DNA from: Zavarzinia marina
GTDB lineage: Bacteria; Pseudomonadota; Alphaproteobacteria; Zavarziniales; Zavarziniaceae
Reading direction: 5' to 3'
DNA length: 64,000 bases
NCBI RefSeq assembly: GCF_021568905.1
Contig: NZ_JAKGSB010000006.1
Location: forward strand, 186,001 to 250,000
Shown here: positions 1-64,000 of the stretch, one piece after another
Position numbering within the stretch: position 1 is the stretch's first letter
Layout: every line of letters starts with the position of its first letter
Notes under the pieces: generated by a model
Told to the model about the DNA's origin: nothing
Databases searched by the model: none
What the model saw: only the letters and a program-made list of their open reading frames with translations
Translations under genes and position numbers: made by a program

Positions 1-944
1 GCCGCCGCGTTCTGATAGGCGACCTCGGCCTGGGACAGGCCCTGGACGCCGACGCCGAGACGGGCCGCGTTCATCATGGTGAACATGGCGCGGAGCCCCT
101 TGTGCGGCTCGCCGATCAGGAAGCCCGTCGCCTCGTCGTAGTTCATGACGCAGGTGGCGTTGCCGCAGATGCCCATCTTGTGTTCGATGTTGCCGGCCTT
201 CACCGCATTGCGGGCGCCGAGCGAACCGTCCTCGTTGACCATGAACTTCGGCACGATGAACAGCGAGATGCCCTTCACGCCTTCCGGCCCGCCGGGGATC
301 TTGGCCAGCACGAGGTGGATGATGTTGTCGGACAGATCCTGTTCACCGGCGGAGATGAAGATCTTGGTGCCGGTGATCTTGTAGGTGCCGTCTTCCTGCG
401 GCTCCGCCTTGGTGCGCAGCAGGCCGAGGTCGGTGCCGCAATGCGGCTCCGTCAGGTTCATGGTGCCGGTCCATTCGCCCGACACCAGCTTCGGCAGATA
501 GGTCTCTTTCTGCTCGTCCGTGCCCCAGACGTGGATCGCCTCATAGGCGCCGTGGGACAGGCCCGGGTACATGCCGAAGGCCATGTTCGACGACGAGACG
601 AATTCGTTGACCGCGAAGCCCAGCACATAGGGCATGCCCTGGCCGCCGTATTCGGGATCGGAGGTGATGCCCGACCAGCCGCCCTCGGTGAACAGCTTGT
701 AGGCTTCCTTGAAGCCCTTGGGCGTGGTCACCACGCCGTCCTCGATGGTGCAGCCTTCCTCGTCGCCCGACTGGTTGATCGGGGCGAGAACGCGCTCGCA
801 CAGCTTGGCGCCTTCCTCGAGGACCGCGTCGACGACGTCCTTCGGGGCGTCGGCGAAGCCCGACAGGTTGGAATATTTCTCGATGTTCAGAACGTCGTGC
901 AGGACGAAGCGGATATCGTCCACGGGCGCCTTGAAGCTGGGCAT
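1..944 (-). CDS. Acyl-CoA dehydrogenase, C-terminal part beyond the window
   Basis: FAD-dependent enzyme that would introduce the alpha,beta double bond of an acyl-CoA during fatty acid or branched-chain degradation. The ATG at 944 follows a strong Shine-Dalgarno (GAGGAGAG, 4 bases away). The 314 visible residues start with the charged extra N-terminal segment of the long (about 600 residue) acyl-CoA dehydrogenases. They then show [12 protein letters not shown] near residue 162 and [13 protein letters not shown] near 190, the substrate and flavin contact strands. The catalytic Glu and C-terminal domain lie beyond base 1. The MerR gene upstream on the same strand suggests control by it. Substrate chain length cannot be told from the sequence. 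Confidence 0.93.
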
Positions 945-1018
945 TGGTCTCTCCTCAGACAGCCTGATTCCGGAAGGGGGACGGGGCGCCGCCGTGCGCG
1001 GGCCGCTCCCAGGCCCGC

Positions 1019-1035
1019 GCGCAACGATGTTGCGC
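1019..1035. promoter_or_regulatory. Inverted repeat between merR-type gene and acyl-CoA dehydrogenase
   Basis: GCGCAAC, a 3-base spacer and GTTGCGC form a 7-bp inverted repeat. It lies about 75 bases upstream of the acyl-CoA dehydrogenase start and about 95 bases past the MerR stop. It could be an operator or a weak transcription terminator. There is no T-tract on either strand, so the role is open. Confidence 0.3.
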
Positions 1036-1130
1036 ATTCCCGCCGGTTTCCTTCCGGCTCGCATCGCCATAGCGGCTTGGCGAAGACAACTCAAGCATCT
1101 TTCCAAACAAATTTGTCAGCATGGCGGCGG

Positions 1131-1586
1131 TCACGCCGTCCGTGCCCTGCGCTGCCGGGGGGCCGCGATCGCCGCCTCGGGGTCGAGGCCGCGTTCCGCC
1201 AGCAGTTTCTCGAAATAGGTGCAGGCGGTGCCGAGCTCCGCCATGGTCTGATCGATGTCCTGGCGCTGGCGTTCCAGCGCGACCATCTTGTTGCGGGCGA
1301 GCACGAGGGTGAGGCGGATCTGTTCCGTCTGCTGGTCGCCGAGATCGTAGAGGTCCAGGATTTCGCGCAGTTCCGCCAGCGAGAAGCCGACCCGCTTGCC
1401 GCGCAGGATGAGCAGCAGGCGCACCCAGTCGCGCTGGGAATAGATCCGGGTCTGGCCTTCGCGGCGCGGGTGCAGCAGGCCGCGATCCTCGTAGAAGCGG
1501 ATCGCGCGGGGCGTGACGCTGAATTCCTCGGAAAGCTGGGTGATCGAGTAAGTCTTCGATCCCGCGGGCTCCGCCCCTGTCCTCAT
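1131..1586 (-). CDS. MerR family transcriptional regulator
   Basis: A 151-residue DNA-binding regulator. A winged helix-turn-helix opens near residue 13 (ITQLSEEF, then TPRAIRFYEDRGLL). A long coiled-coil dimerisation helix follows (residues 85-135, KMVALERQRQDIDQTMAEL). There is no clear cysteine pair for metal binding, so it is not an evident metal sensor. The start at 1586 is chosen over an in-frame codon at 1685 because GGAGGAGG lies just upstream and because the predicted promoter would otherwise be inside the gene. MerR proteins next to acyl-CoA dehydrogenases (LiuR-type) often control acyl-CoA degradation; that role is inferred here from context and from the palindrome in its own promoter. 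Confidence 0.88.
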   Translation of the reverse strand: MRTGAEPAGSKTYSITQLSEEFSVTPRAIRFYEDRGLLHPRREGQTRIYSQRDWVRLLLILRGKRVGFSLAELREILDLYDLGDQQTEQIRLTLVLARNKMVALERQRQDIDQTMAELGTACTYFEKLLAERGLDPEAAIAAPRQRRARTA

Positions 1587-1614
1587 GCGACCGCCTCCTC
1601 CTCTGGTTGGCGGA

Positions 1615-1643
1615 GTCATAGGTGACGTTGACGTTAACGTCAA
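1615..1643 (-). promoter_or_regulatory. Predicted sigma-70 promoter of the MerR gene
   Basis: On the minus strand, TTGACG (1638-1643) and TATGAC (1615-1620) are separated by exactly 17 bases, giving 5/6 and 4/6 matches to the -35 and -10 consensus. Transcription would begin near 1608, about 22 bases before the ATG at 1586. The -35 box lies inside the palindrome at 1627-1644, which suggests autoregulation. Confidence 0.6.
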
Positions 1644-1644
1644 C
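1627..1644. promoter_or_regulatory. 18-bp perfect palindrome, probable MerR operator
   Basis: GTTGACGTTAACGTCAAC is identical to its own reverse complement over 18 bases. It covers the -35 box of the predicted MerR promoter. MerR-family regulators of acyl-CoA catabolism are known to bind ACGT-containing palindromes of this sort. Assignment to this regulator is an inference from position. Confidence 0.6.
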
Positions 1645-1799
1645 TGGTCATTTGTCAGATTGGGAAATTTTATATCCCTGCCCATTGCCGAAATATTTCA
1701 TCCATTGCGGAAAACCCCATATGCGAGTGCGCCGGCCGTCAACAGGGTTGTGGCAAAGACCGGCAAACCGGCGCAGGATCACGAAAACGGGAGAGCGCC

Positions 1800-2144
1800 A
1801 TGACCAGCAATCGCGACCAGACGATCGAGCGTTACGCCGATTTCTTCCCCTATTACCTTCAAGAGCACGCCAAGCCGGAGACGCGGGCCCTGCACTATTT
1901 CGGCACCAGCCTGACCTTCGGCTTCCTGGCGGCGGCGGTGCTGACCGGCAATGCCTGGTGGCTGCTGGGCATGCCGCTGGCGGGCTATTTCTTCGCCTGG
2001 GTCGGGCACTTCGGGGTGGAGAAGAACCGCCCGGCGACCTTCACCTATCCGTTCTGGTCGCTGATCTCCGATTACCGGATGTTCTTCCTGTGGCTTTCGG
2101 GGCGGCTTCGCCGGCACCTGCGGGCCGCCGGCGTGACCGACTGA
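1800..2144 (+). CDS. DUF962 (Mpo1-like) membrane protein
   Basis: A 114-residue protein of the DUF962 family. The yeast member Mpo1 is an iron-dependent dioxygenase that shortens 2-hydroxy fatty acids. The typical layout is present: EHAKPETRALHYFGT at residues 22-36, two hydrophobic helices (residues 36-67), and GHFGVEKNRPATF followed by a hydrophobic hairpin. The conserved His residues expected for metal binding are visible. The start has GGGAGAG six bases upstream. The N-terminal FFPYYLQEH is also characteristic. Enzyme activity in bacteria is not established, so function is given by family only. Confidence 0.88.
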   Translation: MTSNRDQTIERYADFFPYYLQEHAKPETRALHYFGTSLTFGFLAAAVLTGNAWWLLGMPLAGYFFAWVGHFGVEKNRPATFTYPFWSLISDYRMFFLWLSGRLRRHLRAAGVTD

Positions 2145-2230
2145 GGGCGCGAGCCCGCCCTGTGCATTGCACCACCGGACGGCGGCTCCCATAATCGGCC
2201 AGGAACTCGAAGCGCGACGGCCGATTCCCG

Positions 2231-3154
2231 ATGCAGATCTACCTGCCCATTGCCGAGCTTTCGGTCGACGTCTTCATGCTTCTCGGTATCGGCGGGGCGG
2301 TCGGCTTCCTGTCCGGCCTGTTCGGCGTCGGCGGCGGTTTTCTGATCACCCCCCTGCTGATCTTCATCGGCGTGCCGGCGCCGGTCGCCGTGGGCACCGG
2401 GGCGCAGCAGGTCGTCGCCTCCTCGGTCTCGGGCGTCATCGCCCATTGGCGCCGGGGCACCGTCGACATTCCCATGGGCCTTGTTCTGACCGCCGGCGGC
2501 CTTGTCGGTTCCGGCCTCGGGTCGTGGGCCTTCGCGGCGCTGCGCAAGGCCGGCACGGTCGACGTCGTGGTCGCCATTTCCTATGTCGTCTTCCTCGGCA
2601 CCATCGGCGGGCTGATGTTCGTCGAAAGCGCCAGCGCGCTCTGGAAGCAGCATCGCGGCGGCCCGCGACGGCGCAAGCTGCACCAGCACAATTGGGTCCA
2701 CGGCCTGCCCTTCAAGATGCGTTTCCGGAAGTCGCGGCTCTACATCAGCGCCCTGATGCCGCTGACGGTCGGTTTCGCCATCGGCGTGCTGTCGGCGATC
2801 ATGGGTGTCGGCGGCGGCTTCATCCTGGTGCCGGCGATGATCTATCTGCTCGGCATGCCGACCCAGGTGGTCATCGGCACCTCCCTGTTCCAGGTCATTT
2901 TCGTAACCGCCTCCGTCACTTTCCTCCAGGCCTGGGCGAACCAGTCGGTCGACGTCATCCTGGCCATGCTGCTGCTGGTCGGCTCGGTCATCGGCGCCCA
3001 GTTCGGCACCCGTGTCTCGATGCGCCTGAAGGGCGAGCAATTGCGCGTGCTGCTCAGCCTGCTGGTGCTGGCGGTCGGCCTTCGCCTCGCCGTCGACCTG
3101 CTGATCGAGCCGGCGGAACTCTATTCCCTGACCCTGATCGGGGGCCGGCCATGA
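2231..3154 (+). CDS. TauE/SafE family anion permease
   Basis: A 307-residue inner-membrane protein with about eight hydrophobic segments. Two copies of the glycine-rich family repeat are present: GLFGVGGGFLITPLLIF near residue 35 and GVGGGFILVPAMIYLLG near residue 195. TauE/SafE proteins export small anions such as sulfite or sulfoacetate. The 4-base ATGA overlap with the following TIGR02186 gene means the two are translated together. This pairing recurs in alphaproteobacteria and points to one transport unit. Substrate is unknown. Confidence 0.9.
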   Translation: MQIYLPIAELSVDVFMLLGIGGAVGFLSGLFGVGGGFLITPLLIFIGVPAPVAVGTGAQQVVASSVSGVIAHWRRGTVDIPMGLVLTAGGLVGSGLGSWAFAALRKAGTVDVVVAISYVVFLGTIGGLMFVESASALWKQHRGGPRRRKLHQHNWVHGLPFKMRFRKSRLYISALMPLTVGFAIGVLSAIMGVGGGFILVPAMIYLLGMPTQVVIGTSLFQVIFVTASVTFLQAWANQSVDVILAMLLLVGSVIGAQFGTRVSMRLKGEQLRVLLSLLVLAVGLRLAVDLLIEPAELYSLTLIGGRP

Positions 3155-3921
3155 GACGCGCCCTCGCCCTCTGCCTGTTCCTGCTGCTGGCCGGCGTCGC
3201 CCGGCCGCACGCCGCGCGCGCCGACAGTCTCAGCGCCGATCTCTCCCACCGCCTGATCGCCATCACCTCCAGCTTCACCGGCTCGTCGATCCTGGTCTTC
3301 GGCGCGGTGGTGCCCGACGGGCCGGGGCGGCGCGACGTGGTGATCGTGCTGCGCGGCCCGGACCAGAGCCTGCGGGTGCGCCGCAAGGAACGCGTCTTCG
3401 GCATCTGGGTGAATGCCGCGGCCCATCCCTTCATCGGCGTGCCCGCCTATTACGCCGTCGCCGCGACCCGGCCGCTGGAGGACATCGGCGCCGAAAGCCA
3501 TTTCGCGCGCCATCAGATCGGCCTCGACGCGCTCCGCCCGATCGACTACGCCCTGCCCGAGGGCGCGCCGCCCGATCCCGCCGCCACGCCGTTCCGCGAC
3601 GCCATCCGCCGCCTGAAGGAGCGGAACGGGCTCTACAACCCCATCCGCGTGCCGGTCACCTTCATCGGGCCGAACCTGTTCAGGGCCGAGTTCCAGTTCC
3701 CCTCCAACGTGCCCGTGGGCAGCTACAAGGCGGAGATCTATCTGTTCAACGACGGCGAGCTGGCGGGCGCCAATGCCTCCGCCCTCTTCGTCGACAAGAC
3801 CGGCCTCGAGCGCTGGGTGTTCAAGGCCGCCCGCAACTATCCGGCCCTCTACGGCATCGCCGCGGTCGCCATCGCCGTCGCCTTCGGCTGGGGCGCCGCC
3901 GTCGTGTTCCGCCGCGCCTGA
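3151..3921 (+). CDS. TIGR02186 family periplasmic membrane-anchored protein
   Basis: 256 residues. A signal peptide (MRRALALCLFLLLAG... ending near residue 25) precedes a periplasmic beta-rich domain (residues 27-220) and one C-terminal membrane helix (AAVAIAVAFGWGAAVVF) with an RRA tail in the cytoplasm. The family is defined by its neighbourhood with TauE/SafE permeases, as here, where its ATG overlaps the permease stop. It probably acts as an accessory subunit of that transporter. No catalytic motif is visible. Confidence 0.85.
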   Translation: MRRALALCLFLLLAGVARPHAARADSLSADLSHRLIAITSSFTGSSILVFGAVVPDGPGRRDVVIVLRGPDQSLRVRRKERVFGIWVNAAAHPFIGVPAYYAVAATRPLEDIGAESHFARHQIGLDALRPIDYALPEGAPPDPAATPFRDAIRRLKERNGLYNPIRVPVTFIGPNLFRAEFQFPSNVPVGSYKAEIYLFNDGELAGANASALFVDKTGLERWVFKAARNYPALYGIAAVAIAVAFGWGAAVVFRRA

Positions 3922-3958
3922 GCCCGACACCGGCCCCAACCCCGACCCCGGCACCGAG

Positions 3959-4747
3959 ATGTTCTTCATCGCCTCCAAAATCTTCTGGCTGATCGCCGCG
4001 CCGTTCAACCTCGCCTGCCTGCTGGGCATCCTGGCGGTCGCCGCCGCGCTGGCCCGCCTGCGGCGGACGGCGCGGGGCCTGGCGTGGGGCGGGATCGCGG
4101 TCATCCTTCTCGCCGGGGCGACGCCGATCGGCCCCTGGGCGACGGCGGTGCTCGACCAGCGCTTTCCCATGCGCCCCGCCCTGCCCGGGACGATCGGCGG
4201 CATCATCGTCCTTGGCGGCGCCATCAGCAACGAACAGTCGATCGCCTTCGACACGCCGGTGCTGGCGGCCGATCCGGACCGGGTGACGGCGCTGCTCGAA
4301 CTCGCGCGCCGCTTTCCCGAGGCGCCGATCATCTGGGCGGGGGGCTATGGCGGGCTGGGCAGCGTCGAGAAGACGGAAGCCTGGTTCGCCCGTGATCTCT
4401 ATACCGCGATCGGCTTCGACGTCGCGCGCATCACCTTCGAGCCCCATTCGCGCAACACCCACGAGAACGAGGTGGAGGCGCGGAAACTGGCGGGCACGGT
4501 GGACGGCGCGCCCTGGATCCTGGTGACCGGTGCCGTCCACATGCCGCGCTCGGTCGCGATCTTCCGCCACGGCGGCTGGAACGTCCTGCCCTGGCCGGTG
4601 GCGCCCCTGTCGCCGGGGCCCGACACGGCGTGGGAACCGCTCGCCTTCGGGCAGACCCTGGAGCTTTCGACCCGGGGCCTGCGCGAATGGATCGGCCTCG
4701 TCGCCTATCGTCTCGCCGGCTATACCGACGAGATCCTGCCGGACTGA
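3959..4747 (+). CDS. YdcF family protein (DUF218)
   Basis: 262 residues. Two N-terminal membrane helices (residues 5-30 and 42-62) are followed by a cytoplasmic or periplasmic DUF218 Rossmann-like domain. Its family landmarks are IIVLGGAIS (near 80), IIWAGGYGG (near 123), EPHSRNTHENE (near 160) and ILVTGAVHMPRS (near 182). YdcF/SanA proteins act in envelope polysaccharide or vancomycin-barrier functions, but the reaction is not settled. The gene starts 37 bases after TIGR02186 and probably shares its transcript. The C-terminal part holds the usual GLREWIGLVAYRL helix. Confidence 0.88.
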   Translation: MFFIASKIFWLIAAPFNLACLLGILAVAAALARLRRTARGLAWGGIAVILLAGATPIGPWATAVLDQRFPMRPALPGTIGGIIVLGGAISNEQSIAFDTPVLAADPDRVTALLELARRFPEAPIIWAGGYGGLGSVEKTEAWFARDLYTAIGFDVARITFEPHSRNTHENEVEARKLAGTVDGAPWILVTGAVHMPRSVAIFRHGGWNVLPWPVAPLSPGPDTAWEPLAFGQTLELSTRGLREWIGLVAYRLAGYTDEILPD

Positions 4748-4754
4748 GCGGGCC

Positions 4755-5801
4755 TCAGGCGGCGAGGCCCGCGCGCAGCGACGCCGCGATCTCGGCGTTG
4801 GCCACGTCGGACGCCGCGACATTGCCGCCGAGCGAGATCAGGCCGTGGATCAGGCTGTCGTAGGCCAAGACCTTCACCGGCACGCCCGCCGCCGCCAGCG
4901 CCTCGCCATAGGCGCGGCCTTCGTCCTGCAGGGGATCGAAACCGGCGATCACCAGGGTCGCGGCCGGCAGGCCCGCCATATCGGTATTGCGGAGCGGCGA
5001 GACCCTGATGTCGGTCTTGTCCTGTTCGGGCGGCAGGAAATGGCCCATGAACCAATTCATGGCGTCATGGGTCAGCAGGAAGCCGTCGCCATAGGTTTCG
5101 TGGGACGGCCAGTCCCGGGCGATATCCACCACCGGATAGATCAGCAACTGGTGCCTGGGCAGGACATCGCCCGCGAGCTTCGCCTGCTGGCAGACGACGG
5201 CGGAGAGATGGCCGCCCGCACTGTCGCCGCCGACCGCGAGGCGCGCCGGATCGGCGCCATAGTCGGCCGCGTTGGCCACGACATGGCGCCATACCGCCAG
5301 ACATTCGTCGATCGGCACCGGAAACTTGAACTCGGGCCCGAGACGGTAGTCGACCGACAGCACGCGGCAGCGCGCGGTATCGGCGTAGAAACGGCAGGGC
5401 TGGTCATAGGCTTCACGGTCGCCGATGACGAAACCGCCGCCATGGAAGAAGATCAGCATCGGCGCCGGACCCGCCGGCATGTCGTGAGGCACGTAGAGGC
5501 GCACCGGAATATCGCCATAGGGGCCGGGCACGCGCCGTTCCTCGACCCGGGCCATGGAACGCGGGCTGCCGCCGAACGTATAGGCCATGTCGCGATACAT
5601 CTGGCGCGCCGCGGGCACCGGCAATTCGTTGATCGCCGGTCGCTTGGCCGCCAGGGCCAGCATGAACTGGATCTGCGGATCCAGGGTCTTGCCCTCGATC
5701 TGGATCGGCTTGCCGCCGGAAAGGCGCAGCAGCCACGACTTCGGCAGGCGCATCAGCAGCCACACCAGCCACTTCTCGATCAGTCGCTTCAGTTTCGACA
5801 A
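4755..5801 (-). CDS. Alpha/beta hydrolase, HSL-type esterase
   Basis: 348-residue esterase of the hormone-sensitive lipase family. The oxyanion-hole motif HGGGF lies near residue 155 and the nucleophile elbow GDSAGG near 193. The Asp (FDPLQDEG, near 288) and His (LIHGL, near 318) complete the triad. The start is an uncommon TTG at 5801, supported by GGGGAGAG upstream; no ATG fits the N-terminus. It hydrolyses short to medium acyl esters in other members. The TetR gene starts its 3' end 25 bases upstream on the same strand, so the regulator probably precedes it in one operon. Confidence 0.9.
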   Translation of the reverse strand: MSKLKRLIEKWLVWLLMRLPKSWLLRLSGGKPIQIEGKTLDPQIQFMLALAAKRPAINELPVPAARQMYRDMAYTFGGSPRSMARVEERRVPGPYGDIPVRLYVPHDMPAGPAPMLIFFHGGGFVIGDREAYDQPCRFYADTARCRVLSVDYRLGPEFKFPVPIDECLAVWRHVVANAADYGADPARLAVGGDSAGGHLSAVVCQQAKLAGDVLPRHQLLIYPVVDIARDWPSHETYGDGFLLTHDAMNWFMGHFLPPEQDKTDIRVSPLRNTDMAGLPAATLVIAGFDPLQDEGRAYGEALAAAGVPVKVLAYDSLIHGLISLGGNVAASDVANAEIAASLRAGLAA

Positions 5802-5826
5802 GTCGTCTCTCCCCTAGTCGTCTTTT

Positions 5827-6546
5827 TCAGCCGCGGGGCGCCGCCTGGGCCCCACGCACCAAGAGATTGGTCGCGAAACGGGCCGCGCGTTCCACGTCGT
5901 TGTCACCCGTCTCGATCATGCGCCCAGCCATGTTGACGGCGATGCCGTGAATGGCCAGCGTCAGATAGTCCGGATCGGTGCCGGCCGGCAACAGGCCGCG
6001 ATGCACCGCATCCTCCACGTCCTCGCGCAATTCGCCGCGCCCCTCCGCCAGTTCGGGACTGTTGAACACGGTGGCGATGGCCGCCACGTTGCGCCGGATC
6101 AGGTCGTAGGTCGGCCGGTCCTCGACGACATAGCGGAAATAGGTCGAATAGGCCTGGTAGCAGAATTCCTCGAAGGTCCGCGCGGAGCGGCGCTCGGCGC
6201 GGAGTCTCTTCCGCAGGCGGCGGGCGCTGTCGTCGACGACGGCCCGGAACACCGCCTCCTTGGTCGGGAAATAATTGTAGAACGTGCCCGAGGCCAGCGA
6301 GGTGCGGCGGATGATGTCGCGCACCGTCGTCGCGTCATAGCCGAGACTGGCGAAGACTTCCCGCGCCGCGACCAGGATCTGGGCCCGGTTCTGGGCCTTG
6401 GTCGCCGCCCGCCGGCCGCCTTCGGCCTCGGCCCTTTCGCCGATGGGCCTTTCGTCGATGAGCCTTCCGTCCATGGGTCTTCCGTCCATGGGCTCGTCGT
6501 CAACCGACATTGCCTCGTCCCCGACAGACACAACGCTGTCCGCCAT
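5827..6546 (-). CDS. TetR/AcrR family transcriptional regulator
   Basis: A 239-residue repressor. The helix-turn-helix is clear (residues 50-95: RAQILVAAREVFASLGYDAT and TSLASGTFYNYFPTKEAVF). A helical ligand-binding domain follows. The N-terminus is unusual: before the HTH there are about 45 extra residues containing four tandem pentapeptides (DDEPM, DGRPM, DGRLI, DERPI), encoded by a 15-bp DNA repeat. Start at ATG 6546 is chosen because the sequence upstream to a GTG at 6681 is low complexity; the true start could be either or even within the repeat. It probably regulates the adjacent esterase gene and perhaps the divergent MscS operon. Confidence 0.82.
   Translation of the reverse strand: MADSVVSVGDEAMSVDDEPMDGRPMDGRLIDERPIGERAEAEGGRRAATKAQNRAQILVAAREVFASLGYDATTVRDIIRRTSLASGTFYNYFPTKEAVFRAVVDDSARRLRKRLRAERRSARTFEEFCYQAYSTYFRYVVEDRPTYDLIRRNVAAIATVFNSPELAEGRGELREDVEDAVHRGLLPAGTDPDYLTLAIHGIAVNMAGRMIETGDNDVERAARFATNLLVRGAQAAPRG
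6442..6501. repeat. 15-bp tandem repeat, four copies
   Basis: Four consecutive 15-base units (6442-6456, 6457-6471, 6472-6486, 6487-6501), each resembling GATGAGCCTTCCGTC. They encode pentapeptides in the N-terminal tail of the TetR protein. The unit length keeps frame, so copy number could vary without disrupting the gene. Confidence 0.85.
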
Positions 6547-6724
6547 GCCACCCCCGTCCCCGGAATCCCCCGAATGCCGAAACGCCGCCGGACGGCGGCC
6601 CCGGCGGCCCGGCCGGGACGGAACCGCTGTTCCCGCCCCGCCAGACTCGGCCAAGAAAATGATGCTGTCGACGTTTTTCACACAGACGCCCGCCGCCCGA
6701 AAGCGATCGCCATCTTCCAGAAAA

Positions 6725-6738
6725 TGACGCCAGCGTCA
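6725..6738. promoter_or_regulatory. Palindrome between TetR and MscS genes, operator candidate
   Basis: TGACGC, two bases (CA) and GCGTCA form a 6-bp inverted repeat in the divergent region. On the minus strand it provides TTGACG (6734-6739), a good -35 box facing the TetR gene. An autoregulatory TetR operator is plausible; a matching -10 box is weak. Confidence 0.45.
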
Positions 6739-6806
6739 ATTCACGGCGCCGCTCGGCGTGATGCTTGTCGCCATCTGCCGGCCTCGCTAGTGTCGCGTCG
6801 GAAAGT

Positions 6807-9341
6807 ATGACACAGGCCGGCATGTTTCGCGCGACCCGACGCCCCTTGGCGCTCCTGATCCTTCTTCTGTCGCTGCTGGCCGTGCCGACGGCACGGGCGC
6901 AGTCGAACAACCCCGACCAGCCGATCGCCGGCGTGCCGGTGGCGGCGGATGCCGCCGATTTCACGCGCCAGGTGGAAACCTGGTCCAGGCGCCTCGAGGT
7001 ACTCGACGGTGCCGTGCGCGATCCAGGCGCCGGCGAGGCGGAACTGATCGCCTGGCGTCACGAACTCGAAACCATCCGCGACAACGCCCGCGAAGCCGCG
7101 GCGGCGACCAACGAATCCCTGGCCAAGACCCGCACCCTGCTCGACGCGCTGGGCCCGCCCCCGACCGAGGAAGGCGCCAAGGAGGCGCCGGAACTGGCGC
7201 AGCAGCGCGCCAATCTGAACGCCGAACTGGCGGATCTGGACGGCCGCGCCAAGCGCGCCGCGATCGTCGCGGCCCGTGCCGTCGCCCTGATCGACATCGC
7301 GGTGGAGGCAACCCGCAAGTTGCTGACCGACCGGGTGTTGTCGCGCGAACCCTCGCCCCTCTCCCTCGAGCTGCTCGCCAAGGCCGGGCCCGAGGGCATG
7401 GATGTGGTCGAGCAACTGGCCGACGCACCGGCGAACTGGTGGACCATCGTCGCCGGTTCGGTCGATCTCGGCGGCGCCCTGCCGACCCTGCTCCTGGTGA
7501 TCGCCGGGGCGACGGTCATGGGCTGGCCGATCCGCCGCTGGCTCCTGCGCCGGGGCGGGCCGCGCGCCGAGGTCGAGGCGCCCAATCAGGCGCGCCGGGT
7601 GCTGGCGGCGGCGGCCGGCGGGCTTGCCTCCTGCGTCATTCCGGTGCTCGCCATCGGCTCGGTCTATGTCTCGCTCAAGGTCCACGGCCTGCTGGTCGGC
7701 GACATGCGCTTCATCGTCACCGGGCTCATCGTCGGCCTGTCGCTCTATTTCGTCATCGCGGGCTTCGCCCATGTCGCCCTGCAGCCGCATCTGCCGCAAT
7801 GGCGCGTCGCCGGCCTCGAGGAGGAGAGCGCCGACAGCCTCGATGCGCGGCTCAGGCTGCTGGCGGTCATGGTCGGCATCAGCGTCTTCCTGCGCATCGC
7901 CCTGCGGATCACCGACCAGGGCGAAAGTCTCGACGCCCTGCTCGATTTCCTGGCCAATTCGACCCTCGCCTTCGGGCTCTGGCCAATGCTGAGCGACCGG
8001 GCGTGGCGGCGCAGCGCCGCCACCATGGATGCCGCCGACGGCGAGACCCAGGATCCCCGACTCTATATCCTGCCGCGCCGGATCCTGCGCCTCGCGGTGC
8101 TGGCGATCCCGATCTCGGCACTCGCCGGCTATCACAATCTCTCGGACTACCTGACCCGCAACGTGGTCATGGTGGGCCTGCTGTTCGGCTTGTTCTGGGC
8201 GATCTCGACCCTGGTCGGGGAAGCGGTCTGGGCCCTCATCAATGCCCAGCGCGGGCCGCTCCGCCAGATCCGCGGCGCCCTCGGCCTTTCCGAGGATTCG
8301 GGGCGCATCGCCCATTTCTGGATCGCCGGCTTCTTCAACATCGTCCTTGCCGGCGTCATCTTCCTGCTGTTCCTGCCGAGCGCCGGGGTGCCGCGCCAGG
8401 ACATTCTCGATTTCCTGGAATCCGGCGTCACCGGGGTGACCATCGGCAATTTCACCCTGTCCTTCACCGACATCCTGCTGTCGATCACGATCTTCGTCCT
8501 GGCGCTTCGCGTGACGCGGATGGTCCAGCGCCTGCTGGAACGGCGCATCCTGCCCCAGACCCGCTTCGACGTCGGCGCGCGCAATTCGATCAAGTCGGCG
8601 GCGGGCTATGCCGGCACCACCCTCGGCCTCGTCGTCGCGGTCTCGGTCGCGGGCATCGACTTCTCGAACATCGCCATCATCGCCGGCGCGCTGTCGGTCG
8701 GTATCGGCTTCGGCCTGCAGAATGTCGTCAACAATTTCATCTCGGGCCTGATCGTGCTGGCGGAACGCCCGATCAAGGTGGGCGACTGGATCATCGTCGG
8801 CACGGCCGAGGGCACGGTCCGGCGCATCAACGTGCGCGCGACCGAGATCGAGACCTTCACCCGCGCGACCGTGGTCGTGCCGAACGGCGAACTGCTGTCC
8901 CAGTCGATCGTGAACTACACGCTGCGCAACAAGATGGGGCGGATCGAGATCCCCGTCGGCGTCGCCTATGGTTCCGATACCGCATTGGTCGAAAAGACCC
9001 TGATGGAGGTGGCGACGGGGCACAAATCCGTGCTTTCCTATCCCAAGCCCTATGTGGTGTTTCAGGCTTTCGGCGCCAGCTCGCTGGATTTCATCCTGCG
9101 CTGCTACATCGCCAACGTCGAGGAGATCCTCTCGGTGCGGACGGCGCTGATGTTCGCGATCGATCGCGGGTTCCGCGAACGCGACATCGAAATCCCCTTC
9201 AACCAGACCGACGTCAATTTCAAGGACCGCGATTTCGAGCGCCTGGCCGCCCTCGTCGACCGCCTGGTCGAGGCCCGCCTCGCCGCCGGCGCGAACAAGG
9301 CGGCCGACACCGATACGGCCGAGGGGAAGACAGAAGCATGA
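6807..9341 (+). CDS. Large mechanosensitive channel, DUF3772 and MscS domains
   Basis: 844 residues. A signal peptide (cut near ARAQ) precedes a periplasmic alpha-helical DUF3772-like region (residues 30-200, LAKTRTLLDALG). Then come about ten hydrophobic segments and the MscS pore and cytoplasmic domains. The pore helix and the family signature GLQNVVNNFISG lie near residue 635, followed by ERPIKVGDWI and VVVPNGELLSQSIVNY. MscK/YbiO-type channels of this size release solutes on hypo-osmotic shock. The start ATG 6807 is preceded by GGAAAG; ATG 6822 is an alternative. The stop overlaps the next gene by ATGA, coupling the channel to a PaaI thioesterase. Confidence 0.92.
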   Translation: MTQAGMFRATRRPLALLILLLSLLAVPTARAQSNNPDQPIAGVPVAADAADFTRQVETWSRRLEVLDGAVRDPGAGEAELIAWRHELETIRDNAREAAAATNESLAKTRTLLDALGPPPTEEGAKEAPELAQQRANLNAELADLDGRAKRAAIVAARAVALIDIAVEATRKLLTDRVLSREPSPLSLELLAKAGPEGMDVVEQLADAPANWWTIVAGSVDLGGALPTLLLVIAGATVMGWPIRRWLLRRGGPRAEVEAPNQARRVLAAAAGGLASCVIPVLAIGSVYVSLKVHGLLVGDMRFIVTGLIVGLSLYFVIAGFAHVALQPHLPQWRVAGLEEESADSLDARLRLLAVMVGISVFLRIALRITDQGESLDALLDFLANSTLAFGLWPMLSDRAWRRSAATMDAADGETQDPRLYILPRRILRLAVLAIPISALAGYHNLSDYLTRNVVMVGLLFGLFWAISTLVGEAVWALINAQRGPLRQIRGALGLSEDSGRIAHFWIAGFFNIVLAGVIFLLFLPSAGVPRQDILDFLESGVTGVTIGNFTLSFTDILLSITIFVLALRVTRMVQRLLERRILPQTRFDVGARNSIKSAAGYAGTTLGLVVAVSVAGIDFSNIAIIAGALSVGIGFGLQNVVNNFISGLIVLAERPIKVGDWIIVGTAEGTVRRINVRATEIETFTRATVVVPNGELLSQSIVNYTLRNKMGRIEIPVGVAYGSDTALVEKTLMEVATGHKSVLSYPKPYVVFQAFGASSLDFILRCYIANVEEILSVRTALMFAIDRGFRERDIEIPFNQTDVNFKDRDFERLAALVDRLVEARLAAGANKAADTDTAEGKTEA

Positions 9342-9850
9342 GCGATACCACCGAACGCCCCAAGCTGATCGGCGAGATGATCGGCGACAACAAGGACATG
9401 CTGCTCGCCCCCATTCCCTTCGCCATGGCGGTCGGGATGGAGGTGGTCTCGGCCGGTCCCGCCCGCGCCACCCTGCGCCTGCCGTGGCGCGAGGACCTGG
9501 TGGGCAATCCCGAGACCGGCGTCCTGCACGGCGGCATCATCACCGCCCTGATCGACAACGCCTGCGGTTCCGCCGTCATCTGCGCCCTGACCAAGATGAC
9601 CAGTGTCGCCACCCTGGACCTGCGCATCGACTATCTGCGCCCGGCGACCCCGGGCGAGGCCGTACTGGTGGACGCGGAATGTTACCGCACCACCCGCAAC
9701 ATCGCCTTCATCCGCGCGCTCGCCCATCACGGCGACCGCGACAATGCGATCGCCCATTCGGTCGCCACCTTCATGCTGGGCGCCAACAGGACGCCGCCGG
9801 TGGATCGCACGGGACCAAGTGACGGAACGGAAAAGGAGACGACGGCATGA
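9338..9850 (+). CDS. PaaI family hotdog thioesterase (first of two)
   Basis: 170 residues with a single hotdog fold. Family landmarks are the catalytic-loop segment GNPETGVLHGGIITALIDNA (residues 52-71) and ATLDLRIDYLRPA (near 92). PaaI-type enzymes hydrolyse aryl- or acyl-CoA thioesters. The start overlaps the stop of the MscS gene, and the stop (9850) overlaps the start of a second PaaI gene, so three genes are translationally coupled. A 25-residue polar tail after the fold (TPPVDRTGPSDGTEKE) is low complexity. Confidence 0.9.
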   Translation: MSDTTERPKLIGEMIGDNKDMLLAPIPFAMAVGMEVVSAGPARATLRLPWREDLVGNPETGVLHGGIITALIDNACGSAVICALTKMTSVATLDLRIDYLRPATPGEAVLVDAECYRTTRNIAFIRALAHHGDRDNAIAHSVATFMLGANRTPPVDRTGPSDGTEKETTA

Positions 9851-10305
9851 ATGCGCCGCCCGCCAAGCTGCCGCGCCTCAACCAGCCCGTCGGCGCCGAC
9901 GATCTGTCGCGCCTGATGCAGGCCATTCCCTTCGCCCGCCTGCTCGGCGTGACCGCGACCACCGACGACGAGGGCCGCGTGATCGCCAACATGCCCTTCG
10001 CCGACCATCTGATCGGCAACCCGCGCCTGCCGGCGCTGCACGGCGGCACCATCGGCGCCTTTCTGGAAATGACGGCGATCGCGCAGCTGATCGCGGAAAT
10101 GCCGGTGCCCGGCATTCCGAAGACCATCGACATCACGATCGACTATCTGCGCTCGGGCCGGCCGCGCGATACGTTCGCCCGCGCCATCGTGGCGAAGCAC
10201 GGCCGGCGCGTCGCCAACGTCCGCGTCGAAGCCTGGCAGGAAGACCCGACGCGTCCCATCGCCACCGCCCACGGCCATTTCATGCTGCCGAACGAGAGCG
10301 CCTGA
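9847..10305 (+). CDS. PaaI family hotdog thioesterase (second of two)
   Basis: 152-residue hotdog protein, diverged paralogue of the preceding gene. It has GNPRLPALHGGTIGAFLEM near residue 57 and KTIDITIDYLRSGRP near 95. In the catalytic loop the acidic residue aligned with Asp of the first copy is Glu (FLEMTA). PaaI enzymes work as dimers of dimers, so the pair could form a mixed oligomer; that is inference. It overlaps the upstream gene by 4 bases and converges on dsbB with a single base between the stop codons. Confidence 0.9.
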   Translation: MNAPPAKLPRLNQPVGADDLSRLMQAIPFARLLGVTATTDDEGRVIANMPFADHLIGNPRLPALHGGTIGAFLEMTAIAQLIAEMPVPGIPKTIDITIDYLRSGRPRDTFARAIVAKHGRRVANVRVEAWQEDPTRPIATAHGHFMLPNESA

Positions 10306-10306
10306 C

Positions 10307-10801
10307 TCAGCGCCGGCGCGTCGCGACGAAGCCGACGACGCCGGCGAGCAGCGCGGAAACCACCGCGTTCCAGACCGCCATGGAAAGCCCCAGGAACGAC
10401 CAGGCGATATCGCCGCAGCGGACCAGCGGCGCCTGTTCGATCGCCGTCAGCATCTCCTCGACCGTGGCGGCATTGCCGCCGCCACCGCCGCAGGATGCCA
10501 GCCCCTCCCACCATTCCTGTTCGACCCCGGCATGGAAGACGGCGATGCCGACCCCGGCCAGCAGCGCGAGAACGCCGAGCGCCAGCGCCCCGCCACGCGG
10601 CCGCCCGCTCAGCGCCAGGGCCAGCACGCCGCCCGCGATCGCCCCCGCATGGGCCCAGCGCTGCCACAGGCAGAGTTCGCAGGGCGCCAGCCCACCGAAG
10701 ACCTGGAACCCGAACGCCCCGGCCAGCATGGCCCCCGAGCCGAGCACGAGGAGAAGTGCTGCCATGAACACCGGGCGGGATCGACGCGAACTTCCGACCA
10801 T
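10307..10801 (-). CDS. dsbB: Disulfide bond formation protein B
   Basis: 164-residue inner-membrane quinone reductase that reoxidises the periplasmic thiol oxidase DsbA. Four hydrophobic helices are visible. The first redox pair is in PCELCLWQRW (near residue 42). The second periplasmic loop carries the other cysteines, SCGGGGG (near 102) and VRCGD (near 128). ATG 10801 is chosen because GGGAAGG lies just upstream and a weaker candidate at 10765 would cut the first helix. It follows the TraB gene at 10812 on the same strand by 10 bases, suggesting co-transcription. Confidence 0.9.
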   Translation of the reverse strand: MVGSSRRSRPVFMAALLLVLGSGAMLAGAFGFQVFGGLAPCELCLWQRWAHAGAIAGGVLALALSGRPRGGALALGVLALLAGVGIAVFHAGVEQEWWEGLASCGGGGGNAATVEEMLTAIEQAPLVRCGDIAWSFLGLSMAVWNAVVSALLAGVVGFVATRRR

Positions 10802-10811
10802 GACCTTCCCT

Positions 10812-11714
10812 TCAGCGCGGATCCGCGCCTTCGCTGTGGATTCTCTCGGGGTGATAGCCCTCGGCTTCCAGCAGGGCCAGCACATTGTGCGGCCCGACGA
10901 GATGCCCCGCCCCGACGGCGATGAAGCTGGTTCCTGCACCGGTCAGGACATCGCGGATCTTCGCCATCCAGCGTTCGTTGCGTTGCCGAAACAGCCGGTC
11001 GTTCAAGGAGCCGGGTTCGAAATCGTCGCCGATGACGGCCTCGATGCCTTCGACGTCTCCTCCCTGCCAGGCGTTCGCCATCTTCTCTGCGACCAATCGG
11101 CTCCCCTCTTCGTCCCGGACGAAATGAAGTCGTACGCGCATCATGTGCAGTTCGGCATCCCAATCCATTTCGGAAAACGCACGAAGCTGGTCGCCAATCG
11201 TCTCGAGATAATGCACAGGCTTGTCGACGCTCGACGCGGCGATCTCGAGATCGTTGTCCGGATAAGCATTCGTTTCGCCGCCTCGACCAAAAATGAGATT
11301 GACATCGATCAGCATGCTGACGGCCCAGGGCCGCAGATGCCTTAAAATCACCGGCGGGATGTCGGACCGTTCCGCTGCTTCGTCCACAAGTTCGATTTCT
11401 TCATCGGTCAGTTCCTCGACGAAGGAAGCTCCGTAGTTTACGCCGTAAGTCAGAATAGCGACCGTAAAATCGAAGTCGTTGCTGATGTCGACTTCGAGCC
11501 ACAGCTCATCCGACTGCTCGAAAGCCCGGACGACACGCGGATCGGCCCATTCGAAATCGGCGGAGACGGCATGCATCGTCCCGAACAGATAGACGGTCGA
11601 ATCCCCGTCCCGCACCACCCAGAGAGCCGGTTCCGCCGATGCAGCGCCGCCGAACGCAAAAAACGGGAGAAGAACCAGGCCAGCCCATTTGAACGCCCTC
11701 GACCACAGGGACAT
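10812..11714 (-). CDS. TraB/GumN family protein (downstream copy)
   Basis: 300-residue secreted protein. The signal peptide ends near ASAEP (residue 27). The mature start PALWVVRDGDSTVYLFGTMH is the family signature with its conserved GTxH. The C-terminus has the second family motif GTSFIAVGAGHLVGP. TraB/GumN proteins are Tiki-like putative metalloproteases; GxxH motifs at both ends would bind the metal. Start ATG 11714 has GAGGGG upstream, which excludes a longer frame that would overlap the neighbouring gene. The protein is clearly paralogous to the next gene upstream. Some codons here are less GC-rich (about 11150-11500) than in the neighbours. Confidence 0.88.
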   Translation of the reverse strand: MSLWSRAFKWAGLVLLPFFAFGGAASAEPALWVVRDGDSTVYLFGTMHAVSADFEWADPRVVRAFEQSDELWLEVDISNDFDFTVAILTYGVNYGASFVEELTDEEIELVDEAAERSDIPPVILRHLRPWAVSMLIDVNLIFGRGGETNAYPDNDLEIAASSVDKPVHYLETIGDQLRAFSEMDWDAELHMMRVRLHFVRDEEGSRLVAEKMANAWQGGDVEGIEAVIGDDFEPGSLNDRLFRQRNERWMAKIRDVLTGAGTSFIAVGAGHLVGPHNVLALLEAEGYHPERIHSEGADPR

Positions 11715-11725
11715 GGCGCGTCCCC

Positions 11726-12607
11726 TCACGGTCCTTCGCCGCCGATACGGTCGATCCGATAGCCCTCGGCTTCCAGCATCACCAGCACGCTGTCGGGCCC
11801 GGCGAGATGGCCCGCGCCGACGGCGATGAAGCTGGTGCCGGCGCCTGCCATGAGGTCGCCGATCTGGCCGACCCAATTGACGTTCCGCTGGCGCATCACC
11901 CTGTCGTAGAGGGGGCCGCCGGGTGCGAGTTGGCCGTCGCTTTCGAAGAGACCGTAGATCCGGTCGGTGTCGCCCGACATCCAGGCCTCGATCAGGTCGG
12001 GAATGCCGGCCTTGCCGGCATCGTCCATCCGGTCGAGCGTGGCCCGCAACAGGTCCAGTTCCTGTTCCGGTTCGAGACCGGCGAAGAGGCTGAACTGTTC
12101 GTTCAGGGTTTCGAGGAAGCGGATCTCCTTGCCCGCCGCCTCGGCGATGATCATCAGGTCGCCGTCGGCGCCGACCGCCATGTCGCCGGCCTGCCCGCCC
12201 GTCTCGATCATCATGGAGACGAGCCAGGGGCGCAGCCGGTTGAGACCGCCCTTCGGCATGCCCATGCGCCGTTCGGCCCGGTGCAGGCGCGCCGCATCCT
12301 CCTTCGACAGGCGCTTGTCGAGATCGATGCCGTAGTTGATCGCATAGCGGAGCGTCGAGAAGATCGAGCCGAGAATATTGTCGATGTCGGCCTCGAGCCA
12401 GAGCTCGTCGGACGCCGCCAGCGCCGCGTCGATGCGCGCGTCCCGCCAGTCGAGGTCCGCCGGCAGGATATGGATGGTACCGAACAGATAGACCGTCGAA
12501 TCCGCGTCCCGCACGACCCAGAGCGCCGGCTCGGCCCGGGCAGGTCCCTGTGCCGCGAAGAAGAGACAGAGCGAGAGAAGAAAGGCGGCGGCGCCGCGAA
12601 GCATCAT
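11726..12607 (-). CDS. TraB/GumN family protein (upstream copy, behind tRNA-Leu)
   Basis: 293 residues. The signal peptide is MMLRGAAAFLLSLCLFFAAQ, cut before AEPALW. The family motifs are VYLFGTIHILPADLDW and GAGTSFIAVGAGHLAGPDSV. A second paralogue follows 11 bases downstream. The start is remarkable: ATG 12607 lies only 10 bases after the 3' end of tRNA-Leu, with no Shine-Dalgarno in the intervening CCGCTCTTCG. A second ATG at 12604 is an alternative. A longer frame would run backwards through the tRNA and is not credible. Function as a putative secreted metal-dependent hydrolase comes from the family. Confidence 0.87.
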   Translation of the reverse strand: MMLRGAAAFLLSLCLFFAAQGPARAEPALWVVRDADSTVYLFGTIHILPADLDWRDARIDAALAASDELWLEADIDNILGSIFSTLRYAINYGIDLDKRLSKEDAARLHRAERRMGMPKGGLNRLRPWLVSMMIETGGQAGDMAVGADGDLMIIAEAAGKEIRFLETLNEQFSLFAGLEPEQELDLLRATLDRMDDAGKAGIPDLIEAWMSGDTDRIYGLFESDGQLAPGGPLYDRVMRQRNVNWVGQIGDLMAGAGTSFIAVGAGHLAGPDSVLVMLEAEGYRIDRIGGEGP

Positions 12608-12617
12608 CGAAGAGCGG

Positions 12618-12701
12618 TGGTGCCCGCTGTCAGACTCGAACTGACATGGCTTGCGCCGAGCGATTTTGAGTCGCTTGTGTCTACCATTCCACCAAGCGGG
12701 C
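12618..12701 (-). tRNA. tRNA-Leu, anticodon CAA
   Basis: 84 bases including an encoded CCA (minus-strand complement of 12618-12620). The acceptor stem GCCCGCT pairs with AGCGGGC, and the discriminator is A. The anticodon stem AGCGA/TCGCT encloses the loop CTCAAAA, giving anticodon CAA (codon UUG). The long variable arm (CGGCGCAAGCC) is typical of class II tRNA-Leu. The T-arm reads GTCAGTTCGAGTCTGAC. Confidence 0.96.
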
Positions 12702-12750
12702 ACGGCTCCGAAGAGCGGAGCGCGGAGCTTCTCCGAAGTCATCCGCGTTG

Positions 12751-12836
12751 GCAAGATCCGATCGCCAGCGATCGGTGGCGGCAAGATCCGATCGCCAGCG
12801 ACCGGTGGCGGCAAGATCCGATCGCGCGACCGGCCG
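12751..12836. repeat. 30-bp tandem repeat containing a palindrome
   Basis: Two full 30-base units (12751-12780 and 12781-12810, one mismatch) and a partial third up to 12836. Each unit carries CCGATCGC-CA-GCGATCGG, an 8-bp inverted repeat (perfect at 12758-12775; one mismatch in the second unit). The array lies between the stop of a hydrolase (12837) and the tRNA-Leu, both on the minus strand. It could act as a serial terminator or protein-binding array. Confidence 0.85.
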
Positions 12837-13583
12837 CTATGCGAGGCGGCGCTGGGCATAGGGCTTCCACAGCCCCTCGATCTGCGCCAGGCGATCGGCG
12901 ATCACGCGCAGCGACAGGGGATTGTGGGCAAGGCCGAGGTGGCTGGAGAAGACTTCGATGCTCTCGTGCATCGGGCCGTCCGCTTCGAGGCAGGCGCGCC
13001 AGGCGACCAGACCGTCGGAGCGGCTGTAGATCGCCGTCGTCGGCACGGGCGGCGCCTTGGCGATCCGGTCGCGCATCGATTCGACGGCGAGGCGAAGGGC
13101 GTCGATCAGGCTCTGCGGGGCATCGCCGCTCAGGACGTCGTCCGCCAGCGGGCGGGTCGGGGTGCCGAGGGTGATCACCGCGCGCACCGCGTCCGGCCGG
13201 CTCTTCGCCGCCTCGCGGGCATAGATGCCGCCGATGCTGACCCCGACCAGGCTGACCTTGGTGCCGTGGAGATCCGCCAGATGGGCGATTCGCGCCTGGA
13301 GCGCCGCCATCACGTCGGGCCTCGGCCCCAGGTTGAATCCCTGGTCCCAGCCATAGACGGCATAGCCGCGATCGCCGAGGAACTGGCGCAACGGCCAGGT
13401 CGCGATGTCGCCAGTCAGGAATTCGGGGACCACCAGGACCGGGTGGCCGTCGCCCCGCGCGGTCATCGACAGCAGGCCCCAACTCGCGGCGAGACCGGCC
13501 AATTCGACCGTGGCGCGCGCCTCCGCCGCCAGCATGAAGGTGCGTCGAATGAAACTGAACGTGCTCAAGACCGGGTCCGCCAT
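12837..13583 (-). CDS. Lipase-like alpha/beta hydrolase (paralogue A)
   Basis: 248 residues. The hydrolase core starts at HPVLVVPEFLTGD (near 47). The nucleophile elbow is GVSIGG (near 113), and a C-terminal block includes TAIYSRSDGLVAWRACLE and SHLGLAHNP, whose Asp and His probably complete the triad. It is similar through its length to the hydrolase at 14469-15266 on the other side of the glutathione peroxidase gene. The oxyanion segment here reads VPEFL, where the paralogue has LPGFL, so the first usually conserved Gly is replaced. ATG 13583 opens the only compact N-terminus. No signal peptide is visible. Confidence 0.85.
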   Translation of the reverse strand: MADPVLSTFSFIRRTFMLAAEARATVELAGLAASWGLLSMTARGDGHPVLVVPEFLTGDIATWPLRQFLGDRGYAVYGWDQGFNLGPRPDVMAALQARIAHLADLHGTKVSLVGVSIGGIYAREAAKSRPDAVRAVITLGTPTRPLADDVLSGDAPQSLIDALRLAVESMRDRIAKAPPVPTTAIYSRSDGLVAWRACLEADGPMHESIEVFSSHLGLAHNPLSLRVIADRLAQIEGLWKPYAQRRLA

Positions 13584-13707
13584 CGCCTTCCCAAGCCCCG
13601 TATTGGCGACGAAACGCGCCGTTGAGTCAATCCGGCGCCCCGATACCGCCCGCGCCCGCGCCCCTTCGGACCGGCCGCCGGGAACGGCGCCTTCCGCCTG
13701 CGCCCGC

Positions 13708-13738
13708 TTGCCGCGCGCGCCCGACAGTGTTCTATAAT
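13708..13738 (+). promoter_or_regulatory. Predicted promoter of the glutathione peroxidase gene
   Basis: A perfect -10 hexamer TATAAT (13733-13738) with TTGCCG (13708-13713) upstream; the 19-base spacing is long. Transcription would begin near 13745, just before the AGGAGAG ribosome-binding site at about 13747. This excludes the in-frame ATG at 13737, which overlaps the -10 box. Confidence 0.55.
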
Positions 13739-13760
13739 GGCGCCAACAGGAGAGATCGTC

Positions 13761-14336
13761 ATGTTCGACAAATTGGGGAAGGTCCTGCGGGACAACCCGC
13801 TGACCGGCATCGCCACGGCGGTGGTCGACGCGGCGACGGGCAAGAAGACGCCCGACGGCTCCGCCCATGCCTTCACCTTCGACGGCCTGCGCGGCGGCGA
13901 GATACCCCTGTCGCAATATGCCGGAAAGCCCCTGTTGGTGGTGAATACCGCGTCGAAATGCGGCTTCACCCCGCAGTACAAGGGGCTCGAGGCGCTCTAT
14001 GAGGAATTCGGGCCCAAGGGGCTGGTGGTGGTCGGCGTGCCGTCCAACGATTTCGCCGGTCAGGAGCCCGGCACCTCGGACGAGATCGCCAGCTTCTGCG
14101 AAATCAATTATGGCGTCACCTTCCCCCTGGCGGCCAAGGTGCCGGTGACCGGGGCGGACGCCCATCCCTTCTTCAAGTGGATCGCGGAACAGCGCCCCAT
14201 GGCGCGGCCGCGCTGGAACTTCCACAAGTACCTCTTCGACGGCGAAGGCCGCCTGGTCGAGACCGCCGCGTCGGTCACCAAGCCGTCGTCGCTGCGCGGC
14301 GCGATCGCCAAGATGCTGGACGAACCCGCCAAATAG
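13761..14336 (+). CDS. Glutathione peroxidase family protein
   Basis: 191-residue thioredoxin-fold peroxidase that reduces hydroperoxides. The peroxidatic motif is NTASKCGFTPQY (Cys near residue 64). The Gln/Trp/Asn partners appear as the PSNDFAGQEPG block and RWNFHKYLF. The active site is Cys, not selenocysteine. There is a longer N-terminus than usual (about 30 residues, KLGKVLRDNPLTGIATAVVD) before the fold begins. Start ATG 13761 follows AGGAGAG. It is flanked by two paralogous lipase-like hydrolases in opposite orientation. Confidence 0.92.
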   Translation: MFDKLGKVLRDNPLTGIATAVVDAATGKKTPDGSAHAFTFDGLRGGEIPLSQYAGKPLLVVNTASKCGFTPQYKGLEALYEEFGPKGLVVVGVPSNDFAGQEPGTSDEIASFCEINYGVTFPLAAKVPVTGADAHPFFKWIAEQRPMARPRWNFHKYLFDGEGRLVETAASVTKPSSLRGAIAKMLDEPAK

Positions 14337-14468
14337 ACCATGTCAGAAGCAGCCGGCGCCATAAGCTCGGACGCGCGCCCCGCCGGCGCGCCCGAACGCG
14401 GCACGCCCGCCCCCCGGGGCGCGGGCAGGGTCCGCGACGGACGACAGACCACAGGAACCGGAGGCGAC

Positions 14469-15266
14469 ATGCGCGCCATCGCCAGGGAGCCCGATCCGCC
14501 GCCGACATGGCTGGCGGTCGCCGAAACGCGGGCGATCCCCGAACTGCTGTTCTCGATCAAGGTCGGCCCCTTGCTGCGCATGGCGCCGCGCGGCGACGGC
14601 CATCCCGTGCTGGTGCTGCCCGGCTTTCTCGCCAGCGATCTTTCGACCGTGCTGCTGCGCCGTTTCCTGACCCACCGCGGCTATTCCGTCCACGCCTGGG
14701 AACTGGGCCGCAACCTCGGGCCCAACGCGGCGCTGGAGGACGGGCTGCGCCATCGCCTGCTCGAGATCGTGCGCGCCCACGGCCGCAAGGTCTCCATCAT
14801 CGGCTGGAGCCTGGGCGGCGTCTACGCCCGCGAAATCGCGCGGGAAGCGCCGCAACTGGTGCGCCAGATCATCACCCTGGGCAGCCCGATCGCCGCCGGG
14901 CCCAAATCGACCAATGCCTGGCGCCTGTTCGAGCGCCTGTCGGGCGAATCCGTCGACGACGTCACGGAAGCCTATGCCCAGCAGATGTTCGCCCCCGTGG
15001 ACGGCGTGCCCTCCACCGCCGTCTATTCCCATTCGGACGGGATCGTCGCCTGGCGCGGCTGTCTCGAAGCCGACGGCCCGATGCGCCAGAACGTCCGCGT
15101 CCGGGGCAGCCATTGCGGGCTGGGCCACAATGTCGCCGCGCTCCTGGTGATCGCGGACCGGCTGGCCCAGGCGGAGGGCGAATGGTCGCCGTTCCGGCCC
15201 CATGGCGCCCTGTCCCTGCTCTTCCCGCGCGGCGGCGCCGCGCGCGGGCAATTGTCCGCCGCTTAG
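14469..15266 (+). CDS. Lipase-like alpha/beta hydrolase (paralogue B)
   Basis: 265 residues. The core is HPVLVLPGFLASDLST (near 40), nucleophile elbow GWSLGGVYAREIA (near 110), then TAVYSHSDGIVAWRGCLEAD and SHCGLGHN with the likely Asp and His. It closely parallels the gene at 12837-13583. Start 14469 is chosen because GGAGGCGAC lies immediately upstream; a frame back to 14340 would add 43 low-complexity residues. It begins 132 bases after the peroxidase gene on the same strand, so they may be co-transcribed. Substrate unknown. Confidence 0.85.
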   Translation: MRAIAREPDPPPTWLAVAETRAIPELLFSIKVGPLLRMAPRGDGHPVLVLPGFLASDLSTVLLRRFLTHRGYSVHAWELGRNLGPNAALEDGLRHRLLEIVRAHGRKVSIIGWSLGGVYAREIAREAPQLVRQIITLGSPIAAGPKSTNAWRLFERLSGESVDDVTEAYAQQMFAPVDGVPSTAVYSHSDGIVAWRGCLEADGPMRQNVRVRGSHCGLGHNVAALLVIADRLAQAEGEWSPFRPHGALSLLFPRGGAARGQLSAA

Positions 15267-15267
15267 A

Positions 15268-15297
15268 GACGCCCCGATCCAGGACGCCCCGATCCAG
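15268..15297. repeat. 15-bp tandem repeat, two copies
   Basis: GACGCCCCGATCCAG occurs twice in succession (15268-15282 and 15283-15297), then decays. It sits directly behind the hydrolase stop at 15266, upstream of the DUF445 gene. Confidence 0.8.
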
Positions 15298-15380
15298 GAC
15301 GCTTCGACACCCACGGCTTGACACGCGGCGCCGTGCCGTCAGTCTGGCCGACGATTTATCAGCAACGTCAACGCGAGGCC

Positions 15381-16640
15381 ATGACGATATCCCAGCCGGT
15401 TCCCCTGACCGACGAAGAGAAGGCCGCGGCGCTGCGCCGCATGAAGCGCGTGGCGGGCCTGATGATCCTGCTGATGGCGGCGATCTTCCTGGCCAGCCGC
15501 CTGCTGGCGCCCCAGTTCCCCTGGGTCGAGATTCCCGGCGCCTTCGCCGAGGCGGCCCTGGTGGGCGGCCTGGCGGACTGGTTCGCCGTCACCGCCCTGT
15601 TCCGCCACCCCCTCGGCATTCCGATCCCCCATACGGCGATCGTGCCGCGCAATCAGGCGCGCATCGGCTCGACGCTGGGCCGATTCGTCGCCTCGAACTT
15701 CCTGAAACCGGAGGAGGTGACGGCCAAGCTGCGCCAGGTCGATCTGCCCAAGATCATCGCCGACTGGCTGGACGAGCCGGAAAATCGCGCCCGCGCGTCC
15801 GAACGCATCGCGAAATCCGTGCCCGCGATCCTGAACGCCCTCGACGACGAGGACGTCGGCCGTTTCATGCAGACCAATCTGTCGGCCCGCGTGAAGGACA
15901 TGGGCGTCGCCCCCGTGCTCGGCCAGGTCGTCCAGCTCCTGACCAACGAGGGGCATCACCAGCGCCTGCTCGACGAATTGCTGGAGCGCGCCCACCGCCT
16001 CGTCCACGACAATCGCGAACTGATCGAGAAGCGGGTGGACGAGCAATTGCCGCGCTGGCTGCCGAAGGCCGTCGACCGTGCCGTCTATACCAAGGTGCTG
16101 AGCGCCCTGGACAACACGCTGACCGAGATCCGCGACCCCGAGGGCCCGTGGCGCCAGCAGTTCGACGAGGCGACCCAGGCCTTCGTCCACGAATTGCGCA
16201 CCAGCCCCGAGATGCGCGAGAAGGGCGAGGCCCTGCTCCACCGCCTCCTCGGCAACGACACCCTGAAACAATATTTCCGCGATATCGCCCGCGCCCTGAA
16301 GGAGCGCATCCACCGCGACGCCATGGCCGAGGATTCGGGCCTCAGGCGCCAGATCGACGCCGCCATGCGCGTCTACGGCGAGACCCTGACGCGCGATCCG
16401 GCGATCCGCCACACCCTGCAGAGCTGGATCGAGCAGGCGGTGAATTCCACCATCGTCGCCCGGCGCGAGCAGATCGGCGAATGGATCGGCTCGATCGTGC
16501 AGAAATGGGACAAGGACATGATCGTGACCAAGCTGGAGACCCAGGTCGGCCGCGATCTCCAGTTCATCCGCATCAACGGCACCGTGGTGGGTGGCCTGAT
16601 CGGTCTCTGCCTCTATCTCGTCGAGACGGTCACCGGCTGA
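15381..16640 (+). CDS. DUF445 family membrane protein
   Basis: 419 residues. The DUF445 architecture is complete: N-terminal helix (residues 24-45), a hallmark segment AALVGGLADWFAVTALFRHP (residues 58-77) and IPHTAIVPRNQARIG. A long helical middle follows, and a C-terminal hydrophobic helix (GTVVGGLIGLCLYLVETV). Family function is unknown; Bacillus YheB and E. coli YjiN belong here. It ends exactly against the stop of the convergent gene, the two stops forming TGATCA (16638-16643). Confidence 0.92.
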   Translation: MTISQPVPLTDEEKAAALRRMKRVAGLMILLMAAIFLASRLLAPQFPWVEIPGAFAEAALVGGLADWFAVTALFRHPLGIPIPHTAIVPRNQARIGSTLGRFVASNFLKPEEVTAKLRQVDLPKIIADWLDEPENRARASERIAKSVPAILNALDDEDVGRFMQTNLSARVKDMGVAPVLGQVVQLLTNEGHHQRLLDELLERAHRLVHDNRELIEKRVDEQLPRWLPKAVDRAVYTKVLSALDNTLTEIRDPEGPWRQQFDEATQAFVHELRTSPEMREKGEALLHRLLGNDTLKQYFRDIARALKERIHRDAMAEDSGLRRQIDAAMRVYGETLTRDPAIRHTLQSWIEQAVNSTIVARREQIGEWIGSIVQKWDKDMIVTKLETQVGRDLQFIRINGTVVGGLIGLCLYLVETVTG

Positions 16641-17810
16641 TCACGGCACCTCGCCCGCCGCCTCGGGCATGGGGCTCGGCGCCGGCGTCCCGCGCCGCAG
16701 ATAGGCGTTGACGCGGGCGATGGCGTCCAGGCGGATGTCCTGCCAGAACAGGGCGTAGTCGTAGACGTGATAGTCGCCGCCCGGCAGCAGGATCGCCCGG
16801 AAGACATAGGGTTCCGGCTCGGAAATGCGCAGGATGCCGTCGTGGCAGCGGGTGTCCACCAGGGCGGTCGACAGCGGTTCCAGCTCGCCGGTGACCATCG
16901 AGCGGACCGTGCCGCCGCGATTGGCCTCGCGCGGGATTTCCGCCTCGTCCATCGTAAAGCTGACCGGATTGACGCAGAGGATGGGCCGGCCCGCCACCGG
17001 CGCGAAGCCCGTGTCACGCTTCGGATCCCAGATTTCCGCCCGATGGCGGTAGAAGTCGGGCGCGCCGTCGCGCGCGAAACTGGACCACGCGAGGACGCAG
17101 CCGGTCGCGCCCGGGGCGCGGCACGGCCGCAGCGGCGCCAGCACCCCGTCGAAGAGCTCGACGGGCAGCGGATAGCCGACCGCATAGGCCGCGACCAGCC
17201 GGCGCCGCAGGTCGGCATCCGGTGCCACCACCTCGGCCAGCAGGCGCTGGAGGTGCAGCGTGCCCTGGCTGTGCGCGACCAGGATGAAGGGCCGGTCCCC
17301 GCCCCAATGGGCGAGATAATGGCGGAAGGCCGCGAGGACGTCGTCATAGGCGACCCCCAAGGCCTTGCGCCCGTCCTCCCGCGATTCGTCCTGGAAGGCC
17401 GCCAGGGTCGCCTGGCGGTAACGGGGGCCATAGACCCGGCAGCAGCCGTTGAAGACGGCCGCCTGCCCGAGCTCGCCGGCCAATCGCCCGGCATCCGGAT
17501 CGTCGAAGGGCGCGTTCCAGCCGGCGGCATCGACATAGGTCGTCGGATGGACATAGAAGGCATCGACCGGGGCATGGTCCTGATTGTCCCCGGGAACGGC
17601 GCCCTTCGGCACGAGATCGGCCGAATCCGCCCGGTCGGGCAGGGCCAGCCAGGCATCGGGATCGTCATAGTCGGGCGCCGGCGGGACATGCGCCGCGTCG
17701 AAGCGGCCGGACGGCGTCACCATGAAGGAGAGCAGCGCGAAACGGAAATGATAGGCGCCATAGCCGAGCACGGCGACGACGGCGACGACTGCCAGAATGA
17801 TCCGTCCCAT
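16641..17810 (-). CDS. DUF3089 family alpha/beta hydrolase
   Basis: 389 residues with an N-terminal membrane anchor (residues 3-22). The DUF3089 landmarks are DAFYVHPTTYVDAAGWNAP (near 80), NGCCRVYGPRYRQATLAAF (near 115) and the nucleophile elbow ILVAHSQGTLHLQRLL (near 170). The C-terminal YDYALFWQDIR block carries further conserved residues. Likely a periplasm-facing esterase or lipase. Start ATG 17810 (GAAGGG upstream) is preferred to an in-frame codon at 17849 that lies inside a terminator-like hairpin. Confidence 0.87.
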   Translation of the reverse strand: MGRIILAVVAVVAVLGYGAYHFRFALLSFMVTPSGRFDAAHVPPAPDYDDPDAWLALPDRADSADLVPKGAVPGDNQDHAPVDAFYVHPTTYVDAAGWNAPFDDPDAGRLAGELGQAAVFNGCCRVYGPRYRQATLAAFQDESREDGRKALGVAYDDVLAAFRHYLAHWGGDRPFILVAHSQGTLHLQRLLAEVVAPDADLRRRLVAAYAVGYPLPVELFDGVLAPLRPCRAPGATGCVLAWSSFARDGAPDFYRHRAEIWDPKRDTGFAPVAGRPILCVNPVSFTMDEAEIPREANRGGTVRSMVTGELEPLSTALVDTRCHDGILRISEPEPYVFRAILLPGGDYHVYDYALFWQDIRLDAIARVNAYLRRGTPAPSPMPEAAGEVP

Positions 17811-17848
17811 GTCCGGCCCTTCACTCGGTCTTTCCGGGTCCAACGGCA

Positions 17849-17902
17849 TCCGGGCCCACGCGGGGCCCGGACGGAACGGAGGGCGCCGCTGCGGACGCCC
17901 TC
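17849..17902 (-). terminator. Two consecutive hairpins behind the 618-residue protein gene
   Basis: Reading on the minus strand after the stop at 17925: the first stem pairs 17896-17902 with 17879-17885 (7 bp), the second 17863-17871 with 17849-17857 (9 bp, TCCGGGCCC arms). Neither has a T-tract, so any termination would be weak or protein-assisted. They separate this gene from the DUF3089 gene. Confidence 0.5.
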
Positions 17903-17924
17903 CCCTATATGGTCGTGATCGGCC

Positions 17925-19781
17925 TCAGTCGGCGGTCACGGTGAGGCCCAGGGCCTTGGCCATGCCTTCCATGTCCTCGCCCTTCTCGCTCAGTTCCTGG
18001 AAGGAGACCGGCTTTTCGGGCGACAGCGCCACCGTCAGGCCGCCGCGCTTGTTCACGAAGTCGAGCAGGCCCTGGACCGCCGCCTTGGTGACGTCGCCCG
18101 GCGCGCTCGCCATCTGCAGCTGGAGGAAACCCTTGACCTGCTCGACCAGCGCATCCGGCGTCGCCTGCATCTGCTTCGACACCATCTTCAGCACGCGGTC
18201 GATCAGGGAGTTTTCCTTATAGGCGAGGCTCGCCTCGACGACGCTGGCGTCGAGGAGGGCCAGCGGCGGCTCGAACGACTGGGACGCTTCCTGCAGCGCT
18301 TTGACGTCGAAGTTGCCGAGTTTCATCTTCAGGGTCAGGGAACCGCCGTCGACCACGGTCAAGGTGAAATCCTCGAGGTCCATGGTCTTGGTCTCGGGCT
18401 CGAAGGTGTAGTCGGTGTTCAGCTCGAGCTTGATCGCCTCATAGCCGAGATCGACCAGGGGCTGGCGCTCGGACTCGGGAATGATGCTGATCGGCAGGGA
18501 GAAGCCGGTCATCTTGCCCGACCCCTTGGTGGCGATGCCGTCGACATAGTCCGAGGAACTGCCGACCATGGATTCGAGGGTCACCTTGGCGCCGTCCTTC
18601 GGCCCGAAGGAGAGGCCCGCCATCTCGTAGCTGTCGATGCGCATCTTGGCGAAATCGGGCTCGGCCGAACTGTCCTCCGTCAGCGGCGCCAGGGCGCTGC
18701 CGATGTCGACACCGCCGATCGCCAGCTTCTGCAGGGAGAAGGCGACGTCGGCGTCGGAGACGAGGCCGTCCACGCCCTCGATGCTCAGCTCGTCGAAGGC
18801 GAGCGCCTTCAGGTTCTCGATGGCGACGCGCTTCAGGGTCACCCGATCCTCGGGCGAATCCATCCCCGTCGCCTCGAAATCCGAGAGGACGGCCGATTCG
18901 GCGCTGATCGAGAGCAGGGCGCGGATGCCCAGGGCCCCTTCGTCGACCATGCCGCCGGCGGCGGAGGCCAGCGCCGCGAGATCGGCGACGCCGATGCCGC
19001 GCAGCGCGATGCCGCCGATTGTCACCTTGCCGTCGCCATATTCGGGAACGGTGGCGAGAGTGCTCAGGTCGAAGGCGCCGAGCGACTTGCCGTCGAAGGC
19101 CGAGAGCATGATGGAGGCGATGCTCATCACGGTCTTGGTGGCCCCCGGCGTCCCGCTGTCGGGCGGACCGCCCGCGACATTGGCGACGCTGATCGAGGAG
19201 AAGCTGAAGGCCTGCAGGATGTCCGCCGCCTCGGTCGGGCCGAAGCCGCCCAGCTCCGCGAGAGTGGCGGGCGGCGCCTTGGCGAACTGGCGCGCCGCCA
19301 GATCGGCGACCTGAAGGTTCTCGAAGCCGAGACCGCCGCCGCCCTCGGGCCCGATGGTGACCTTGGCCGCGGTCAGGCGGCCCGCGATCGGCAGGAATGC
19401 GGTTCCGGGAGCCTGGCCTTCCGGATAGGAGGCCGAATCGAAGACGGTCTTCGCATTGGCCGCGAAGGCGTTCTCGATCACCACGCTTTCGAGGCGCAGC
19501 GCGCCGTCCTCGGTCCCGCCGGCGCCGAGGACGCCGAAGCGGAGTTCGGCGAAGAGCAGCTTCTGCGGGCTGCACTGAAGGCCGCTGTAGGTCGCCTTCA
19601 CCTCGGGCGGAAGGGCGGCGAAGGTCGCATCCACGCTGGTCTGGATGTTGGCGCAGTCGAGGGCGGGCGCCGCCCCGGCGACCGGCCCCGGGCCGCTTTC
19701 CTTGCCGAGGAAATACCAGCCTGCCGCGGCCCCCACGCCAACCACCACGGCGGTTACGGCGCCGATGACGATCTTGTTCAT
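17925..19781 (-). CDS. Membrane-anchored periplasmic protein of unknown function
   Basis: 618 residues, not recognised with certainty. One N-terminal membrane helix (IVIGAVTAVVVGVGAAAGWYF, roughly residues 4-24) is followed by about 590 residues without further membrane segments. These repeat a loose pattern of short beta-strand phrases such as VTIGPEG, KVTIGGIALRGI, VTLKRVAIENLKA and LKMKLGNFDVKAL. That layout resembles long beta-helical or AsmA/DUF945-like periplasmic proteins, which is only a structural impression. Two cysteines (C-A-N and C-S-P, near residues 42 and 69) could form a disulfide. GGGGAG precedes ATG 19781. No neighbour hints at a role. Confidence 0.75.
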   Translation of the reverse strand: MNKIVIGAVTAVVVGVGAAAGWYFLGKESGPGPVAGAAPALDCANIQTSVDATFAALPPEVKATYSGLQCSPQKLLFAELRFGVLGAGGTEDGALRLESVVIENAFAANAKTVFDSASYPEGQAPGTAFLPIAGRLTAAKVTIGPEGGGGLGFENLQVADLAARQFAKAPPATLAELGGFGPTEAADILQAFSFSSISVANVAGGPPDSGTPGATKTVMSIASIMLSAFDGKSLGAFDLSTLATVPEYGDGKVTIGGIALRGIGVADLAALASAAGGMVDEGALGIRALLSISAESAVLSDFEATGMDSPEDRVTLKRVAIENLKALAFDELSIEGVDGLVSDADVAFSLQKLAIGGVDIGSALAPLTEDSSAEPDFAKMRIDSYEMAGLSFGPKDGAKVTLESMVGSSSDYVDGIATKGSGKMTGFSLPISIIPESERQPLVDLGYEAIKLELNTDYTFEPETKTMDLEDFTLTVVDGGSLTLKMKLGNFDVKALQEASQSFEPPLALLDASVVEASLAYKENSLIDRVLKMVSKQMQATPDALVEQVKGFLQLQMASAPGDVTKAAVQGLLDFVNKRGGLTVALSPEKPVSFQELSEKGEDMEGMAKALGLTVTAD

Positions 19782-20035
19782 TGTCTCCCCTTCCGGTGAG
19801 TTTCCCCTATACGCGATGTCGGCCGACGACCGCGTCCCCTGGCGGCGTCCGGCGTCGGACCGGAAACCTAGAACAACAATGCGGCGGAGGCGAGACAATG
19901 TCGCGGATCACACTTCGGCCACCGACCGAAAAATATGCCGATGCCGATCGCCGTCCACCCCCGACGCATGGGATTGGACCCGGCCGGCGGATGTCATAGT
20001 CTGCCGCCATGCGGGATCAAACGGGCAGTCGGGGC

Positions 20036-21691
20036 ATGAACAAGTCTTCTGTGGGGGGCCGGCGGCCGGCGCGGCGCAAGGGTTCGCTGGCGGTCGCGTC
20101 GGTCGCGGCGCTGATCGTCGGCCTGATGGCGCCACCCCTCCTCGCCGCCTCCGGCAAGGGTGGCCTGCCTTCGGTCAAGGCGCGGCCCGCTCCCGAAGCG
20201 GGCGTTCCAGAAGCAGGCGGGGCGGGCGGCATCGCGCCCGACGACGGCAACGGCCTGCGCGAACTGGCGGCCGACGACGATACCCGCAAGCTCCAGCTCG
20301 CCCTCATCTGGGCCGGCCATTCGGCGCGAATCGCCGACGGCGTCATGGACGAGGCGACCCGCGGCGCCGTCCGCGCCTTCCAGCGCGCCATCGGCGAGCG
20401 TGCCACGGGCGAACTGACCGAGGACCAGAAGATCGAACTGCTGCGCCAGGGCATGACCGCGCGGGCCGAAGCGGGCTGGACCTCCTACATCAATCAGGAT
20501 CTCGGCTATCGCGTCGGCTATCCCGGCATCCTGCTGACCAGGGCGCGCGCGACCGAAGGCGGCAGCCGCGTCCTCGCCAGCGACGACGGCGCGCGCCGCC
20601 TGGAGATCGAGGTCATCGATCCCATGTCCGACCGCGAGTTCGAAGCCTTCTTCCAGTCGGTGCGCGGCCTGGACGACGGCCAGAAGACCATCACCCGGAT
20701 CGAACGCGGCGCCCGGGGCTTCCTGTTCGAGGGGCGGGAGGGCCGCCAGCACTTCATCGGCCGGGTCGAGCGAAGGGCCAGGGCCATCGTCGGCTTCACC
20801 TATTTCCACCCGGCCGGCAGCGACGGGGTCATCGTGCCGGCGATCGCCAGCGAGTTCGAGGTGCCCGACGTCCTCGGCCCGCCGGAACCGCCGCCGCCGG
20901 ACACCGAAGTCGGCCTCTACGAGAAGAACGACGCCCGCGTCGGCGAGACCCCGGACCGGGGCGAGGACGGCGCGGGCCCCGATGTCGCCGAACCGGCGCC
21001 CGCGAGGCCGCCAGCGCCGGCACCTTCCCGGCCGCGCCCGCCGGCGACCGCCGATGCCCGCGATCTCGTCCCCCTGCCCAGCCTGCCCATGGCCGTCGAG
21101 ACCCAGCCGCTGGATCCGGCCGGCCTGTTCCAGAAGGTGAAGGATTCGGTCTGGGTTGTCGTCGCCTCGCCGATGCGCGGGGACCTGCCCTATCTGGAGG
21201 ACGGCTTCAGCCAGGGGTCGGCCGTCGCGGTCTCGGACCAGCACCTGTTCACCAATTGCCACGTGCTCGAGGACCAGCAGTTCTTCGGCATCTTCCGCAA
21301 CGAGGACATGTCGGATCTTCGGCCCGTCACCGTGAAACTGATGGACGAGGACGGCGACCGCTGCATCATCCGCGTCGACAAGCCGGACCTGCCCGCCCAT
21401 GTCGCGATCCGCAGCCATGCCGACGTGGTGATCGGCGAGCGCGCCTATACGGTCGGCGCGCCGTCGGGTCTGGACCTCACCCTCGGCGAGGGCCTGGTCT
21501 CGTCGAAGCGCCGCCACAAGGGCCAGCAATACGTCCAGACCAGCGCGCCGATCTCGCCCGGCTCGTCGGGCGGCGGGCTGTTCGACAACCGGGGCAATCT
21601 TCTGGGCATCACCACCTTCATGCTGCGCGACACCCAGGCGCTCAATTTCGCCATCGCCGCGGAGGAATTCCTCCGCGACGCCGGACAGTGA
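20036..21691 (+). CDS. Peptidoglycan-binding trypsin-like serine protease
   Basis: 551 residues, exported (signal-type helix at residues 16-38). A PG_binding_1 domain lies near residues 75-140 (GVMDEATRGAVRAFQRAIGE). A middle domain without known family follows (residues 145-280), then a Pro-rich linker. The trypsin-fold domain is C-terminal (residues 355-551): catalytic His in FTNCHVLEDQ, catalytic Ser in SPGSSGGGLFDNRGNLLGI, and an Asp in DGDRCIIRVD. It would act in the periplasm, anchored to the cell wall. ATG 20036 is chosen because a possible -10 box (CATAGT, 19995-20000) leaves little leader for ATG 20009. Confidence 0.85.
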   Translation: MNKSSVGGRRPARRKGSLAVASVAALIVGLMAPPLLAASGKGGLPSVKARPAPEAGVPEAGGAGGIAPDDGNGLRELAADDDTRKLQLALIWAGHSARIADGVMDEATRGAVRAFQRAIGERATGELTEDQKIELLRQGMTARAEAGWTSYINQDLGYRVGYPGILLTRARATEGGSRVLASDDGARRLEIEVIDPMSDREFEAFFQSVRGLDDGQKTITRIERGARGFLFEGREGRQHFIGRVERRARAIVGFTYFHPAGSDGVIVPAIASEFEVPDVLGPPEPPPPDTEVGLYEKNDARVGETPDRGEDGAGPDVAEPAPARPPAPAPSRPRPPATADARDLVPLPSLPMAVETQPLDPAGLFQKVKDSVWVVVASPMRGDLPYLEDGFSQGSAVAVSDQHLFTNCHVLEDQQFFGIFRNEDMSDLRPVTVKLMDEDGDRCIIRVDKPDLPAHVAIRSHADVVIGERAYTVGAPSGLDLTLGEGLVSSKRRHKGQQYVQTSAPISPGSSGGGLFDNRGNLLGITTFMLRDTQALNFAIAAEEFLRDAGQ

Positions 21692-21703
21692 CTTGCGGCG
21701 GGC

Positions 21704-22330
21704 TCAGTCCCGCTTCAGGAGGTCCGGAAAGGACGCATGCAGCTTTGCCACCTTGGGCTGGGCGACATGCACGATATAGGGCTGGCGCGGGTTCTGCGCC
21801 GCATAGTCGTGGTGATAGGCCTCGGCCGGGTAGAAGGCGCCCAGGGGCTCGATCGTGGTGACGATCGGGGCCTCATAGGCGCCGGCCTCGGACAACAGGC
21901 GGATATAGTCTTCCGCCGCCGCCTTCTGCGCATCGTCGGCCGGGAACACGGCCGATCGATACTGGCGGCCGACGTCGTTGCCCTGGCGGTTCAATTGCGT
22001 CGGGTCGTGGGCGACCGAGAAGAACAGCCGGAGCAATTGGCCATAGGACGCGCGCGCCGGATCGAAGCGGATGCGCACCACTTCGGCATGATCGGTCATG
22101 CCGGTGCAGACGGTGCGGTAGTCCGCCGTCGCCGCCGTACCGCCGGCATAGCCCGGCTCGACGCCGAGGACGCCGTCGACCGCGCGATAGACCGCTTCCG
22201 TGCACCAGAAGCACCCGCCCGCCAGCACCGCGCTCTGCTCGGCGCCGTCGCCGGGCGGCACGTCGATGCGAGGGGCCGGAAATTCTGCGGGCTTCAAGGC
22301 CCGGCCCAGGGGAAGGGGGCAGGAGGTCAT
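21704..22330 (-). CDS. msrA: Peptide-methionine (S)-S-oxide reductase
   Basis: 208 residues. Repairs oxidised methionine in proteins. The active-site motif is AGGCFWCTEAVY (Cys near residue 40). Other conserved blocks are GVLGVEPGYAGG, YRTVCTGMTDHAEVV, and DPTQLNRQGNDVGRQYRSA. The second and third redox cysteines usual in MsrA are not obvious at the C-terminus (HASFPDLLKRD), so regeneration may rely on thioredoxin acting differently. ATG 22330 sits 7 bases after AAGGAG; the GTG at 22333 is an alternative. Converges on the protease gene. Confidence 0.93.
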   Translation of the reverse strand: MTSCPLPLGRALKPAEFPAPRIDVPPGDGAEQSAVLAGGCFWCTEAVYRAVDGVLGVEPGYAGGTAATADYRTVCTGMTDHAEVVRIRFDPARASYGQLLRLFFSVAHDPTQLNRQGNDVGRQYRSAVFPADDAQKAAAEDYIRLLSEAGAYEAPIVTTIEPLGAFYPAEAYHHDYAAQNPRQPYIVHVAQPKVAKLHASFPDLLKRD

Positions 22331-22413
22331 CACGTCTCTCCTTTCGGGATCGGGCGGCGGGACTGCCGCAAACCTATGTTCGCCGTCGGCGGCCCGAAGT
22401 TACGGGCCCGGCG

Positions 22414-22427
22414 TGACGTTAAGGTCA
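22414..22427. promoter_or_regulatory. Imperfect palindrome resembling the MerR operator
   Basis: TGACGTTAAGGTCA matches the core of the 1627-1644 palindrome except for one position. It lies between the divergent msrA and IalB genes. It may be chance or a secondary regulator site. Confidence 0.3.
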
Positions 22428-22531
22428 GGGCCGCATCGCGTCCAGCGCGGGGCTCGTCGACCTGCCCACCAACGGCGGAACTGTGCTATCCCCACGGTAC
22501 GCGACGTTCGACGAAGACCGAAAGGCGATTC

Positions 22532-23095
22532 ATGACGCACCGCTCGTTCAGGCTTGCCGCCGCTTTCCTCGTGCTGGCCGCGCCCCTCGCGGCCGCCCGG
22601 GCCCAGGACGCCGCCGCCGAAATGGAGACGGAGGTCTTCGGGGCGTGGACCATGCGCTGCGTCGAGCGCACGGACGCCCTGCCGCCCTGCGACATCACCC
22701 AGGCCGTGGCCAGCCGCGAGACCGGCAAGCCGATCATGCAGGCGTCGCTGGCCTATGCGCCGGACAAGGACAAATACGCGGTACAGATCCTGCTGCCGCT
22801 CGGCTTCCTGATCCCGCCGGGCCTCCACGTCCGGATCGAGGGGGTCGAGCCCGACATCACCGACTGGCTGGTCACCCGATGCGAGCCCCAGGGCTGCTTC
22901 ATCGAGGGGCTGCACGATGCCGCCGTGCTCGCACCCTTCCGCGATCACGAGACGGCGGGCGTGATCGTCATCGGCAAGAACGGCAAGCCCATGATCTTTC
23001 CGATGGCCCTTGCCGGCTTCGGCGATGCCCTGGACGCCATGACGGCGCGCAACCGTCCCCCGCCCGGTCCCGGTCAGGCCGGCGACTGGAAGTAG
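22532..23095 (+). CDS. Invasion-associated locus B (IalB) family protein
   Basis: 187-residue secreted protein. The signal peptide is cut near AAARAQ (residue 25). The IalB domain starts at VFGAWTMRCVER (near 35) and shows paired cysteines (MRC, PPCDITQ, TRCEPQGCF) probably forming disulfides, plus IPPGLHVRIEG and FPMALAGFGDALDAM. In Bartonella the name-giving protein is an outer surface factor; in free-living relatives the role is unknown. ATG 22532 follows GAAAGGCG. The last 22 bases overlap the convergent AraC gene. Confidence 0.9.
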   Translation: MTHRSFRLAAAFLVLAAPLAAARAQDAAAEMETEVFGAWTMRCVERTDALPPCDITQAVASRETGKPIMQASLAYAPDKDKYAVQILLPLGFLIPPGLHVRIEGVEPDITDWLVTRCEPQGCFIEGLHDAAVLAPFRDHETAGVIVIGKNGKPMIFPMALAGFGDALDAMTARNRPPPGPGQAGDWK

Positions 23096-23853
23096 CGGCT
23101 GGGCGCCTCGCCCAGCAGACGGCGGAACATGGTGGTGAAGGCGGCGACGCTCTCGTAGCCGAGATCGAGGGCGACGCTGGTCACCGCCTCGCCGGCGCCG
23201 AGGCGCGGCAGGGCGGCGAACAGGCAGGCGCGCTGGCGCCACTGCGCGAAGCTGAGGCCGGTCTCGGCCCGGAAATTCCGGGTGAAGCTGCGCCGGCTCA
23301 TGTTCAGGCGGCGGCACCAGTCGTCGATCGTCGCATGGGGATCGGGGGCTTCGGCGAAACGGTGACAGAGGTCCGCCAGGGGCCCCGAAACCGGCATGGG
23401 CAGGCCCAGCGGCAGCACCGGCAGGGCCACCAATTCGTGCAGCAGCAGCGACATGACGGCGGCGGGCCTTCCGCTCTCCTCATATTCGAGGGGCAGGTCC
23501 ACCGCCTCCAGGATCAGGGCCCGCATCAGGGGCGTGATGCGCACCACCCGGCTTTCCGCCGGCAGGCCGTCGATCGCCCCCGGTTCGACGAACAGATTGC
23601 GCACCGCGAGCGGCGCACCGGTCGAGCGCATGGCATGGGTCAGCCAGGGCGGGATCCAGACCGCGCGATCCGGCGGCACCAGGAGAGTGCCGGCGTCGGT
23701 GGTCACCAGCATCACGCCTTCGACCGCATGCAGGAGCTGGCCGCGCCGGTGACGGTGCGGGGTGATTTCATAACCCGCGGGATAGTCATTGCCGACGGCG
23801 AGCACGGGCCGGGGCACGGCTTCGAATTCCGCAACACTGATATTCCGCGCCAT
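23074..23853 (-). CDS. AraC family transcriptional regulator with cupin domain
   Basis: 259 residues. An N-terminal cupin-type sensor (residues 15-100, ITPHRHRRGQLLHAVEG) carries a His cluster, followed by the double helix-turn-helix (residues 165-255: MSRRSFTRNFRAETGLSFAQ and VTSVALDLGYESVAAFTTMF). It is divergent from the Fsr-type transporter gene at 23958 and most probably regulates it, the standard arrangement. Start at ATG 23853, an in-frame ATG 23907 being an alternative. Confidence 0.9.
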   Translation of the reverse strand: MARNISVAEFEAVPRPVLAVGNDYPAGYEITPHRHRRGQLLHAVEGVMLVTTDAGTLLVPPDRAVWIPPWLTHAMRSTGAPLAVRNLFVEPGAIDGLPAESRVVRITPLMRALILEAVDLPLEYEESGRPAAVMSLLLHELVALPVLPLGLPMPVSGPLADLCHRFAEAPDPHATIDDWCRRLNMSRRSFTRNFRAETGLSFAQWRQRACLFAALPRLGAGEAVTSVALDLGYESVAAFTTMFRRLLGEAPSRYFQSPA

Positions 23854-23957
23854 GGCCCACTCCCGAAAGTGATCGACCCAGCCGCGATGGCAGGCCAGAT
23901 TCCATAGCATAGGATGACGGCGCACCAGCGGGAATTTCCGCCCCGACGAGAACCGAG

Positions 23958-25175
23958 ATGAGCGACACGACCCTGACCGCCGCCGCCCGCCCCGCAAAGG
24001 AAGGCGCCGGCACGACCTATGCGATCCTGCTGGCGATCAGCGCCTGCCATCTGATGAACGACCTGCTGCAATCGCTGCTGCCGGCGATCTATCCGATGCT
24101 GAAGGCCAATTTCGCCCTCGACTTCGCCCAGGTCGGCCTGGTCACCCTGACCTTCCAGGGCACGGGTTCGATCCTTCAGCCCTTCGTCGGCCTCTATACC
24201 GACAAATATCCGAAGCCCTATTCCCTGGTCGTCGGCATGGGCCTGACCCTGTCGGGGCTGGTGCTGATCTCCCAGGCCTGGTCCTACCCGGTGCTGCTGC
24301 TCGGCGCCGCGCTGCTCGGCTCCGGTTCGTCGATCTTCCATCCGGAATCGTCGCGTGTCGCGCGGCTCGCCTCCGGCGGGCAACACGGGCTGGCGCAATC
24401 CCTGTTCCAGGTCGGCGGCAACGCGGGCTCCGCCCTCGGGCCGCTGGTCGCCGCCTTCATCGTCCTGCCCAACGGCCAGAGTTCCGTCGCCTGGTTCGCC
24501 GCGCTGGCCCTTCTCGGCATGAGCGTGCTGTGGCGGGTCGGCACCTGGTACGGTCCCCGGCGCCTCGCCGCCGCCGCGCCGACACGCGCCTCGATCGGCG
24601 GCGTCGCCCTGGGCAATGCGCGGATCGCGGGCGCCATGGTGGTGCTGATCACCCTGATGTTCTCGAAGTTCATCTATATGTCGAGCTTCCAGAGCTATTA
24701 CACCTTCTTCCTGATGGACCGTTTCGGCCTCTCCATCGGCGAAGCGCAGGTGCGGCTGTTCGTGTTCCTGGGCGCGGTCGCGGTCGGCACCATCGCGGGC
24801 GGGCCAATCGGCGACCGCATCGGGCGGAAATACGTGATCTGGGGCTCCATCCTGGGGGTGCTGCCCTTCACCCTGGCCCTGCCCTACGCCAGCCTCTTCT
24901 GGACCGGCGTGCTCTCGGTGCTGATCGGCCTGATCCTGTCGTCGGCCTTCTCGGCGATCGTGGTCTATGGCCAGGAGTTGATGCCCGGCCGGGTGGGCAC
25001 GGTGGCGGGCCTGTTCTTCGGCGTCGCCTTCGGTCTCGGCGGTATCGGCGCCGCCGTGATCGGCCAGATCGCCGATGCGACCAGCATCCAATATGTCTAC
25101 CGGCTCTGCGGCTGGCTGCCCCTCCTCGGCGTCCTCACGGTGTTCCTGCCCAGCATCAGGGAACGCCGCGCCTGA
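23958..25175 (+). CDS. MFS transporter, Fsr (fosmidomycin resistance) type
   Basis: 405-residue inner-membrane exporter with 12 predicted helices. Fsr hallmarks are CHLMNDLLQSLLPAIYPMLK (residues 30-49), FVGLYTDKYPKPY, and GSGSSIFHPESSRVARLAS (near 118). The cytoplasmic loop between helices 8 and 9 is the typical GGPIGDRIGRKYV. Relatives export fosmidomycin or toxic metabolites. The final 20 bases overlap the convergent GlxA gene (25156-25175). Confidence 0.92.
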   Translation: MSDTTLTAAARPAKEGAGTTYAILLAISACHLMNDLLQSLLPAIYPMLKANFALDFAQVGLVTLTFQGTGSILQPFVGLYTDKYPKPYSLVVGMGLTLSGLVLISQAWSYPVLLLGAALLGSGSSIFHPESSRVARLASGGQHGLAQSLFQVGGNAGSALGPLVAAFIVLPNGQSSVAWFAALALLGMSVLWRVGTWYGPRRLAAAAPTRASIGGVALGNARIAGAMVVLITLMFSKFIYMSSFQSYYTFFLMDRFGLSIGEAQVRLFVFLGAVAVGTIAGGPIGDRIGRKYVIWGSILGVLPFTLALPYASLFWTGVLSVLIGLILSSAFSAIVVYGQELMPGRVGTVAGLFFGVAFGLGGIGAAVIGQIADATSIQYVYRLCGWLPLLGVLTVFLPSIRERRA

Positions 25176-26145
25176 AGCGGGCGCGATAGGCGGCTGGGCT
25201 GATCCCGAGCCGCCTGTTGAAATGGTGGCGGAGCGTCGCCGCCGTGCCGAAGCCGCAGGCCAGCGCCACCTGCTCGATCCCGGCGTCTCCGGCTTCGAGC
25301 AGATCGCGGGCCCGGCGCAGACGCTCCGCCAGCAGCCATTCGCCCGGCGCCATGCCGGTCGCGGCGCGGAAATGGCGAAGGAAGCTGCGAAGGCTCATGC
25401 CCGCCCGGTCCGCCAGTTCGGCCAAGGGGTGGGATCGGTCCAGATGGGCCAGCACGTCGTCCAGCAGGGGCCCGAGCCGGGCCGTGCCGGAAGGCCGGGG
25501 CACCGGCCGCTCGATGAACTGGGCCTGGCCGCCGTCGCGGTGGGCGGGCAACACCAGGCGCCGCGCGACGCTGTTCGCCGCCGAGGCGCCGAAATCGCGC
25601 CGCACCAGATGCAGGCAGAGATCGAGCCCCGCCGCCGACCCGGCCGAGGTCAGGACCTGCCCCTCGTCGACATAGAGAACGTCGGGATCGACCGTCACCG
25701 CCGGATGGCGCGTGGACAGCGCCGCGGCATAGCGCCAATGGGTGGTCGCGCGACGCCCGTCCAGCAGGCCGGCGGCGGCCAGCACGAAGACGCCGGAGCA
25801 GATCGACAGCAGCCGTGCCCCGCGCCCGTGGGCCCTGCGCAATGCGGCCGACAGGGCGTCCGGCACCGGCGCCTCGACCCCGCGCCAGCCCGGCACGATC
25901 ACGGTCCCCGCTTGGTCCAGCAGGTCCAGCCCGCCGTCCACCATTAGTCGGACCCCGCCGGTCGCCGCCAGCGGTCCCGCATCGACGGCGGCGACGGCGA
26001 AGCGATACCAGTCCGGCCCCATTTCCGGCCGGGGCAGGCCGAAAACCTCCACCGCCAGGCCGAATTCGAAGGTGCACAGACCGTCATAGGCCAGCGCCAC
26101 TACGAGGCGGTCGGGCGATGGATCGGCGAAGACAGGCTTTGGCAT
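25156..26145 (-). CDS. GlxA family transcriptional regulator
   Basis: 329 residues: a DJ-1/PfpI-like amidase fold (residues 12-190, with ICSGVFVLAAAGLLDGRRAT containing the nucleophile-elbow Cys) and a C-terminal AraC-type DNA-binding domain (residues 225-325, MSLRSFLRHFRAATG and IEQVALACGFGTAATLRHHF). GlxA members act as activators that sense small metabolites. It is divergent from the rhodanese gene at 26227, likely its target. The ATG at 26145 begins a normal-length protein. Confidence 0.92.
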   Translation of the reverse strand: MPKPVFADPSPDRLVVALAYDGLCTFEFGLAVEVFGLPRPEMGPDWYRFAVAAVDAGPLAATGGVRLMVDGGLDLLDQAGTVIVPGWRGVEAPVPDALSAALRRAHGRGARLLSICSGVFVLAAAGLLDGRRATTHWRYAAALSTRHPAVTVDPDVLYVDEGQVLTSAGSAAGLDLCLHLVRRDFGASAANSVARRLVLPAHRDGGQAQFIERPVPRPSGTARLGPLLDDVLAHLDRSHPLAELADRAGMSLRSFLRHFRAATGMAPGEWLLAERLRRARDLLEAGDAGIEQVALACGFGTAATLRHHFNRRLGISPAAYRARFRRGVP

Positions 26146-26226
26146 GATCTTGATGATAATCGGCAATCGCGCCATCTTCCAGCGCGGCGGCGGCGGCCCG
26201 ATGATCGCACCATCAGGAGGTACCCC

Positions 26227-26625
26227 ATGCCGAGCATCGTGACCGCGATCCCCCCCGCCCCGCCGGCCGAGGCGGAAGCCCATTTCCGCCGCCGCCTGTC
26301 GCTCGAGACCGATTGCGCCGACGTTCACGCGGTGCTGGCCGAAGGGCCGGCGGATTTCATACTGCTGGACGTGCGCGGCCCGGGCGCCTTTGCCCGGGGC
26401 CATGTACCGGGCGCCGAGAATCTGCCGCATCGGGAAATCGATGCCGAACGGCTGGCCCGCTATCCGGCGGACGCGGTCTTCGTCGTCTATTGCGCCGGGC
26501 CCCATTGCAACGGCGCCGACCGCGCCGCGCTCCGCCTCGCCGCCCTGGGCCGGCCGGTGAAACTCATGATCGGCGGTATGACCGGCTGGGCCGACGAGGG
26601 GTTCGCGGTCGAACGGGATCTGTGA
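26227..26625 (+). CDS. Single-domain rhodanese-like sulfurtransferase
   Basis: 132 residues. The rhodanese fold is visible as LLDVRGPGAFARGHVPGAEN (residues 49-68), and the active-site loop is VVYCAGPHCNGADRAA (Cys near 87). A thiosulfate-type persulfide carrier would use that Cys. It shares a divergent region with the GlxA regulator. AGGAGG lies upstream of ATG 26227. Confidence 0.9.
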   Translation: MPSIVTAIPPAPPAEAEAHFRRRLSLETDCADVHAVLAEGPADFILLDVRGPGAFARGHVPGAENLPHREIDAERLARYPADAVFVVYCAGPHCNGADRAALRLAALGRPVKLMIGGMTGWADEGFAVERDL

Positions 26626-26636
26626 TCCCCGGCGAG

Positions 26637-26736
26637 CCCCCTCGCCTCACCCCTCTCCCCAAAGGGGCGAGAGGGCGGACCGAGCACGAAACGAACGCCC
26701 TCGCCCCGCTTGCGGGGAGAGGGTTGGGGTGAGGGG
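26637..26736. repeat. Intergenic 100-bp inverted-repeat element
   Basis: Outer arms (26637-26660 and 26714-26736) are imperfect reverse complements of the form CCCCTC..ACCC..CTCTCCCC. Inner arms (GGGGCGAGAGGGCG and CGCCCTCGCCCC) form a second stem. Elements of this composition are scattered in many proteobacterial genomes. It lies between the rhodanese gene and leuA and may terminate both. Confidence 0.75.
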
Positions 26737-26765
26737 CGAAACGCCGCTCCCACCCCCTGCCCCGA

Positions 26766-28493
<1,728 letters not shown>

Positions 28494-28501
28494 TCAGGCA
28501 A

Positions 28502-28633
28502 TCAGGCCGCGGCAGCGGGACGAAGGGGCGCCACGGCCCCGATAAGTCGCGCCAGCGCCCGCGAAACGGCACCGAGGGCGAAGGGATGAACGGCGGACCG
28601 AAGAACGGTCTCGAAGCGAGTATGGCGGGACAT
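28502..28633 (-). CDS. Possible 43-residue peptide upstream of leuA
   Basis: A small frame (MSRHTRFETVLRSA... ending PAAAA) stops 50 bases before leuA. It has only six leucines, widely spaced, and lacks a ribosome-binding site, so a classical leucine attenuator leader is unlikely. It may be a non-coding chance frame. Confidence 0.2.
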   Translation of the reverse strand: MSRHTRFETVLRSAVHPFALGAVSRALARLIGAVAPLRPAAAA

Positions 28634-28811
28634 GTGTGAATTTCGCGTTGATCGAAGCGGCTGGCTGAAGATCGGGACTACCGATATCGGAACATGGCGT
28701 TCCGCCCGACGCCTAGGAGGCGCCGGTCAAATAAGTCGGCCGAGAAGGGTCCGGATCACGCGGGTCATCATGGCCGACAAGATGGGCGCCCGATCCATGA
28801 AGGTCAAGCAA

Positions 28812-28838
28812 GGATTTCCACGAAAGGCGCGGAAATCC
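28812..28838. promoter_or_regulatory. 8-bp inverted repeat upstream of the kinase-like gene
   Basis: GGATTTCC (28812-28819) and GGAAATCC (28831-28838) flank an 11-base loop, about 85 bases before ATG 28923. Could be an operator or an mRNA leader hairpin. Confidence 0.35.
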
Positions 28839-28922
28839 ACGCTGCTCCGCACCCTTCGCATTGCATGGCCGCGCCCGCCGGTCCACGATCCAGCGAGCAA
28901 AAGCCAACACCCACGGGGGCCG

Positions 28923-29816
28923 ATGACCGCCGACGCGCCTTCAGAGACCGACCTGGCGACGATCCGGGCCCTGCCCCTCTGGCGGGGCGAAATCACGGTC
29001 GAGGCCCTGTCGGGCGGCATCACCAACCGCAATTTCGTGGTGACGGACGCGACGCGGAAAGCCGTCGTCCGCCTGGGCGGCGACATTCCGGTGCACGGCA
29101 TCATGCGCTTCAACGAGGTCGCCGCCAGCCGCGCCGCCGCCGCCGCCGGCATCTCGCCCGCCGTGCTCGACGCCGGCCCCGGCTATCTGGTGCTGGACTT
29201 CGTCGAGGGCGAGACCCTGGACGAGGCCGGGGTGCGACGGCGGCGCGATGCCTGTGTCGAATTGGTCGCGCGGGCGCACCGCGACATGGCGGATCACCTG
29301 CGCGGCCCCCTGTTGTCCTTCAACACCTTCCATGTCCTGCGCCACTACGGCCATGCGCTCCGCGAGGGCGGCCACCGGCTGGCGGGACACCTGCCCGACT
29401 TGCTGGCCGTCGCCGATCGGCTGGCACGAACCATAGGCCCGATCGATCTGATCTTCGGCCACAACGACCTGCTGGCGGCCAATTTCATCGACGACGGCAG
29501 CCGGCTGTGGCTGGTGGATTGGGACTACGCCGGCTTCAACACGCCGCTCTTCGATCTGGCCGGCCTGTCGTCCAACAATGGCTTCGGCGCGGCGGACGAC
29601 GCCGCGATGCTGGGCGCCTGTTTCCCCCGGGTGGACGATCACCTGCGCCTTCGCTTCGCCGCCGTCCGCTGCGCCTCCCTGCTGCGCGAGGCGATGTGGA
29701 GCATGGTGTCCGAGATCCATTCCGGCCTCGACTTCGACTATGCCGCCTATACCGCCGAGAACCTGGCCCGGTTCGAGGCGGCGCTCGGCCAATTCGCCGC
29801 CATGGACCGCTCATGA
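28923..29816 (+). CDS. Choline/ethanolamine kinase-like phosphotransferase
   Basis: 297 residues with an APH/choline-kinase fold. The phosphate loop region is LSGGITNRNFVV (near residue 28). The catalytic loop is FGHNDLLAANFI (near 180) and the metal-binding loop LVDWDYAGFNTPLFDLA (near 197). Such enzymes phosphorylate choline, ethanolamine or similar alcohols. The stop overlaps the start of the next gene by ATGA, so it is coupled to a dimethylglycine-dehydrogenase-like enzyme; a common substrate pathway of choline-derived amines is a reasonable inference. Confidence 0.88.
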   Translation: MTADAPSETDLATIRALPLWRGEITVEALSGGITNRNFVVTDATRKAVVRLGGDIPVHGIMRFNEVAASRAAAAAGISPAVLDAGPGYLVLDFVEGETLDEAGVRRRRDACVELVARAHRDMADHLRGPLLSFNTFHVLRHYGHALREGGHRLAGHLPDLLAVADRLARTIGPIDLIFGHNDLLAANFIDDGSRLWLVDWDYAGFNTPLFDLAGLSSNNGFGAADDAAMLGACFPRVDDHLRLRFAAVRCASLLREAMWSMVSEIHSGLDFDYAAYTAENLARFEAALGQFAAMDRS

Positions 29817-32254
29817 CCGACCTGCCCGATAGTGCCCGGATCATCATCGTCGGGGGCGGCATCGTCGGCTGCTCCACCGCCTATCACCTGGCGAAGCGGG
29901 GGCTGGAGGTGCTGCTCCTCGAGCGCCATCAGCTCACCGCCGGCTCGACCTGGCATGCCGCCGGCCTCGTCGGGCAATTGCGCACCTCCGCCAATATCAC
30001 CCGCCTGCTCGGCTATTCCGTCGATCTCTACCGCCGCCTGGAAGAGGAGACGGGTCAGGCCACAGGCTGGAAGATGAACGGCGGCCTGCGCCTCGCCTGC
30101 AATCACGACCGCTGGATAGAGGTGAAACGCCAGGCGACCACGGCGCGCAGCTTCGGCCTCGAAATGCATCTGCTGTCCCCGGCGGAGGCGCGCGATCTCT
30201 GGCCCCTGATGCAGGTCGACGATCTGGTGGGCGCTGCCTTCCTGCCGACCGACGGCCAGGCCAATCCGACCGACATCACCCAGGCGCTGGCCAAGGGGGC
30301 GCGCATGGCCGGCGCCCGCTTCGCCGAAGGGGTCTCGGTCGACGGGCTGTCGGTCGAGAATGGCCGCGTGACCGGCTTGGTCGCCGACGGCCGGACGATC
30401 CGGGCGGAGAAGGTGGTGCTCTGCGCCGGACTCTGGACAAGGGCGCTGGCGGCAACTGCCGGGGCCAATGTCCCGCTCTACCCCGTGCAGCACCAATATG
30501 TGATGACGGAGGCGATCCCGGGCATCACGTCCTCCCTGCCGACGCTCCGGGATCCCGACCGCCTGACCTATTACAAGGAAGAGGTCGGCGGGCTGGTCAT
30601 GGGCGGTTACGAACCGAACCCCATTCCCTGGGGCGCGGAAACGGCGCCCGCCGATTTCGCCTTCCGCCTGCTGCCCGACGATTTCGATCATTTCGAGCCG
30701 ATCATGGAACGCGCCATGGGCCGCGTGCCGGCCCTTGCCGAGGCCGGCATCAAGCAGATGATCAACGGGCTGGAAAGCTTCACCCCCGACGGCAATTGGA
30801 TGATCGGCGAGACGCCGGAGGTGCGTGGCCTCTTCGTCGGGGCGGGGTTCAACGCTTTCGGCATCGCCTCCGCCGGCGGCGCCGGCATGGCGCTGGCGGA
30901 ATGGGTGGCGGAGGGCGAAGCACCCTTCGATCTCTGGCCCGTCGACATCCGCCGTTTCGGCCCCCACCACCGCGACACCGGCTTCGTTCGCGACCGGACG
31001 CTGGAAGCCTATGCCCGCCACTACACGATCGCCTGGCCGGCGGAGGAATATGAGAGCGCGCGGGGCCTGCGCCGTTCCCCACTCTACGACCGGCTGAAGG
31101 CCAAGGGCGCCTGTTTCGGGGAGAAGATGGGTTTCGAGCGCCCGAACTGGTTCGCCGCCCCGGGCGAGACGGCGCGGGACGTCTATTCCTTCACCCGTCC
31201 TGGCTGGACCGACGCCGTGGCGCGCGAGCATCGCATGGCACGGGAAGCCGCCGTCATCTTCGACCAGAGCAGTTTCGCCAAGGCCTATGTCGTCGGTCGC
31301 GACGCGGCGGCGGCGCTGGACTGGATCTGCGCCGGCGACGTGATGCGCCCGCCCGGCCGTGCCACCTATACCCAGATGCTGAACGCCAGGGGCGGCATCG
31401 AATGCGACCTGACCGTCGCGCGCCTGTCGCCCGATCGCTATTACATCGTCACCGGCACCGGCTTCGCCACCCACGACTTCAATTGGATCGCCCGCAACAT
31501 GCCCGTGGGCCTGGATGCCCATCTGGTCGAGGTGACGTCGGCTTTCGCCGTGCTCTCCCTGATGGGCCCGAAGTCCCGCGCGATCCTGGAACGCCTGACC
31601 GGGGATGATGTCTCGAACGAAGCCCTGCCCTTTTCCGCCTGCCGCGAGATCCGCCTGGCCGGCGCCCCGGTCCTGGCGATCCGCCTCACCTATGTCGGCG
31701 AATTGGGCTTCGAGTTGCATGTCCCGAGCGAATTCGCCGCCAATGTCTATGACGCGCTGTTCGCGGCGGGCGCCGAATTCGGGCTGATGGATGCCGGCTA
31801 TCGCGCGATCGAGACGCTACGCCTCGAGAAAGGATACCGGGCCTGGGGATCGGACATCGGGCCGGACCATGATCCGCTGGTCGCCGGCCTCGGCTTTACC
31901 GTGAAACTGAAGTCGGGCCGCGATTTCCTGGGCCGCGACGCCCTGCTGGCGATCAAGGCAAAGCCCCTGCCCCGGATGCTGGCGGGTTTCACGGTCGACG
32001 ACCCTGACGCCGTGCTGCTGGGCCGCGAGACGATCTTCCGCGATGGCGAACGGGTCGGCTGGCTCTCGTCCGGGGGCTATGGCCACACCATCGGCAAGGC
32101 GATCGGCTATGGCTATGTCCGGCGCGCGGCGGGCGTGGACCGGGATTTCGTGCTCGCGGGCACCTACGAACTGGAAATCGCCACGGAACGCTTCCCGGCC
32201 CGCGTCACCCTCTCCCCGCTCTGGGATCCGAAGGGGGAAAGGGTGCGGGCCTGA
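29813..32254 (+). CDS. Dimethylglycine/sarcosine dehydrogenase-like, FAD plus GcvT domains
   Basis: 813 residues. The N-terminal FAD domain has IIIVGGGIVGCSTAYHLAKR and STWHAAGLVGQLRTS (the covalent-flavin His region, near residue 45). The C-terminal half (from about residue 430) is a GcvT-type tetrahydrofolate domain: CDLTVARL, LMGPKSRAIL, TYVGELGFELHVPSE. Enzymes of this architecture demethylate dimethylglycine or sarcosine and pass the one-carbon unit to folate. It overlaps the kinase gene by 4 bases and ends 3 bases from the convergent crotonase gene. Confidence 0.9.
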   Translation: MTDLPDSARIIIVGGGIVGCSTAYHLAKRGLEVLLLERHQLTAGSTWHAAGLVGQLRTSANITRLLGYSVDLYRRLEEETGQATGWKMNGGLRLACNHDRWIEVKRQATTARSFGLEMHLLSPAEARDLWPLMQVDDLVGAAFLPTDGQANPTDITQALAKGARMAGARFAEGVSVDGLSVENGRVTGLVADGRTIRAEKVVLCAGLWTRALAATAGANVPLYPVQHQYVMTEAIPGITSSLPTLRDPDRLTYYKEEVGGLVMGGYEPNPIPWGAETAPADFAFRLLPDDFDHFEPIMERAMGRVPALAEAGIKQMINGLESFTPDGNWMIGETPEVRGLFVGAGFNAFGIASAGGAGMALAEWVAEGEAPFDLWPVDIRRFGPHHRDTGFVRDRTLEAYARHYTIAWPAEEYESARGLRRSPLYDRLKAKGACFGEKMGFERPNWFAAPGETARDVYSFTRPGWTDAVAREHRMAREAAVIFDQSSFAKAYVVGRDAAAALDWICAGDVMRPPGRATYTQMLNARGGIECDLTVARLSPDRYYIVTGTGFATHDFNWIARNMPVGLDAHLVEVTSAFAVLSLMGPKSRAILERLTGDDVSNEALPFSACREIRLAGAPVLAIRLTYVGELGFELHVPSEFAANVYDALFAAGAEFGLMDAGYRAIETLRLEKGYRAWGSDIGPDHDPLVAGLGFTVKLKSGRDFLGRDALLAIKAKPLPRMLAGFTVDDPDAVLLGRETIFRDGERVGWLSSGGYGHTIGKAIGYGYVRRAAGVDRDFVLAGTYELEIATERFPARVTLSPLWDPKGERVRA

Positions 32255-32257
32255 ACG

Positions 32258-33091
32258 TCAGAGCAGCTTTGCCGCCGGGGCGGGCAGGTTCTCGAATTCG
32301 GGCGCCTGCTTCTGCATGCGCGCGGCCAGGGCCGCCGGCATGTCGTTGCCGAAGATCATGGCGGCGTTCCAGGTGGCGATATAGTTGAGCCCGTCCGCGA
32401 CCGAATGATCGCGGCTGTAGTTCAGCATTTCCTTGGAGCCGGCGACGGCCAGCGGGCTGTGGCCGGCGATTTCGCCGGCGATCGCCATCACGCCCTCCAG
32501 CATCGCTTCCTGGCTGTCGTAGACTTCGTTGACGAGGCCGAGTTCCTTGGCCCGTTCGGCCGGCAGGCGGCGCCCGGTATAGGCCAGTTCGCGCACCACG
32601 CCCTCGGGGATCAGCTTGGGCAGGCGTTGCAGGGTGCCGACGTCCGCCGTCATGCCGATATTGATCTCGGCGATGTGGAAGAAGGCGTCCCGGGTGGCAT
32701 AGCGCATGTCGCAGGCCGTCACCATGTCGACGCCGCCGCCGATGCAGCCGCCCTGGATGGCCGCGAGCACGGGAAAGCGCTGGCGTTCCATGATCGAGAA
32801 GCAGTCCTGCAGCGCCAGAACCTTGCGGCGGAATTCCTCGCGCATGCGGGCCGGATCCTCGATCTGGGGGGCCAGGCTGGCGAAGAGCGACAGGTCCATG
32901 CCGGCGGTGAAATGCCTGCCGGTCGAGGACAGCACCGCGACGCGCACGTCCGGATTGCCGCCGAGGTCCGTGAAGATGTCGCGGATCTCGGTCCAGAACG
33001 CCGGGATCATGGTGTTCAGCGCCTCGGGGCGCTTGAGTTGCAGATGGGCGATGCGGTCCTTGATGGTGACGTCGAAAGCCTGATACGCCAT
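32258..33091 (-). CDS. Crotonase family, dienoyl-CoA isomerase-like
   Basis: 277 residues. The crotonase fold is plain: RHFTAGMDLSLFAS (near residue 60), the oxyanion segment IQGGCIGGGVDMVTACDMR (near 115), and EINIGMTADVGTLQRLPKL (near 145). The last carries the Glu/Asp pair typical of delta(3,5)-delta(2,4)-dienoyl-CoA isomerases. These move double bonds during oxidation of unsaturated fatty acids. A plain enoyl-CoA hydratase role cannot be excluded. It is the only minus-strand gene inside a plus-strand acyl-CoA region. Confidence 0.9.
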   Translation of the reverse strand: MAYQAFDVTIKDRIAHLQLKRPEALNTMIPAFWTEIRDIFTDLGGNPDVRVAVLSSTGRHFTAGMDLSLFASLAPQIEDPARMREEFRRKVLALQDCFSIMERQRFPVLAAIQGGCIGGGVDMVTACDMRYATRDAFFHIAEINIGMTADVGTLQRLPKLIPEGVVRELAYTGRRLPAERAKELGLVNEVYDSQEAMLEGVMAIAGEIAGHSPLAVAGSKEMLNYSRDHSVADGLNYIATWNAAMIFGNDMPAALAARMQKQAPEFENLPAPAAKLL

Positions 33092-33250
33092 GGGCCTCTC
33101 CTCTTTTCGTTGGGAAAAGCCCTAGCACGGGCGCCGCCCGACCAGAAGCCCCCCGCCGAGCACAAGGCTGACGCGACGTTCCCGTCCACCGCCTTGACAG
33201 GGCCAAGCGAGCGTTGCACCAAGTCAGGCGTCGAGAGGGAGCGAGACGAC

Positions 33251-34369
33251 GTGGCGGCACGCAGAACAGAGACCATCACCCTGATGGCATCGAGCCCCGG
33301 CACGGCGCGGCAGATCACCGTTCATCGCTACGGCACGGCCGGCAAGGGCCCCAAGGCCTATGTCCAGACCGGCCTTCATGCCGACGAACTGCCGGGCCCC
33401 GTGGTCGTGCAGCATCTCCTTTCGCTGCTCGACGGGGCCGAGGTCACGGGCGAAATCGTGGTCGTGCCCCATGCCAATCCGATCGGCCTGTCGCAATATC
33501 TGTTCGGCAAGCATGCCGGGCGCTTCGAATTCGACAGTCTCGGCAATTTCAATCGTCTCTATCCGGATCTGGCCGGGCCGGTCGGCGATGCCGTCGCCGG
33601 CGACCTGACCGATGATGCCGACCGCAACGTGGCCCTGATCCGCGCCGAATGCCGCCGCCTGCTGGAGGCCCGCGTGCCGAAGTCCGAGGTCGACCATCTG
33701 CGCCTCGAATTGATGAGACTGGCGGTCGATGCCGATATCGCCCTCGACCTTCATTGCGACGATGTCGCGGTGATGCATCTCTATCTCGGCACGCCGCTGT
33801 GGCCGGGGGCGGCCGATCTCGCCGCCGATCTCGGGGCCCGCGCCGCGCTTTATGCCGAGGTTTCGGGGGGCGAGCCCTTCGACGAGGCGGTGGGCGGCAT
33901 CTGGTGGCAATTGGCGAACCGCTTTCCCGATACCCCGATTCCGCCTGCCTGCCTGTCCACCACGGTCGAACTGCGCGGCGACCGGGACGTCGACGATGCC
34001 CTTGCCGCGGCGGACGCCGCCGGCCTGTTCCGTTTCCTGCAGCGGCGCGGCCTGATCGCCGGCGATCCCGGGCCGCTGCCGCCCCTGCTCTGCGACGGCA
34101 CGCCGCTCGACGGGGTCGACATCATCGAATGCCCCCATGGCGGCGTGCTGGTGTTCCACCGCGCGGCGGGCGACATGATCGCCGCCGGCGATGTGGTGGC
34201 GGAAGTCCTGGACCCGGTCACCGGCCGGCGCACGCCCCTTGCCAGCCGGACCGACGGCATCCTCTTCGCCCGCGCCGGCCATCCGCTGGCCCGGCCGGGC
34301 CTGCCGGCGGCCAAGGTCGCGGGCAGGCATCCCCTGCCCCACCGAAGGGGCAGCCTGTTGACCCAATAA
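33251..34369 (+). CDS. Succinylglutamate desuccinylase/aspartoacylase family protein
   Basis: 372 residues, M14-type zinc amidohydrolase. Zinc ligands are in GLHADELPG (His and Glu, near residue 42) and LDLHCDD (His, near 165). The ending motifs GGVLVFHRAAGDMIAAGD and AEVLDPVTGRR form the biotinyl-like C-terminal domain. GTG 33251 is chosen: GAGGGAGCG lies upstream, and the conserved TETITLMASSPGT would be lost with the later ATG at 33284. Substrate is an N-acylated amino acid or similar. Followed by the MaoC gene after 28 bases. Confidence 0.86.
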   Translation: MAARRTETITLMASSPGTARQITVHRYGTAGKGPKAYVQTGLHADELPGPVVVQHLLSLLDGAEVTGEIVVVPHANPIGLSQYLFGKHAGRFEFDSLGNFNRLYPDLAGPVGDAVAGDLTDDADRNVALIRAECRRLLEARVPKSEVDHLRLELMRLAVDADIALDLHCDDVAVMHLYLGTPLWPGAADLAADLGARAALYAEVSGGEPFDEAVGGIWWQLANRFPDTPIPPACLSTTVELRGDRDVDDALAAADAAGLFRFLQRRGLIAGDPGPLPPLLCDGTPLDGVDIIECPHGGVLVFHRAAGDMIAAGDVVAEVLDPVTGRRTPLASRTDGILFARAGHPLARPGLPAAKVAGRHPLPHRRGSLLTQ

Positions 34370-34397
34370 CGACGCGAAAAACGCAGAGGAGAGTGAC

Positions 34398-35252
34398 GTG
34401 GCGATCGACTACGAAAAGATCATGAAGCTGGAATCCGGTCCCTGGACCGTCAGCTATACCGACCGCGAGACCATGCTCTATGCCCTCGGCCTCGGCATGG
34501 GGCTGGATCCGCTGAACGCGGACGAGCTGCCCTTCGTCTACGAGAACGGCCTGAAGGTACTGCCCAGCCAGGCGACCGTGGTCGCCTGGGACAACGAACT
34601 GCTGGCCAAGTCGGGCGTCAACTTCATCATGGTGGTGCACGGCGAGGAACGCCTGACGGTCCACGCCCCCCTGCCCTATGAAGGCACCATCGAGTGCAAG
34701 GGCAAGGTGACCGGCTGCTTCGACAAGGGCGAGGGCAAGGGCGCCATCATCCTGGCCGACACCGAGATCCGCGACAAGGCGACCGGCCAGCTGCTGGTGA
34801 CCCTTGGCATGACCATCTTCGCGCGCGGCGATGGCGGCTTCGGCGGCCCGGCCGGCGGCGGCCCCGCCCCCCATGTCCTGCCCGAGCGCGATTTCGACAA
34901 GTCGGTCGCCTATAGGACGCTGGAAAGCCAGGCCCTGATCTACCGCCTGTCGGGCGACCGCAATCCCCTGCACGCCGACCCGAACTTCGCCCAGATGGCG
35001 GGCTTCCCCCGGCCGATCCTCCACGGGCTGTGCACCTATGGCAACGCCTGCCGTGCCGTCGTTGAAGCCTATTGCGACTTCGATCCGACCAAGGTCGTGG
35101 AATTCAACGCCCGCTTCTCCACCCCCGTGTTCCCGGGCGAGACCCTGGAAACCCAGATGTGGCGCGACGGCAATGTGGTCTCGTTCCGCACCCGCGTGGT
35201 GGAACGCGATGTGGTCGCCATCAACAACGGCAAGGCCGTGATCAAGGACTGA
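34398..35252 (+). CDS. MaoC-type (R)-specific enoyl-CoA hydratase
   Basis: 284 residues with a tandem hotdog fold: N-terminal non-catalytic half and C-terminal hydratase 2 half. The catalytic segment is YRLSGDRNPLHADP (Asp/His, near residue 182) followed by FPRPILHGLCTYG. This architecture corresponds to the hydratase 2 part of peroxisomal multifunctional enzyme. It hydrates trans-2-enoyl-CoA to the (R)-3-hydroxy form. SD AGGAGAG precedes ATG 34398. A glycine-rich linker GDGGFGGPAGGGP joins the halves. Confidence 0.92.
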   Translation: MAIDYEKIMKLESGPWTVSYTDRETMLYALGLGMGLDPLNADELPFVYENGLKVLPSQATVVAWDNELLAKSGVNFIMVVHGEERLTVHAPLPYEGTIECKGKVTGCFDKGEGKGAIILADTEIRDKATGQLLVTLGMTIFARGDGGFGGPAGGGPAPHVLPERDFDKSVAYRTLESQALIYRLSGDRNPLHADPNFAQMAGFPRPILHGLCTYGNACRAVVEAYCDFDPTKVVEFNARFSTPVFPGETLETQMWRDGNVVSFRTRVVERDVVAINNGKAVIKD

Positions 35253-35257
35253 AGACC

Positions 35258-36043
35258 ATGACCGAAGCCCGCCTGCGCCCCGCCGCCACCGTCCTTCTGC
35301 TGCGCGACGGCGCGGGCGGGCTCGAAGTCTTCATGGTCCAGCGCCATTACCAGATCGATTTCGCCGGCGGCGCCCTGGTGTTCCCCGGCGGCAAGGTGGA
35401 CGAGCGGGATTCGGCCCCCGACCTCGCCGTGCGCCTGAGCCCCAATAGCGGTTTCGCCGAGGCGCTGACGCCCTTCGCCGTCGCCGCCGTCCGCGAATCC
35501 TTCGAGGAATGCGGCGTCCTTCTGGCGCGCGGCGCCGACGGCGCCCTGGTGAACGCGGCGCGTCTCGCCGCGCTGGAGGCAAAGTGGCGCCAGCCCATGG
35601 CCAAGGGTGAGATCGGGATCCTCGACATGGTCGCGGCCGAGGATCTGACCCTGGCCCTCGATCTTCTCACCCATTATTCCCATTGGGTGACGCCGACCTT
35701 CATGCCGAAGCGCTTCGACACCCATTTCTTCCTGGCAAACGCGCCCGCGGACCAACTCGCGCTGCACGACGGCGGGGAGACCGTGGACAGTATCTGGATC
35801 CAGCCCGCGGCGGCGATCGCGGATGCCGTCGCCGGGCGCCGCTCCGTCATCTTCCCGACCCGGATGAACCTCTCGGTTCTCGCCCGCGACGAAAGTGCCG
35901 CCGGCGCCATCGCGCGGGCCGGCGCGAAGCCGCCCGTCCGGGTCGAGCCCTGGCTGGAGGACCGCCCGGCGGGCCAGGTTCTGGTCATCCCGGCCGAAGC
36001 CGGCTACGACCGCACCGAAGCGCCGATTTCCGAATTGCAGTGA
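35258..36043 (+). CDS. NUDIX hydrolase with interrupted Nudix box
   Basis: 261 residues. The Nudix box is split: FPGGKVDERD (near residue 42) is separated from RESFEECGVLL (near 80) by about 30 residues, an insertion as in the NUDT19/RP2 group, which may act on CoA derivatives. The MaoC stop is 5 bases upstream, so both genes are co-transcribed. A CoA-pyrophosphatase or acyl-CoA hydrolysis role fits the neighbours but is inferred. A palindromic element follows the stop (36055-36134). Confidence 0.86.
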   Translation: MTEARLRPAATVLLLRDGAGGLEVFMVQRHYQIDFAGGALVFPGGKVDERDSAPDLAVRLSPNSGFAEALTPFAVAAVRESFEECGVLLARGADGALVNAARLAALEAKWRQPMAKGEIGILDMVAAEDLTLALDLLTHYSHWVTPTFMPKRFDTHFFLANAPADQLALHDGGETVDSIWIQPAAAIADAVAGRRSVIFPTRMNLSVLARDESAAGAIARAGAKPPVRVEPWLEDRPAGQVLVIPAEAGYDRTEAPISELQ

Positions 36044-36054
36044 TATCCCTGATC

Positions 36055-36134
36055 CGTCATCCCGGCGAAGGCCGGGATCTCCCGACGGAAGGGCGCCAAA
36101 CCTGAGAAAGATCCCGGCCTTCGCCGGGATGACG
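36055..36134. repeat. Palindromic element with perfect 26-bp arms (copy 1)
   Basis: Arms 36055-36080 and 36109-36134 are exact reverse complements. Each arm itself contains CCCGGCGAAGGCCGGG, a small hairpin. The loop is 28 bases. It starts 11 bases after the NUDIX stop and ends 41 bases before the thiolase ATG. It is related to the element at 37676-37756. It may act as a terminator or mRNA stabiliser. Confidence 0.88.
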
Positions 36135-36175
36135 CGATAGAAACCAAGACAAGAACAGTAAGAGGGGAGCCCTTC

Positions 36176-37666
36176 ATGTCCGATGAAACCACCGCCGTCC
36201 TGATCGGCGTCGGCCAGATCACCCAGAAGGACGTCGATCCCGCCGCCGCGCGCGGCCCGATCGAGATGATGCGCGATGCCGCGCGTCTCGCGGCGGCGGA
36301 TGCCGGGATCGACGGTGCGGCGCTTTCCGCCGTCGACCGTCTGGCGGTGGTGCGCTTCATGTCGGGCCAGTTCGACGATCCGGTGGCCGATCTCGCCCAG
36401 ATGCTGGACGCCCATCCGAAGGACCGCGAACATACGCCGGTGGGCGGCAATTCGCCCCAGATGCTGGTCAACGAGACGGCGGAAAAGATCGCCAGGGGCG
36501 AGGTGAAGCTGGCCCTGCTGGCCGGCGTCGAGGTGCTGTCCACGATCACCAGGGCGCAGAAGATGGGGATCGAGATCCCCTTCGGCCAGATCACCCTGAC
36601 GGAGGAGGACCGCAACGGTTCCCTGCCGGTCGAGCTGATGCACGGTCTGTTCCCGCCGGTGAACGTCTATCCCCTGTTCGAGAATGCGCTCAGGGCGAAG
36701 CGCGGCCGCAGCCTGAAGGCGCATCTCCTCAAGATCGGCGAATTATTCGCGCCCTTCACCAAGGTCGCCGCCGCCAATCCGCTGTCCTGGTTCCCGATCG
36801 AACGTTCGATCGAGGAACTGGTGACGCCCAGCGCGAAGAACCGCTTCGTCGGTTATCCCTATACCAAGCTGGTCAATGCGATCATGGAGGTCGACCAGTC
36901 GGCCGCCGTCATCATGGCCTCGGTCGCGGAAGCGAAGCGTCTCGGCGTGCCGAAGGACAAATGGGTCTATCTGCACGGCTGCGCCGATGCCAAGGACCAT
37001 TGGTTCGTGCTGGAACGGGTGAACTACCATTCCAGCCCCGCCATCCGCACCGTGGGGCGCGAGACCTTCGAGATGGCGGGCAAGACCGTCGCCGACATGC
37101 GCTATTTCGACATCTATTCCTGCTTCCCCTCGGCGGTGCAGATCGCCAAGCAGGAACTGGCCCTGCCGGAAGTCGACGAAATCCCGCTGACGGTGACCGG
37201 CGGCCTGCCCTATTTCGGCGGGCCGGGGAACAATTACGTCATGCATTCGATCGCCGAAATGGCGGTGAAGCTGCGCGCCGATCCGGGCGCCTATGGTCTC
37301 GTCACGGCGAACGGCTGGTATGTCACCAAACATGCCGCCGGCATCTATTCGACCGAACCGCCGACGAAACCCTTCGTCCGCAAGGATCCCGCGCTCTATC
37401 AGGCGGAGATCGACGCCGAACCGAAGCCCGAGATCGCGACCGAAGCCGAGGGCGCGGCCAGGATCGAGACCTATACGGTGGTCCACGGCCGCGATGGTGC
37501 CCCCTATATGGGCATCGTCATCGGCCGCCTGGAAGACGGGCGCCGCTTCGTCGCCAATACGCCGGGCGATGCCGATGTCCTGGACCTGATGCTGGACGGC
37601 GAAGCCATCGGCCGAAAGGGCAAGGTCACCACGTCCGGCGGCCAGAACACTTTCGATCCGCGCTGA
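36176..37666 (+). CDS. SCP2-type thiolase / acetyl-CoA acetyltransferase
   Basis: 496 residues. The thiolase fold begins VLIGVGQITQK. The family Cys is in YFDIYSCFPSAVQIAK (near residue 322), the C-terminal His in GGPGNNYVMHSIAEM (near 355). An extra C-terminal OB-like domain (residues 415-490, MGIVIGRLEDGRRFVANT) follows, as in SCP-x like thiolases. It cleaves or condenses 3-ketoacyl-CoA, and with the nearby hydratase and isomerase could complete a beta-oxidation-type path. GAGGGGA precedes ATG 36176. Flanked on both sides by palindromic elements. Confidence 0.9.
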   Translation: MSDETTAVLIGVGQITQKDVDPAAARGPIEMMRDAARLAAADAGIDGAALSAVDRLAVVRFMSGQFDDPVADLAQMLDAHPKDREHTPVGGNSPQMLVNETAEKIARGEVKLALLAGVEVLSTITRAQKMGIEIPFGQITLTEEDRNGSLPVELMHGLFPPVNVYPLFENALRAKRGRSLKAHLLKIGELFAPFTKVAAANPLSWFPIERSIEELVTPSAKNRFVGYPYTKLVNAIMEVDQSAAVIMASVAEAKRLGVPKDKWVYLHGCADAKDHWFVLERVNYHSSPAIRTVGRETFEMAGKTVADMRYFDIYSCFPSAVQIAKQELALPEVDEIPLTVTGGLPYFGGPGNNYVMHSIAEMAVKLRADPGAYGLVTANGWYVTKHAAGIYSTEPPTKPFVRKDPALYQAEIDAEPKPEIATEAEGAARIETYTVVHGRDGAPYMGIVIGRLEDGRRFVANTPGDADVLDLMLDGEAIGRKGKVTTSGGQNTFDPR

Positions 37667-37675
37667 TCAAAAATC

Positions 37676-37756
37676 GCGTCACCCCGGCGAAGGCCGGGGT
37701 CTCTCGACGATAGGGCGCCCTTCCGGCGAAAGGTCCCGGCCTTCGCCGGGACGACG
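37676..37756. repeat. Palindromic element, diverged copy 2
   Basis: Arms at about 37676-37702 and 37731-37757 pair imperfectly (about four mismatches); the loop CTCTCGACGATAGGGCGCC is similar to the loop of copy 1. It lies between the thiolase stop (37666) and the Lrp stop (37771). It could serve as a bidirectional terminator. Confidence 0.82.
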
Positions 37757-37770
37757 CCATGGATGCCGCC

Positions 37771-38214
37771 CTAGCCCGTAACCTTGCGGAGCGCGAAATT
37801 GCTCTGCATGCGGTCGACGCCGGGCAGGCGGGAGAGCTGTTCCTTGTGGATGCGTTCGTAATCCGCGACATCGCGGGCGACGACGCGGAGCGCGTAATCA
37901 TATTGCCCGGACAGGAGAAAGGCTTCGGCCACGTTCGGGCAGCGGCGCACCGCCTGCTCGAAGGCGGAAAGGCTCTCTTCGGTCTGGGAATGCAGGGTGA
38001 CGAAGACCAGGGCCGACAGCCCGCGCCCCAGCGCCGTCTCGTTGACCGCCGCGCCATAGCCGAGGATCACCCCGGCTTCCTCCAGCCGGCGGATGCGCCG
38101 CGAACAGGCGGAAGCCGAGAGGCCGACGCGGGCGCCGAGTTCCGTCGTGGTCACCCGTCCATCCCGGCGCAAGCCTTCGACGATGGCAAGATCGAGCCGA
38201 TCCAATTCGATCAC
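37771..38214 (-). CDS. Lrp/AsnC family transcriptional regulator
   Basis: 147 residues. The N-terminal HTH is LDRLDLAIVEGLRRDGR then TELGARVGLSASACSRRIRR (residues 20-40). The C-terminal RAM domain (residues 60-145) has VAEAFLLSGQYDYALRVVA, the ligand-binding GxxD-type segment. Start GTG 38214 fits the family length; a TTG at 38250 would add 12 residues without a ribosome-binding site. Divergent from alanine dehydrogenase, the classic AldR-type arrangement, in which the regulator activates ald in response to alanine. Confidence 0.9.
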   Translation of the reverse strand: MIELDRLDLAIVEGLRRDGRVTTTELGARVGLSASACSRRIRRLEEAGVILGYGAAVNETALGRGLSALVFVTLHSQTEESLSAFEQAVRRCPNVAEAFLLSGQYDYALRVVARDVADYERIHKEQLSRLPGVDRMQSNFALRKVTG

Positions 38215-38300
38215 CGCAAAATCCCGGCGCTGTCTTTCAATTTCACGCAAATTTCATGCGTCATCGGCCGCAAGCATCTCAGGCTTCGCACACCTATTGC

Positions 38301-38314
38301 AAGCCTTCGGGCTT
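38301..38314 (+). promoter_or_regulatory. Stem-loop with TTCG tetraloop upstream of ald
   Basis: AAGCC-TTCG-GGCTT forms a 5-bp stem with a very stable UUCG loop, 37 bases before ATG 38351. It may be in the leader or part of an Lrp site; function unproven. Confidence 0.35.
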
Positions 38315-38350
38315 AGACTGGCGTATCGCAATCCTCATCGGGGAATGGCC

Positions 38351-39469
<1,119 letters not shown>

Positions 39470-39485
39470 GGCTGGAGGTTCCGAC

Positions 39486-40436
39486 ATGGCAAAGGCGATC
39501 GTCACCTTCCTGCTGATCGCCTTCTGCCTGGTGACGCCGGCCGTCGCCGACGCCTTTCCGGAAAAGGGCGATACCGCCAGCGCCGTCGAGCGCCGATTGA
39601 GCACCGGCGACGGCGCGCGGACCTACCTCGTGCAGCCGGTCGGGGGCGGCGGTCGCCACCCCGTCGTCGTGCTGCTTCATGGCGGCACGCAGAACGCCGG
39701 GCGGGTCTGGCGGCAGACCAGCCTGCCCACGCTCGGCCGGACGGCGGGCTTCATCGTCGTTGCGCCGGACGGTCTCGGCGGCCATTGGAACGACGGAAGG
39801 GGCAGCACGATCGCTGCCGACGGCCCGTCCAGCGCCGACGATCTTCGCTTCATCGACGCCGTCATCGCCGACGTGATCGCCCGCGATGGCGGCGATCCGA
39901 AGGCCGTCTTCATGGCCGGCGTCTCCAACGGCGGCTTCATGACCATGCATTTCGTCTGCGCCGGACGCTATCCGCTGCGGGCGGCCGCCAATCTGATTTC
40001 CGACCTGCCGGCCATCCGGCGCGTGACCTGCGCGCCGCGCCAGGCGACGCCCTGGCTGTCGCTGAACGGCACCGACGATCCCATCGTGCCCTTCGCCGGC
40101 CAGCCCGCCGGTATCCGCCGCCACGGCATGCCGCAACCCGAACTCCTGTCGGCGGATCAGACCTTCGAATTCTTCGCCGCCAAGGCCGGCTGCACCGCCG
40201 AGGCCGAGATCCGCCGCCTGCCCGACCGCGATCCCCGGGACGGATCCTGGATCGAGGAGCGGCGCCGCCCGTGCCGGGGCGGCGGCCATTCGGTCCAATA
40301 TGTCGTCCACGGCGCCGGTCACATCCCGCCGGGGCTGCGCGCCGGCCCCATCATCGCCCGCGTGGTCGGCGGCGCCAATCAGGATGCCGACACCGGCACA
40401 TTGCTGTGGTCCTTCTTCAAGAGCCAGTTGCGCTGA
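39486..40436 (+). CDS. Secreted LpqC/PHB-depolymerase family esterase
   Basis: 316 residues. Signal peptide cut near VADAF (residue 23). The core has VVVLLHGGTQNAGRVW (near 60), nucleophile elbow GVSNGGFMTMHF (near 145), acid NGTDDPIVPFAG (near 200) and His GAGHIPPG (near 278). Related enzymes include poly-3-hydroxybutyrate depolymerases and feruloyl esterases; substrate cannot be fixed. Cysteines near 162, 183, 236 and 263 may pair in the periplasm. Starts 16 bases after ald, same strand. Confidence 0.88.
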   Translation: MAKAIVTFLLIAFCLVTPAVADAFPEKGDTASAVERRLSTGDGARTYLVQPVGGGGRHPVVVLLHGGTQNAGRVWRQTSLPTLGRTAGFIVVAPDGLGGHWNDGRGSTIAADGPSSADDLRFIDAVIADVIARDGGDPKAVFMAGVSNGGFMTMHFVCAGRYPLRAAANLISDLPAIRRVTCAPRQATPWLSLNGTDDPIVPFAGQPAGIRRHGMPQPELLSADQTFEFFAAKAGCTAEAEIRRLPDRDPRDGSWIEERRRPCRGGGHSVQYVVHGAGHIPPGLRAGPIIARVVGGANQDADTGTLLWSFFKSQLR

Positions 40437-40516
40437 ATGGAATGAGGCGGATCGGAACAATTCGCCCTTTCGGACGTTGATCCCTTCGTAGACTGTCAAC
40501 AGTTGAGGAGAAGATC

Positions 40517-40663
40517 ATGACCCGCGGTATTCTTGCCGGTATCATTGCCGTTCTTCTCGTCGCCGTCGGCGTTTTCGCCTATCAGGCACATGAGGAAGAC
40601 AAGAACACGTTCTCCGTCGAAATCGGTGACGAAGGCATCAAGGTCGACCCCATGGGCGAATGA
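40517..40663 (+). CDS. 48-residue single-pass membrane peptide
   Basis: ATG 40517 to TGA 40661-40663. GAGGAG lies 7 bases upstream. Residues 4-22 (GILAGIIAVLLVAVGVFAY) form one strong hydrophobic helix, followed by a highly charged tail (HEEDKNTF, VEIGDEGIKVDPMGE), which would sit in the periplasm or cytoplasm depending on orientation. An 11-base palindrome TCAACAGTTGA (40496-40506) is just upstream. It was not recognised as a known family. A hairpin follows the stop. Confidence 0.8.
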   Translation: MTRGILAGIIAVLLVAVGVFAYQAHEEDKNTFSVEIGDEGIKVDPMGE

Positions 40664-40678
40664 CGCCCGGACCGGGCG
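40664..40678. terminator. Short GC hairpin between convergent genes
   Basis: CGCCCGG, one base, CCGGGCG: a 7-bp inverted repeat with minimal loop (in RNA the central pair must open). It lies between the stops of the 48-residue gene and the synthetase-like gene. No T-tract on either strand. Confidence 0.45.
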
Positions 40679-40681
40679 CGC

Positions 40682-42244
40682 CTAGATCCGATCCAGATAC
40701 CAGGCGTGGTCGAGAGGATTGACCTCGGCATCATAGCGTTCGAATTCGGCGCGGCGCATGCGGCCATAGTGCTGGTGGAAGCGTTCGCCGAAATAGCGCG
40801 GCAGGATGACGCCGTCCTCATAGGCTTCGAGCGCGGTCGGCCAATGGCGCGGCAGGCTGGGCGCCACCTGTTCATAGGCATTGCCCTCGATCGGCGGGCC
40901 CGGGTCGATACGCCGGGTGATGCCGGCATGCATGGCCCCCAGGATGGCGGCGACCGCCAGATAGGGATTGGCGTCCGCCCCGCAGACCCGATGCTCGACG
41001 CGGCGCGCCTTGGCATCGCCGCCGGGCACGCGCAGCGGCACCGTACGGTTCTCGAAGCCCCAGCACGGCGCCACCGGCGCGTAGGAGCCGAGCTGGAAGC
41101 GGCGGAACGAATTGACGTTGGGCGCGAATACCGCCATCGATTCAGGCAACGCCTGCATCAGGCCGCCGATGGCATGGCTCAGGCGCTCGTCCGCGCCGTC
41201 GTATCCGGGCGCGAAGGCGTTGCGCCCCTGCTCGTCCACCAGGCTGACATGGACATGGAGCCCGGAACCCGAGGCATTGCCGAAGGGCTTGGCCATGAAG
41301 GTGGCGTCGACGCCGTGCTGGCGCGCGACGGCCCGGACCGCGCGCTTGAAGAGAACCGCATGGTCACAGGCGAGCGCAGCGCCCGCAGTGTGATGGACGT
41401 TGATCTCGAACTGGCCGGGCGCATATTCCGACAAGGCCCCGGTGACCGGAACCTGCTGCGCCGTCATCACCGCCTCGACGGCGTCGAGCACGGCGCGATG
41501 GGCATCCATCTCGTCGAGGGAGAGCACCTGGGTCGACCAGTCGCGCCGCCCGGTCAGGGGCGAGACGGCGGGCATGGGACCGCCGCGCCCGTCGCGCTCG
41601 CGGTCGATCAGATAGAATTCCAGTTCGCAGGCGACGACCGGCGTCAGGCCGAGTTCGGCGAAGCGCCGCTCCACCCCGCACAGCACCTGGCGCGGGTCGG
41701 CGAAGAAGGGCTCGCCCTCTTCCGACAGCAGGGTCAGCAGCATCTGCGCGCCCGCCGGCCCGGCCCAGGGCGCCGGCATGATGCGGCCGTCGACCGGCAC
41801 GGCGATCTGGTCGCGGTCGCCGGAATCCATGCCGAGGCCGGTCTCCTCGACGTTCTCGCCGTGGATGTCGAGGGCGAAGATGGACCCGACGAGTTTCAGG
41901 CCGTTGTCGATGACGTCCAGCGCCTCGGCCCTGGACGCGCGCTTGCCGCGATAGACGCCATTGGTATCGGCGACGAAGAGATCGACGCTGCGGATCTGGG
42001 GATTCCGATCCAGGAAATCGCGGGCGGCGGCGGCGGGATCGCCCCCCTCGCCATCGGCGCGGCGCGGAAAGTCGTCGGGACCGACGGCCCCGCCGGACGC
42101 GTCCGACAGTCTCTTCAGGGTTGCGGCATCGGGGTTCTGGCGGCCGTCGGCGAGGCGGCTCAGGACGGCGACCGGCACGCCGGAACGGCGGGCGAATTCG
42201 GCGAGGTTGAGCGCCTCTCGGGCTAGATAGTCTGCAATTTTCAC
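40682..42244 (-). CDS. Glutamine-synthetase-like enzyme with N-terminal XRE helix-turn-helix
   Basis: 520 residues. Residues 1-55 form an XRE/Cro-type HTH (YLAREALNLAEFARRSGVP, then LSRLADGRQNPDAATLKRL). The remainder is a glutamine synthetase fold: VDLFVADTNGVYRGKR (near 84), ACELEFYLIDRE (near 205), GQFEINVHH (near 278), GSGLHVHVSL (near 325) and NRTVPLRVPGG (near 395). It resembles the gamma-glutamylamine synthetases (PuuA-type) that ligate glutamate to amines such as putrescine. The start GTG 42244 is by position only; a GTG at 42286 is possible. Such HTH-enzyme fusions can self-regulate; that is inferred. Confidence 0.85.
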   Translation of the reverse strand: MKIADYLAREALNLAEFARRSGVPVAVLSRLADGRQNPDAATLKRLSDASGGAVGPDDFPRRADGEGGDPAAAARDFLDRNPQIRSVDLFVADTNGVYRGKRASRAEALDVIDNGLKLVGSIFALDIHGENVEETGLGMDSGDRDQIAVPVDGRIMPAPWAGPAGAQMLLTLLSEEGEPFFADPRQVLCGVERRFAELGLTPVVACELEFYLIDRERDGRGGPMPAVSPLTGRRDWSTQVLSLDEMDAHRAVLDAVEAVMTAQQVPVTGALSEYAPGQFEINVHHTAGAALACDHAVLFKRAVRAVARQHGVDATFMAKPFGNASGSGLHVHVSLVDEQGRNAFAPGYDGADERLSHAIGGLMQALPESMAVFAPNVNSFRRFQLGSYAPVAPCWGFENRTVPLRVPGGDAKARRVEHRVCGADANPYLAVAAILGAMHAGITRRIDPGPPIEGNAYEQVAPSLPRHWPTALEAYEDGVILPRYFGERFHQHYGRMRRAEFERYDAEVNPLDHAWYLDRI

Positions 42245-42301
42245 GATACTCGAAAATAGCCCGCGGCGCCGCAGGCTGGCAAGCACCGAACGCGTCAGGG
42301 G

Positions 42302-42979
42302 CTATCGCTCGTCCGGCAGCAGGGCCAGGGTCTCGGGCGAGGGCGGCTGTGCCAGCATGCCTTCCAGGGTGTCGATCAGGTTCTGATGGGCCATGGCGCC
42401 GGTCCAGTCGGGCGGCCAGAAGGCCGGCGCACGCTCCGCCAGCGCGCGCGACGACAGGAAGGCGAAGGCATGCAGCATGGCGAGACGCAGGCGGTGCGTC
42501 ATGATCAGGGGCGGCAGGTCCGGCAGCAGGCGCCGCAGATGGACGAGGCAGCGCCGCGTCGCCGTGTCGAGATCGATATGGATCGCCTCGAACAGCAGTT
42601 CGCGATGGCTGGCCATGACCTGGTCGAGGAAGACGTTGCCGGTCTCGCCGACCGCGCCCAGCGTCTCGCCCGACGGCATTTCGACCAGGATGGCCAGCAC
42701 GTCCCGAAGCGTGCGGGGCCCGCCGGCCGCCTCCATGGCGTCGACGCGGCGGTTGCGCTCGACCTCGATCACGGCCGCCGTATCGGCGATCAATTCGCCG
42801 ATCAGGGCTTCCTTCGAGCGGAAGTAGTAGTTCACCGAACCGGCGTTCTTCTGCCCCGCCGCACGGGTGATGTCGCGGATCGAGACCGCGTCGATACCCT
42901 GTTCGGCGAACAGGCGCAGCGCCGCCTGCTTGATCCTTTCCCGCGTGTCTTCGCCTCGCGGCGACCGTTCCTCGATCAT
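42302..42979 (-). CDS. TetR family transcriptional regulator (P450-linked)
   Basis: 225 residues. The HTH is IKQAALRLFAEQGIDAVSIRD and GSVNYYFRSKEALIGE (residues 15-60). A C-terminal helical domain follows. It ends the minus-strand gene order P450 then TetR with 47 bases between. ATG 42979 opens a standard-length protein. The likely target is the palindrome at 44348-44364 in the P450 promoter. Ligand unknown; possibly the P450 substrate. Confidence 0.9.
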   Translation of the reverse strand: MIEERSPRGEDTRERIKQAALRLFAEQGIDAVSIRDITRAAGQKNAGSVNYYFRSKEALIGELIADTAAVIEVERNRRVDAMEAAGGPRTLRDVLAILVEMPSGETLGAVGETGNVFLDQVMASHRELLFEAIHIDLDTATRRCLVHLRRLLPDLPPLIMTHRLRLAMLHAFAFLSSRALAERAPAFWPPDWTGAMAHQNLIDTLEGMLAQPPSPETLALLPDER

Positions 42980-43026
42980 GCTTCGATCTGCGCTCGCTCC
43001 ACCGCTCGGGACAGGGGTGACCGCCG

Positions 43027-44301
43027 TCAGGCGGCGGCGAATCGAATGGGCAGGACCTTCGGCCCGTTGACGAAGCTAGCCTGCGACATTTCCGGTTGTC
43101 CCGCCAGTTCGATCGACTTTATCCGCGGTAGCAACTCCTCGAACAGGATGCGCATCTCCATCTTGGCCAGATGCTGGCCGAGGCAGAGATGGGCGCCATA
43201 GCCGAAGGCGAGATGCCTGTTCGGCTTGCGGTCGACGCGGAATTCGAAGGGATCCTCGAACACCGTCTCGTCGCGATTGCCGGAGGCATAGCAGAGCATG
43301 AGCCAGTCGCCCCTGGCGATCTTCCGGCCCGCCAGTTCCGTGTCCTCGGTCGCCGAGCGCATGAAGGTCTTCACCGGCGTGGTCCAGCGGATCGCCTCGT
43401 CGACGAGACCGGGGATCAGGCTGGGATCCGCCTTCACCTTGGCGAATTCGGCCGGCCGCTCGGCCAGCGCCCAGATGGCGCCGGCGGTCGAGGACGAGGT
43501 GGTGTCGTGGCCGGCCGTGGCGACGATGATGTAATAGCTCGTCGCCTCGAAGTCCGAGATCGGCTGGCCGTCGATCAGGCCGGTCGCGATCACCGTCGCC
43601 AGATCCTCGCGCGGGTGGGCGCGGCGATCGTCGGAGATTACACGGAAGTAACTCTCGAAGTCGTCTACCGTCGCCTTCACCATGGTGAAGATCTGCTCCG
43701 GCGTCATCATCGCCATCATCATGCGGGCCTGGTCGGGATCCTGGGCGCCGAACAATTCCTGGGTCAGGCGCAGCATGCGCGGCTCGTCCTCGGCCGGAAC
43801 CCCCAGGATCTCCATCACCACGTGAAGCGGATAGCCGAGCGCCACGTCGGCGACGAAATCGCATTCGCCGTCGCGCGCCAGGAAGCGGTCGACCGCCTCG
43901 CGGGCGATGACGCGCACCCGCTCCTCCAGCCGGCGCAGGTTCTGCGGCATGAACCAGGATTGGGTCAGGGCCCGGTATTTCGGATGGTCCGGCGCATCCA
44001 TGTGGATCAGGGTGCGGATCATATGGGGGCTGCCGCCGGTCACCTTGCGCACGAAGGCGTCCCCCTCGCGGTCGATGATGGTGGGGGAGCGGTCACCACT
44101 GTGGAACAGCGCGTTCTGGCGGCTGACCTCGAGGAGATCGGCATGGCGCGTGACCGCCCAGAAGGGATCGAAACCCTCCGGCTCCGCCACCGCGAGCGGC
44201 ATGTTGGCGCGCAGCCAGGTGTAGGATTCATGCATCTTGCCGGCATCGCCGAAGACGACCGGATCGACCAGGCTGTTGGCGATTTCCTGTGGAATCCTCA
44301 T
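43027..44301 (-). CDS. Cytochrome P450
   Basis: 424-residue soluble bacterial P450. The I-helix oxygen-binding motif is AGHDTTSS (near residue 261), the ExxR motif EAIR (near 307), and the heme-thiolate loop FGYGAHLCLGQHLA (Cys near 371). The overall pattern, including EMRILFEELLPR and FVNGPKVLPIRF at the C-terminus, resembles CYP108/CYP111-like terpenoid hydroxylases; this assignment is tentative. GGGGGAGGAAG precedes ATG 44301. Electrons would come from the divergently encoded reductase and ferredoxin. Confidence 0.94.
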   Translation of the reverse strand: MRIPQEIANSLVDPVVFGDAGKMHESYTWLRANMPLAVAEPEGFDPFWAVTRHADLLEVSRQNALFHSGDRSPTIIDREGDAFVRKVTGGSPHMIRTLIHMDAPDHPKYRALTQSWFMPQNLRRLEERVRVIAREAVDRFLARDGECDFVADVALGYPLHVVMEILGVPAEDEPRMLRLTQELFGAQDPDQARMMMAMMTPEQIFTMVKATVDDFESYFRVISDDRRAHPREDLATVIATGLIDGQPISDFEATSYYIIVATAGHDTTSSSTAGAIWALAERPAEFAKVKADPSLIPGLVDEAIRWTTPVKTFMRSATEDTELAGRKIARGDWLMLCYASGNRDETVFEDPFEFRVDRKPNRHLAFGYGAHLCLGQHLAKMEMRILFEELLPRIKSIELAGQPEMSQASFVNGPKVLPIRFAAA

Positions 44302-44347
44302 GGCTTCCTCCCCCTCTCGGCCGGCTCTCGATTTGGCTTGGCCTTTG

Positions 44348-44364
44348 TTAATACGTTGTTTTAA
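44348..44364. promoter_or_regulatory. Imperfect 17-bp palindrome, TetR operator candidate
   Basis: TTAATACGTTGTTTTAA has symmetric matches at TTAA.AC...GT.TTAA. It covers the -10 box and the expected transcription start of the P450 gene, so a bound repressor would block it. Confidence 0.5.
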
Positions 44365-44389
44365 TATATCACGGAATGCGCCGGGGCAA
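44361..44389 (-). promoter_or_regulatory. Predicted sigma-70 promoter of the P450 gene
   Basis: On the minus strand, TTGCCC (44384-44389) and TATTAA (44361-44366) are 17 bases apart. Each matches consensus at 4/6. Transcription would begin near 44354, giving a leader of about 50 bases. Confidence 0.5.
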
Positions 44390-44696
44390 GCCGTCGCGAC
44401 GAGAATTCCGCCATTGCGGCGGCAGAAGGGAACGGCGCCTTTCCGGCAGGGCGCCGATGCGCGACGACCGGGCAAATCGGCCGGCTTGCGGGTTCGAGGC
44501 GGAATTGGCTATTCCCGCCACAAGCCATTCGCGCATATATATCGCCACCATCGCCGCCATCGGATCATCGAAGGCGCGGCGGAAATCCGGATGCGCAAGG
44601 TTGCCGCGTATTCGTTCGGGTAGATGAGCCCGCGACGGAAAGAATTCGAATCCCCGTGATGAATCGTCCGTCGCCGTAGGGGAGGAGTATTGCAGG

Positions 44697-46282
<1,586 letters not shown>

Positions 46283-46302
46283 GCCCCATTCGGCCCTCGT
46301 CT

Positions 46303-47457
46303 TCAGCCGAGGCGGTCCGCCACCTCGGCCACGGCGCAGGTGATGTGATAGAGGCTGCTGGCCCGCGTCGGCTCGATCATCGGCTTGCCGTCGGCGCCGA
46401 TATGCTCGTACCAGGCGCCGGCCACCGGATGCTCGAAGAAGCGCATCAGGCCCCGTAGCGCGGCGGCGGCCCTTCCGGCCGCCGCGTCGCGTTCGGCATC
46501 GTCGTCCGCCAGCGCCATGGCCAGGCAATGGGCCTTGGTGCGTTCCGTCTGCGGCCAGAGCCGGCAGCGGTCGTCGCGGATCGACAGGTCCCGGTTCAAT
46601 TCGTTGATGGCGAGGCCACCCACCGCATCCACCCCCGGCCCCTCGCCCACCGCGATCAGCCGGCGCGCCGCCGAAAGCGCGTCGTCGCGACGGCGCAGGC
46701 GGCCCCAGCGCAGCAAGAGCCAGGCCCATTCGAACTGATGGCCGGGTTCGACCACGTCGTCCGGCGGCGTGTCGATGCGGATCCAGTCGCCGTCGAAATA
46801 TTCCCGCAAGGCCCCCGTCCCGGGATCGAGGAAGGTGGCGAGGCAAAGCTCGGCAATCTCGTCCGCCAGGGCCATCCAGGCCGGATCGTCGGAAATCGCG
46901 GCCCAGGCGAGGCTCGCCTCCAACATGTGCATGTGGGGATTGGCCTTCAGCGGCAGGCTGCGGGGGCGGCTTTCCTCGAAGCCGGCGCGGGGATGGGCGA
47001 AACCCGCCTGCATCCGCCCGCGAATGCCTTCCGCCAGGGCCTCCAGATCCGCCGCCTTCTCCCCGACCGAGGCAGCCGCCGCCAGCCCGAAGAGGACGAA
47101 GGCGTGGTCATAGAGGTCGAAACCATCGTCCAGCACCGTGCCCGTCTCGTCGGTGGTGCGGATGACGAGCCCGGCGGGGCTGACGAAACGGTCCAGCCCC
47201 TTGATGCCATGGCGCAGGATCGCCCGTGCCGGCCCGGGCCAGCCCAGCTTTTCCGCCGTGGCGAAGGCATAGATCTGGCGCCCGGTCACCCGTGCCCTGC
47301 GCGGCTCGGCCAGGATCGCGCCATCGGGCGCCAGCTTCTCGATGAAACCGCCGTGCTCGAAATCCGTGCCCCGCGTCGACCAGAGCGGCAGGGCCCGGTC
47401 GAACAGCCAGGCCCTGATGTCGGCGAAGGCCGCCGCCAGGTCCGCGCGGCCGCTCAC
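46303..47457 (-). CDS. AGE family epimerase/isomerase
   Basis: 384 residues with the (alpha/alpha)6 barrel of N-acylglucosamine 2-epimerase/mannose isomerases. Landmarks are GRQIYAFATAEKLGW (near 55), NPHMHMLEASLAWA (near 175; catalytic His pair), and EPGHQFEWAWLLLRWG (near 240). Members interconvert mannose and fructose or epimerise GlcNAc. GTG 47457 overlaps the upstream stop (GTGA). Next to manC and GDP-heptose genes, it may supply mannose units; the exact sugar is uncertain. Confidence 0.88.
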   Translation of the reverse strand: MSGRADLAAAFADIRAWLFDRALPLWSTRGTDFEHGGFIEKLAPDGAILAEPRRARVTGRQIYAFATAEKLGWPGPARAILRHGIKGLDRFVSPAGLVIRTTDETGTVLDDGFDLYDHAFVLFGLAAAASVGEKAADLEALAEGIRGRMQAGFAHPRAGFEESRPRSLPLKANPHMHMLEASLAWAAISDDPAWMALADEIAELCLATFLDPGTGALREYFDGDWIRIDTPPDDVVEPGHQFEWAWLLLRWGRLRRRDDALSAARRLIAVGEGPGVDAVGGLAINELNRDLSIRDDRCRLWPQTERTKAHCLAMALADDDAERDAAAGRAAAALRGLMRFFEHPVAGAWYEHIGADGKPMIEPTRASSLYHITCAVAEVADRLG

Positions 47458-48683
47458 GGCGCTTTCCCCGCCGTCAGGAGGCCGCGGGCGAAATCGGCCA
47501 GATTGCCGCCCGCGAACAGATGCGCCTCGATCCCCGCCGCCCGCGCCGCCGCCAGATCGCTCTCGCGGTCGCCGATCAGCAGGCTGCGGGCGCGGTCCAC
47601 CGGCCAGCGGTCCAGCAGGTCGAAGATCATGCCGGGTTCGGGCTTTCGCCGGTCGCTGGCGCGGCGGAAGGCTTCGACGCTCGCTTCCGGATGGAACGGG
47701 CAATGGCGCTCGTCGTCGATATGGGCGCCCCGTTCCGCAAGGCCGTCGCGGATGTGGCGGCGAAGCGCGAAATAATCCGCCTCGCCGTACATGCCCTTGC
47801 CGATGCCGGCCTGATTGGTGACGACGAAGACGTAGAAGCCCAGGCGGTTGGCGAGACGGATGGTTTCGGCCGCTCCCTCCACCCATTCGAAGCGGTCGAT
47901 GGTGCCGACATGGCCGTGGTCGATATTGATCACGCCGTCGCGGTCGAGGAACAGGGCGGGCTTGCGCCGGCGGGCCGGGATCTCCGTCTGGGCGCGGGCA
48001 TAGTCGGCGGGTATGCCGATGTCGAGGAAGTAACCTTCCGCGACATGGCCGATCAAGGCGCGTTCCGCGACCAGTTTCGGCATGGTGTCGCGCTCCAGGG
48101 AACACAGGGGTTCCAGGCGCTCGACCATGGCGCGGCGGAACAGATAGACCCCCGCATTGACCAGGGCCGGCGCGCCTTCGGCCGGCGCGGCGGCGGCGAA
48201 ATCGTCGATCCGGTCGCCGTCCAGGGTGACGACGCCGTAACGCCCCGCCGCGGGCAACGGGCGCAGGCTGAGGACGCCGAGCACGCCGTCGTCGTCCGGC
48301 AGGGCGGCGGCGACATCGGCCAGCGGGATGTCGAACCATGAATCGCCGTTGAACAGGAAGAACAGGTCGTCCAGCCGGTCGCGGGCGTGCCAGATGGCGC
48401 CGCCGGTGCCGGCCCGGTCCGGCTCGATCGCGATTTCGACCGATATGTCCATGCCGAGCTTCCTCGGCAGGGCGGCGGCGAAATCCCGTACCTGATCGGA
48501 GGCGAAGGCGGCCAGCAGCAGGAAGCGGCGCACGCCCTGGCGCGCGATCTCCTCGATCTGGATTTCCAGGAACGGCCGGCCGGCGACCGGCAGCAGGGGT
48601 TTCGGCGTATCGGCCGTGAGGCTGCCGAGGCGGCTGCCCAGGCCGCCGACGAGAATGACGGCCTGATCGGCCCGTGCCACCAT
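47454..48683 (-). CDS. Fusion of heptose-1-phosphate guanylyltransferase and heptose bisphosphatase
   Basis: 409 residues. Residues 1-225 are a nucleotidyltransferase (GGLGSRLGSLTADTPKPLLP), like HddC. Residues 240-409 are a HAD phosphatase like GmhB: FLDRDGVINIDHGHVG, VVTNQAGIGKGMY, zinc-type loop HCPFHPE, IGDRESDLAAARAAGI. Together they would dephosphorylate heptose 1,7-bisphosphate and activate the 1-phosphate to GDP-D-glycero-alpha-D-manno-heptose. In other bacteria these are usually separate genes. It follows hddA by 13 bases and is coupled to the AGE gene. Confidence 0.88.
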   Translation of the reverse strand: MVARADQAVILVGGLGSRLGSLTADTPKPLLPVAGRPFLEIQIEEIARQGVRRFLLLAAFASDQVRDFAAALPRKLGMDISVEIAIEPDRAGTGGAIWHARDRLDDLFFLFNGDSWFDIPLADVAAALPDDDGVLGVLSLRPLPAAGRYGVVTLDGDRIDDFAAAAPAEGAPALVNAGVYLFRRAMVERLEPLCSLERDTMPKLVAERALIGHVAEGYFLDIGIPADYARAQTEIPARRRKPALFLDRDGVINIDHGHVGTIDRFEWVEGAAETIRLANRLGFYVFVVTNQAGIGKGMYGEADYFALRRHIRDGLAERGAHIDDERHCPFHPEASVEAFRRASDRRKPEPGMIFDLLDRWPVDRARSLLIGDRESDLAAARAAGIEAHLFAGGNLADFARGLLTAGKAP

Positions 48684-48696
48684 CCGCGTTCCGCCC

Positions 48697-49734
48697 CTAC
48701 AATTGCCAGGCTTGGCTGCCGACGTCGTTGAACTTCACCGGGCTGGACTGGCCGCCCGCATCGTTGAGGGCCTGCAGCAGCGAATAGCGGTTTTCCGGCT
48801 GCACCATGAAGAACATGAAGCCGCCGCCGCCGGCGCCGGAAACCTTGCCGCCCTCCGCCCCGTGCTTGAAGGCGATGCGGAACAATTCGTCGATCCGGTC
48901 GGTGGAAACGCCGGTCGCCGTCGCCTGCTTGGCCTTCCAGGATTCGTTCAGGATGTCCGCCATGCGCCGCAGATTGCCGACCAGAAGGGCGCGCTTCATC
49001 TCGACCGCGTCGATCTTCAGCTTCTGCATGGCGTCGATGGTCTTGGCGCTGGCGGTATTGAGGCCCGCCTGCTGGCGGTCGATGATCTCGGCCGAGGCGC
49101 GGGAGCGCCCCGAGAAACAGACCACGAGGGAGCTCTCGAGCTCGTTCACCACCGCTTCGGAGACACGCAGCGGGTTCACGATCACCCGGTCGTCCGCCAG
49201 GAATTCGATGAAGTTGATGCCGCCGAAGGCCGCCGCGTATTGATCCTGGCGCCCGCCCGCGAGACCGAGGTCGATACGCTCGATCTCGAACGCCAGATGC
49301 GCGACGTCGTATTTGCCGAGCGGCGCGCCCATCACTTCGCGAAAGGCATCGACCAGCGCGACGACGAGGGCCGAGGAGGAGCCGAGGCCGGAGCCCGCCG
49401 GCGCGTCGACCGTGGTCTTGATGGTCATGGGCCAGATATCGCCGCCGCCGAAGTCCGCCACCATGCGCTCGTAGACGCCGCGATGCAGGAGCAGCCTGGC
49501 ATCCGCCATGGGCTGGCCGATCTCGAACGTCTCCGAATAGCCGATGTCGTCGGACTGGAAGCAGACCTTGCCGTCGGTGCGCGGCAGGATCGAGGCGAAG
49601 GCATAACGCTCGATCGTCGCGTTCAGGACGGCGCCGCCGAACCGATCGCAGAAGGGGGACAGATCGGTGCCGCCCCCGGCGAGGCCGAGGCGCAGGGGCG
49701 CGCGGGCCCGTGTCTTTCGATAGTCGGAAGCCAT
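48697..49734 (-). CDS. hddA: D-glycero-alpha-D-manno-heptose 7-phosphate kinase
   Basis: 345-residue GHMP kinase. The N-terminal motif RAPLRLGLAGGGTDLSPF is typical of HddA. The ATP loop is GSGLGSSSALVVAL (near residue 108), and the third motif is KVSGAGGGGFMFF (near 303). It phosphorylates heptose 7-phosphate at C1. A sedoheptulose isomerase (GmhA) is absent from the window. Part of the minus-strand operon manC-hddA-hddC/gmhB-AGE, with 26 bases to manC. Confidence 0.92.
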   Translation of the reverse strand: MASDYRKTRARAPLRLGLAGGGTDLSPFCDRFGGAVLNATIERYAFASILPRTDGKVCFQSDDIGYSETFEIGQPMADARLLLHRGVYERMVADFGGGDIWPMTIKTTVDAPAGSGLGSSSALVVALVDAFREVMGAPLGKYDVAHLAFEIERIDLGLAGGRQDQYAAAFGGINFIEFLADDRVIVNPLRVSEAVVNELESSLVVCFSGRSRASAEIIDRQQAGLNTASAKTIDAMQKLKIDAVEMKRALLVGNLRRMADILNESWKAKQATATGVSTDRIDELFRIAFKHGAEGGKVSGAGGGGFMFFMVQPENRYSLLQALNDAGGQSSPVKFNDVGSQAWQL

Positions 49735-49760
49735 GGCACCACCCCCCGGGGCGAAAGGGA

Positions 49761-50810
49761 TCAGAGAACTTCCTTCAGGCGCACGGCCTGGTCGATCCTG
49801 GTGACCAGCACGCCGGACGCGCTGACCACGACCGCCAGATCCTCCACCCCCAGGATGCGCACGGGCAGACCGTCGGAGATGATGATGTTGTTGCGCGCAT
49901 CGCGCATGCGCACGTCGCCGATGGTGACGTTGCCGACCTCGCATTTCGGCAGTTCGACATAGGCCGCCTGCCAGTTGCCGAGGTCGGACCAGCCGCAGGA
50001 CAGCGGCACAGTCACCACCCTGTCCGCCCGTTCGAACAGGGCGTAGTCGATGGAATTCTTGGGCGCCGAGGCGAAGGCTTCGGCATCGAGGATATAGGAG
50101 CCGGACAGCGGGCCGGGCACCGCCTCGACGACGGCCCGCGTGGCCGCGTCCAGGATCTCCTTCATGTGCTTTTCCGCCTCGGCCAGGAAGCCCTTGGCGG
50201 TCAGCACGAACATGCCGGCGTTCCAGTCGAAGCGGCCGGACGCGAGATAGGTGACGGCCGTGGTGATGTCCGGCTTCTCGTGGAAGCTGGCGACCGAGAA
50301 GGCGCCGTCGTGGCCGTCGAGGGCATCGCCGCGCTCGACATAGCCGAATTCCGTCGCCGGCCGGTCCGGCGCGATGCCGAAGGTGACGAGATGATCGGCG
50401 AGAGCGGCGACCGACGCCACCTTCAGCGCCGCATTGAACGCCGCCTCGTCACGGATCAACTGGTCGGAGGGAAAGATCCCGATCGGCACGTTGGCGCCGT
50501 GATGGCGGGCCACCCAGGCGACGGCGGCGGCGATCGCGGCGGCGGAATCCCGGCGCTGCGGCTCCAGCAGGATGGTGCCCTCGTCGAGGCCGATCTCCGC
50601 CAGTTGCTCGCGCACCACCGTCTCGTGGACCGTATTGCAGATGATGAGGGGGGCCGCCGCGCCGGGCACCGCGAGACGCTTGACCGTGATCTGGAACAGG
50701 CTGCGGTCCTGCCAGATCTTCAGGAATTGTTTCGGCATCATGTCGGTGGAGAGTGGCCAGAAACGGGTCCCCGACCCACCGCACAGAATGACCGGAACCA
50801 GACCTGTCAT
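49761..50810 (-). CDS. manC: Mannose-1-phosphate guanylyltransferase
   Basis: 349 residues. Makes GDP-mannose from mannose 1-phosphate and GTP. The signature is LCGGSGTRFWPLSTDMMPKQ (residues 9-28), followed by FPSDQLI, FHEKPD and DWNAGMFVL. Only the pyrophosphorylase part is present; the C-terminal isomerase domain of bifunctional ManC/AlgA is absent. GAGGTG precedes ATG 50810. First gene of its operon. Confidence 0.92.
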   Translation of the reverse strand: MTGLVPVILCGGSGTRFWPLSTDMMPKQFLKIWQDRSLFQITVKRLAVPGAAAPLIICNTVHETVVREQLAEIGLDEGTILLEPQRRDSAAAIAAAVAWVARHHGANVPIGIFPSDQLIRDEAAFNAALKVASVAALADHLVTFGIAPDRPATEFGYVERGDALDGHDGAFSVASFHEKPDITTAVTYLASGRFDWNAGMFVLTAKGFLAEAEKHMKEILDAATRAVVEAVPGPLSGSYILDAEAFASAPKNSIDYALFERADRVVTVPLSCGWSDLGNWQAAYVELPKCEVGNVTIGDVRMRDARNNIIISDGLPVRILGVEDLAVVVSASGVLVTRIDQAVRLKEVL

Positions 50811-51198
50811 GATCGCACCTCGATAACCCGAACTCGTCCCCGGGCCCGAATTCCCCCCGGGCCCCAGATTCCGCCAGTCGCGGAAAGCGGGGGCACGCAG
50901 TTTCAACCGCCGGCCGTCGACCGTCCGGAAACCTGCGTCGAGTCCCCCATGGCCAAGGCAGCCTACACGCGCCGCTCCCAGATTGCCACCGGCGACCGGC
51001 CAACCTTGACCCCGCTCGGCGCCGCCCCCTATCATGCCGCGCTCGTGTTTCAGGAATACCGTCCCGGCGGCGGATCATCGTGACGGTCTCATTTCCAGCA
51101 CAAGGCCAGACTCCGGCGCCAAGCCAGACTCCGGCGCAAAGGCAAACTCCGGCACAAAGCCAAGCCACGCCGCGGAACGGCGGAGGGAGCCGTCGGCC
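50811..51198. other. Divergent region between manC and kpsC
   Basis: 388 bases without a credible gene. It contains the 18-bp tandem repeats at 51105-51158 and a strong SD (GGAGGGAG, about 51182) for kpsC. Promoters for both operons are expected here, but none stands out by eye. Confidence 0.6.
51105..51158. repeat. 18-bp tandem repeat, three copies
   Basis: Units at 51105-51122, 51123-51140 and 51141-51158, consensus GCCAGACTCCGGCGCAAA, the third with three changes. They lie 41 bases before the kpsC ATG. The 18-base length would keep frame with kpsC if translation began further upstream (repeat peptide PDSGAK). Confidence 0.85.
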
Positions 51199-53304
51199 AT
51201 GGCTGAGGCGGACGACATGACACCCCCGGCGCGCACGAACGCGGCGAAGCTCGCCGTCCTCGCCCTGCCCATGTTCTGGCGGGTGCGGGGGCTCGACCGT
51301 TTTCTCGACGGCATCGGCCGGCCGGTCTGGCACAGCGGCCTGTTCCGCCCGAGGCCCGACGTCGTCGCCGTCGTCGGCTGGGGCCGGAAGAAGCCGTCGC
51401 GGCGCGCCATGCGGGCGGCGGCCCGCTGGGGCCTGCCCTTCTTGACCGTCGAGGACGGGTTCCTGCGCTCCGCCGGCCTCGGCGTCACGGGCACGCCGCC
51501 GCTCTCCATCGTGCTCGACGACCGGGGCGTTCACTACGAGGCGGCGCCGCCGTCCGCCATCGAGGACGACCTGGCGCAATGGCTGGCGATCCCGCCGGCC
51601 GACATCGCGGCCGCCCGCGCCCTGATCGAGACGATGCGCGGCCATCTGATCGGCAAATACAACGACGCCCCGGACCTGCCGGCGGATGATCCGGCCGGGC
51701 GGGACCGCCCCCTCGTCCTCGTCGTCGACCAGACCCGGGGCGATGCCTCGATCACCGGCGGCGGGGTCGGCGCCGGCGATTTCATCGCCATGCTGGAGGC
51801 GGCCGTCGCCGAGAACCCGGGGGCCGAGCTTCGCGTGAAGGTCCATCCCGACGTTCTGGCCGGCAAGCGCGCCGGCTTCCTGCTGGAGGCGGCGCGGGAA
51901 CGCGGCATCGCGCTCGAAACCAGGCCCGTCTCCTGGCCGTCGCTGGCGCGGCGCGCGGCGCGGGTCTATGTCGCGACCAGCCTCGCCGGCATGGAGGCGC
52001 TGATCCAGGGCGTGCCCGTCACCTGTTTCGGCCTGCCCTTCTTCGCCGGCTGGGGCCTGACGGACGATCGCCGCCCGGCACCTTGGCGCAGTGCGCGGCC
52101 GACACTGGAGGCGGTGGTCGCCGCCGCCTATGTCCGCGCCTGCCGCTATCGCGATCCTCTGTCCGGTGGTCCCGCCACGGCGCTGGACATCGCCCGCCAT
52201 GTCGCCGGCATCAAGCGGAACGACAGGGATTTCGCCGGCCTGACCGTGGTCATGGGCCTGCGCCCCTGGAAGCACGCGCGCATGCGCCGGTTCCTCGCCA
52301 GCCGCTGGGGCCGGGTCCGTTTCGCCGGCGACGTCGGACGCGCCGTGGCGACGGCGAAGAGCGCCGGCGGAAGGGTCGCGGTCTGGGCCGCCCGCGCGCC
52401 CGCCGGGCTGGCGGACGCCTGCGCCGCCGAGGGCGTCCCGCTGTGGCGCATCGAGGACGGTTTCCTGCGTTCCGTCGGTCTCGGTTCCGATCATGTCGCC
52501 GCCGCCTCCCTGGTGATCGACCGCCAGGGCATCTATTTCGACCCGACCCGGCCGAGCGACCTCGAGAGCCTGCTGGAAGAGAGCCGCTTCGACGACGCCC
52601 TGCTGGCCGAGGCGGCGCGCCTGCGCCGCGTCATCGTCGAGCGCGGCCTGACCAAATACAACGTCGGGCGGGCCGAGGGCGTCACCCTCGGCGCCGCGCC
52701 GGGCCAGCGCCGCATCCTGGTGCCCGGCCAGGTGGAGGACGATGCCTCGGTCCAATTGGGCGCGCCCTGGGTCGGCGGCAATCTCGGCCTGCTGAAGGCG
52801 ACGCGGGCGGCGGCGCCCGATGCCTGGATCGTCTACAAGCCGCATCCGGACGTCGAGGCCGGCAACCGCCAGGGCGCGGTGCCCCACGACGTGGTGCGCC
52901 GCTTCGCCGACCAGATCGTGATCGATACCTCGGTCGTCACTCTCTTCGACCTGGTCGACGAGGTTCACACCATGAGTTCGCTGGTCGGCTTCGAGGCCCT
53001 GATGCGCGGCCTGAAGGTCACCGCCCACGGCCAGCCCTTCTATGCCGGCTGGGGCCTGACCACCGATCTCCGCCCCCTGCCCCGGCGCCGCCGGCGCCTC
53101 GCGCTCGACGAACTGGTGGCCGGGGCGCTGCTGCTCTACCCCCGCTATTGCGATCCCGAGAGCGGGCTGCCCTGCGACGTCTGGCATGTCGTCGACATGC
53201 TCTCGGCACGGCGGCCGCAACCGGCGCGCGGCCTGCGCCAGCGCGCCATGCGCGGGCTGCGCCTGGCCGGCGCCCTGCTGCGCGCCCTGATCGGTGGTCG
53301 CTGA
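51199..53304 (+). CDS. kpsC: Capsular polysaccharide biosynthesis protein KpsC (dual Kdo transferase)
   Basis: 701 residues made of two homologous halves. Half one has VEDGFLRSAGLG (near residue 85) and FAGWGLTDDRRP (near 282). Half two has IEDGFLRSVGLG (near 420), YKPHPDVEAGNRQG (near 548) and YAGWGLTTDLRP (near 616). In enterobacteria these halves are the beta-Kdo transferases that build the poly-Kdo linker on phosphatidylglycerol for ABC-exported capsules. The same chemistry is expected here. KpsS, KpsM and KpsT partners are not in the window. Confidence 0.93.
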   Translation: MAEADDMTPPARTNAAKLAVLALPMFWRVRGLDRFLDGIGRPVWHSGLFRPRPDVVAVVGWGRKKPSRRAMRAAARWGLPFLTVEDGFLRSAGLGVTGTPPLSIVLDDRGVHYEAAPPSAIEDDLAQWLAIPPADIAAARALIETMRGHLIGKYNDAPDLPADDPAGRDRPLVLVVDQTRGDASITGGGVGAGDFIAMLEAAVAENPGAELRVKVHPDVLAGKRAGFLLEAARERGIALETRPVSWPSLARRAARVYVATSLAGMEALIQGVPVTCFGLPFFAGWGLTDDRRPAPWRSARPTLEAVVAAAYVRACRYRDPLSGGPATALDIARHVAGIKRNDRDFAGLTVVMGLRPWKHARMRRFLASRWGRVRFAGDVGRAVATAKSAGGRVAVWAARAPAGLADACAAEGVPLWRIEDGFLRSVGLGSDHVAAASLVIDRQGIYFDPTRPSDLESLLEESRFDDALLAEAARLRRVIVERGLTKYNVGRAEGVTLGAAPGQRRILVPGQVEDDASVQLGAPWVGGNLGLLKATRAAAPDAWIVYKPHPDVEAGNRQGAVPHDVVRRFADQIVIDTSVVTLFDLVDEVHTMSSLVGFEALMRGLKVTAHGQPFYAGWGLTTDLRPLPRRRRRLALDELVAGALLLYPRYCDPESGLPCDVWHVVDMLSARRPQPARGLRQRAMRGLRLAGALLRALIGGR

Positions 53305-53580
53305 CGGCGGCCGCAGTTGCCTCCCGCCCGTTTCCACACGGGAATGGCGATGGCGATTGCACGAATTCCACAAACCGGCGTGGACGAGGCCTGCGGCCGG
53401 GACCTTTAACTTTTCATAAACCATTGATTTTGCAGGAAAGCTTGCTTAGAGCTTGTCGCGACTCCACGGGGAGGGCGATGATCGTGGCGTAAATCCGTCG
53501 CGAAAGCGGCTTCGGATCGCGCGGATGCTCGAGGGCTTCGGTCGCCGCCAGGGGCGCCGTCGGGGGACGGGGGGATTGAA

Positions 53581-55029
53581 TTGCTACCTAGCGCTACGCC
53601 ATCGCGGACGGTGGGCACGCCCCGTGCCACGGACGAGGCGTGCCGCAGGGCCGAAGATCCCGGCGCGCCTTGCGGACCGGCGATCGGCGGATCGTCCCCC
53701 GCCGTCGATCCCCGGCTGAAGGGCCGGCGCATCGCCGTCGACGGCCACAATCTGGCCCTGCCCCATGGCACCGGCGTCGCCACCTATGCCCGGACCCTGA
53801 CCTATTGCCTGCGCGATCTCGGCTGCCGGGTCGACATTCTCTACGGACAGCGGGTCCACCTCGATCCCGCGCCGATCCTCCGCGAAATCGCCTTTCTCGA
53901 TCCGGCCGGGGTGCCGCTCCGGCGCGGCGCCCTGCGCCGCGTGCGCGATGCCGCGACGGCCTTCTTCGGCCGGGACGCCGAAATCATCGACATGCGGGGC
54001 CGGGCGATCGCGGACGATGTCGCCGGCACCCTGCCCTATTTCGACCGGATCGCCGCCGTGCCGCGCCTGTTCCAGGAGGCCACGCGCCATTTCCGCCGCT
54101 TCGGCCGCTTCCTCGAGGTCCGCATGCCGGAAACGCCGGAGATCATGCACTGGACCTATCCGCTGCCGGTCCGGGTCGCCGGGGCCCTGAACGTCTACAC
54201 GCTGCACGACCTCGTGCCGCTGCGCTTGCCGACGCTGACCCTGGACGACAAGAAGTACTATCATTCGCTGATCGGCGAATGCATCCGCCGGGCCGACCAC
54301 ATCTGTACCGTTTCCGAACGGTCCAAGGCGGACATACAGGACATGTTCGATGTCGCGGACGACCGCATCACCAATACCTATCAATCGGTGGTCCTGCCGG
54401 CGATCAGCGCGAACCAGGAGGAAAGCGAGTCGCGCCACTACGTCGAGGAGGTCTACGGCTTCCCGTGGCAGGGCTATTTCCTGTTCTTCGGCGCGATCGA
54501 GCCGAAGAAGAACGTGTCCCGCCTGATCGAGGCCCTGCTGAAGGCCTGGCCGTCGCGCCCCCTGGTCATCGTCGGCAATCCGGTGTGGAAGGCCCTGAAC
54601 GAGAGCAGCTTCCTCGAGGACTACGAGCGCGAGATCGCGGCCACCGGGGCGGCGCGCCGGCTCTACAAGTTCGGCTACCTGCCCCAGTCCCACCTCGCCG
54701 GGCTCGTGCGGGGCGCCCGTGCCGTGCTCTTTCCCTCGCTCTACGAGGGTTTCGGCCTGCCCGTGGTCGAGTCCATGCTGATGGGCACGCCGGTGCTGGC
54801 GTCGACCGAGGGATCGTTCCCGGAAATCGCCGGCGATGCCGCCCTGCTTGCCGATCCCTACGACGTGGATGCGATCGCGCGGGCCATCACCGACCTCGAC
54901 AGCGACGACGAACTGGTGAACCGCCTGTCGGCCCGCGGGCCGGAACAGGCCGCGCGCTTCGGCATTCCCCCCTATATGGAGAGACTGTCACGCATGTATG
55001 CCAAGGTCCTGGGCCTCACGGCCGCCTGA
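53581..55029 (+). CDS. Family 4 glycosyltransferase (first)
   Basis: 482 residues, GT-B fold. The donor-side motifs are LFFGAIEPKKNVSRLIEAL (near 300) and FPSLYEGFGLPVVESM (near 383), with the typical E-x7-E pair. The acceptor half opens with IAVDGHNLALPHGTGVATYA (near 50). The first about 45 residues are low complexity; start is TTG 53581 (GGGGGG upstream) or GTG 53611, so the N-terminus is uncertain. Adds a sugar during polysaccharide assembly; sugar unknown. Next glycosyltransferase starts 12 bases after its stop. Confidence 0.88.
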   Translation: MLPSATPSRTVGTPRATDEACRRAEDPGAPCGPAIGGSSPAVDPRLKGRRIAVDGHNLALPHGTGVATYARTLTYCLRDLGCRVDILYGQRVHLDPAPILREIAFLDPAGVPLRRGALRRVRDAATAFFGRDAEIIDMRGRAIADDVAGTLPYFDRIAAVPRLFQEATRHFRRFGRFLEVRMPETPEIMHWTYPLPVRVAGALNVYTLHDLVPLRLPTLTLDDKKYYHSLIGECIRRADHICTVSERSKADIQDMFDVADDRITNTYQSVVLPAISANQEESESRHYVEEVYGFPWQGYFLFFGAIEPKKNVSRLIEALLKAWPSRPLVIVGNPVWKALNESSFLEDYEREIAATGAARRLYKFGYLPQSHLAGLVRGARAVLFPSLYEGFGLPVVESMLMGTPVLASTEGSFPEIAGDAALLADPYDVDAIARAITDLDSDDELVNRLSARGPEQAARFGIPPYMERLSRMYAKVLGLTAA

Positions 55030-55041
55030 GTGTGATAGAGA

Positions 55042-56382
55042 ATGGCAATGGCGAAGATACTGCTCGACATCTCCCGGCTCAGCGGCCGCGACCCGGACCG
55101 GCCGCCATCGGGCATCGACCGGATGGAATACACCTATCTCTGCCACTTCCTGAACCAGCCGGCGCCGCGCATCGGCTTCTTTTCGATCCGGGGCAACAGC
55201 TTCCGGCGCATCACCCGCGACGACGCCCTGGCGCTGCGCGACAAGATCGCCGCCGACTGGGTCGACCGGGTCGACCCCGAACTGCATCGCCGGCTGCGCC
55301 GCTTCTCCCCCCTGATGGACCGTTTCATCCGCGCCAGCGAGCGCCTGATGGGCGAGCGCATCGACCCGGTCCCGGCGGTGCGCGGGCGGATCTTCAAGCG
55401 CGGGACGCCGTCTTCGGTGCTGCTCTCGGTCTCTCACGGCGGCATCGACAAGACCGGGCTCTGGGCCGGGCTCAAGGAGCGTTTCAACGCCGGCCTCGCG
55501 GTCTTCCTGCACGACCTCATCCCCTACCATCATCCGGAATTCGCCCGGGCCGGCGAGGACCGGCGCCATTTCGCCCGGCTCGAGACGATGATGAGCACGG
55601 CCGATGTCGTGCTGACCAATTCCCTGGTCACGGCACGGGAATTCAAGGCCTTCTGTGCCCAGGCGCACCAGCCGCCGCCGCCGGTCCGGGTGCTGCCCCT
55701 CGGCATCTCGCCCCTGTTCCTCGGCCAGCAGCCGACGACCCACGACGAGGACGTGCCCTGGTTCATCATGGTCGGCACGATCGAGCCGCGGAAGAACCAC
55801 AACCTGCTGCTGGCGCTGTGGCGCCGCCTGCGCGAACAGCTCGGCCGGAAGACACCGAAGCTCATTCTCGTCGGCCGGCGCGGCTGGGAAACCGAGAGCA
55901 CGGAACGGATCCTCGACCGCTGCCTCGCCCTGCGGGACTGCGTGGTCGAACTGCCCAGCCTGTCGGATCCGCAACTGGTCGAACTGCTGCGGCGGTCCAA
56001 TGCCCTGCTCTTTCCCTCCTTCGTCGAAGGCTACGGCCTGCCGATCGCCGAGGCGCTGGCGGTCGGCGTGCCCGTGCTCTGCTCGGACATTCCCGCCTTC
56101 CGCGAGGTCGGCGGCGACATCCCCGACTTCATCGACCCGCTGGACGGACCGAGCTGGATGCGGGCGATTCTCGACTATTCGTCACCGGATTCGATTGCCC
56201 GGACGGCGCAGCTCGAACGTCTGAAGGCCTATCAGCCGCCGACCTGGGCGCGACATTTCGCCCTCCTGGAAACGTCGCTGGTGCGGTATTGCAGCCTCGA
56301 GGCCATCCCCGCGACAACCGAGGCCGGCGCGGTCAACGGGCCCTCGCTGACGGGCGGCACGCTGCCGGTAATCCCCGACTGA
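55042..56382 (+). CDS. Family 4 glycosyltransferase (second)
   Basis: 446 residues. Retaining GT-B enzyme: FIMVGTIEPRKNHNLLLAL (near 245) and FPSFVEGYGLPIAEALAV (near 322). The N-terminal half begins LLDISRLSGRDPDRPPSGID, typical of this polysaccharide subgroup. Diverged from the preceding gene but of the same family. Acts in the cytoplasm on a lipid-linked sugar acceptor, by family. Confidence 0.9.
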   Translation: MAMAKILLDISRLSGRDPDRPPSGIDRMEYTYLCHFLNQPAPRIGFFSIRGNSFRRITRDDALALRDKIAADWVDRVDPELHRRLRRFSPLMDRFIRASERLMGERIDPVPAVRGRIFKRGTPSSVLLSVSHGGIDKTGLWAGLKERFNAGLAVFLHDLIPYHHPEFARAGEDRRHFARLETMMSTADVVLTNSLVTAREFKAFCAQAHQPPPPVRVLPLGISPLFLGQQPTTHDEDVPWFIMVGTIEPRKNHNLLLALWRRLREQLGRKTPKLILVGRRGWETESTERILDRCLALRDCVVELPSLSDPQLVELLRRSNALLFPSFVEGYGLPIAEALAVGVPVLCSDIPAFREVGGDIPDFIDPLDGPSWMRAILDYSSPDSIARTAQLERLKAYQPPTWARHFALLETSLVRYCSLEAIPATTEAGAVNGPSLTGGTLPVIPD

Positions 56383-56598
56383 CGCCTTCCCCCCAAGGCT
56401 TGAAATCACTTCAGCCAACGCCCGCGCCGCGCGAGGCACCGAGCCGAAAACCCCCTCTTCCGGGCCCCGGACGTGGCGCAATTCGGTGCGGATTCTTCAA
56501 GGGCGACTGGAATTGAGCACCTGCAACATGTCATTATCCGCCCGGTTTGCCACGCGGGGGCGTGTGCTTGAAGCACGGGCGCATTTTTGGAGCATATC

Positions 56599-59500
56599 AT
56601 GCAGGAATTTCAGGGGACGGCGGCGAAGGTAGCGATCATCTGCCCGTCGCTGGGCAAGAGCTGCGGCATCGCCCGCTATTCCCACTATGTCGCGGATTCG
56701 ATCCAGCGGCTGGGGATGTCGACTTCGCTCATGCGCTCGTCCGAAGATCTCGACAAGGAAGATGCGGGGGCGGCTTCCTACGATTTCATTCTGGTGCAGC
56801 ACGAATACGGCCTCTTCGACAATCTCTCGCCGCTCGGCACCGGCGAAACGACGGCCAAGCTGGTCGGCAACATCGAACGCTATCTAGCGGCCCATCCCGG
56901 CGCCCGCGCCGCGATCGTCATGCACACCGTGGTCCTGACCGACCACGTGCTGAACATCATGAACCAATGCCTGTTCGGCTCGTCGATCCCGGTGGTCAAC
57001 CTGAACAGCCGCGGCTGCTACGAGATGGCGATTCCACACCTCGAGCACGGCGTCTACGTCTATGACGCTTCCGGCGACGGCCCGAGCAAGGCGCTCTCCC
57101 CGTCCGCCGACAACCGCCGCCGCGACCGGCCGACGGTTGGCAGCTTCGGTCTGCTGTCACCCAACAAGAAGCCGACCCTGATCATCGACATCTGCGAACG
57201 GGCCCAGGCCAATTTCATCGGCAATTTCGCGACCAACAATCGTACCGCCGCCCGCGAACTGCTCGACTATGCCGAGCGGCTGAAGGTCGGCGCGACCGTC
57301 TTCAACGACTTCTGCGAAGAGAAGGACCTGCTGGAACGCCTGGCCCCGATGGACTTCGGCGTCGTGACCCAGGAACCGATCACCCATTGGGCGACCTCCG
57401 GCTCGATCCGCTTCCTGTTCAACTTCGGCGTGCCGATTCTCGTTCCCTACGGCCCCCAGTTCGAGGATTGCGCCGAAGGCGTGATCTTCGCCCATCAGGA
57501 CGAGATGCACTTCAGGATCGACGAGCTCTTCGCCAGCCCCGACACCTATGAGCTCGCCTGCGAGCGCAGCAAGGCCTTCGCCGTCAAATACGAGATGTCG
57601 AAGGTCTACGAGAAGTTCCTGAAGATGCTGGCGGACACCCAGCCGTCCGCCCTGACCGACTATCGCATCCGGAACTTCCGCGACCAGCGCCGCTCCGTCA
57701 CCATGGTCGACATGATGCTGACCGCGGGCGTCAAGAAGGGCCTCACGTCCAGGGAAGCCGAACAATCCGTGCTGGCGGCCTGCGCCGCCGAGGACGGCGA
57801 GGGGATCGCCCTTCAGGCCGCCGTCGACGAGCAGTTCGAGGCGACGCCCTTCCTGCGCTACGGCGTCGCCTGCGAAGGCCTGATATCGCCTTATCTCGGC
57901 GCGGCGGACCGGTTGAACCTTCTCGCCTCATGCTCGACCCTGCCGTCGAACCTCTATCAGGTGGAACGCTTCCTGTCCCATGACGACACGCTGTCGACGG
58001 TCGTCCGGCGGGAAACCCTGCGCGACATCCAGGGCATCCAGCGCGAGTATCACGACGTCGTCTCGAACAAGATCTTCTCGGCCAGCGTGACCGGCAAGCT
58101 CGTCAAGCAGCTCTTCCCGGACATCTACGGCAAGGCGGATCGGGATTCGGTGCAGCGCCTGCGCCGGCTGATGCAGGACTATGTCGACCGCATCGGCTTC
58201 GGCGGCACCGCCGAACGCATTCCGGTGCGCATCCCGACCCTGCTGATCATTCCGGCCGCCAAGATGATCTCCTATCTCCGGCGGGTGGGTGGCCTGACTT
58301 CGGCCGAAATCCTGGGCCTGGTCGAAAGCGTCGGCCTGCCGAACGACATCTTCGACGACCGCCTGCCGTGGATCGAGGGGGCGACGCAATATATCGCCGA
58401 AAAGACCGGCACACCGGTCTCGGCGGCGATCGGCAACGCGACGGAGTTCCAGACCCGCTATCGCGCCTTCAAGGCCGAATTCGCCATGATGTCGAACGAG
58501 CAGTTCGTCTATTCGGCGCTCGCGCTCTATTTCAAGACGCAGCCGTCGCGCAAGCGCCTGTCCGACATCGCCGACGCCATCGACGGCAAGTCGCGGACCG
58601 AGGCGCTGCTCTACCTCTCGCAGCAGCCCGAGGCGACCCTGTTCCAGAGTGCCGTCGTGGACCTGGACAGCGAAGCATCCTACGACGATCTGGCGAAGCC
58701 GATCCTGGTCAAGAAGATCATCGACGAATTCTTCCTGTCCCAGAACGGCTCCTTCGACAATTCCGTGTCGGAGCAGAATTTCTACCAGATTTCGCGGTTC
58801 TGGCTGTTCAATTCCCTGAAGGCCGGCCTGACCAACGACCTGTTCCGCGAGAAGAAGTCCCTCGGCCTGAAGGATCGGCTGAAGGCGGCCGAACCGAAGG
58901 CGCCGGAACCGATCTGGCTGCCCGAAGACATCCTGCCGGAACTGCTGCGGGCATTGTCGGGCGACGCCGCCGCACCGGCCGAAGCCATGCTGTTCGGCGG
59001 CGCCATCGAGCCGGCGCTCCTGGAAATGGTCGCCGAGAAGGCCGAATTCATCCCGAGCCTGATCGAACTGAACGCCATGGTGGGCACGACCGCCGAGATG
59101 AACGTGCAGCCCGAACCCTGGACCGGGACCGCCAGCCAGATGCCGCAGCGGTCTCGGACCGTCACGCTCTCGCCCTTTCAGGAACGCGACGTCGGCTCGA
59201 AGTCGATGCCGATCTTCGATCCGTCGGCCGCCAACGAACTGAGCGTGGTCGGCCTGCCCGACAAGCTGTGGGTCAACGCCTGGAACGCGATCTCGCGCTT
59301 CACGGGCGCCAAGATCGTGGGGCCGCTCGAATTCCGCCGCGTCTCGCCCTGGATCATCTCGATCGATCAGGTCGTCGAGGAGGATGAATTCGACTTCGTC
59401 ATCGTCCACAAGGGCCAGATCGACACCATGCCGAAATGGCTGAAGGACGAGATCGTCAAGAGCTTCCACCCCTATTTCGCCAATGAAGTCTTCATCATCT

Positions 59501-59625
59501 TCAGCAAGCCCGAGGTCCAAGCCCTGCATTTCGACGATGCCCATGTCCGCGTCGCGCGCGAACTGGTGCCCCAGCGTCGCAACAAGAGCATCGGCAAGAG
59601 CATCGGCAAGCTGCTGACGCGCTGA
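56599..59625 (+). CDS. 1008-residue protein: glycosyltransferase-like N-terminus, unrecognised C-terminus
   Basis: Residues 1-350 look like a GT-B glycosyltransferase: VAIICPSLGKSCGIARYSHY at the N-terminus, ILVQHEYGLFDN (near 67), then SFGLLSPNKKPTLIIDI (near 180) and WATSGSIRFLFNFGVPILVP (near 265). The usual EGFGLP donor loop is missing. Residues 360-1008 are mostly helical and unrecognised; FVYSALALYFKTQPSRKRLSDIADAI (near 635) faintly recalls DUF4214 repeats. The end has a duplicated KSIGKSIGK tail. No signal peptide or membrane helix, so it is probably cytoplasmic. Start ATG 56599 has GGAG upstream. Confidence 0.75.
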   Translation: MQEFQGTAAKVAIICPSLGKSCGIARYSHYVADSIQRLGMSTSLMRSSEDLDKEDAGAASYDFILVQHEYGLFDNLSPLGTGETTAKLVGNIERYLAAHPGARAAIVMHTVVLTDHVLNIMNQCLFGSSIPVVNLNSRGCYEMAIPHLEHGVYVYDASGDGPSKALSPSADNRRRDRPTVGSFGLLSPNKKPTLIIDICERAQANFIGNFATNNRTAARELLDYAERLKVGATVFNDFCEEKDLLERLAPMDFGVVTQEPITHWATSGSIRFLFNFGVPILVPYGPQFEDCAEGVIFAHQDEMHFRIDELFASPDTYELACERSKAFAVKYEMSKVYEKFLKMLADTQPSALTDYRIRNFRDQRRSVTMVDMMLTAGVKKGLTSREAEQSVLAACAAEDGEGIALQAAVDEQFEATPFLRYGVACEGLISPYLGAADRLNLLASCSTLPSNLYQVERFLSHDDTLSTVVRRETLRDIQGIQREYHDVVSNKIFSASVTGKLVKQLFPDIYGKADRDSVQRLRRLMQDYVDRIGFGGTAERIPVRIPTLLIIPAAKMISYLRRVGGLTSAEILGLVESVGLPNDIFDDRLPWIEGATQYIAEKTGTPVSAAIGNATEFQTRYRAFKAEFAMMSNEQFVYSALALYFKTQPSRKRLSDIADAIDGKSRTEALLYLSQQPEATLFQSAVVDLDSEASYDDLAKPILVKKIIDEFFLSQNGSFDNSVSEQNFYQISRFWLFNSLKAGLTNDLFREKKSLGLKDRLKAAEPKAPEPIWLPEDILPELLRALSGDAAAPAEAMLFGGAIEPALLEMVAEKAEFIPSLIELNAMVGTTAEMNVQPEPWTGTASQMPQRSRTVTLSPFQERDVGSKSMPIFDPSAANELSVVGLPDKLWVNAWNAISRFTGAKIVGPLEFRRVSPWIISIDQVVEEDEFDFVIVHKGQIDTMPKWLKDEIVKSFHPYFANEVFIIFSKPEVQALHFDDAHVRVARELVPQRRNKSIGKSIGKLLTR

Positions 59626-59632
59626 AGGATGC

Positions 59633-59655
59633 GGGGGCCGGAACGCCCGGTCCCC
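59633..59655 (+). terminator. Hairpin behind the 1008-residue protein gene
   Basis: GGGGGCCGG and CCGGTCCCC (one G-T pair) form a 9-bp stem with a 5-base loop, starting 8 bases after the stop. No T-tract follows, so termination efficiency is uncertain. Confidence 0.5.
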
Positions 59656-59745
59656 GTCCCGGCCGCGCAGGAATGACGCTGCCGCCCCGTTGAAGGTGTG
59701 AACGGCCGCCTCAGGCCGCTCTGTGGCATTCCCGCGCGAGGCGCC

Positions 59746-61083
59746 ATGACCCGAGAAGCCTTCATCGCCGCCAATCGCTTCGGCCTCGGGCCGCGCCCCG
59801 GGGAGATGGCGGCCCTTGCCCGCGATCCGCGGGCGGCCCTGACCGCGCAATTGGACGCCCCCGCACCGCCGAGTGACCTGCCGGATACGGCCGGTGCCCT
59901 CGACATCGCCGAAACGTCACGCGCCATGCGCGCGGCGGGCCGAAAGGACCTGGACGGCGACGGCCACCCCGACAATCCGGCGCATGAGCTCTACCTGCGC
60001 GAAGTCGAGGCACGCTTTCGCCGCTGCGTCGCCACCACCGCGCCACTGCGCGAGCGCCTCGTCCTGTTCTGGTCCAACCATTTCACCGTGTCGGTCGCGC
60101 GGGGCCGGATCCTCCCCCTCGCCGGCGTTTTCGAGCGCGAGGCCATCGCCCCTCACGTCACCGGACGGTTCGAGGATCTGCTGCGCGCGGCGGCCCTGCA
60201 CCCGGCGATGCTCGACTATCTCGATCAGACCCGGTCGTTCGGGCCGGATTCGAAGATCGGCCGGCGCCGGGCGACCGGCCTCAACGAGAATCTCGGGCGC
60301 GAGATCCTGGAGCTCCACACCCTCGGCGTCGACGGCGGCTATGATCAGGCGGACGTCATCGCGCTTGCCGAGATCCTCACCGGATGGTCGGTGGTGGAAG
60401 GCGGCGGCGGCGCGCCGCGGCGCTTCGGCTTCGATGCCGACCGGCATCAGCCGGGCGACAAGCGCCTGCTCGGCACGCGGATCCGCGAAGGCGGCGCCGG
60501 CGAGACCGGTGACGCCTTCGCCCTGCTGGCGCGCCACCCGTCGACGGCCCGGCATCTCGCCACCAAACTGGTCCGGCATTTCGTCGCCGACGATCCCCCG
60601 GCGGAGGCGGTCGAGCGGATCGCCGCCCTCTATCTGCGGACCGGCGGCGACCTGCGCGCGGTCTCCGCCGGGCTGATCGGCCTGGATGCCGCCTGGCGCG
60701 ATCCCTTCGCCAAGGTCAAGACGCCCTGGGAACTGGTGGTGAGCATGGCGCGCGCCCTTGCCCATCCCGGCGCCGATGCCGAAATTCCCCTGGTGCTCCA
60801 GCGCCTGCGCCAACTCGGCCAGCCGCCCTTCGGCGCCCCTTCCCCGGCCGGCTGGCCCGACCGGGCGGACGACTGGTTGGGGCCGGACGCGCTGCTGCGC
60901 CGGATCGATCTCGCGGGCGACGTCGCGCGGCGGGTCGGCGACAGGATCGACCTCGGCGCCCTGATCCGCGAGACCATCGCCCCCGTCACGCCTGCGCCGA
61001 AATTGCGTCTTATCGAAGGGGCTGGCGATCTTGCCTCCGGTATCGCCATGGTCTTCGCCGCCCCCGAATTCCAGCAGCGGTGA
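59746..61083 (+). CDS. DUF1800 family protein
   Basis: 445 residues. The family opens MTREAFIAANRFGLGPRP and continues with LVLFWSNHFTVSV (near 106), GLNENLGREILELHTLGVDG (near 184) and KTPWELVVSMARAL (near 325). DUF1800 proteins occur next to DUF1501 genes, here 40 bases downstream, and are thought to act together; the biochemical role is unknown. No clear signal peptide. Confidence 0.9.
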   Translation: MTREAFIAANRFGLGPRPGEMAALARDPRAALTAQLDAPAPPSDLPDTAGALDIAETSRAMRAAGRKDLDGDGHPDNPAHELYLREVEARFRRCVATTAPLRERLVLFWSNHFTVSVARGRILPLAGVFEREAIAPHVTGRFEDLLRAAALHPAMLDYLDQTRSFGPDSKIGRRRATGLNENLGREILELHTLGVDGGYDQADVIALAEILTGWSVVEGGGGAPRRFGFDADRHQPGDKRLLGTRIREGGAGETGDAFALLARHPSTARHLATKLVRHFVADDPPAEAVERIAALYLRTGGDLRAVSAGLIGLDAAWRDPFAKVKTPWELVVSMARALAHPGADAEIPLVLQRLRQLGQPPFGAPSPAGWPDRADDWLGPDALLRRIDLAGDVARRVGDRIDLGALIRETIAPVTPAPKLRLIEGAGDLASGIAMVFAAPEFQQR

Positions 61084-61123
61084 CCCCCAGGGCAGAGGTG
61101 CCCCCTACAGCAAGGTGACAGGG

Positions 61124-62341
61124 ATGGACATTCGCATCGATCGCCGCGACCTGCTCCTCGGCCTGCTCGGGTCCGGACTCGCCGTGACCGCGCCGCGCGT
61201 CGCCTATGCGCGCGTGCCGGACGACCGCCGTTTCATCTTCATCCTGCTGCGCGGCGGCATGGACGGGCTGTCGGCGGTGCCGCCGGTCGGCGACCGGGAC
61301 TACGCCGCCCTTCGCGGTGCCCTGGCGATCGCCCCGGTCGGCAAGGCGGACGGTGCGCTAGGTCTCGACGACCGCTTCGGCCTGCACCCGGCGCTGGCGC
61401 CGATCCATGGTCTCTGGTCCAAGGGCGAGCTGGCGATCGTCCATGCCGCCGCCACGCCCTATCGCGAACGCTCGCATTTCGATGCCCAGAACGTGCTGGA
61501 GACGGGCGGCAATGCGCCCTCGCACGATGGCATCGGCTGGCTGAACCGTGCCATCGGCCTGATGCGGCAGGACGGCGCGCCGCGCGGCCGCGATCTCGGC
61601 CTTGCCGTCAACGAGGCGGCGCCGCTGGTCATGGCCGGGCCGGCCCGGGTCGCGACCTGGGCCGGACCCGGCGGCGGCGCACCGCCCACGGACTATCTGC
61701 TGGATGCGGTCGATCGGCTCTATGCCGACAGCCCGCGCTTTCACGCGGCGCTGGCCACCGCCCGGGACACGCGCGCCCTTCTCGCCGCGAGCGAGGACGG
61801 CATGGCGGGCAAGGAACCCGGACAGAGCCGGCTGATCCCCGTGTTCGGCGGCCTGGCCACGCTGATGCGGGCGGAAGGCGGGCCGCGCATCGCCACCCTC
61901 GAGGTGACGGGATGGGACACCCATACCGGGCAGGGCGCCGTCATGGGCAAATTCGGCAAGCTGCTCGGGCAATTCGCCGACGCCCTCGCCGAATTGCGCC
62001 GGGGTCTCGGCCCGGCCTGGGCCCGGACCGTCGTCGTCGCGGCGACGGAATTCGGCCGGACGGCCGTCCCGAACGGGACGGGCGGCACCGATCACGGCAC
62101 GGCTGGCGCCGCCTTCGTGCTGGGCGGCGCCGTGGCCGGCGGACGGATGATCGCGGATTGGCCGGGTCTCTCGCCGCAGCGCCTGTACCAAGGCCGCGAC
62201 CTCGCCCCGACCACGGATCTGCGCGGCGTCTTCGCCGGCGTCCTGCGGGACCATCTCGGCCTGCCGGCGGCGGACATCCGCCGCCAGATCTTCAGCGACG
62301 CCGCGGATCTGGCCTTCGTGCCGGGCCTGACCCGGGGCTAG
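61124..62341 (+). CDS. DUF1501 family protein, Tat-exported
   Basis: 405 residues. The N-terminus IDRRDLLLGLLGSGLAVTAP is a twin-arginine signal. The fold belongs to the alkaline-phosphatase/sulfatase-like DUF1501 family: FIFILLRGGMDGLSAV (near 38), WDTHTGQG (near 264), TEFGRTAVPNGTGGTDHGTA (near 307). The conserved His/Asp residues may bind metal. Follows the DUF1800 gene; the pair is common in proteobacteria. Function is not known. Confidence 0.9.
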   Translation: MDIRIDRRDLLLGLLGSGLAVTAPRVAYARVPDDRRFIFILLRGGMDGLSAVPPVGDRDYAALRGALAIAPVGKADGALGLDDRFGLHPALAPIHGLWSKGELAIVHAAATPYRERSHFDAQNVLETGGNAPSHDGIGWLNRAIGLMRQDGAPRGRDLGLAVNEAAPLVMAGPARVATWAGPGGGAPPTDYLLDAVDRLYADSPRFHAALATARDTRALLAASEDGMAGKEPGQSRLIPVFGGLATLMRAEGGPRIATLEVTGWDTHTGQGAVMGKFGKLLGQFADALAELRRGLGPAWARTVVVAATEFGRTAVPNGTGGTDHGTAGAAFVLGGAVAGGRMIADWPGLSPQRLYQGRDLAPTTDLRGVFAGVLRDHLGLPAADIRRQIFSDAADLAFVPGLTRG

Positions 62342-62364
62342 GCGCCGGCCTTACGCGGCGGCCT

Positions 62365-62670
62365 TCACTCCTCGCGCGCGGCACGGCGCGCGGCGATGCG
62401 TTCCGCCCGCCGGGCAGCGAATTCGGGATCGTTCGCGATCCGCTCCTGCAGCGCCTTGCGGCGTTCGGCGCGGCGGGCCTTGACGGCCTCCGGATCTTCC
62501 CCGGCCGCCGCGCCGGGGGCGCCGGCCTTGCTCAGGCCACGCGCGGCCTTGCGCTGTGCGATCCGTTCAGCCCTGCGTTCGGCCTGACGCTTGGCCTTGC
62601 GCTCCTCCTGGCGCTGAAGCCTGGTCGAACCGGCGGCGGGCGCGGTTTCCTTCTTGTCGTCGTCGTTCAT
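62365..62670 (-). CDS. Small Arg/Ala/Glu-rich protein
   Basis: 101 residues, not recognised. Nearly all residues are Arg, Ala, Glu, Lys, Gln or Asp, with no aromatic residue except one Phe. Patterns such as RQEERKAKRQAERRAER and AARRAERIAARRAAREE predict long charged helices or disorder, possibly nucleic-acid or membrane-surface binding. GC-rich low-complexity codons make it a possible false gene, but an ATG (62670) and a stop well placed between neighbours support it. Confidence 0.55.
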   Translation of the reverse strand: MNDDDKKETAPAAGSTRLQRQEERKAKRQAERRAERIAQRKAARGLSKAGAPGAAAGEDPEAVKARRAERRKALQERIANDPEFAARRAERIAARRAAREE

Positions 62671-62714
62671 TTGGGTCGGATACCTCGTCCAACGGAAATC
62701 TGAATGGCGGCGAA

Positions 62715-62743
62715 CCGGGCCCGCCGAAGGACGGCGGGCCCGG
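62715..62743 (-). terminator. 12-bp perfect hairpin behind the export protein gene
   Basis: CCGGGCCCGCCG (62715-62726) pairs exactly with CGGCGGGCCCGG (62732-62743) around a 5-base loop. It begins 7 bases after the stop at 62750 on the minus strand. Only a TT follows, so it may act as a terminator or an mRNA 3' stabiliser. Confidence 0.65.
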
Positions 62744-62749
62744 CGCCCG

Positions 62750-64000
62750 TCAATCGCTCAGGAAGCGCGTGATGCCCGCCACGCGGAAGATCACATCGGC
62801 CAGATCCTGAACGAACTGGAAGCCCTTGAAGCTGACTTCCGGCAGCACCACGATCTCGTCGCCCGGCTCCACCCTGGGATCGCCGACGAGCTGGATCGCG
62901 CCATTCGGCTTCTGCACCAGGAAATAGTCGCGCTGGGCCCTGTCGGTGAAGGAGCCGGCCTGATCGATATAGTCGTCGATCGTCATGCCCTTCTGCCAGA
63001 CGATGGTCTGGGGCGCGAGCACTTCGCCGGCGATCAGCACCGTGGACGAGCGCTTCGGAATGACGACGACATCGTCGTTTTCCAGCGGGATGTCCGCGAT
63101 CCCGCCCTTCTCGTCCATGACGACGAGGGTGCCGTCCGGTTCGGCGCCGCGTACCCTGTCGATGAACTGCAGGACCATCTGCGCCTCGGCGGAGCGGAGC
63201 GCCGCCTCGCCGCTGGTCTCGACCACGGCGGTCAGCACGCTGCGCTGCAGGCGGTCGAGCGCCGCCTCGAGCGCCGCCTTCTGCTGCTGGGCGACGGTCG
63301 CCCGGCGCAGATGCACGGCGGGATAATTGGCGACGGCCGGATCGACCTCGACATGGGCGAGGAACTGGCGCAGCGTCACCGCCTTCGAGACGACATAGGT
63401 CGACTGGCCCTCATAGGCGCCTTCGAGGCGGACAGTGATCACGGGGGCCGAGGAATCCTGCTGGAATTCGGCGATGTCCTGATCGGCGAGGGTGAAGCCG
63501 CTGAATTCCGCCAGCGTCAGGTATTTCGACATCGGCACGCCGTCGCGCGTGCCCGTGACGAAGACATTGTTCACATTCGGCAGGGGCCGGGCGAGCGCGA
63601 TCAGCTCGGCGCCGGTCATGCGCGTGCCGATCATCTCGAAGATGGCTTCGTTGCGGACCACGCCCCGCGCCTTGACCACCGGATTCTGGCCGCCGACCAC
63701 GATGGTGTCGCCTTCCTGCAGCGAGACGCCGGGCAGGTCGCCATCGAGCAGGAAGTCGTAGAGATCGGCCGTCGCGATGGTGCGGCCGCCACGCTTCAGG
63801 TCGATGTCGCGATAGGAGCCGCTGCCCTCGAGAATGCCGCCGGCGCGCAGCAGATAGTCGAGGATCGAATCCGCCGGCGCGCCCAGGTGGCGGCCGGGCT
63901 GCGCGACGAAGCCGGTCACGAAGATGCCGATGGAACGCGAACCGACCAGGGTGCTGTAGACCTGCACGGTATCCGAAGGATAGGACTGCCGGACCTGGCG
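62750..64000 (-). CDS. Polysaccharide export protein, Wza/SLBB type, N-terminus beyond window
   Basis: The visible C-terminal 416 residues belong to an outer-membrane polysaccharide export or biosynthesis protein. Several SLBB-type beta-grasp domains appear: IFVTGFVAQPGRHLG, AGGILEGSGSYRDIDLKRG, then VLIAGEVLAPQTIVWQKGM with AGSFTDRAQRDYFLVQ. Repeated GDTIVV, DDVVVIPK and GDEIVVLPE strands close each. The gene is open to the right edge with no start in sight. The last residues (RFLSD) end at 62750. It would carry the assembled surface polysaccharide across the envelope. Confidence 0.88.
   Translation of the reverse strand, partial: RQVRQSYPSDTVQVYSTLVGSRSIGIFVTGFVAQPGRHLGAPADSILDYLLRAGGILEGSGSYRDIDLKRGGRTIATADLYDFLLDGDLPGVSLQEGDTIVVGGQNPVVKARGVVRNEAIFEMIGTRMTGAELIALARPLPNVNNVFVTGTRDGVPMSKYLTLAEFSGFTLADQDIAEFQQDSSAPVITVRLEGAYEGQSTYVVSKAVTLRQFLAHVEVDPAVANYPAVHLRRATVAQQQKAALEAALDRLQRSVLTAVVETSGEAALRSAEAQMVLQFIDRVRGAEPDGTLVVMDEKGGIADIPLENDDVVVIPKRSSTVLIAGEVLAPQTIVWQKGMTIDDYIDQAGSFTDRAQRDYFLVQKPNGAIQLVGDPRVEPGDEIVVLPEVSFKGFQFVQDLADVIFRVAGITRFLSD

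What the first reader, a model, noticed from the sequence alone, without database searches (positions are those of the whole stretch)
40682..42244. Helix-turn-helix fused to a glutamine-synthetase-like enzyme
An XRE-type DNA-binding domain of about 55 residues precedes a full GS fold with the catalytic blocks present. A DNA-binding amine-glutamate ligase would be an enzyme that senses its own substrate and regulates a target. I do not know of a characterised member.
Basis: partly seen in the sequence, partly recalled or inferred. Interest (0 to 1): 0.55.

Follow-up and report, generated by a model that had tools for sequence, protein, structure and literature searches.

The report
DNA-binding glutamine-synthetase-like enzyme
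In the bacterium Zavarzinia and some distant relatives, an enzyme that probably attaches amines to glutamate carries a small DNA-binding head, and comparison with related genes suggests that the head lets such enzymes switch off their own genes.

Summary
Window 40682-42244 (-) encodes one 520-residue protein: a Cro/C1-type helix-turn-helix (residues 1-58), a linker, and a PuuA-like glutamine-synthetase-family ligase with its catalytic residues intact. No ATG/GTG/TTG lies in frame between HTH and enzyme, and a promoter-like site sits just before GTG 42244. The HTH is encoded in all 7 genomes of the order (one frameshifted) and in 5 genomes of four other alphaproteobacterial families (one frameshifted). 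Six of these twelve keep the gene next to folC, trxA-addA or both.

Beyond the finding, the four unbroken genes outside Zavarziniaceae carry a dyad TTACC-N5-GGTAA in their own promoters; 1 of 53 HTH-less relatives does. The same HTH module is also fused to RibBA, SucA, MeaB, aspartate/ornithine carbamoyltransferase and TorD-like proteins, and several of those genes carry the same or a similar N5-spaced dyad. I infer a portable self-repression module, with substrate probably relieving repression.

Against this: the window's own copy has the most diverged HTH and no recognisable operator. DNA binding, catalysis and ligand were not tested. A structural or decaying HTH remains possible for this copy.

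The parts
40682..42244 (-). HTH-GS fusion gene, 520 aa, GTG start
   Evidence: Zavarzinia orthologues start at the same GTG
42071..42244 (-). Cro/C1 HTH domain, residues 1-58
   Evidence: Pfam, AlphaFold2, Foldseek
42149..42172 (-). recognition helix, residues 25-32 (V25, R30); E25 in members outside Zavarziniaceae
   Evidence: helix 25-32 in the model; alignment, G040 in 35; that these positions contact DNA is recalled from 434 repressor
41999..42070 (-). variable linker, residues 59-82, no ATG/GTG/TTG in frame
   Evidence: mean aa identity 0.53 against 0.75 (HTH) and 0.80 (GS) in six genes; start codons
40685..41998 (-). GS-family ligase domain, PuuA-like
   Evidence: Pfam 331.9 bits; 40% identity to PuuA; metal, ATP and glutamate residues invariant in 9 members (roles recalled)
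42253..42282 (-). promoter-like site TTGCCA-18-TATTTT, 8 nt before GTG, so probably a leaderless mRNA
   Evidence: the -35-like CTTGCC is present in all six Zavarzinia genes aligned
42245..42259 (-). place that aligns with a weak dyad in G001 (TTACC-CTTGG-GGCAC); degenerate here (CTATTTTCGAGTATC)
   Evidence: overlaps the -10 element
42302..42979 (-). TetR-family regulator upstream, beside the fusion in five of six Zavarzinia genomes
   Evidence: Pfam TetR_N; synteny; not part of the fusion

Best explanation
It is a self-regulating enzyme. The GS part is a PuuA-type gamma-glutamyl-amine ligase that keeps its catalytic residues. The N-terminal Cro/C1 head pairs within the oligomer and binds an N5-spaced dyad in the gene's own promoter, repressing it; amine substrate or a catalytic intermediate probably alters head spacing and releases the DNA. 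Shown: fusion, conservation, purifying selection on the HTH among other Zavarzinia, conserved residues, shared promoter dyads in relatives and in sister fusions. Inferred: binding, repression, ligand, oligomer geometry. In the window's own species the head and the operator place have both drifted, so control there may be altered or being lost.
For: Same start and HTH across the family. Among Zavarzinia G001, G002, G003 and G005, HTH dN is 0.024-0.121 with dS 0.20-0.73, close to the GS part's dN of 0.009-0.126 (G004 left out). The dyad TTACC-N5-GGTAA with at most 2 mismatches lies upstream of 4 of 4 unbroken members outside Zavarziniaceae (G007, G370, G387, G315), one copy in each at -49 to -57; 0 of 2000 Markov shuffles have it in all four, but the consensus came from the same sequences. 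Motif discovery over five sequences: best 12-mer 7 summed mismatches, against a mean of 12.9 and minimum of 11 in 30 single-base shuffles. It is in 1 of 53 HTH-less GS relatives, starts chosen by rule. In G315 two copies flank and overlap TTGACA-17-TTATCT (read by eye, 57, 61). Sister fusions: PyrB-like TTACCAAATCGGTAA; MeaB TAACC-N5-GGTTA in three genomes. WWRCC-N5-GGYWW is in 10 of 32 module genes at N5 and at most 2 at any other spacing from 0 to 12; 0.007 expected per region. Perfect 6-bp N5 dyads: 7 of 19 against a mean of 0.81 and maximum of 3 in 200 shuffles; in genes fetched later, 3 of 5. Position 25 is E in the four genes with the dyad and V in Zavarziniaceae.
Against: The window copy has no dyad, its HTH diverges faster than its GS part (dN 0.31-0.35 against 0.12-0.15 within the genus) and it misses the HTH_3 cut-off. 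Of seven Zavarziniaceae genes only G001 (2 mismatches) and G004 (degenerate pattern) hint at a site. G040 has E25 but no dyad under the 2-mismatch rule. The HTH is absent from two f35 relatives and out of frame in two genomes, so it is dispensable. The degenerate pattern was written after some of its sites had been seen. Only 20 of the 48 non-GS module places had promoters examined, long frames fetched on purpose. N3 and N7 dyads are enriched too, partly by nesting, and N1, N3 and N7 also beat all 100 shuffles; the three standalone genes tested there do not (15 of 100 at N5). In the four non-Zavarziniaceae GS promoters dyad symmetry alone is not significant at N5 (10 of 100 shuffles) and is stronger at N6 and N12. 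In L190 the perfect dyads are at N6 and N8. No binding or enzyme assay.
Confidence: 0.6

Rival explanations
1. The HTH is a structural or oligomerisation domain that does not touch DNA, as in other enzymes that carry an XRE-like domain.
For: Foldseek lists methylphosphonate synthase, PhpD and cyanase among the matches; that their HTH-like domains do not act on DNA is recalled. The window copy has no operator.
Against: Shared promoter dyads in GS genes of three other families (f2, f82, f124) and in MeaB and PyrB-like fusions; 1 of 53 in HTH-less GS genes.
Confidence: 0.2
2. The fusion is relict: self-control was ancestral and is being lost in Zavarziniaceae and f35, so in this window the HTH does little.
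For: HTH diverging faster than GS in the window species, degenerate operator place, out-of-frame HTH in G004 and G040 and HTH-less G265 and G168.
Against: Purifying selection on the HTH among the other Zavarzinia; F17, G22, R30, G34 and P38 still present in the window copy.
Confidence: 0.3
3. The GS part is a dead sensor, as in BzdR, and the protein is purely a regulator.
For: Precedent: BzdR, where loss of shikimate kinase activity accompanied its evolution as a regulator (PMC3602430, abstract).
Against: E207, E209, E273, E280, H330, R382, R400, R405, E417 and R419 invariant in 9 members, aligned with PuuA and GlnA (role assignments recalled).
Confidence: 0.07
4. The HTH controls a distant regulon rather than its own gene.
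For: Of 8 other exact CCRAAACGGTAA sites in the four genomes with the dyad, 3 lie between predicted ORFs (L173, L174, L176). In G387 neither exact site is the own promoter.
Against: Exact sites are few (2-5 per genome, 11 in all; the backward control pattern gives 5), 3 of the 11 are own promoters and 5 lie inside predicted ORFs.
Confidence: 0.08

Closest known systems
PuuA + PuuR of E. coli (separate proteins)
   Same: PuuA is the nearest characterised enzyme compared here (40% identity); PuuR represses the puu operons (PMC9397018, passages)
   Different: Here an HTH is fused to the ligase itself; PuuR's remaining part, recalled to be a cupin, is absent
Trifunctional PutA
   Different: Ribbon-helix-helix and proline oxidation, not Cro/C1 HTH and a ligase
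BzdR
   Same: N-terminal DNA-binding domain joined by a linker to an enzyme-like domain (PMC3602430, abstract)
   Different: Shikimate-kinase-like domain that lost its activity; here the catalytic residues are kept
NadR and BirA of enterobacteria (recalled)
   Same: HTH fused to a working enzyme, autoregulatory
   Different: Other enzyme families; BirA has a winged helix
Cyanase, methylphosphonate synthase and PhpD (found by Foldseek)
   Same: Enzymes with an XRE-like HTH fold
   Different: Recalled not to bind DNA; other catalytic domains

Membership tests
Glutamine synthetase superfamily (PF00120) | Gln-synt_C domain over the cut-off with metal, ATP and glutamate residues | tested here: met
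   331.9 bits, cut-off 24 (12); residues invariant in 9 members and aligned with PuuA and GlnA
Gamma-glutamylputrescine synthetase equivalog (NF045547) | score over 650 bits | tested here: not met
   217.3 bits, though the best NCBIfam hit: may work like it, not filed as a member
Type I/III glutamine synthetase equivalogs | TIGR00653 over 429 bits or TIGR03105 over 470 bits | tested here: not met
   194.8 and 204.9 bits
Cro/C1 (XRE) HTH, HTH_3 | score over the Pfam cut-off of 23 bits | tested here: inconclusive
   22.2 bits for the window copy (12), so the cut-off itself is missed; E down to 3.6e-07 in relatives; predicted fold and Foldseek agree
Autoregulatory (trigger) enzyme with fused DNA-binding domain | DNA-binding domain covalently part of the enzyme | tested here: met
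Autoregulatory (trigger) enzyme with fused DNA-binding domain | operator in its own promoter | tested here: inconclusive
   dyad in 4 of 4 unbroken members outside Zavarziniaceae; not recognisable in the window copy
Autoregulatory (trigger) enzyme with fused DNA-binding domain | enzymatic activity and ligand-controlled DNA binding | not testable with these tools
   needs purified protein

The most novel reading that the evidence does not exclude
Alphaproteobacteria use one portable Cro/C1 module as a genetic self-control head: it has been fused repeatedly to the N terminus of unrelated metabolic proteins (GS-like ligase, RibBA, SucA, MeaB, aspartate/ornithine carbamoyltransferase, TorD-like), and each protein represses its own gene through an N5-spaced dyad that its head recognises.
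Probability: 0.5. Interest if true: 0.82.

Novelty: new variant of a known kind. Interest (0 to 1): 0.66.

Why it matters
Enzymes with a fused DNA-binding domain are usually described case by case. A module found on several unrelated enzymes of one bacterial class, with promoter dyads that can be read from sequence, would make directly testable how enzymes acquire self-regulation and how a recognition helix and its operator change together. It would also give a second role to genes that may be annotated only as enzymes or only as regulators.

Tried and rejected
A start after the HTH was rejected. Chance or annotation artefact was rejected by conservation. Mobile origin: no relative in viral contigs (24, close relatives only); 122 plasmid records match P0001, and the 30 listed all begin at residue 77 or 78, so lack the HTH there (92 not listed). 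HTH as one clade: the 12 HTH rows alone are rejected (p-AU 3.9e-75), but with the two HTH-less f35 rows one clade is not rejected (p-AU 0.33). Fusion outside Alphaproteobacteria: in a sample of 398 Proteobacteria only the window's own genome matched the HTH part at E 1e-17. A regulon from exact motif sites: of 8 sites other than own promoters, 5 were inside predicted ORFs; the HTH-less genome G168 also has one site, just before a gene (L177, 62). N5 dyads in Zavarzinia GS promoters: 4.60 against a null of 4.67, no enrichment. In the four non-Zavarziniaceae GS promoters dyad symmetry alone was not significant at N5 (10 of 100 shuffles as high) but was at N6 and N12 (0 of 100); the claim there rests on shared sequence. 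The full-length AlphaFold2 model was poor in the GS part (mean pLDDT 42.8, four sequences), so nothing is taken from that part. The equivalent of GlnA Asp50 could not be placed by alignment.

Literature: searches found 0 papers. The listings of 41 (15 of 540), (19 of 19; 9 of 9; 5 of 5; 10 of 204; 2 of 2) showed none whose title or abstract start describes an HTH-GS or HTH-RibBA fusion. This covers open-licence PMC papers only.

Full report
What is there. The gene at 40682-42244 on the minus strand encodes 520 residues. Pfam sees Gln-synt_C at 182-516 with 331.9 bits and HTH_3 at 9-49 with 22.2 bits, slightly under its cut-off of 23. In all 9 members scanned HTH_3 and HTH_31 are found at E 0.01 or better. 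The predicted structure of residues 1-63 is a compact Cro/C1 domain (mean pLDDT 88.4). Its matches among solved structures include DdrO, SinR, HipB, YdaS and P22 c2 repressor, though no Foldseek E-value is below 0.001. No ATG/GTG/TTG stands in frame from codon 24 to about codon 100. A promoter-like TTGCCA-18-TATTTT ends 8 bases before GTG 42244, so the transcript probably starts at or next to the start codon.

What the enzyme part is. It is 40% identical to E. coli PuuA over 444 residues and 31% to the genome's own GlnA over a shorter stretch. Its best NCBIfam hit is gamma-glutamylputrescine synthetase, far below the cut-off (217 of 650 bits). Nineteen relatives from genomes of other classes of the phylum are 43-50% identical over 447-473 positions. 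The residues for metals, ATP and glutamate are conserved in all nine members aligned (roles recalled from GlnA). Tyr388 stands where GlnA has the flap glutamate, as in PuuA. In PauA7 and the GlnA3 model this glutamate is likewise not conserved (PMC5403932, passages). I therefore read it as an amine-glutamate ligase of unknown amine.

How old and how wide. One search names three close relatives as Zavarzinia. The order holds 7 genomes. The HTH is in frame in 6; in G004 the HTH lies in another frame than the GS. Outside the family it is in G007 (family code f2), in G370 and G387 (2 of 9 f82 genomes searched at E 1e-130), in G315 (1 of 3 f124 genomes) and, out of frame near the end of the HTH, in G040 (f35), while G265 and G168 of f35 have the gene without HTH. 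In all, at least 9 of 385 sampled Alphaproteobacteria carry it, two of them out of frame. In a sample of 398 Proteobacteria only the window's own genome did at E 1e-17.

Locus (gene names read by eye, comparison by BLAST). G007, G387 and G040, and HTH-less G265, have folC on one side and trxA-addA on the other. G315 shows only the folC side. G370, G006 and HTH-less G168 show only the trxA-addA side. G004 lies about 5 kb from trpB-accD-folC. Of the 47 HTH-less rows in the 59-row tree only G265 and G168 show trxA, folC or addA within the roughly 1.5 kb flanks held. The 14 rows of HTH genes plus these two are not rejected as one clade (p-AU 0.33); the 12 HTH rows alone are. The simplest reading is one old fusion with later losses. 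In five of six Zavarzinia genomes, the window's included, the gene now lies beside a TetR gene.

Operator. Upstream of G007, G370, G387 and G315 I found the dyad TTACC-N5-GGTAA with 1-2 mismatches; one copy in each lies at -49 to -57. None of 2000 Markov shuffles had it in all four; the consensus was taken from the same sequences, so the discovery control (7 summed mismatches against at least 11 in 30 shuffles) is the fairer one. It is in 1 of 53 HTH-less GS genes, with start codons chosen by rule. In G315 two copies flank and overlap a TTGACA-17-TTATCT promoter, read by eye. The window gene has none. G001 has a 2-mismatch version at -16, and the aligned place is degenerate in the other Zavarzinia. 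Residue 25, at the start of the recognition helix, is E in the genes outside Zavarziniaceae and V in Zavarziniaceae (G040). In the window species the HTH has changed faster than the GS part (dN 0.31-0.35 against 0.12-0.15 within the genus), while among G001, G002, G003 and G005 it is under purifying selection.

The module elsewhere. A 60-column profile of this HTH finds 57 places in 46 of 385 alphaproteobacterial genomes at E 1e-7. Several are N-terminal to other proteins. Pfam confirms, on one example each, DHBP synthase plus GTP cyclohydrolase II (RibBA, in the window's own genome), 2-oxoglutarate dehydrogenase N-terminus, MeaB, aspartate/ornithine carbamoyltransferase, a nitrate-reductase-delta/TorD-like protein and, with a weak match to the module, a RuBisCO-large-like protein. 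I examined promoters of 12 GS genes and of 20 of the 48 other places; those in long frames were fetched on purpose, and the RuBisCO-like three were left out. Their promoters gave a cross-check: the PyrB-like gene has the perfect TTACC-N5-GGTAA and three MeaB genes have TAACC-N5-GGTTA. The form WWRCC-N5-GGYWW is in 10 of 32 module genes and in at most 2 at any other spacing tried (0-12); 0.007 per region is expected from held DNA. I wrote this form after seeing some of the sites. Independently of sequence, perfect 6-base dyads at N5 occur in 7 of 19 non-GS genes (one near-copy dropped) against a mean of 0.81 and maximum of 3 in 200 shuffles; N3 and N7 give 5 each, partly the same sites. Of six new loci fetched later, one (L193) was dropped because its match begins inside the model with no start codon; 3 of the other 5 have perfect N5 dyads, one 5 of 6 pairs (L190, where N6 and N8 are perfect) and one 4 of 6. 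RibBA genes of Zavarzinia use other arms (TTTAAG-N5-CTTAAA in G000), and their recognition helix has Q at the R30 position.

Mechanism and limits. I infer that the fused head binds the gene's own promoter as a pair and represses it, and that substrate relieves this. Binding, repression, ligand and activity are not shown. For the window's own copy the case is weaker than for its relatives, and a structural or decaying head is a live alternative. Known analogues are PutA (start of abstract in listing), BzdR (abstract), NadR and BirA (recalled). I found no paper on this fusion in the searches named under Tried and rejected.

Noticed in passing
G000:C11:55633-55812 (L157), also L158, L159, L160, L161, L186, L189, L190, L191: RibB/RibA-type protein (frames of 440-459 aa) with the same kind of N-terminal HTH in the window's own genome and in several alphaproteobacterial families; N5-spaced dyads upstream of most. 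Pfam run on L157 only; the others read by eye.
   Followed up: partly
L130, L131, L170 (genomes G014, G147, G245): MeaB GTPase with the HTH head and a TTAACC-N5-GGTTAA dyad within 20 bases of the start codon. Pfam run on L170 only.
   Followed up: partly
L162 (G195): Aspartate/ornithine carbamoyltransferase (PyrB by reading) with the HTH head; TTACC-N5-GGTAA just after a TTGACA.
   Followed up: partly
L132/L169 (G326): 2-oxoglutarate dehydrogenase E1 with an in-frame HTH head; TTGCC-N5-GGCAA at -24.
   Followed up: partly
L096 (G230): TorD/NarJ-like protein with the HTH head; no N5 dyad of the common form upstream.
   Followed up: partly
L166, L167, L168 (G278, G371, G294): RuBisCO-large-like proteins with an N-terminal XRE HTH (Pfam on L166 only); promoters not examined.
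   Followed up: no
L133, L163, L164 (G124, G025, G038): HTH head with an unidentified C-terminal stretch (Pfam on L164 only, no partner found); perfect N5 dyads GTACCC/GGGTAC (L133) and GTATCC/GGATAC (L163) before the start.
   Followed up: partly
L013/L119 (G004) and L018/L113 (G040): HTH and GS in different frames: real break, assembly error or frameshifting not decided.
   Followed up: partly
window 43027-46282: Cytochrome P450, ferredoxin reductase-type flavoprotein and 2Fe-2S ferredoxin genes (Pfam), perhaps a P450 electron-transfer set.
   Followed up: no

Follow-up and report, generated by a model that had tools for sequence, protein, structure and literature searches.

Among the polysaccharide genes of Zavarzinia marina, one gene codes for a protein of 1008 residues, only the first third of which had been read as a glycosyltransferase. 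What does this protein do, and what might its other 650 residues be for? Large multi-module transferases are usual in capsule loci of the ABC-dependent type. From the analysis of the gene and its window, a 64,000-nucleotide stretch of the Z. marina genome, we propose with moderate confidence that the protein works in the cytosol as a soluble glycosyltransferase of a poly-Kdo-linked, ABC-transporter-dependent capsule pathway; its C-terminus would be non-catalytic and hold the chain or dock partners.

A gene of the Zavarzinia lineage

56599..59625, plus strand: 1008-residue protein, divergent GT4-like domain and C-terminal region without a family (open reading frame; full-length orthologues in four other genomes)

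The open reading frame lies exactly where the sequence-only reading had placed it. It begins at an ATG, as does every orthologue; a second possible start, a TTG, is found 12 bases 5' of it. The gene is present in single copy in its genome. The protein family has five full-length members, including four orthologues 65-78% identical to the protein of the window. Three of these, with 78, 74 and 68% identity, belong to further genomes of the genus, among them that of Z. aquatilis, and the fifth member comes from a MAG of a sister genus in the same taxonomic family (65% identity). Given the five full-length members and low pN/pS values everywhere but in a hinge described below, this is a genuine gene. 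The gap 5' of it (56383-56598), which three Zavarzinia species have conserved, contains the inverted repeat CACGCGGGGGCGTG near the ribosome-binding site, a possible promoter or regulatory hairpin.

Two Zavarzinia genomes, G004 (100% complete) and G006 (74% complete), are devoid of the protein. Sequence and profile searches of about 380-385 alphaproteobacterial genomes yielded no further members, and phages and viral contigs harboured no relative. In plasmids, the sole match outside the family was a Sphingomonas GT4 protein (25.5% identity, E 2e-4; tblastn, 7.3 Gb). Beyond Zavarzinia, the 1008-residue protein has so far been seen in a single related genome, the sister-genus MAG.

No matches to the protein were obtained in Pfam or NCBIfam (E 0.1), PHROGs, PADLOC or the PDB sequences, and no glycosyltransferase family profile matched any family member at E 10. 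The C-terminal 650 residues had been said to match no domain, and these searches, which turned up no clear match to any known family of enzymes, agree with that description. Hydropathy analysis likewise indicated no membrane helix (best 19-residue mean 1.25), as had been read from the sequence.

The GT4-related N-terminal domain

56599..57636, plus strand: GT-B/GT4-like glycosyltransferase domain, residues 1-346 (hhalign to L030/L031; BLASTP, 26% to L009)
57148..57174, plus strand: GLLSPNKKP, residues 184-192, where the C-terminal Rossmann half begins, basic residues retained (aligns with GLLSPNKGIE of GT4 relatives; within the invariant block 176-200)
57370..57435, plus strand: donor-site loop QEPITHWATSGSIRFLFNFGVP, residues 258-279, EX7E glutamates replaced by T262 and F272 (alignment)

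The Glycos_transf_1 and Glyco_trans_1_4 profiles of Pfam remained below the cut-off (E 0.1). HMM-HMM comparison of residues 1-346 with the GT4 pair L030/L031 gave an hhalign probability of 94.7 (E 6.2e-8, 298 columns), and the homology to accepted GT4 proteins spans both Rossmann halves. These alignments show a relationship between residues 1-346 and the GT4 glycosyltransferases. The first ~350 residues had been described as a GT-B enzyme without an EGFGLP donor loop; the HMM-HMM search places them close to GT4, and the loop is indeed missing.

L030 and L031 (768-769 residues) are relatives of the Sphingomonas GT4 protein, which Pfam clearly recognizes as such (PF13692, E 2.6e-16). With Sphingomonas paeninsulae WP_239025695 they represent a GH130-associated GT4 type, the members of which are merely 25-27% identical to the 1008-residue protein. 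The shared features are VQHEYG (VQHE.G in the type) and HT in the N-terminal half, followed by GLLSPNK and TSG.

The EX7E donor-site motif is not intact. In the family, position 262 is variable and F272 is invariant. L009, L030 and L031 carry TSGTL/TSGAL..G.P at the EGFGLP site and score as ordinary GT4 proteins. Because the second glutamate is absent from these relatives too, the missing loop represents, at least partly, a subfamily trait and need not mean degeneration. The block 176-200 is 100% invariant across five sequences. With pN/pS values of 0.11-0.30, the domain scores lowest within the protein in most comparisons; its cleft half hardly varies and is subject to purifying selection. 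The invariant block and the low pN/pS argue for a working site, the activity of which is predicted. In a full-length AlphaFold2 model (pLDDT 38), moderate confidence was confined to the first ~110 residues, which appear Rossmann-like.

The sequence-only reading had considered a degenerate or novel transferase. The replacement of both glutamates speaks for degeneration, but the absence of the second one in GT4 relatives and the conservation of the cleft half, the best-conserved part, speak against it. These data also bear on a first alternative, in which a catalytically dead GT-B domain would be retained to scaffold or regulate its two GT4 neighbours, for instance in chain length, with the C-terminus as an interaction platform. 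T262 and F272 fit this idea, as does the fact that two intact GT4 genes always precede the gene. The invariance of residues 176-200, the low pN/pS of the domain and the ordinary GT4 scores of relatives without the second glutamate argue the other way, and we consider a dead domain possible but doubtful. A putative scaffold or chain-length role as such is plausible.

The C-terminal region

57652..58878, plus strand: probably alpha-helical module without family match, residues 352-760 (helices in low-confidence models)
58879..59193, plus strand: fast-evolving hinge, residues 761-865 (pN/pS 0.42-0.91; alignment indels)
59194..59598, plus strand: conserved alpha/beta tail with the HKGQIDTMPKWL...FANEVFIIF motif, residues 866-1000 (pN/pS 0.22-0.44; weak Methylobacterium similarity)

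Residues 352-760 (pN/pS 0.29-0.48) and the tail are constrained, and they flank the fast-evolving hinge. Structure prediction and fold search, put forward earlier as a check, were performed on the full length and on residues 352-1008. With five related sequences, AlphaFold2 reached a pLDDT of 38 and 42, respectively, and Foldseek found no match at E 0.001 to these low-confidence models. Both show helices to about residue 835 and then an alpha/beta tail; the helix/strand periodicity in a propensity calculation is weakly in favour of a helical module. The models thus suggest a helical module from residue 352 to about 835, a hinge and an alpha/beta tail.

One GT-like domain is recognized in the chain, and the remainder has no match. 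We detected no internal repeats, no TPR at E 10, and no methyltransferase, kinase or Kdo-transferase module in Pfam or NCBIfam. The C-terminal domain of L030/L031 is unrelated to that of the 1008-residue protein (hhalign probability 0.2%), and an origin of the region from the GH130-associated GT4 relatives was rejected. DUF4214-like segments, suspected by eye at residues 600-690, gave no such Pfam match at E 10.

One GT-like protein of Methylobacterium also has the tail motif HKG...P..L...F.NEVF..F; the first match to it, at E 0.0069 per genome with 385 genomes searched, is not significant alone. This protein (L018 487-1821, minus strand; L026 11911-13332) carries HKGLIEQIP...FSNEVFVVF at its N-terminus, and its remainder is GT-like. 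Its gene has cox genes on one side and a threonine-synthase-like gene on the other and lies outside any capsule locus. A tail profile searched against 378 genomes across the phylum gave chance-level matches apart from the family and this protein, which was itself part of the profile. The tail was thus rejected as a widespread module.

The closest parallels in architecture are found among proteins of ABC-dependent glycan assembly. Cps3D and Cps7D, the cytosolic capsule polymerases of Actinobacillus pleuropneumoniae, possess a TPR module that is essential for linker elongation; when it is truncated, the enzyme acts more distributively (PMC11666461). Like the 1008-residue protein, they are large ABC-dependent capsule proteins that combine GT-B or GT-B-like domains with a long extra module. 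In Cps3D, the TPR module comes first and two GT-B domains follow, whereas the Zavarzinia protein starts with a single GT-like domain and has no detected TPR. With neither a TPR nor a second GT-B domain found, the likeness would be one of working rather than of membership. The O-antigen terminators with a coiled-coil ruler (WbdD, WbbB and ORF7-O4/GT137; PMC11231755) are likewise large, cytosolic, multi-module and partly unassigned. Unlike the WbdD/WbbB type, our protein has no methyltransferase or kinase domain match, and its locus is that of a poly-Kdo capsule, not of an O antigen.

As GT137 illustrates, a protein without assignment in a locus of this sort can turn out to be a new transferase (PMC11231755). 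A second alternative is a bifunctional enzyme, the C-terminal 650 residues of which would form another, undescribed catalytic module, such as a transferase of a new family. The precedent of GT137, discovered in an O-antigen protein that lacked an assignment and has a helical bundle, and the strongly conserved polar motifs of the C-terminus (HKGQIDTMPKWL, NEVF and RDIQGIQREYH) are consistent with it. Nevertheless, the middle region is helical, not Rossmann-like, in the low-confidence models, and no family match points to catalysis, which makes a second catalytic module unlikely. We see a similarly small chance that residues 352-1008 constitute an undescribed domain set, possibly including a second transferase, which would make the protein a novel type of capsule polymerase or transition enzyme that only the Zavarzinia lineage has.

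The capsule locus and the proposed function

47454..51035, minus strand: precursor genes for a ManC-like GMP transferase, an HddA-like heptose kinase and a nucleotidyltransferase/HAD fusion (Pfam, NCBIfam)
51199..53304, plus strand: KpsC-like beta-Kdo transferase, two Capsule_synth stretches (PF05159, E 4.8e-85)
53611..55029, plus strand: canonical GT4 glycosyltransferase (EGFGLP), second gene upstream in all loci (PF00534, E 1.7e-26)
55048..56382, plus strand: canonical GT4 glycosyltransferase (EGYGLP), directly upstream in all loci (PF00534, E 6.5e-21)
59746..61083, plus strand: DUF1800 protein, kept downstream neighbour in orthologous loci (PF08811, E 5.7e-115)
61124..62341, plus strand: DUF1501 protein, kept downstream neighbour (PF07394, E 7e-32)
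62750..64000, minus strand: SLBB polysaccharide export protein (KpsD/Wza type), running past the window end (full gene L019 3751-5412, PF02563, E 1.3e-13)

In every locus read, two GT4 genes precede the gene of interest and a DUF1800 gene follows, then a DUF1501 gene where the contig extends. In Z. aquatilis, genes for KpsM, KpsT, a KpsE-like protein, the SLBB exporter, the cassette formed by the GT4 pair and the 1008-residue protein, KpsS and KpsC are found on one contig, within about 25 kb. A 538-residue protein with weak TPR matches is encoded there between the GT4 pair and KpsS (L025 5068-6684, minus strand). In Z. marina, KpsC is encoded upstream of our gene on contig C14, and downstream the SLBB gene is followed, past the window end, by KpsE-like and KpsT-like genes (KpsT at C14:252333-253010); the KpsE label reflects position and general look, with no Pfam match. 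The KpsS (C12, 193079-194008) and KpsM (C1:2168-2938) genes are located apart from that contig, and the locus is split or rearranged relative to that of Z. aquatilis. What had been called a polysaccharide locus can thus be specified: the KpsC, KpsS and KpsM/KpsT/KpsE/KpsD set of an ABC-transporter-dependent (group 2-like) capsule is present.

Four KpsT-like ATPases (L019 7304-8263, minus strand; L020 6268-7071, plus strand; L053; L054) keep the Walker A sequence GTKGSGK. ABC ATPases are expected to have DE in Walker B and an LSGG-type signature motif; these four have YPIDD or YPIDG at Walker B and LP(A/S)STM(A/S)K at the signature position. All of them seem to lack the catalytic glutamate.

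The gene is conserved, the first third of its product is GT4-related and it lies behind two GT4 genes in a capsule locus. In such systems, KpsS and KpsC make a poly-Kdo linker on lipid, and further transferases extend the chain in the cytosol (PMC12220298). In the capsule transferase that we favour, the N-terminal domain would add one sugar to the chain or the linker. As the ManC- and HddA-type genes adjoin, and suggest mannose or heptose precursors, this sugar might be heptose or mannose. The C-terminal region would be non-catalytic and, like the TPR module of Cps3D/Cps7D (PMC11666461), hold the growing chain; alternatively, it might dock the two GT4 enzymes encoded upstream as well as the membrane machinery.

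The GT relationship, purifying selection on both ends of the protein, the invariant cleft block and the contiguous kps setting of Z. aquatilis all speak for the capsule role. In addition, G004, which has no 1008-residue protein, also lacks close KpsM and KpsT types. Against it stand the replaced EX7E glutamates, with transferase activity a prediction, the low pLDDT and weak propensity behind the helical C-terminus, the absence of TPR or other repeats, and the fragmented MAG G001, in which the protein is present and KpsM/KpsT were not detected. That the protein belongs instead with its DUF1800 and DUF1501 neighbours, directly downstream in the loci seen, or with another pathway is very improbable, as two glycosyltransferase genes precede it and the kps locus surrounds it in Z. 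aquatilis.

The protein is thus probably a lineage-restricted, GT4-derived capsule enzyme with a 650-residue region without known relatives. The priming, elongation and length limits of ABC-transporter-dependent capsules have been worked out in few pathogens. A conserved three-enzyme cassette in a lineage outside these pathogens would offer a compact system for the role of non-catalytic modules in capsule polymerases, and the 650-residue module could yield a new domain family.
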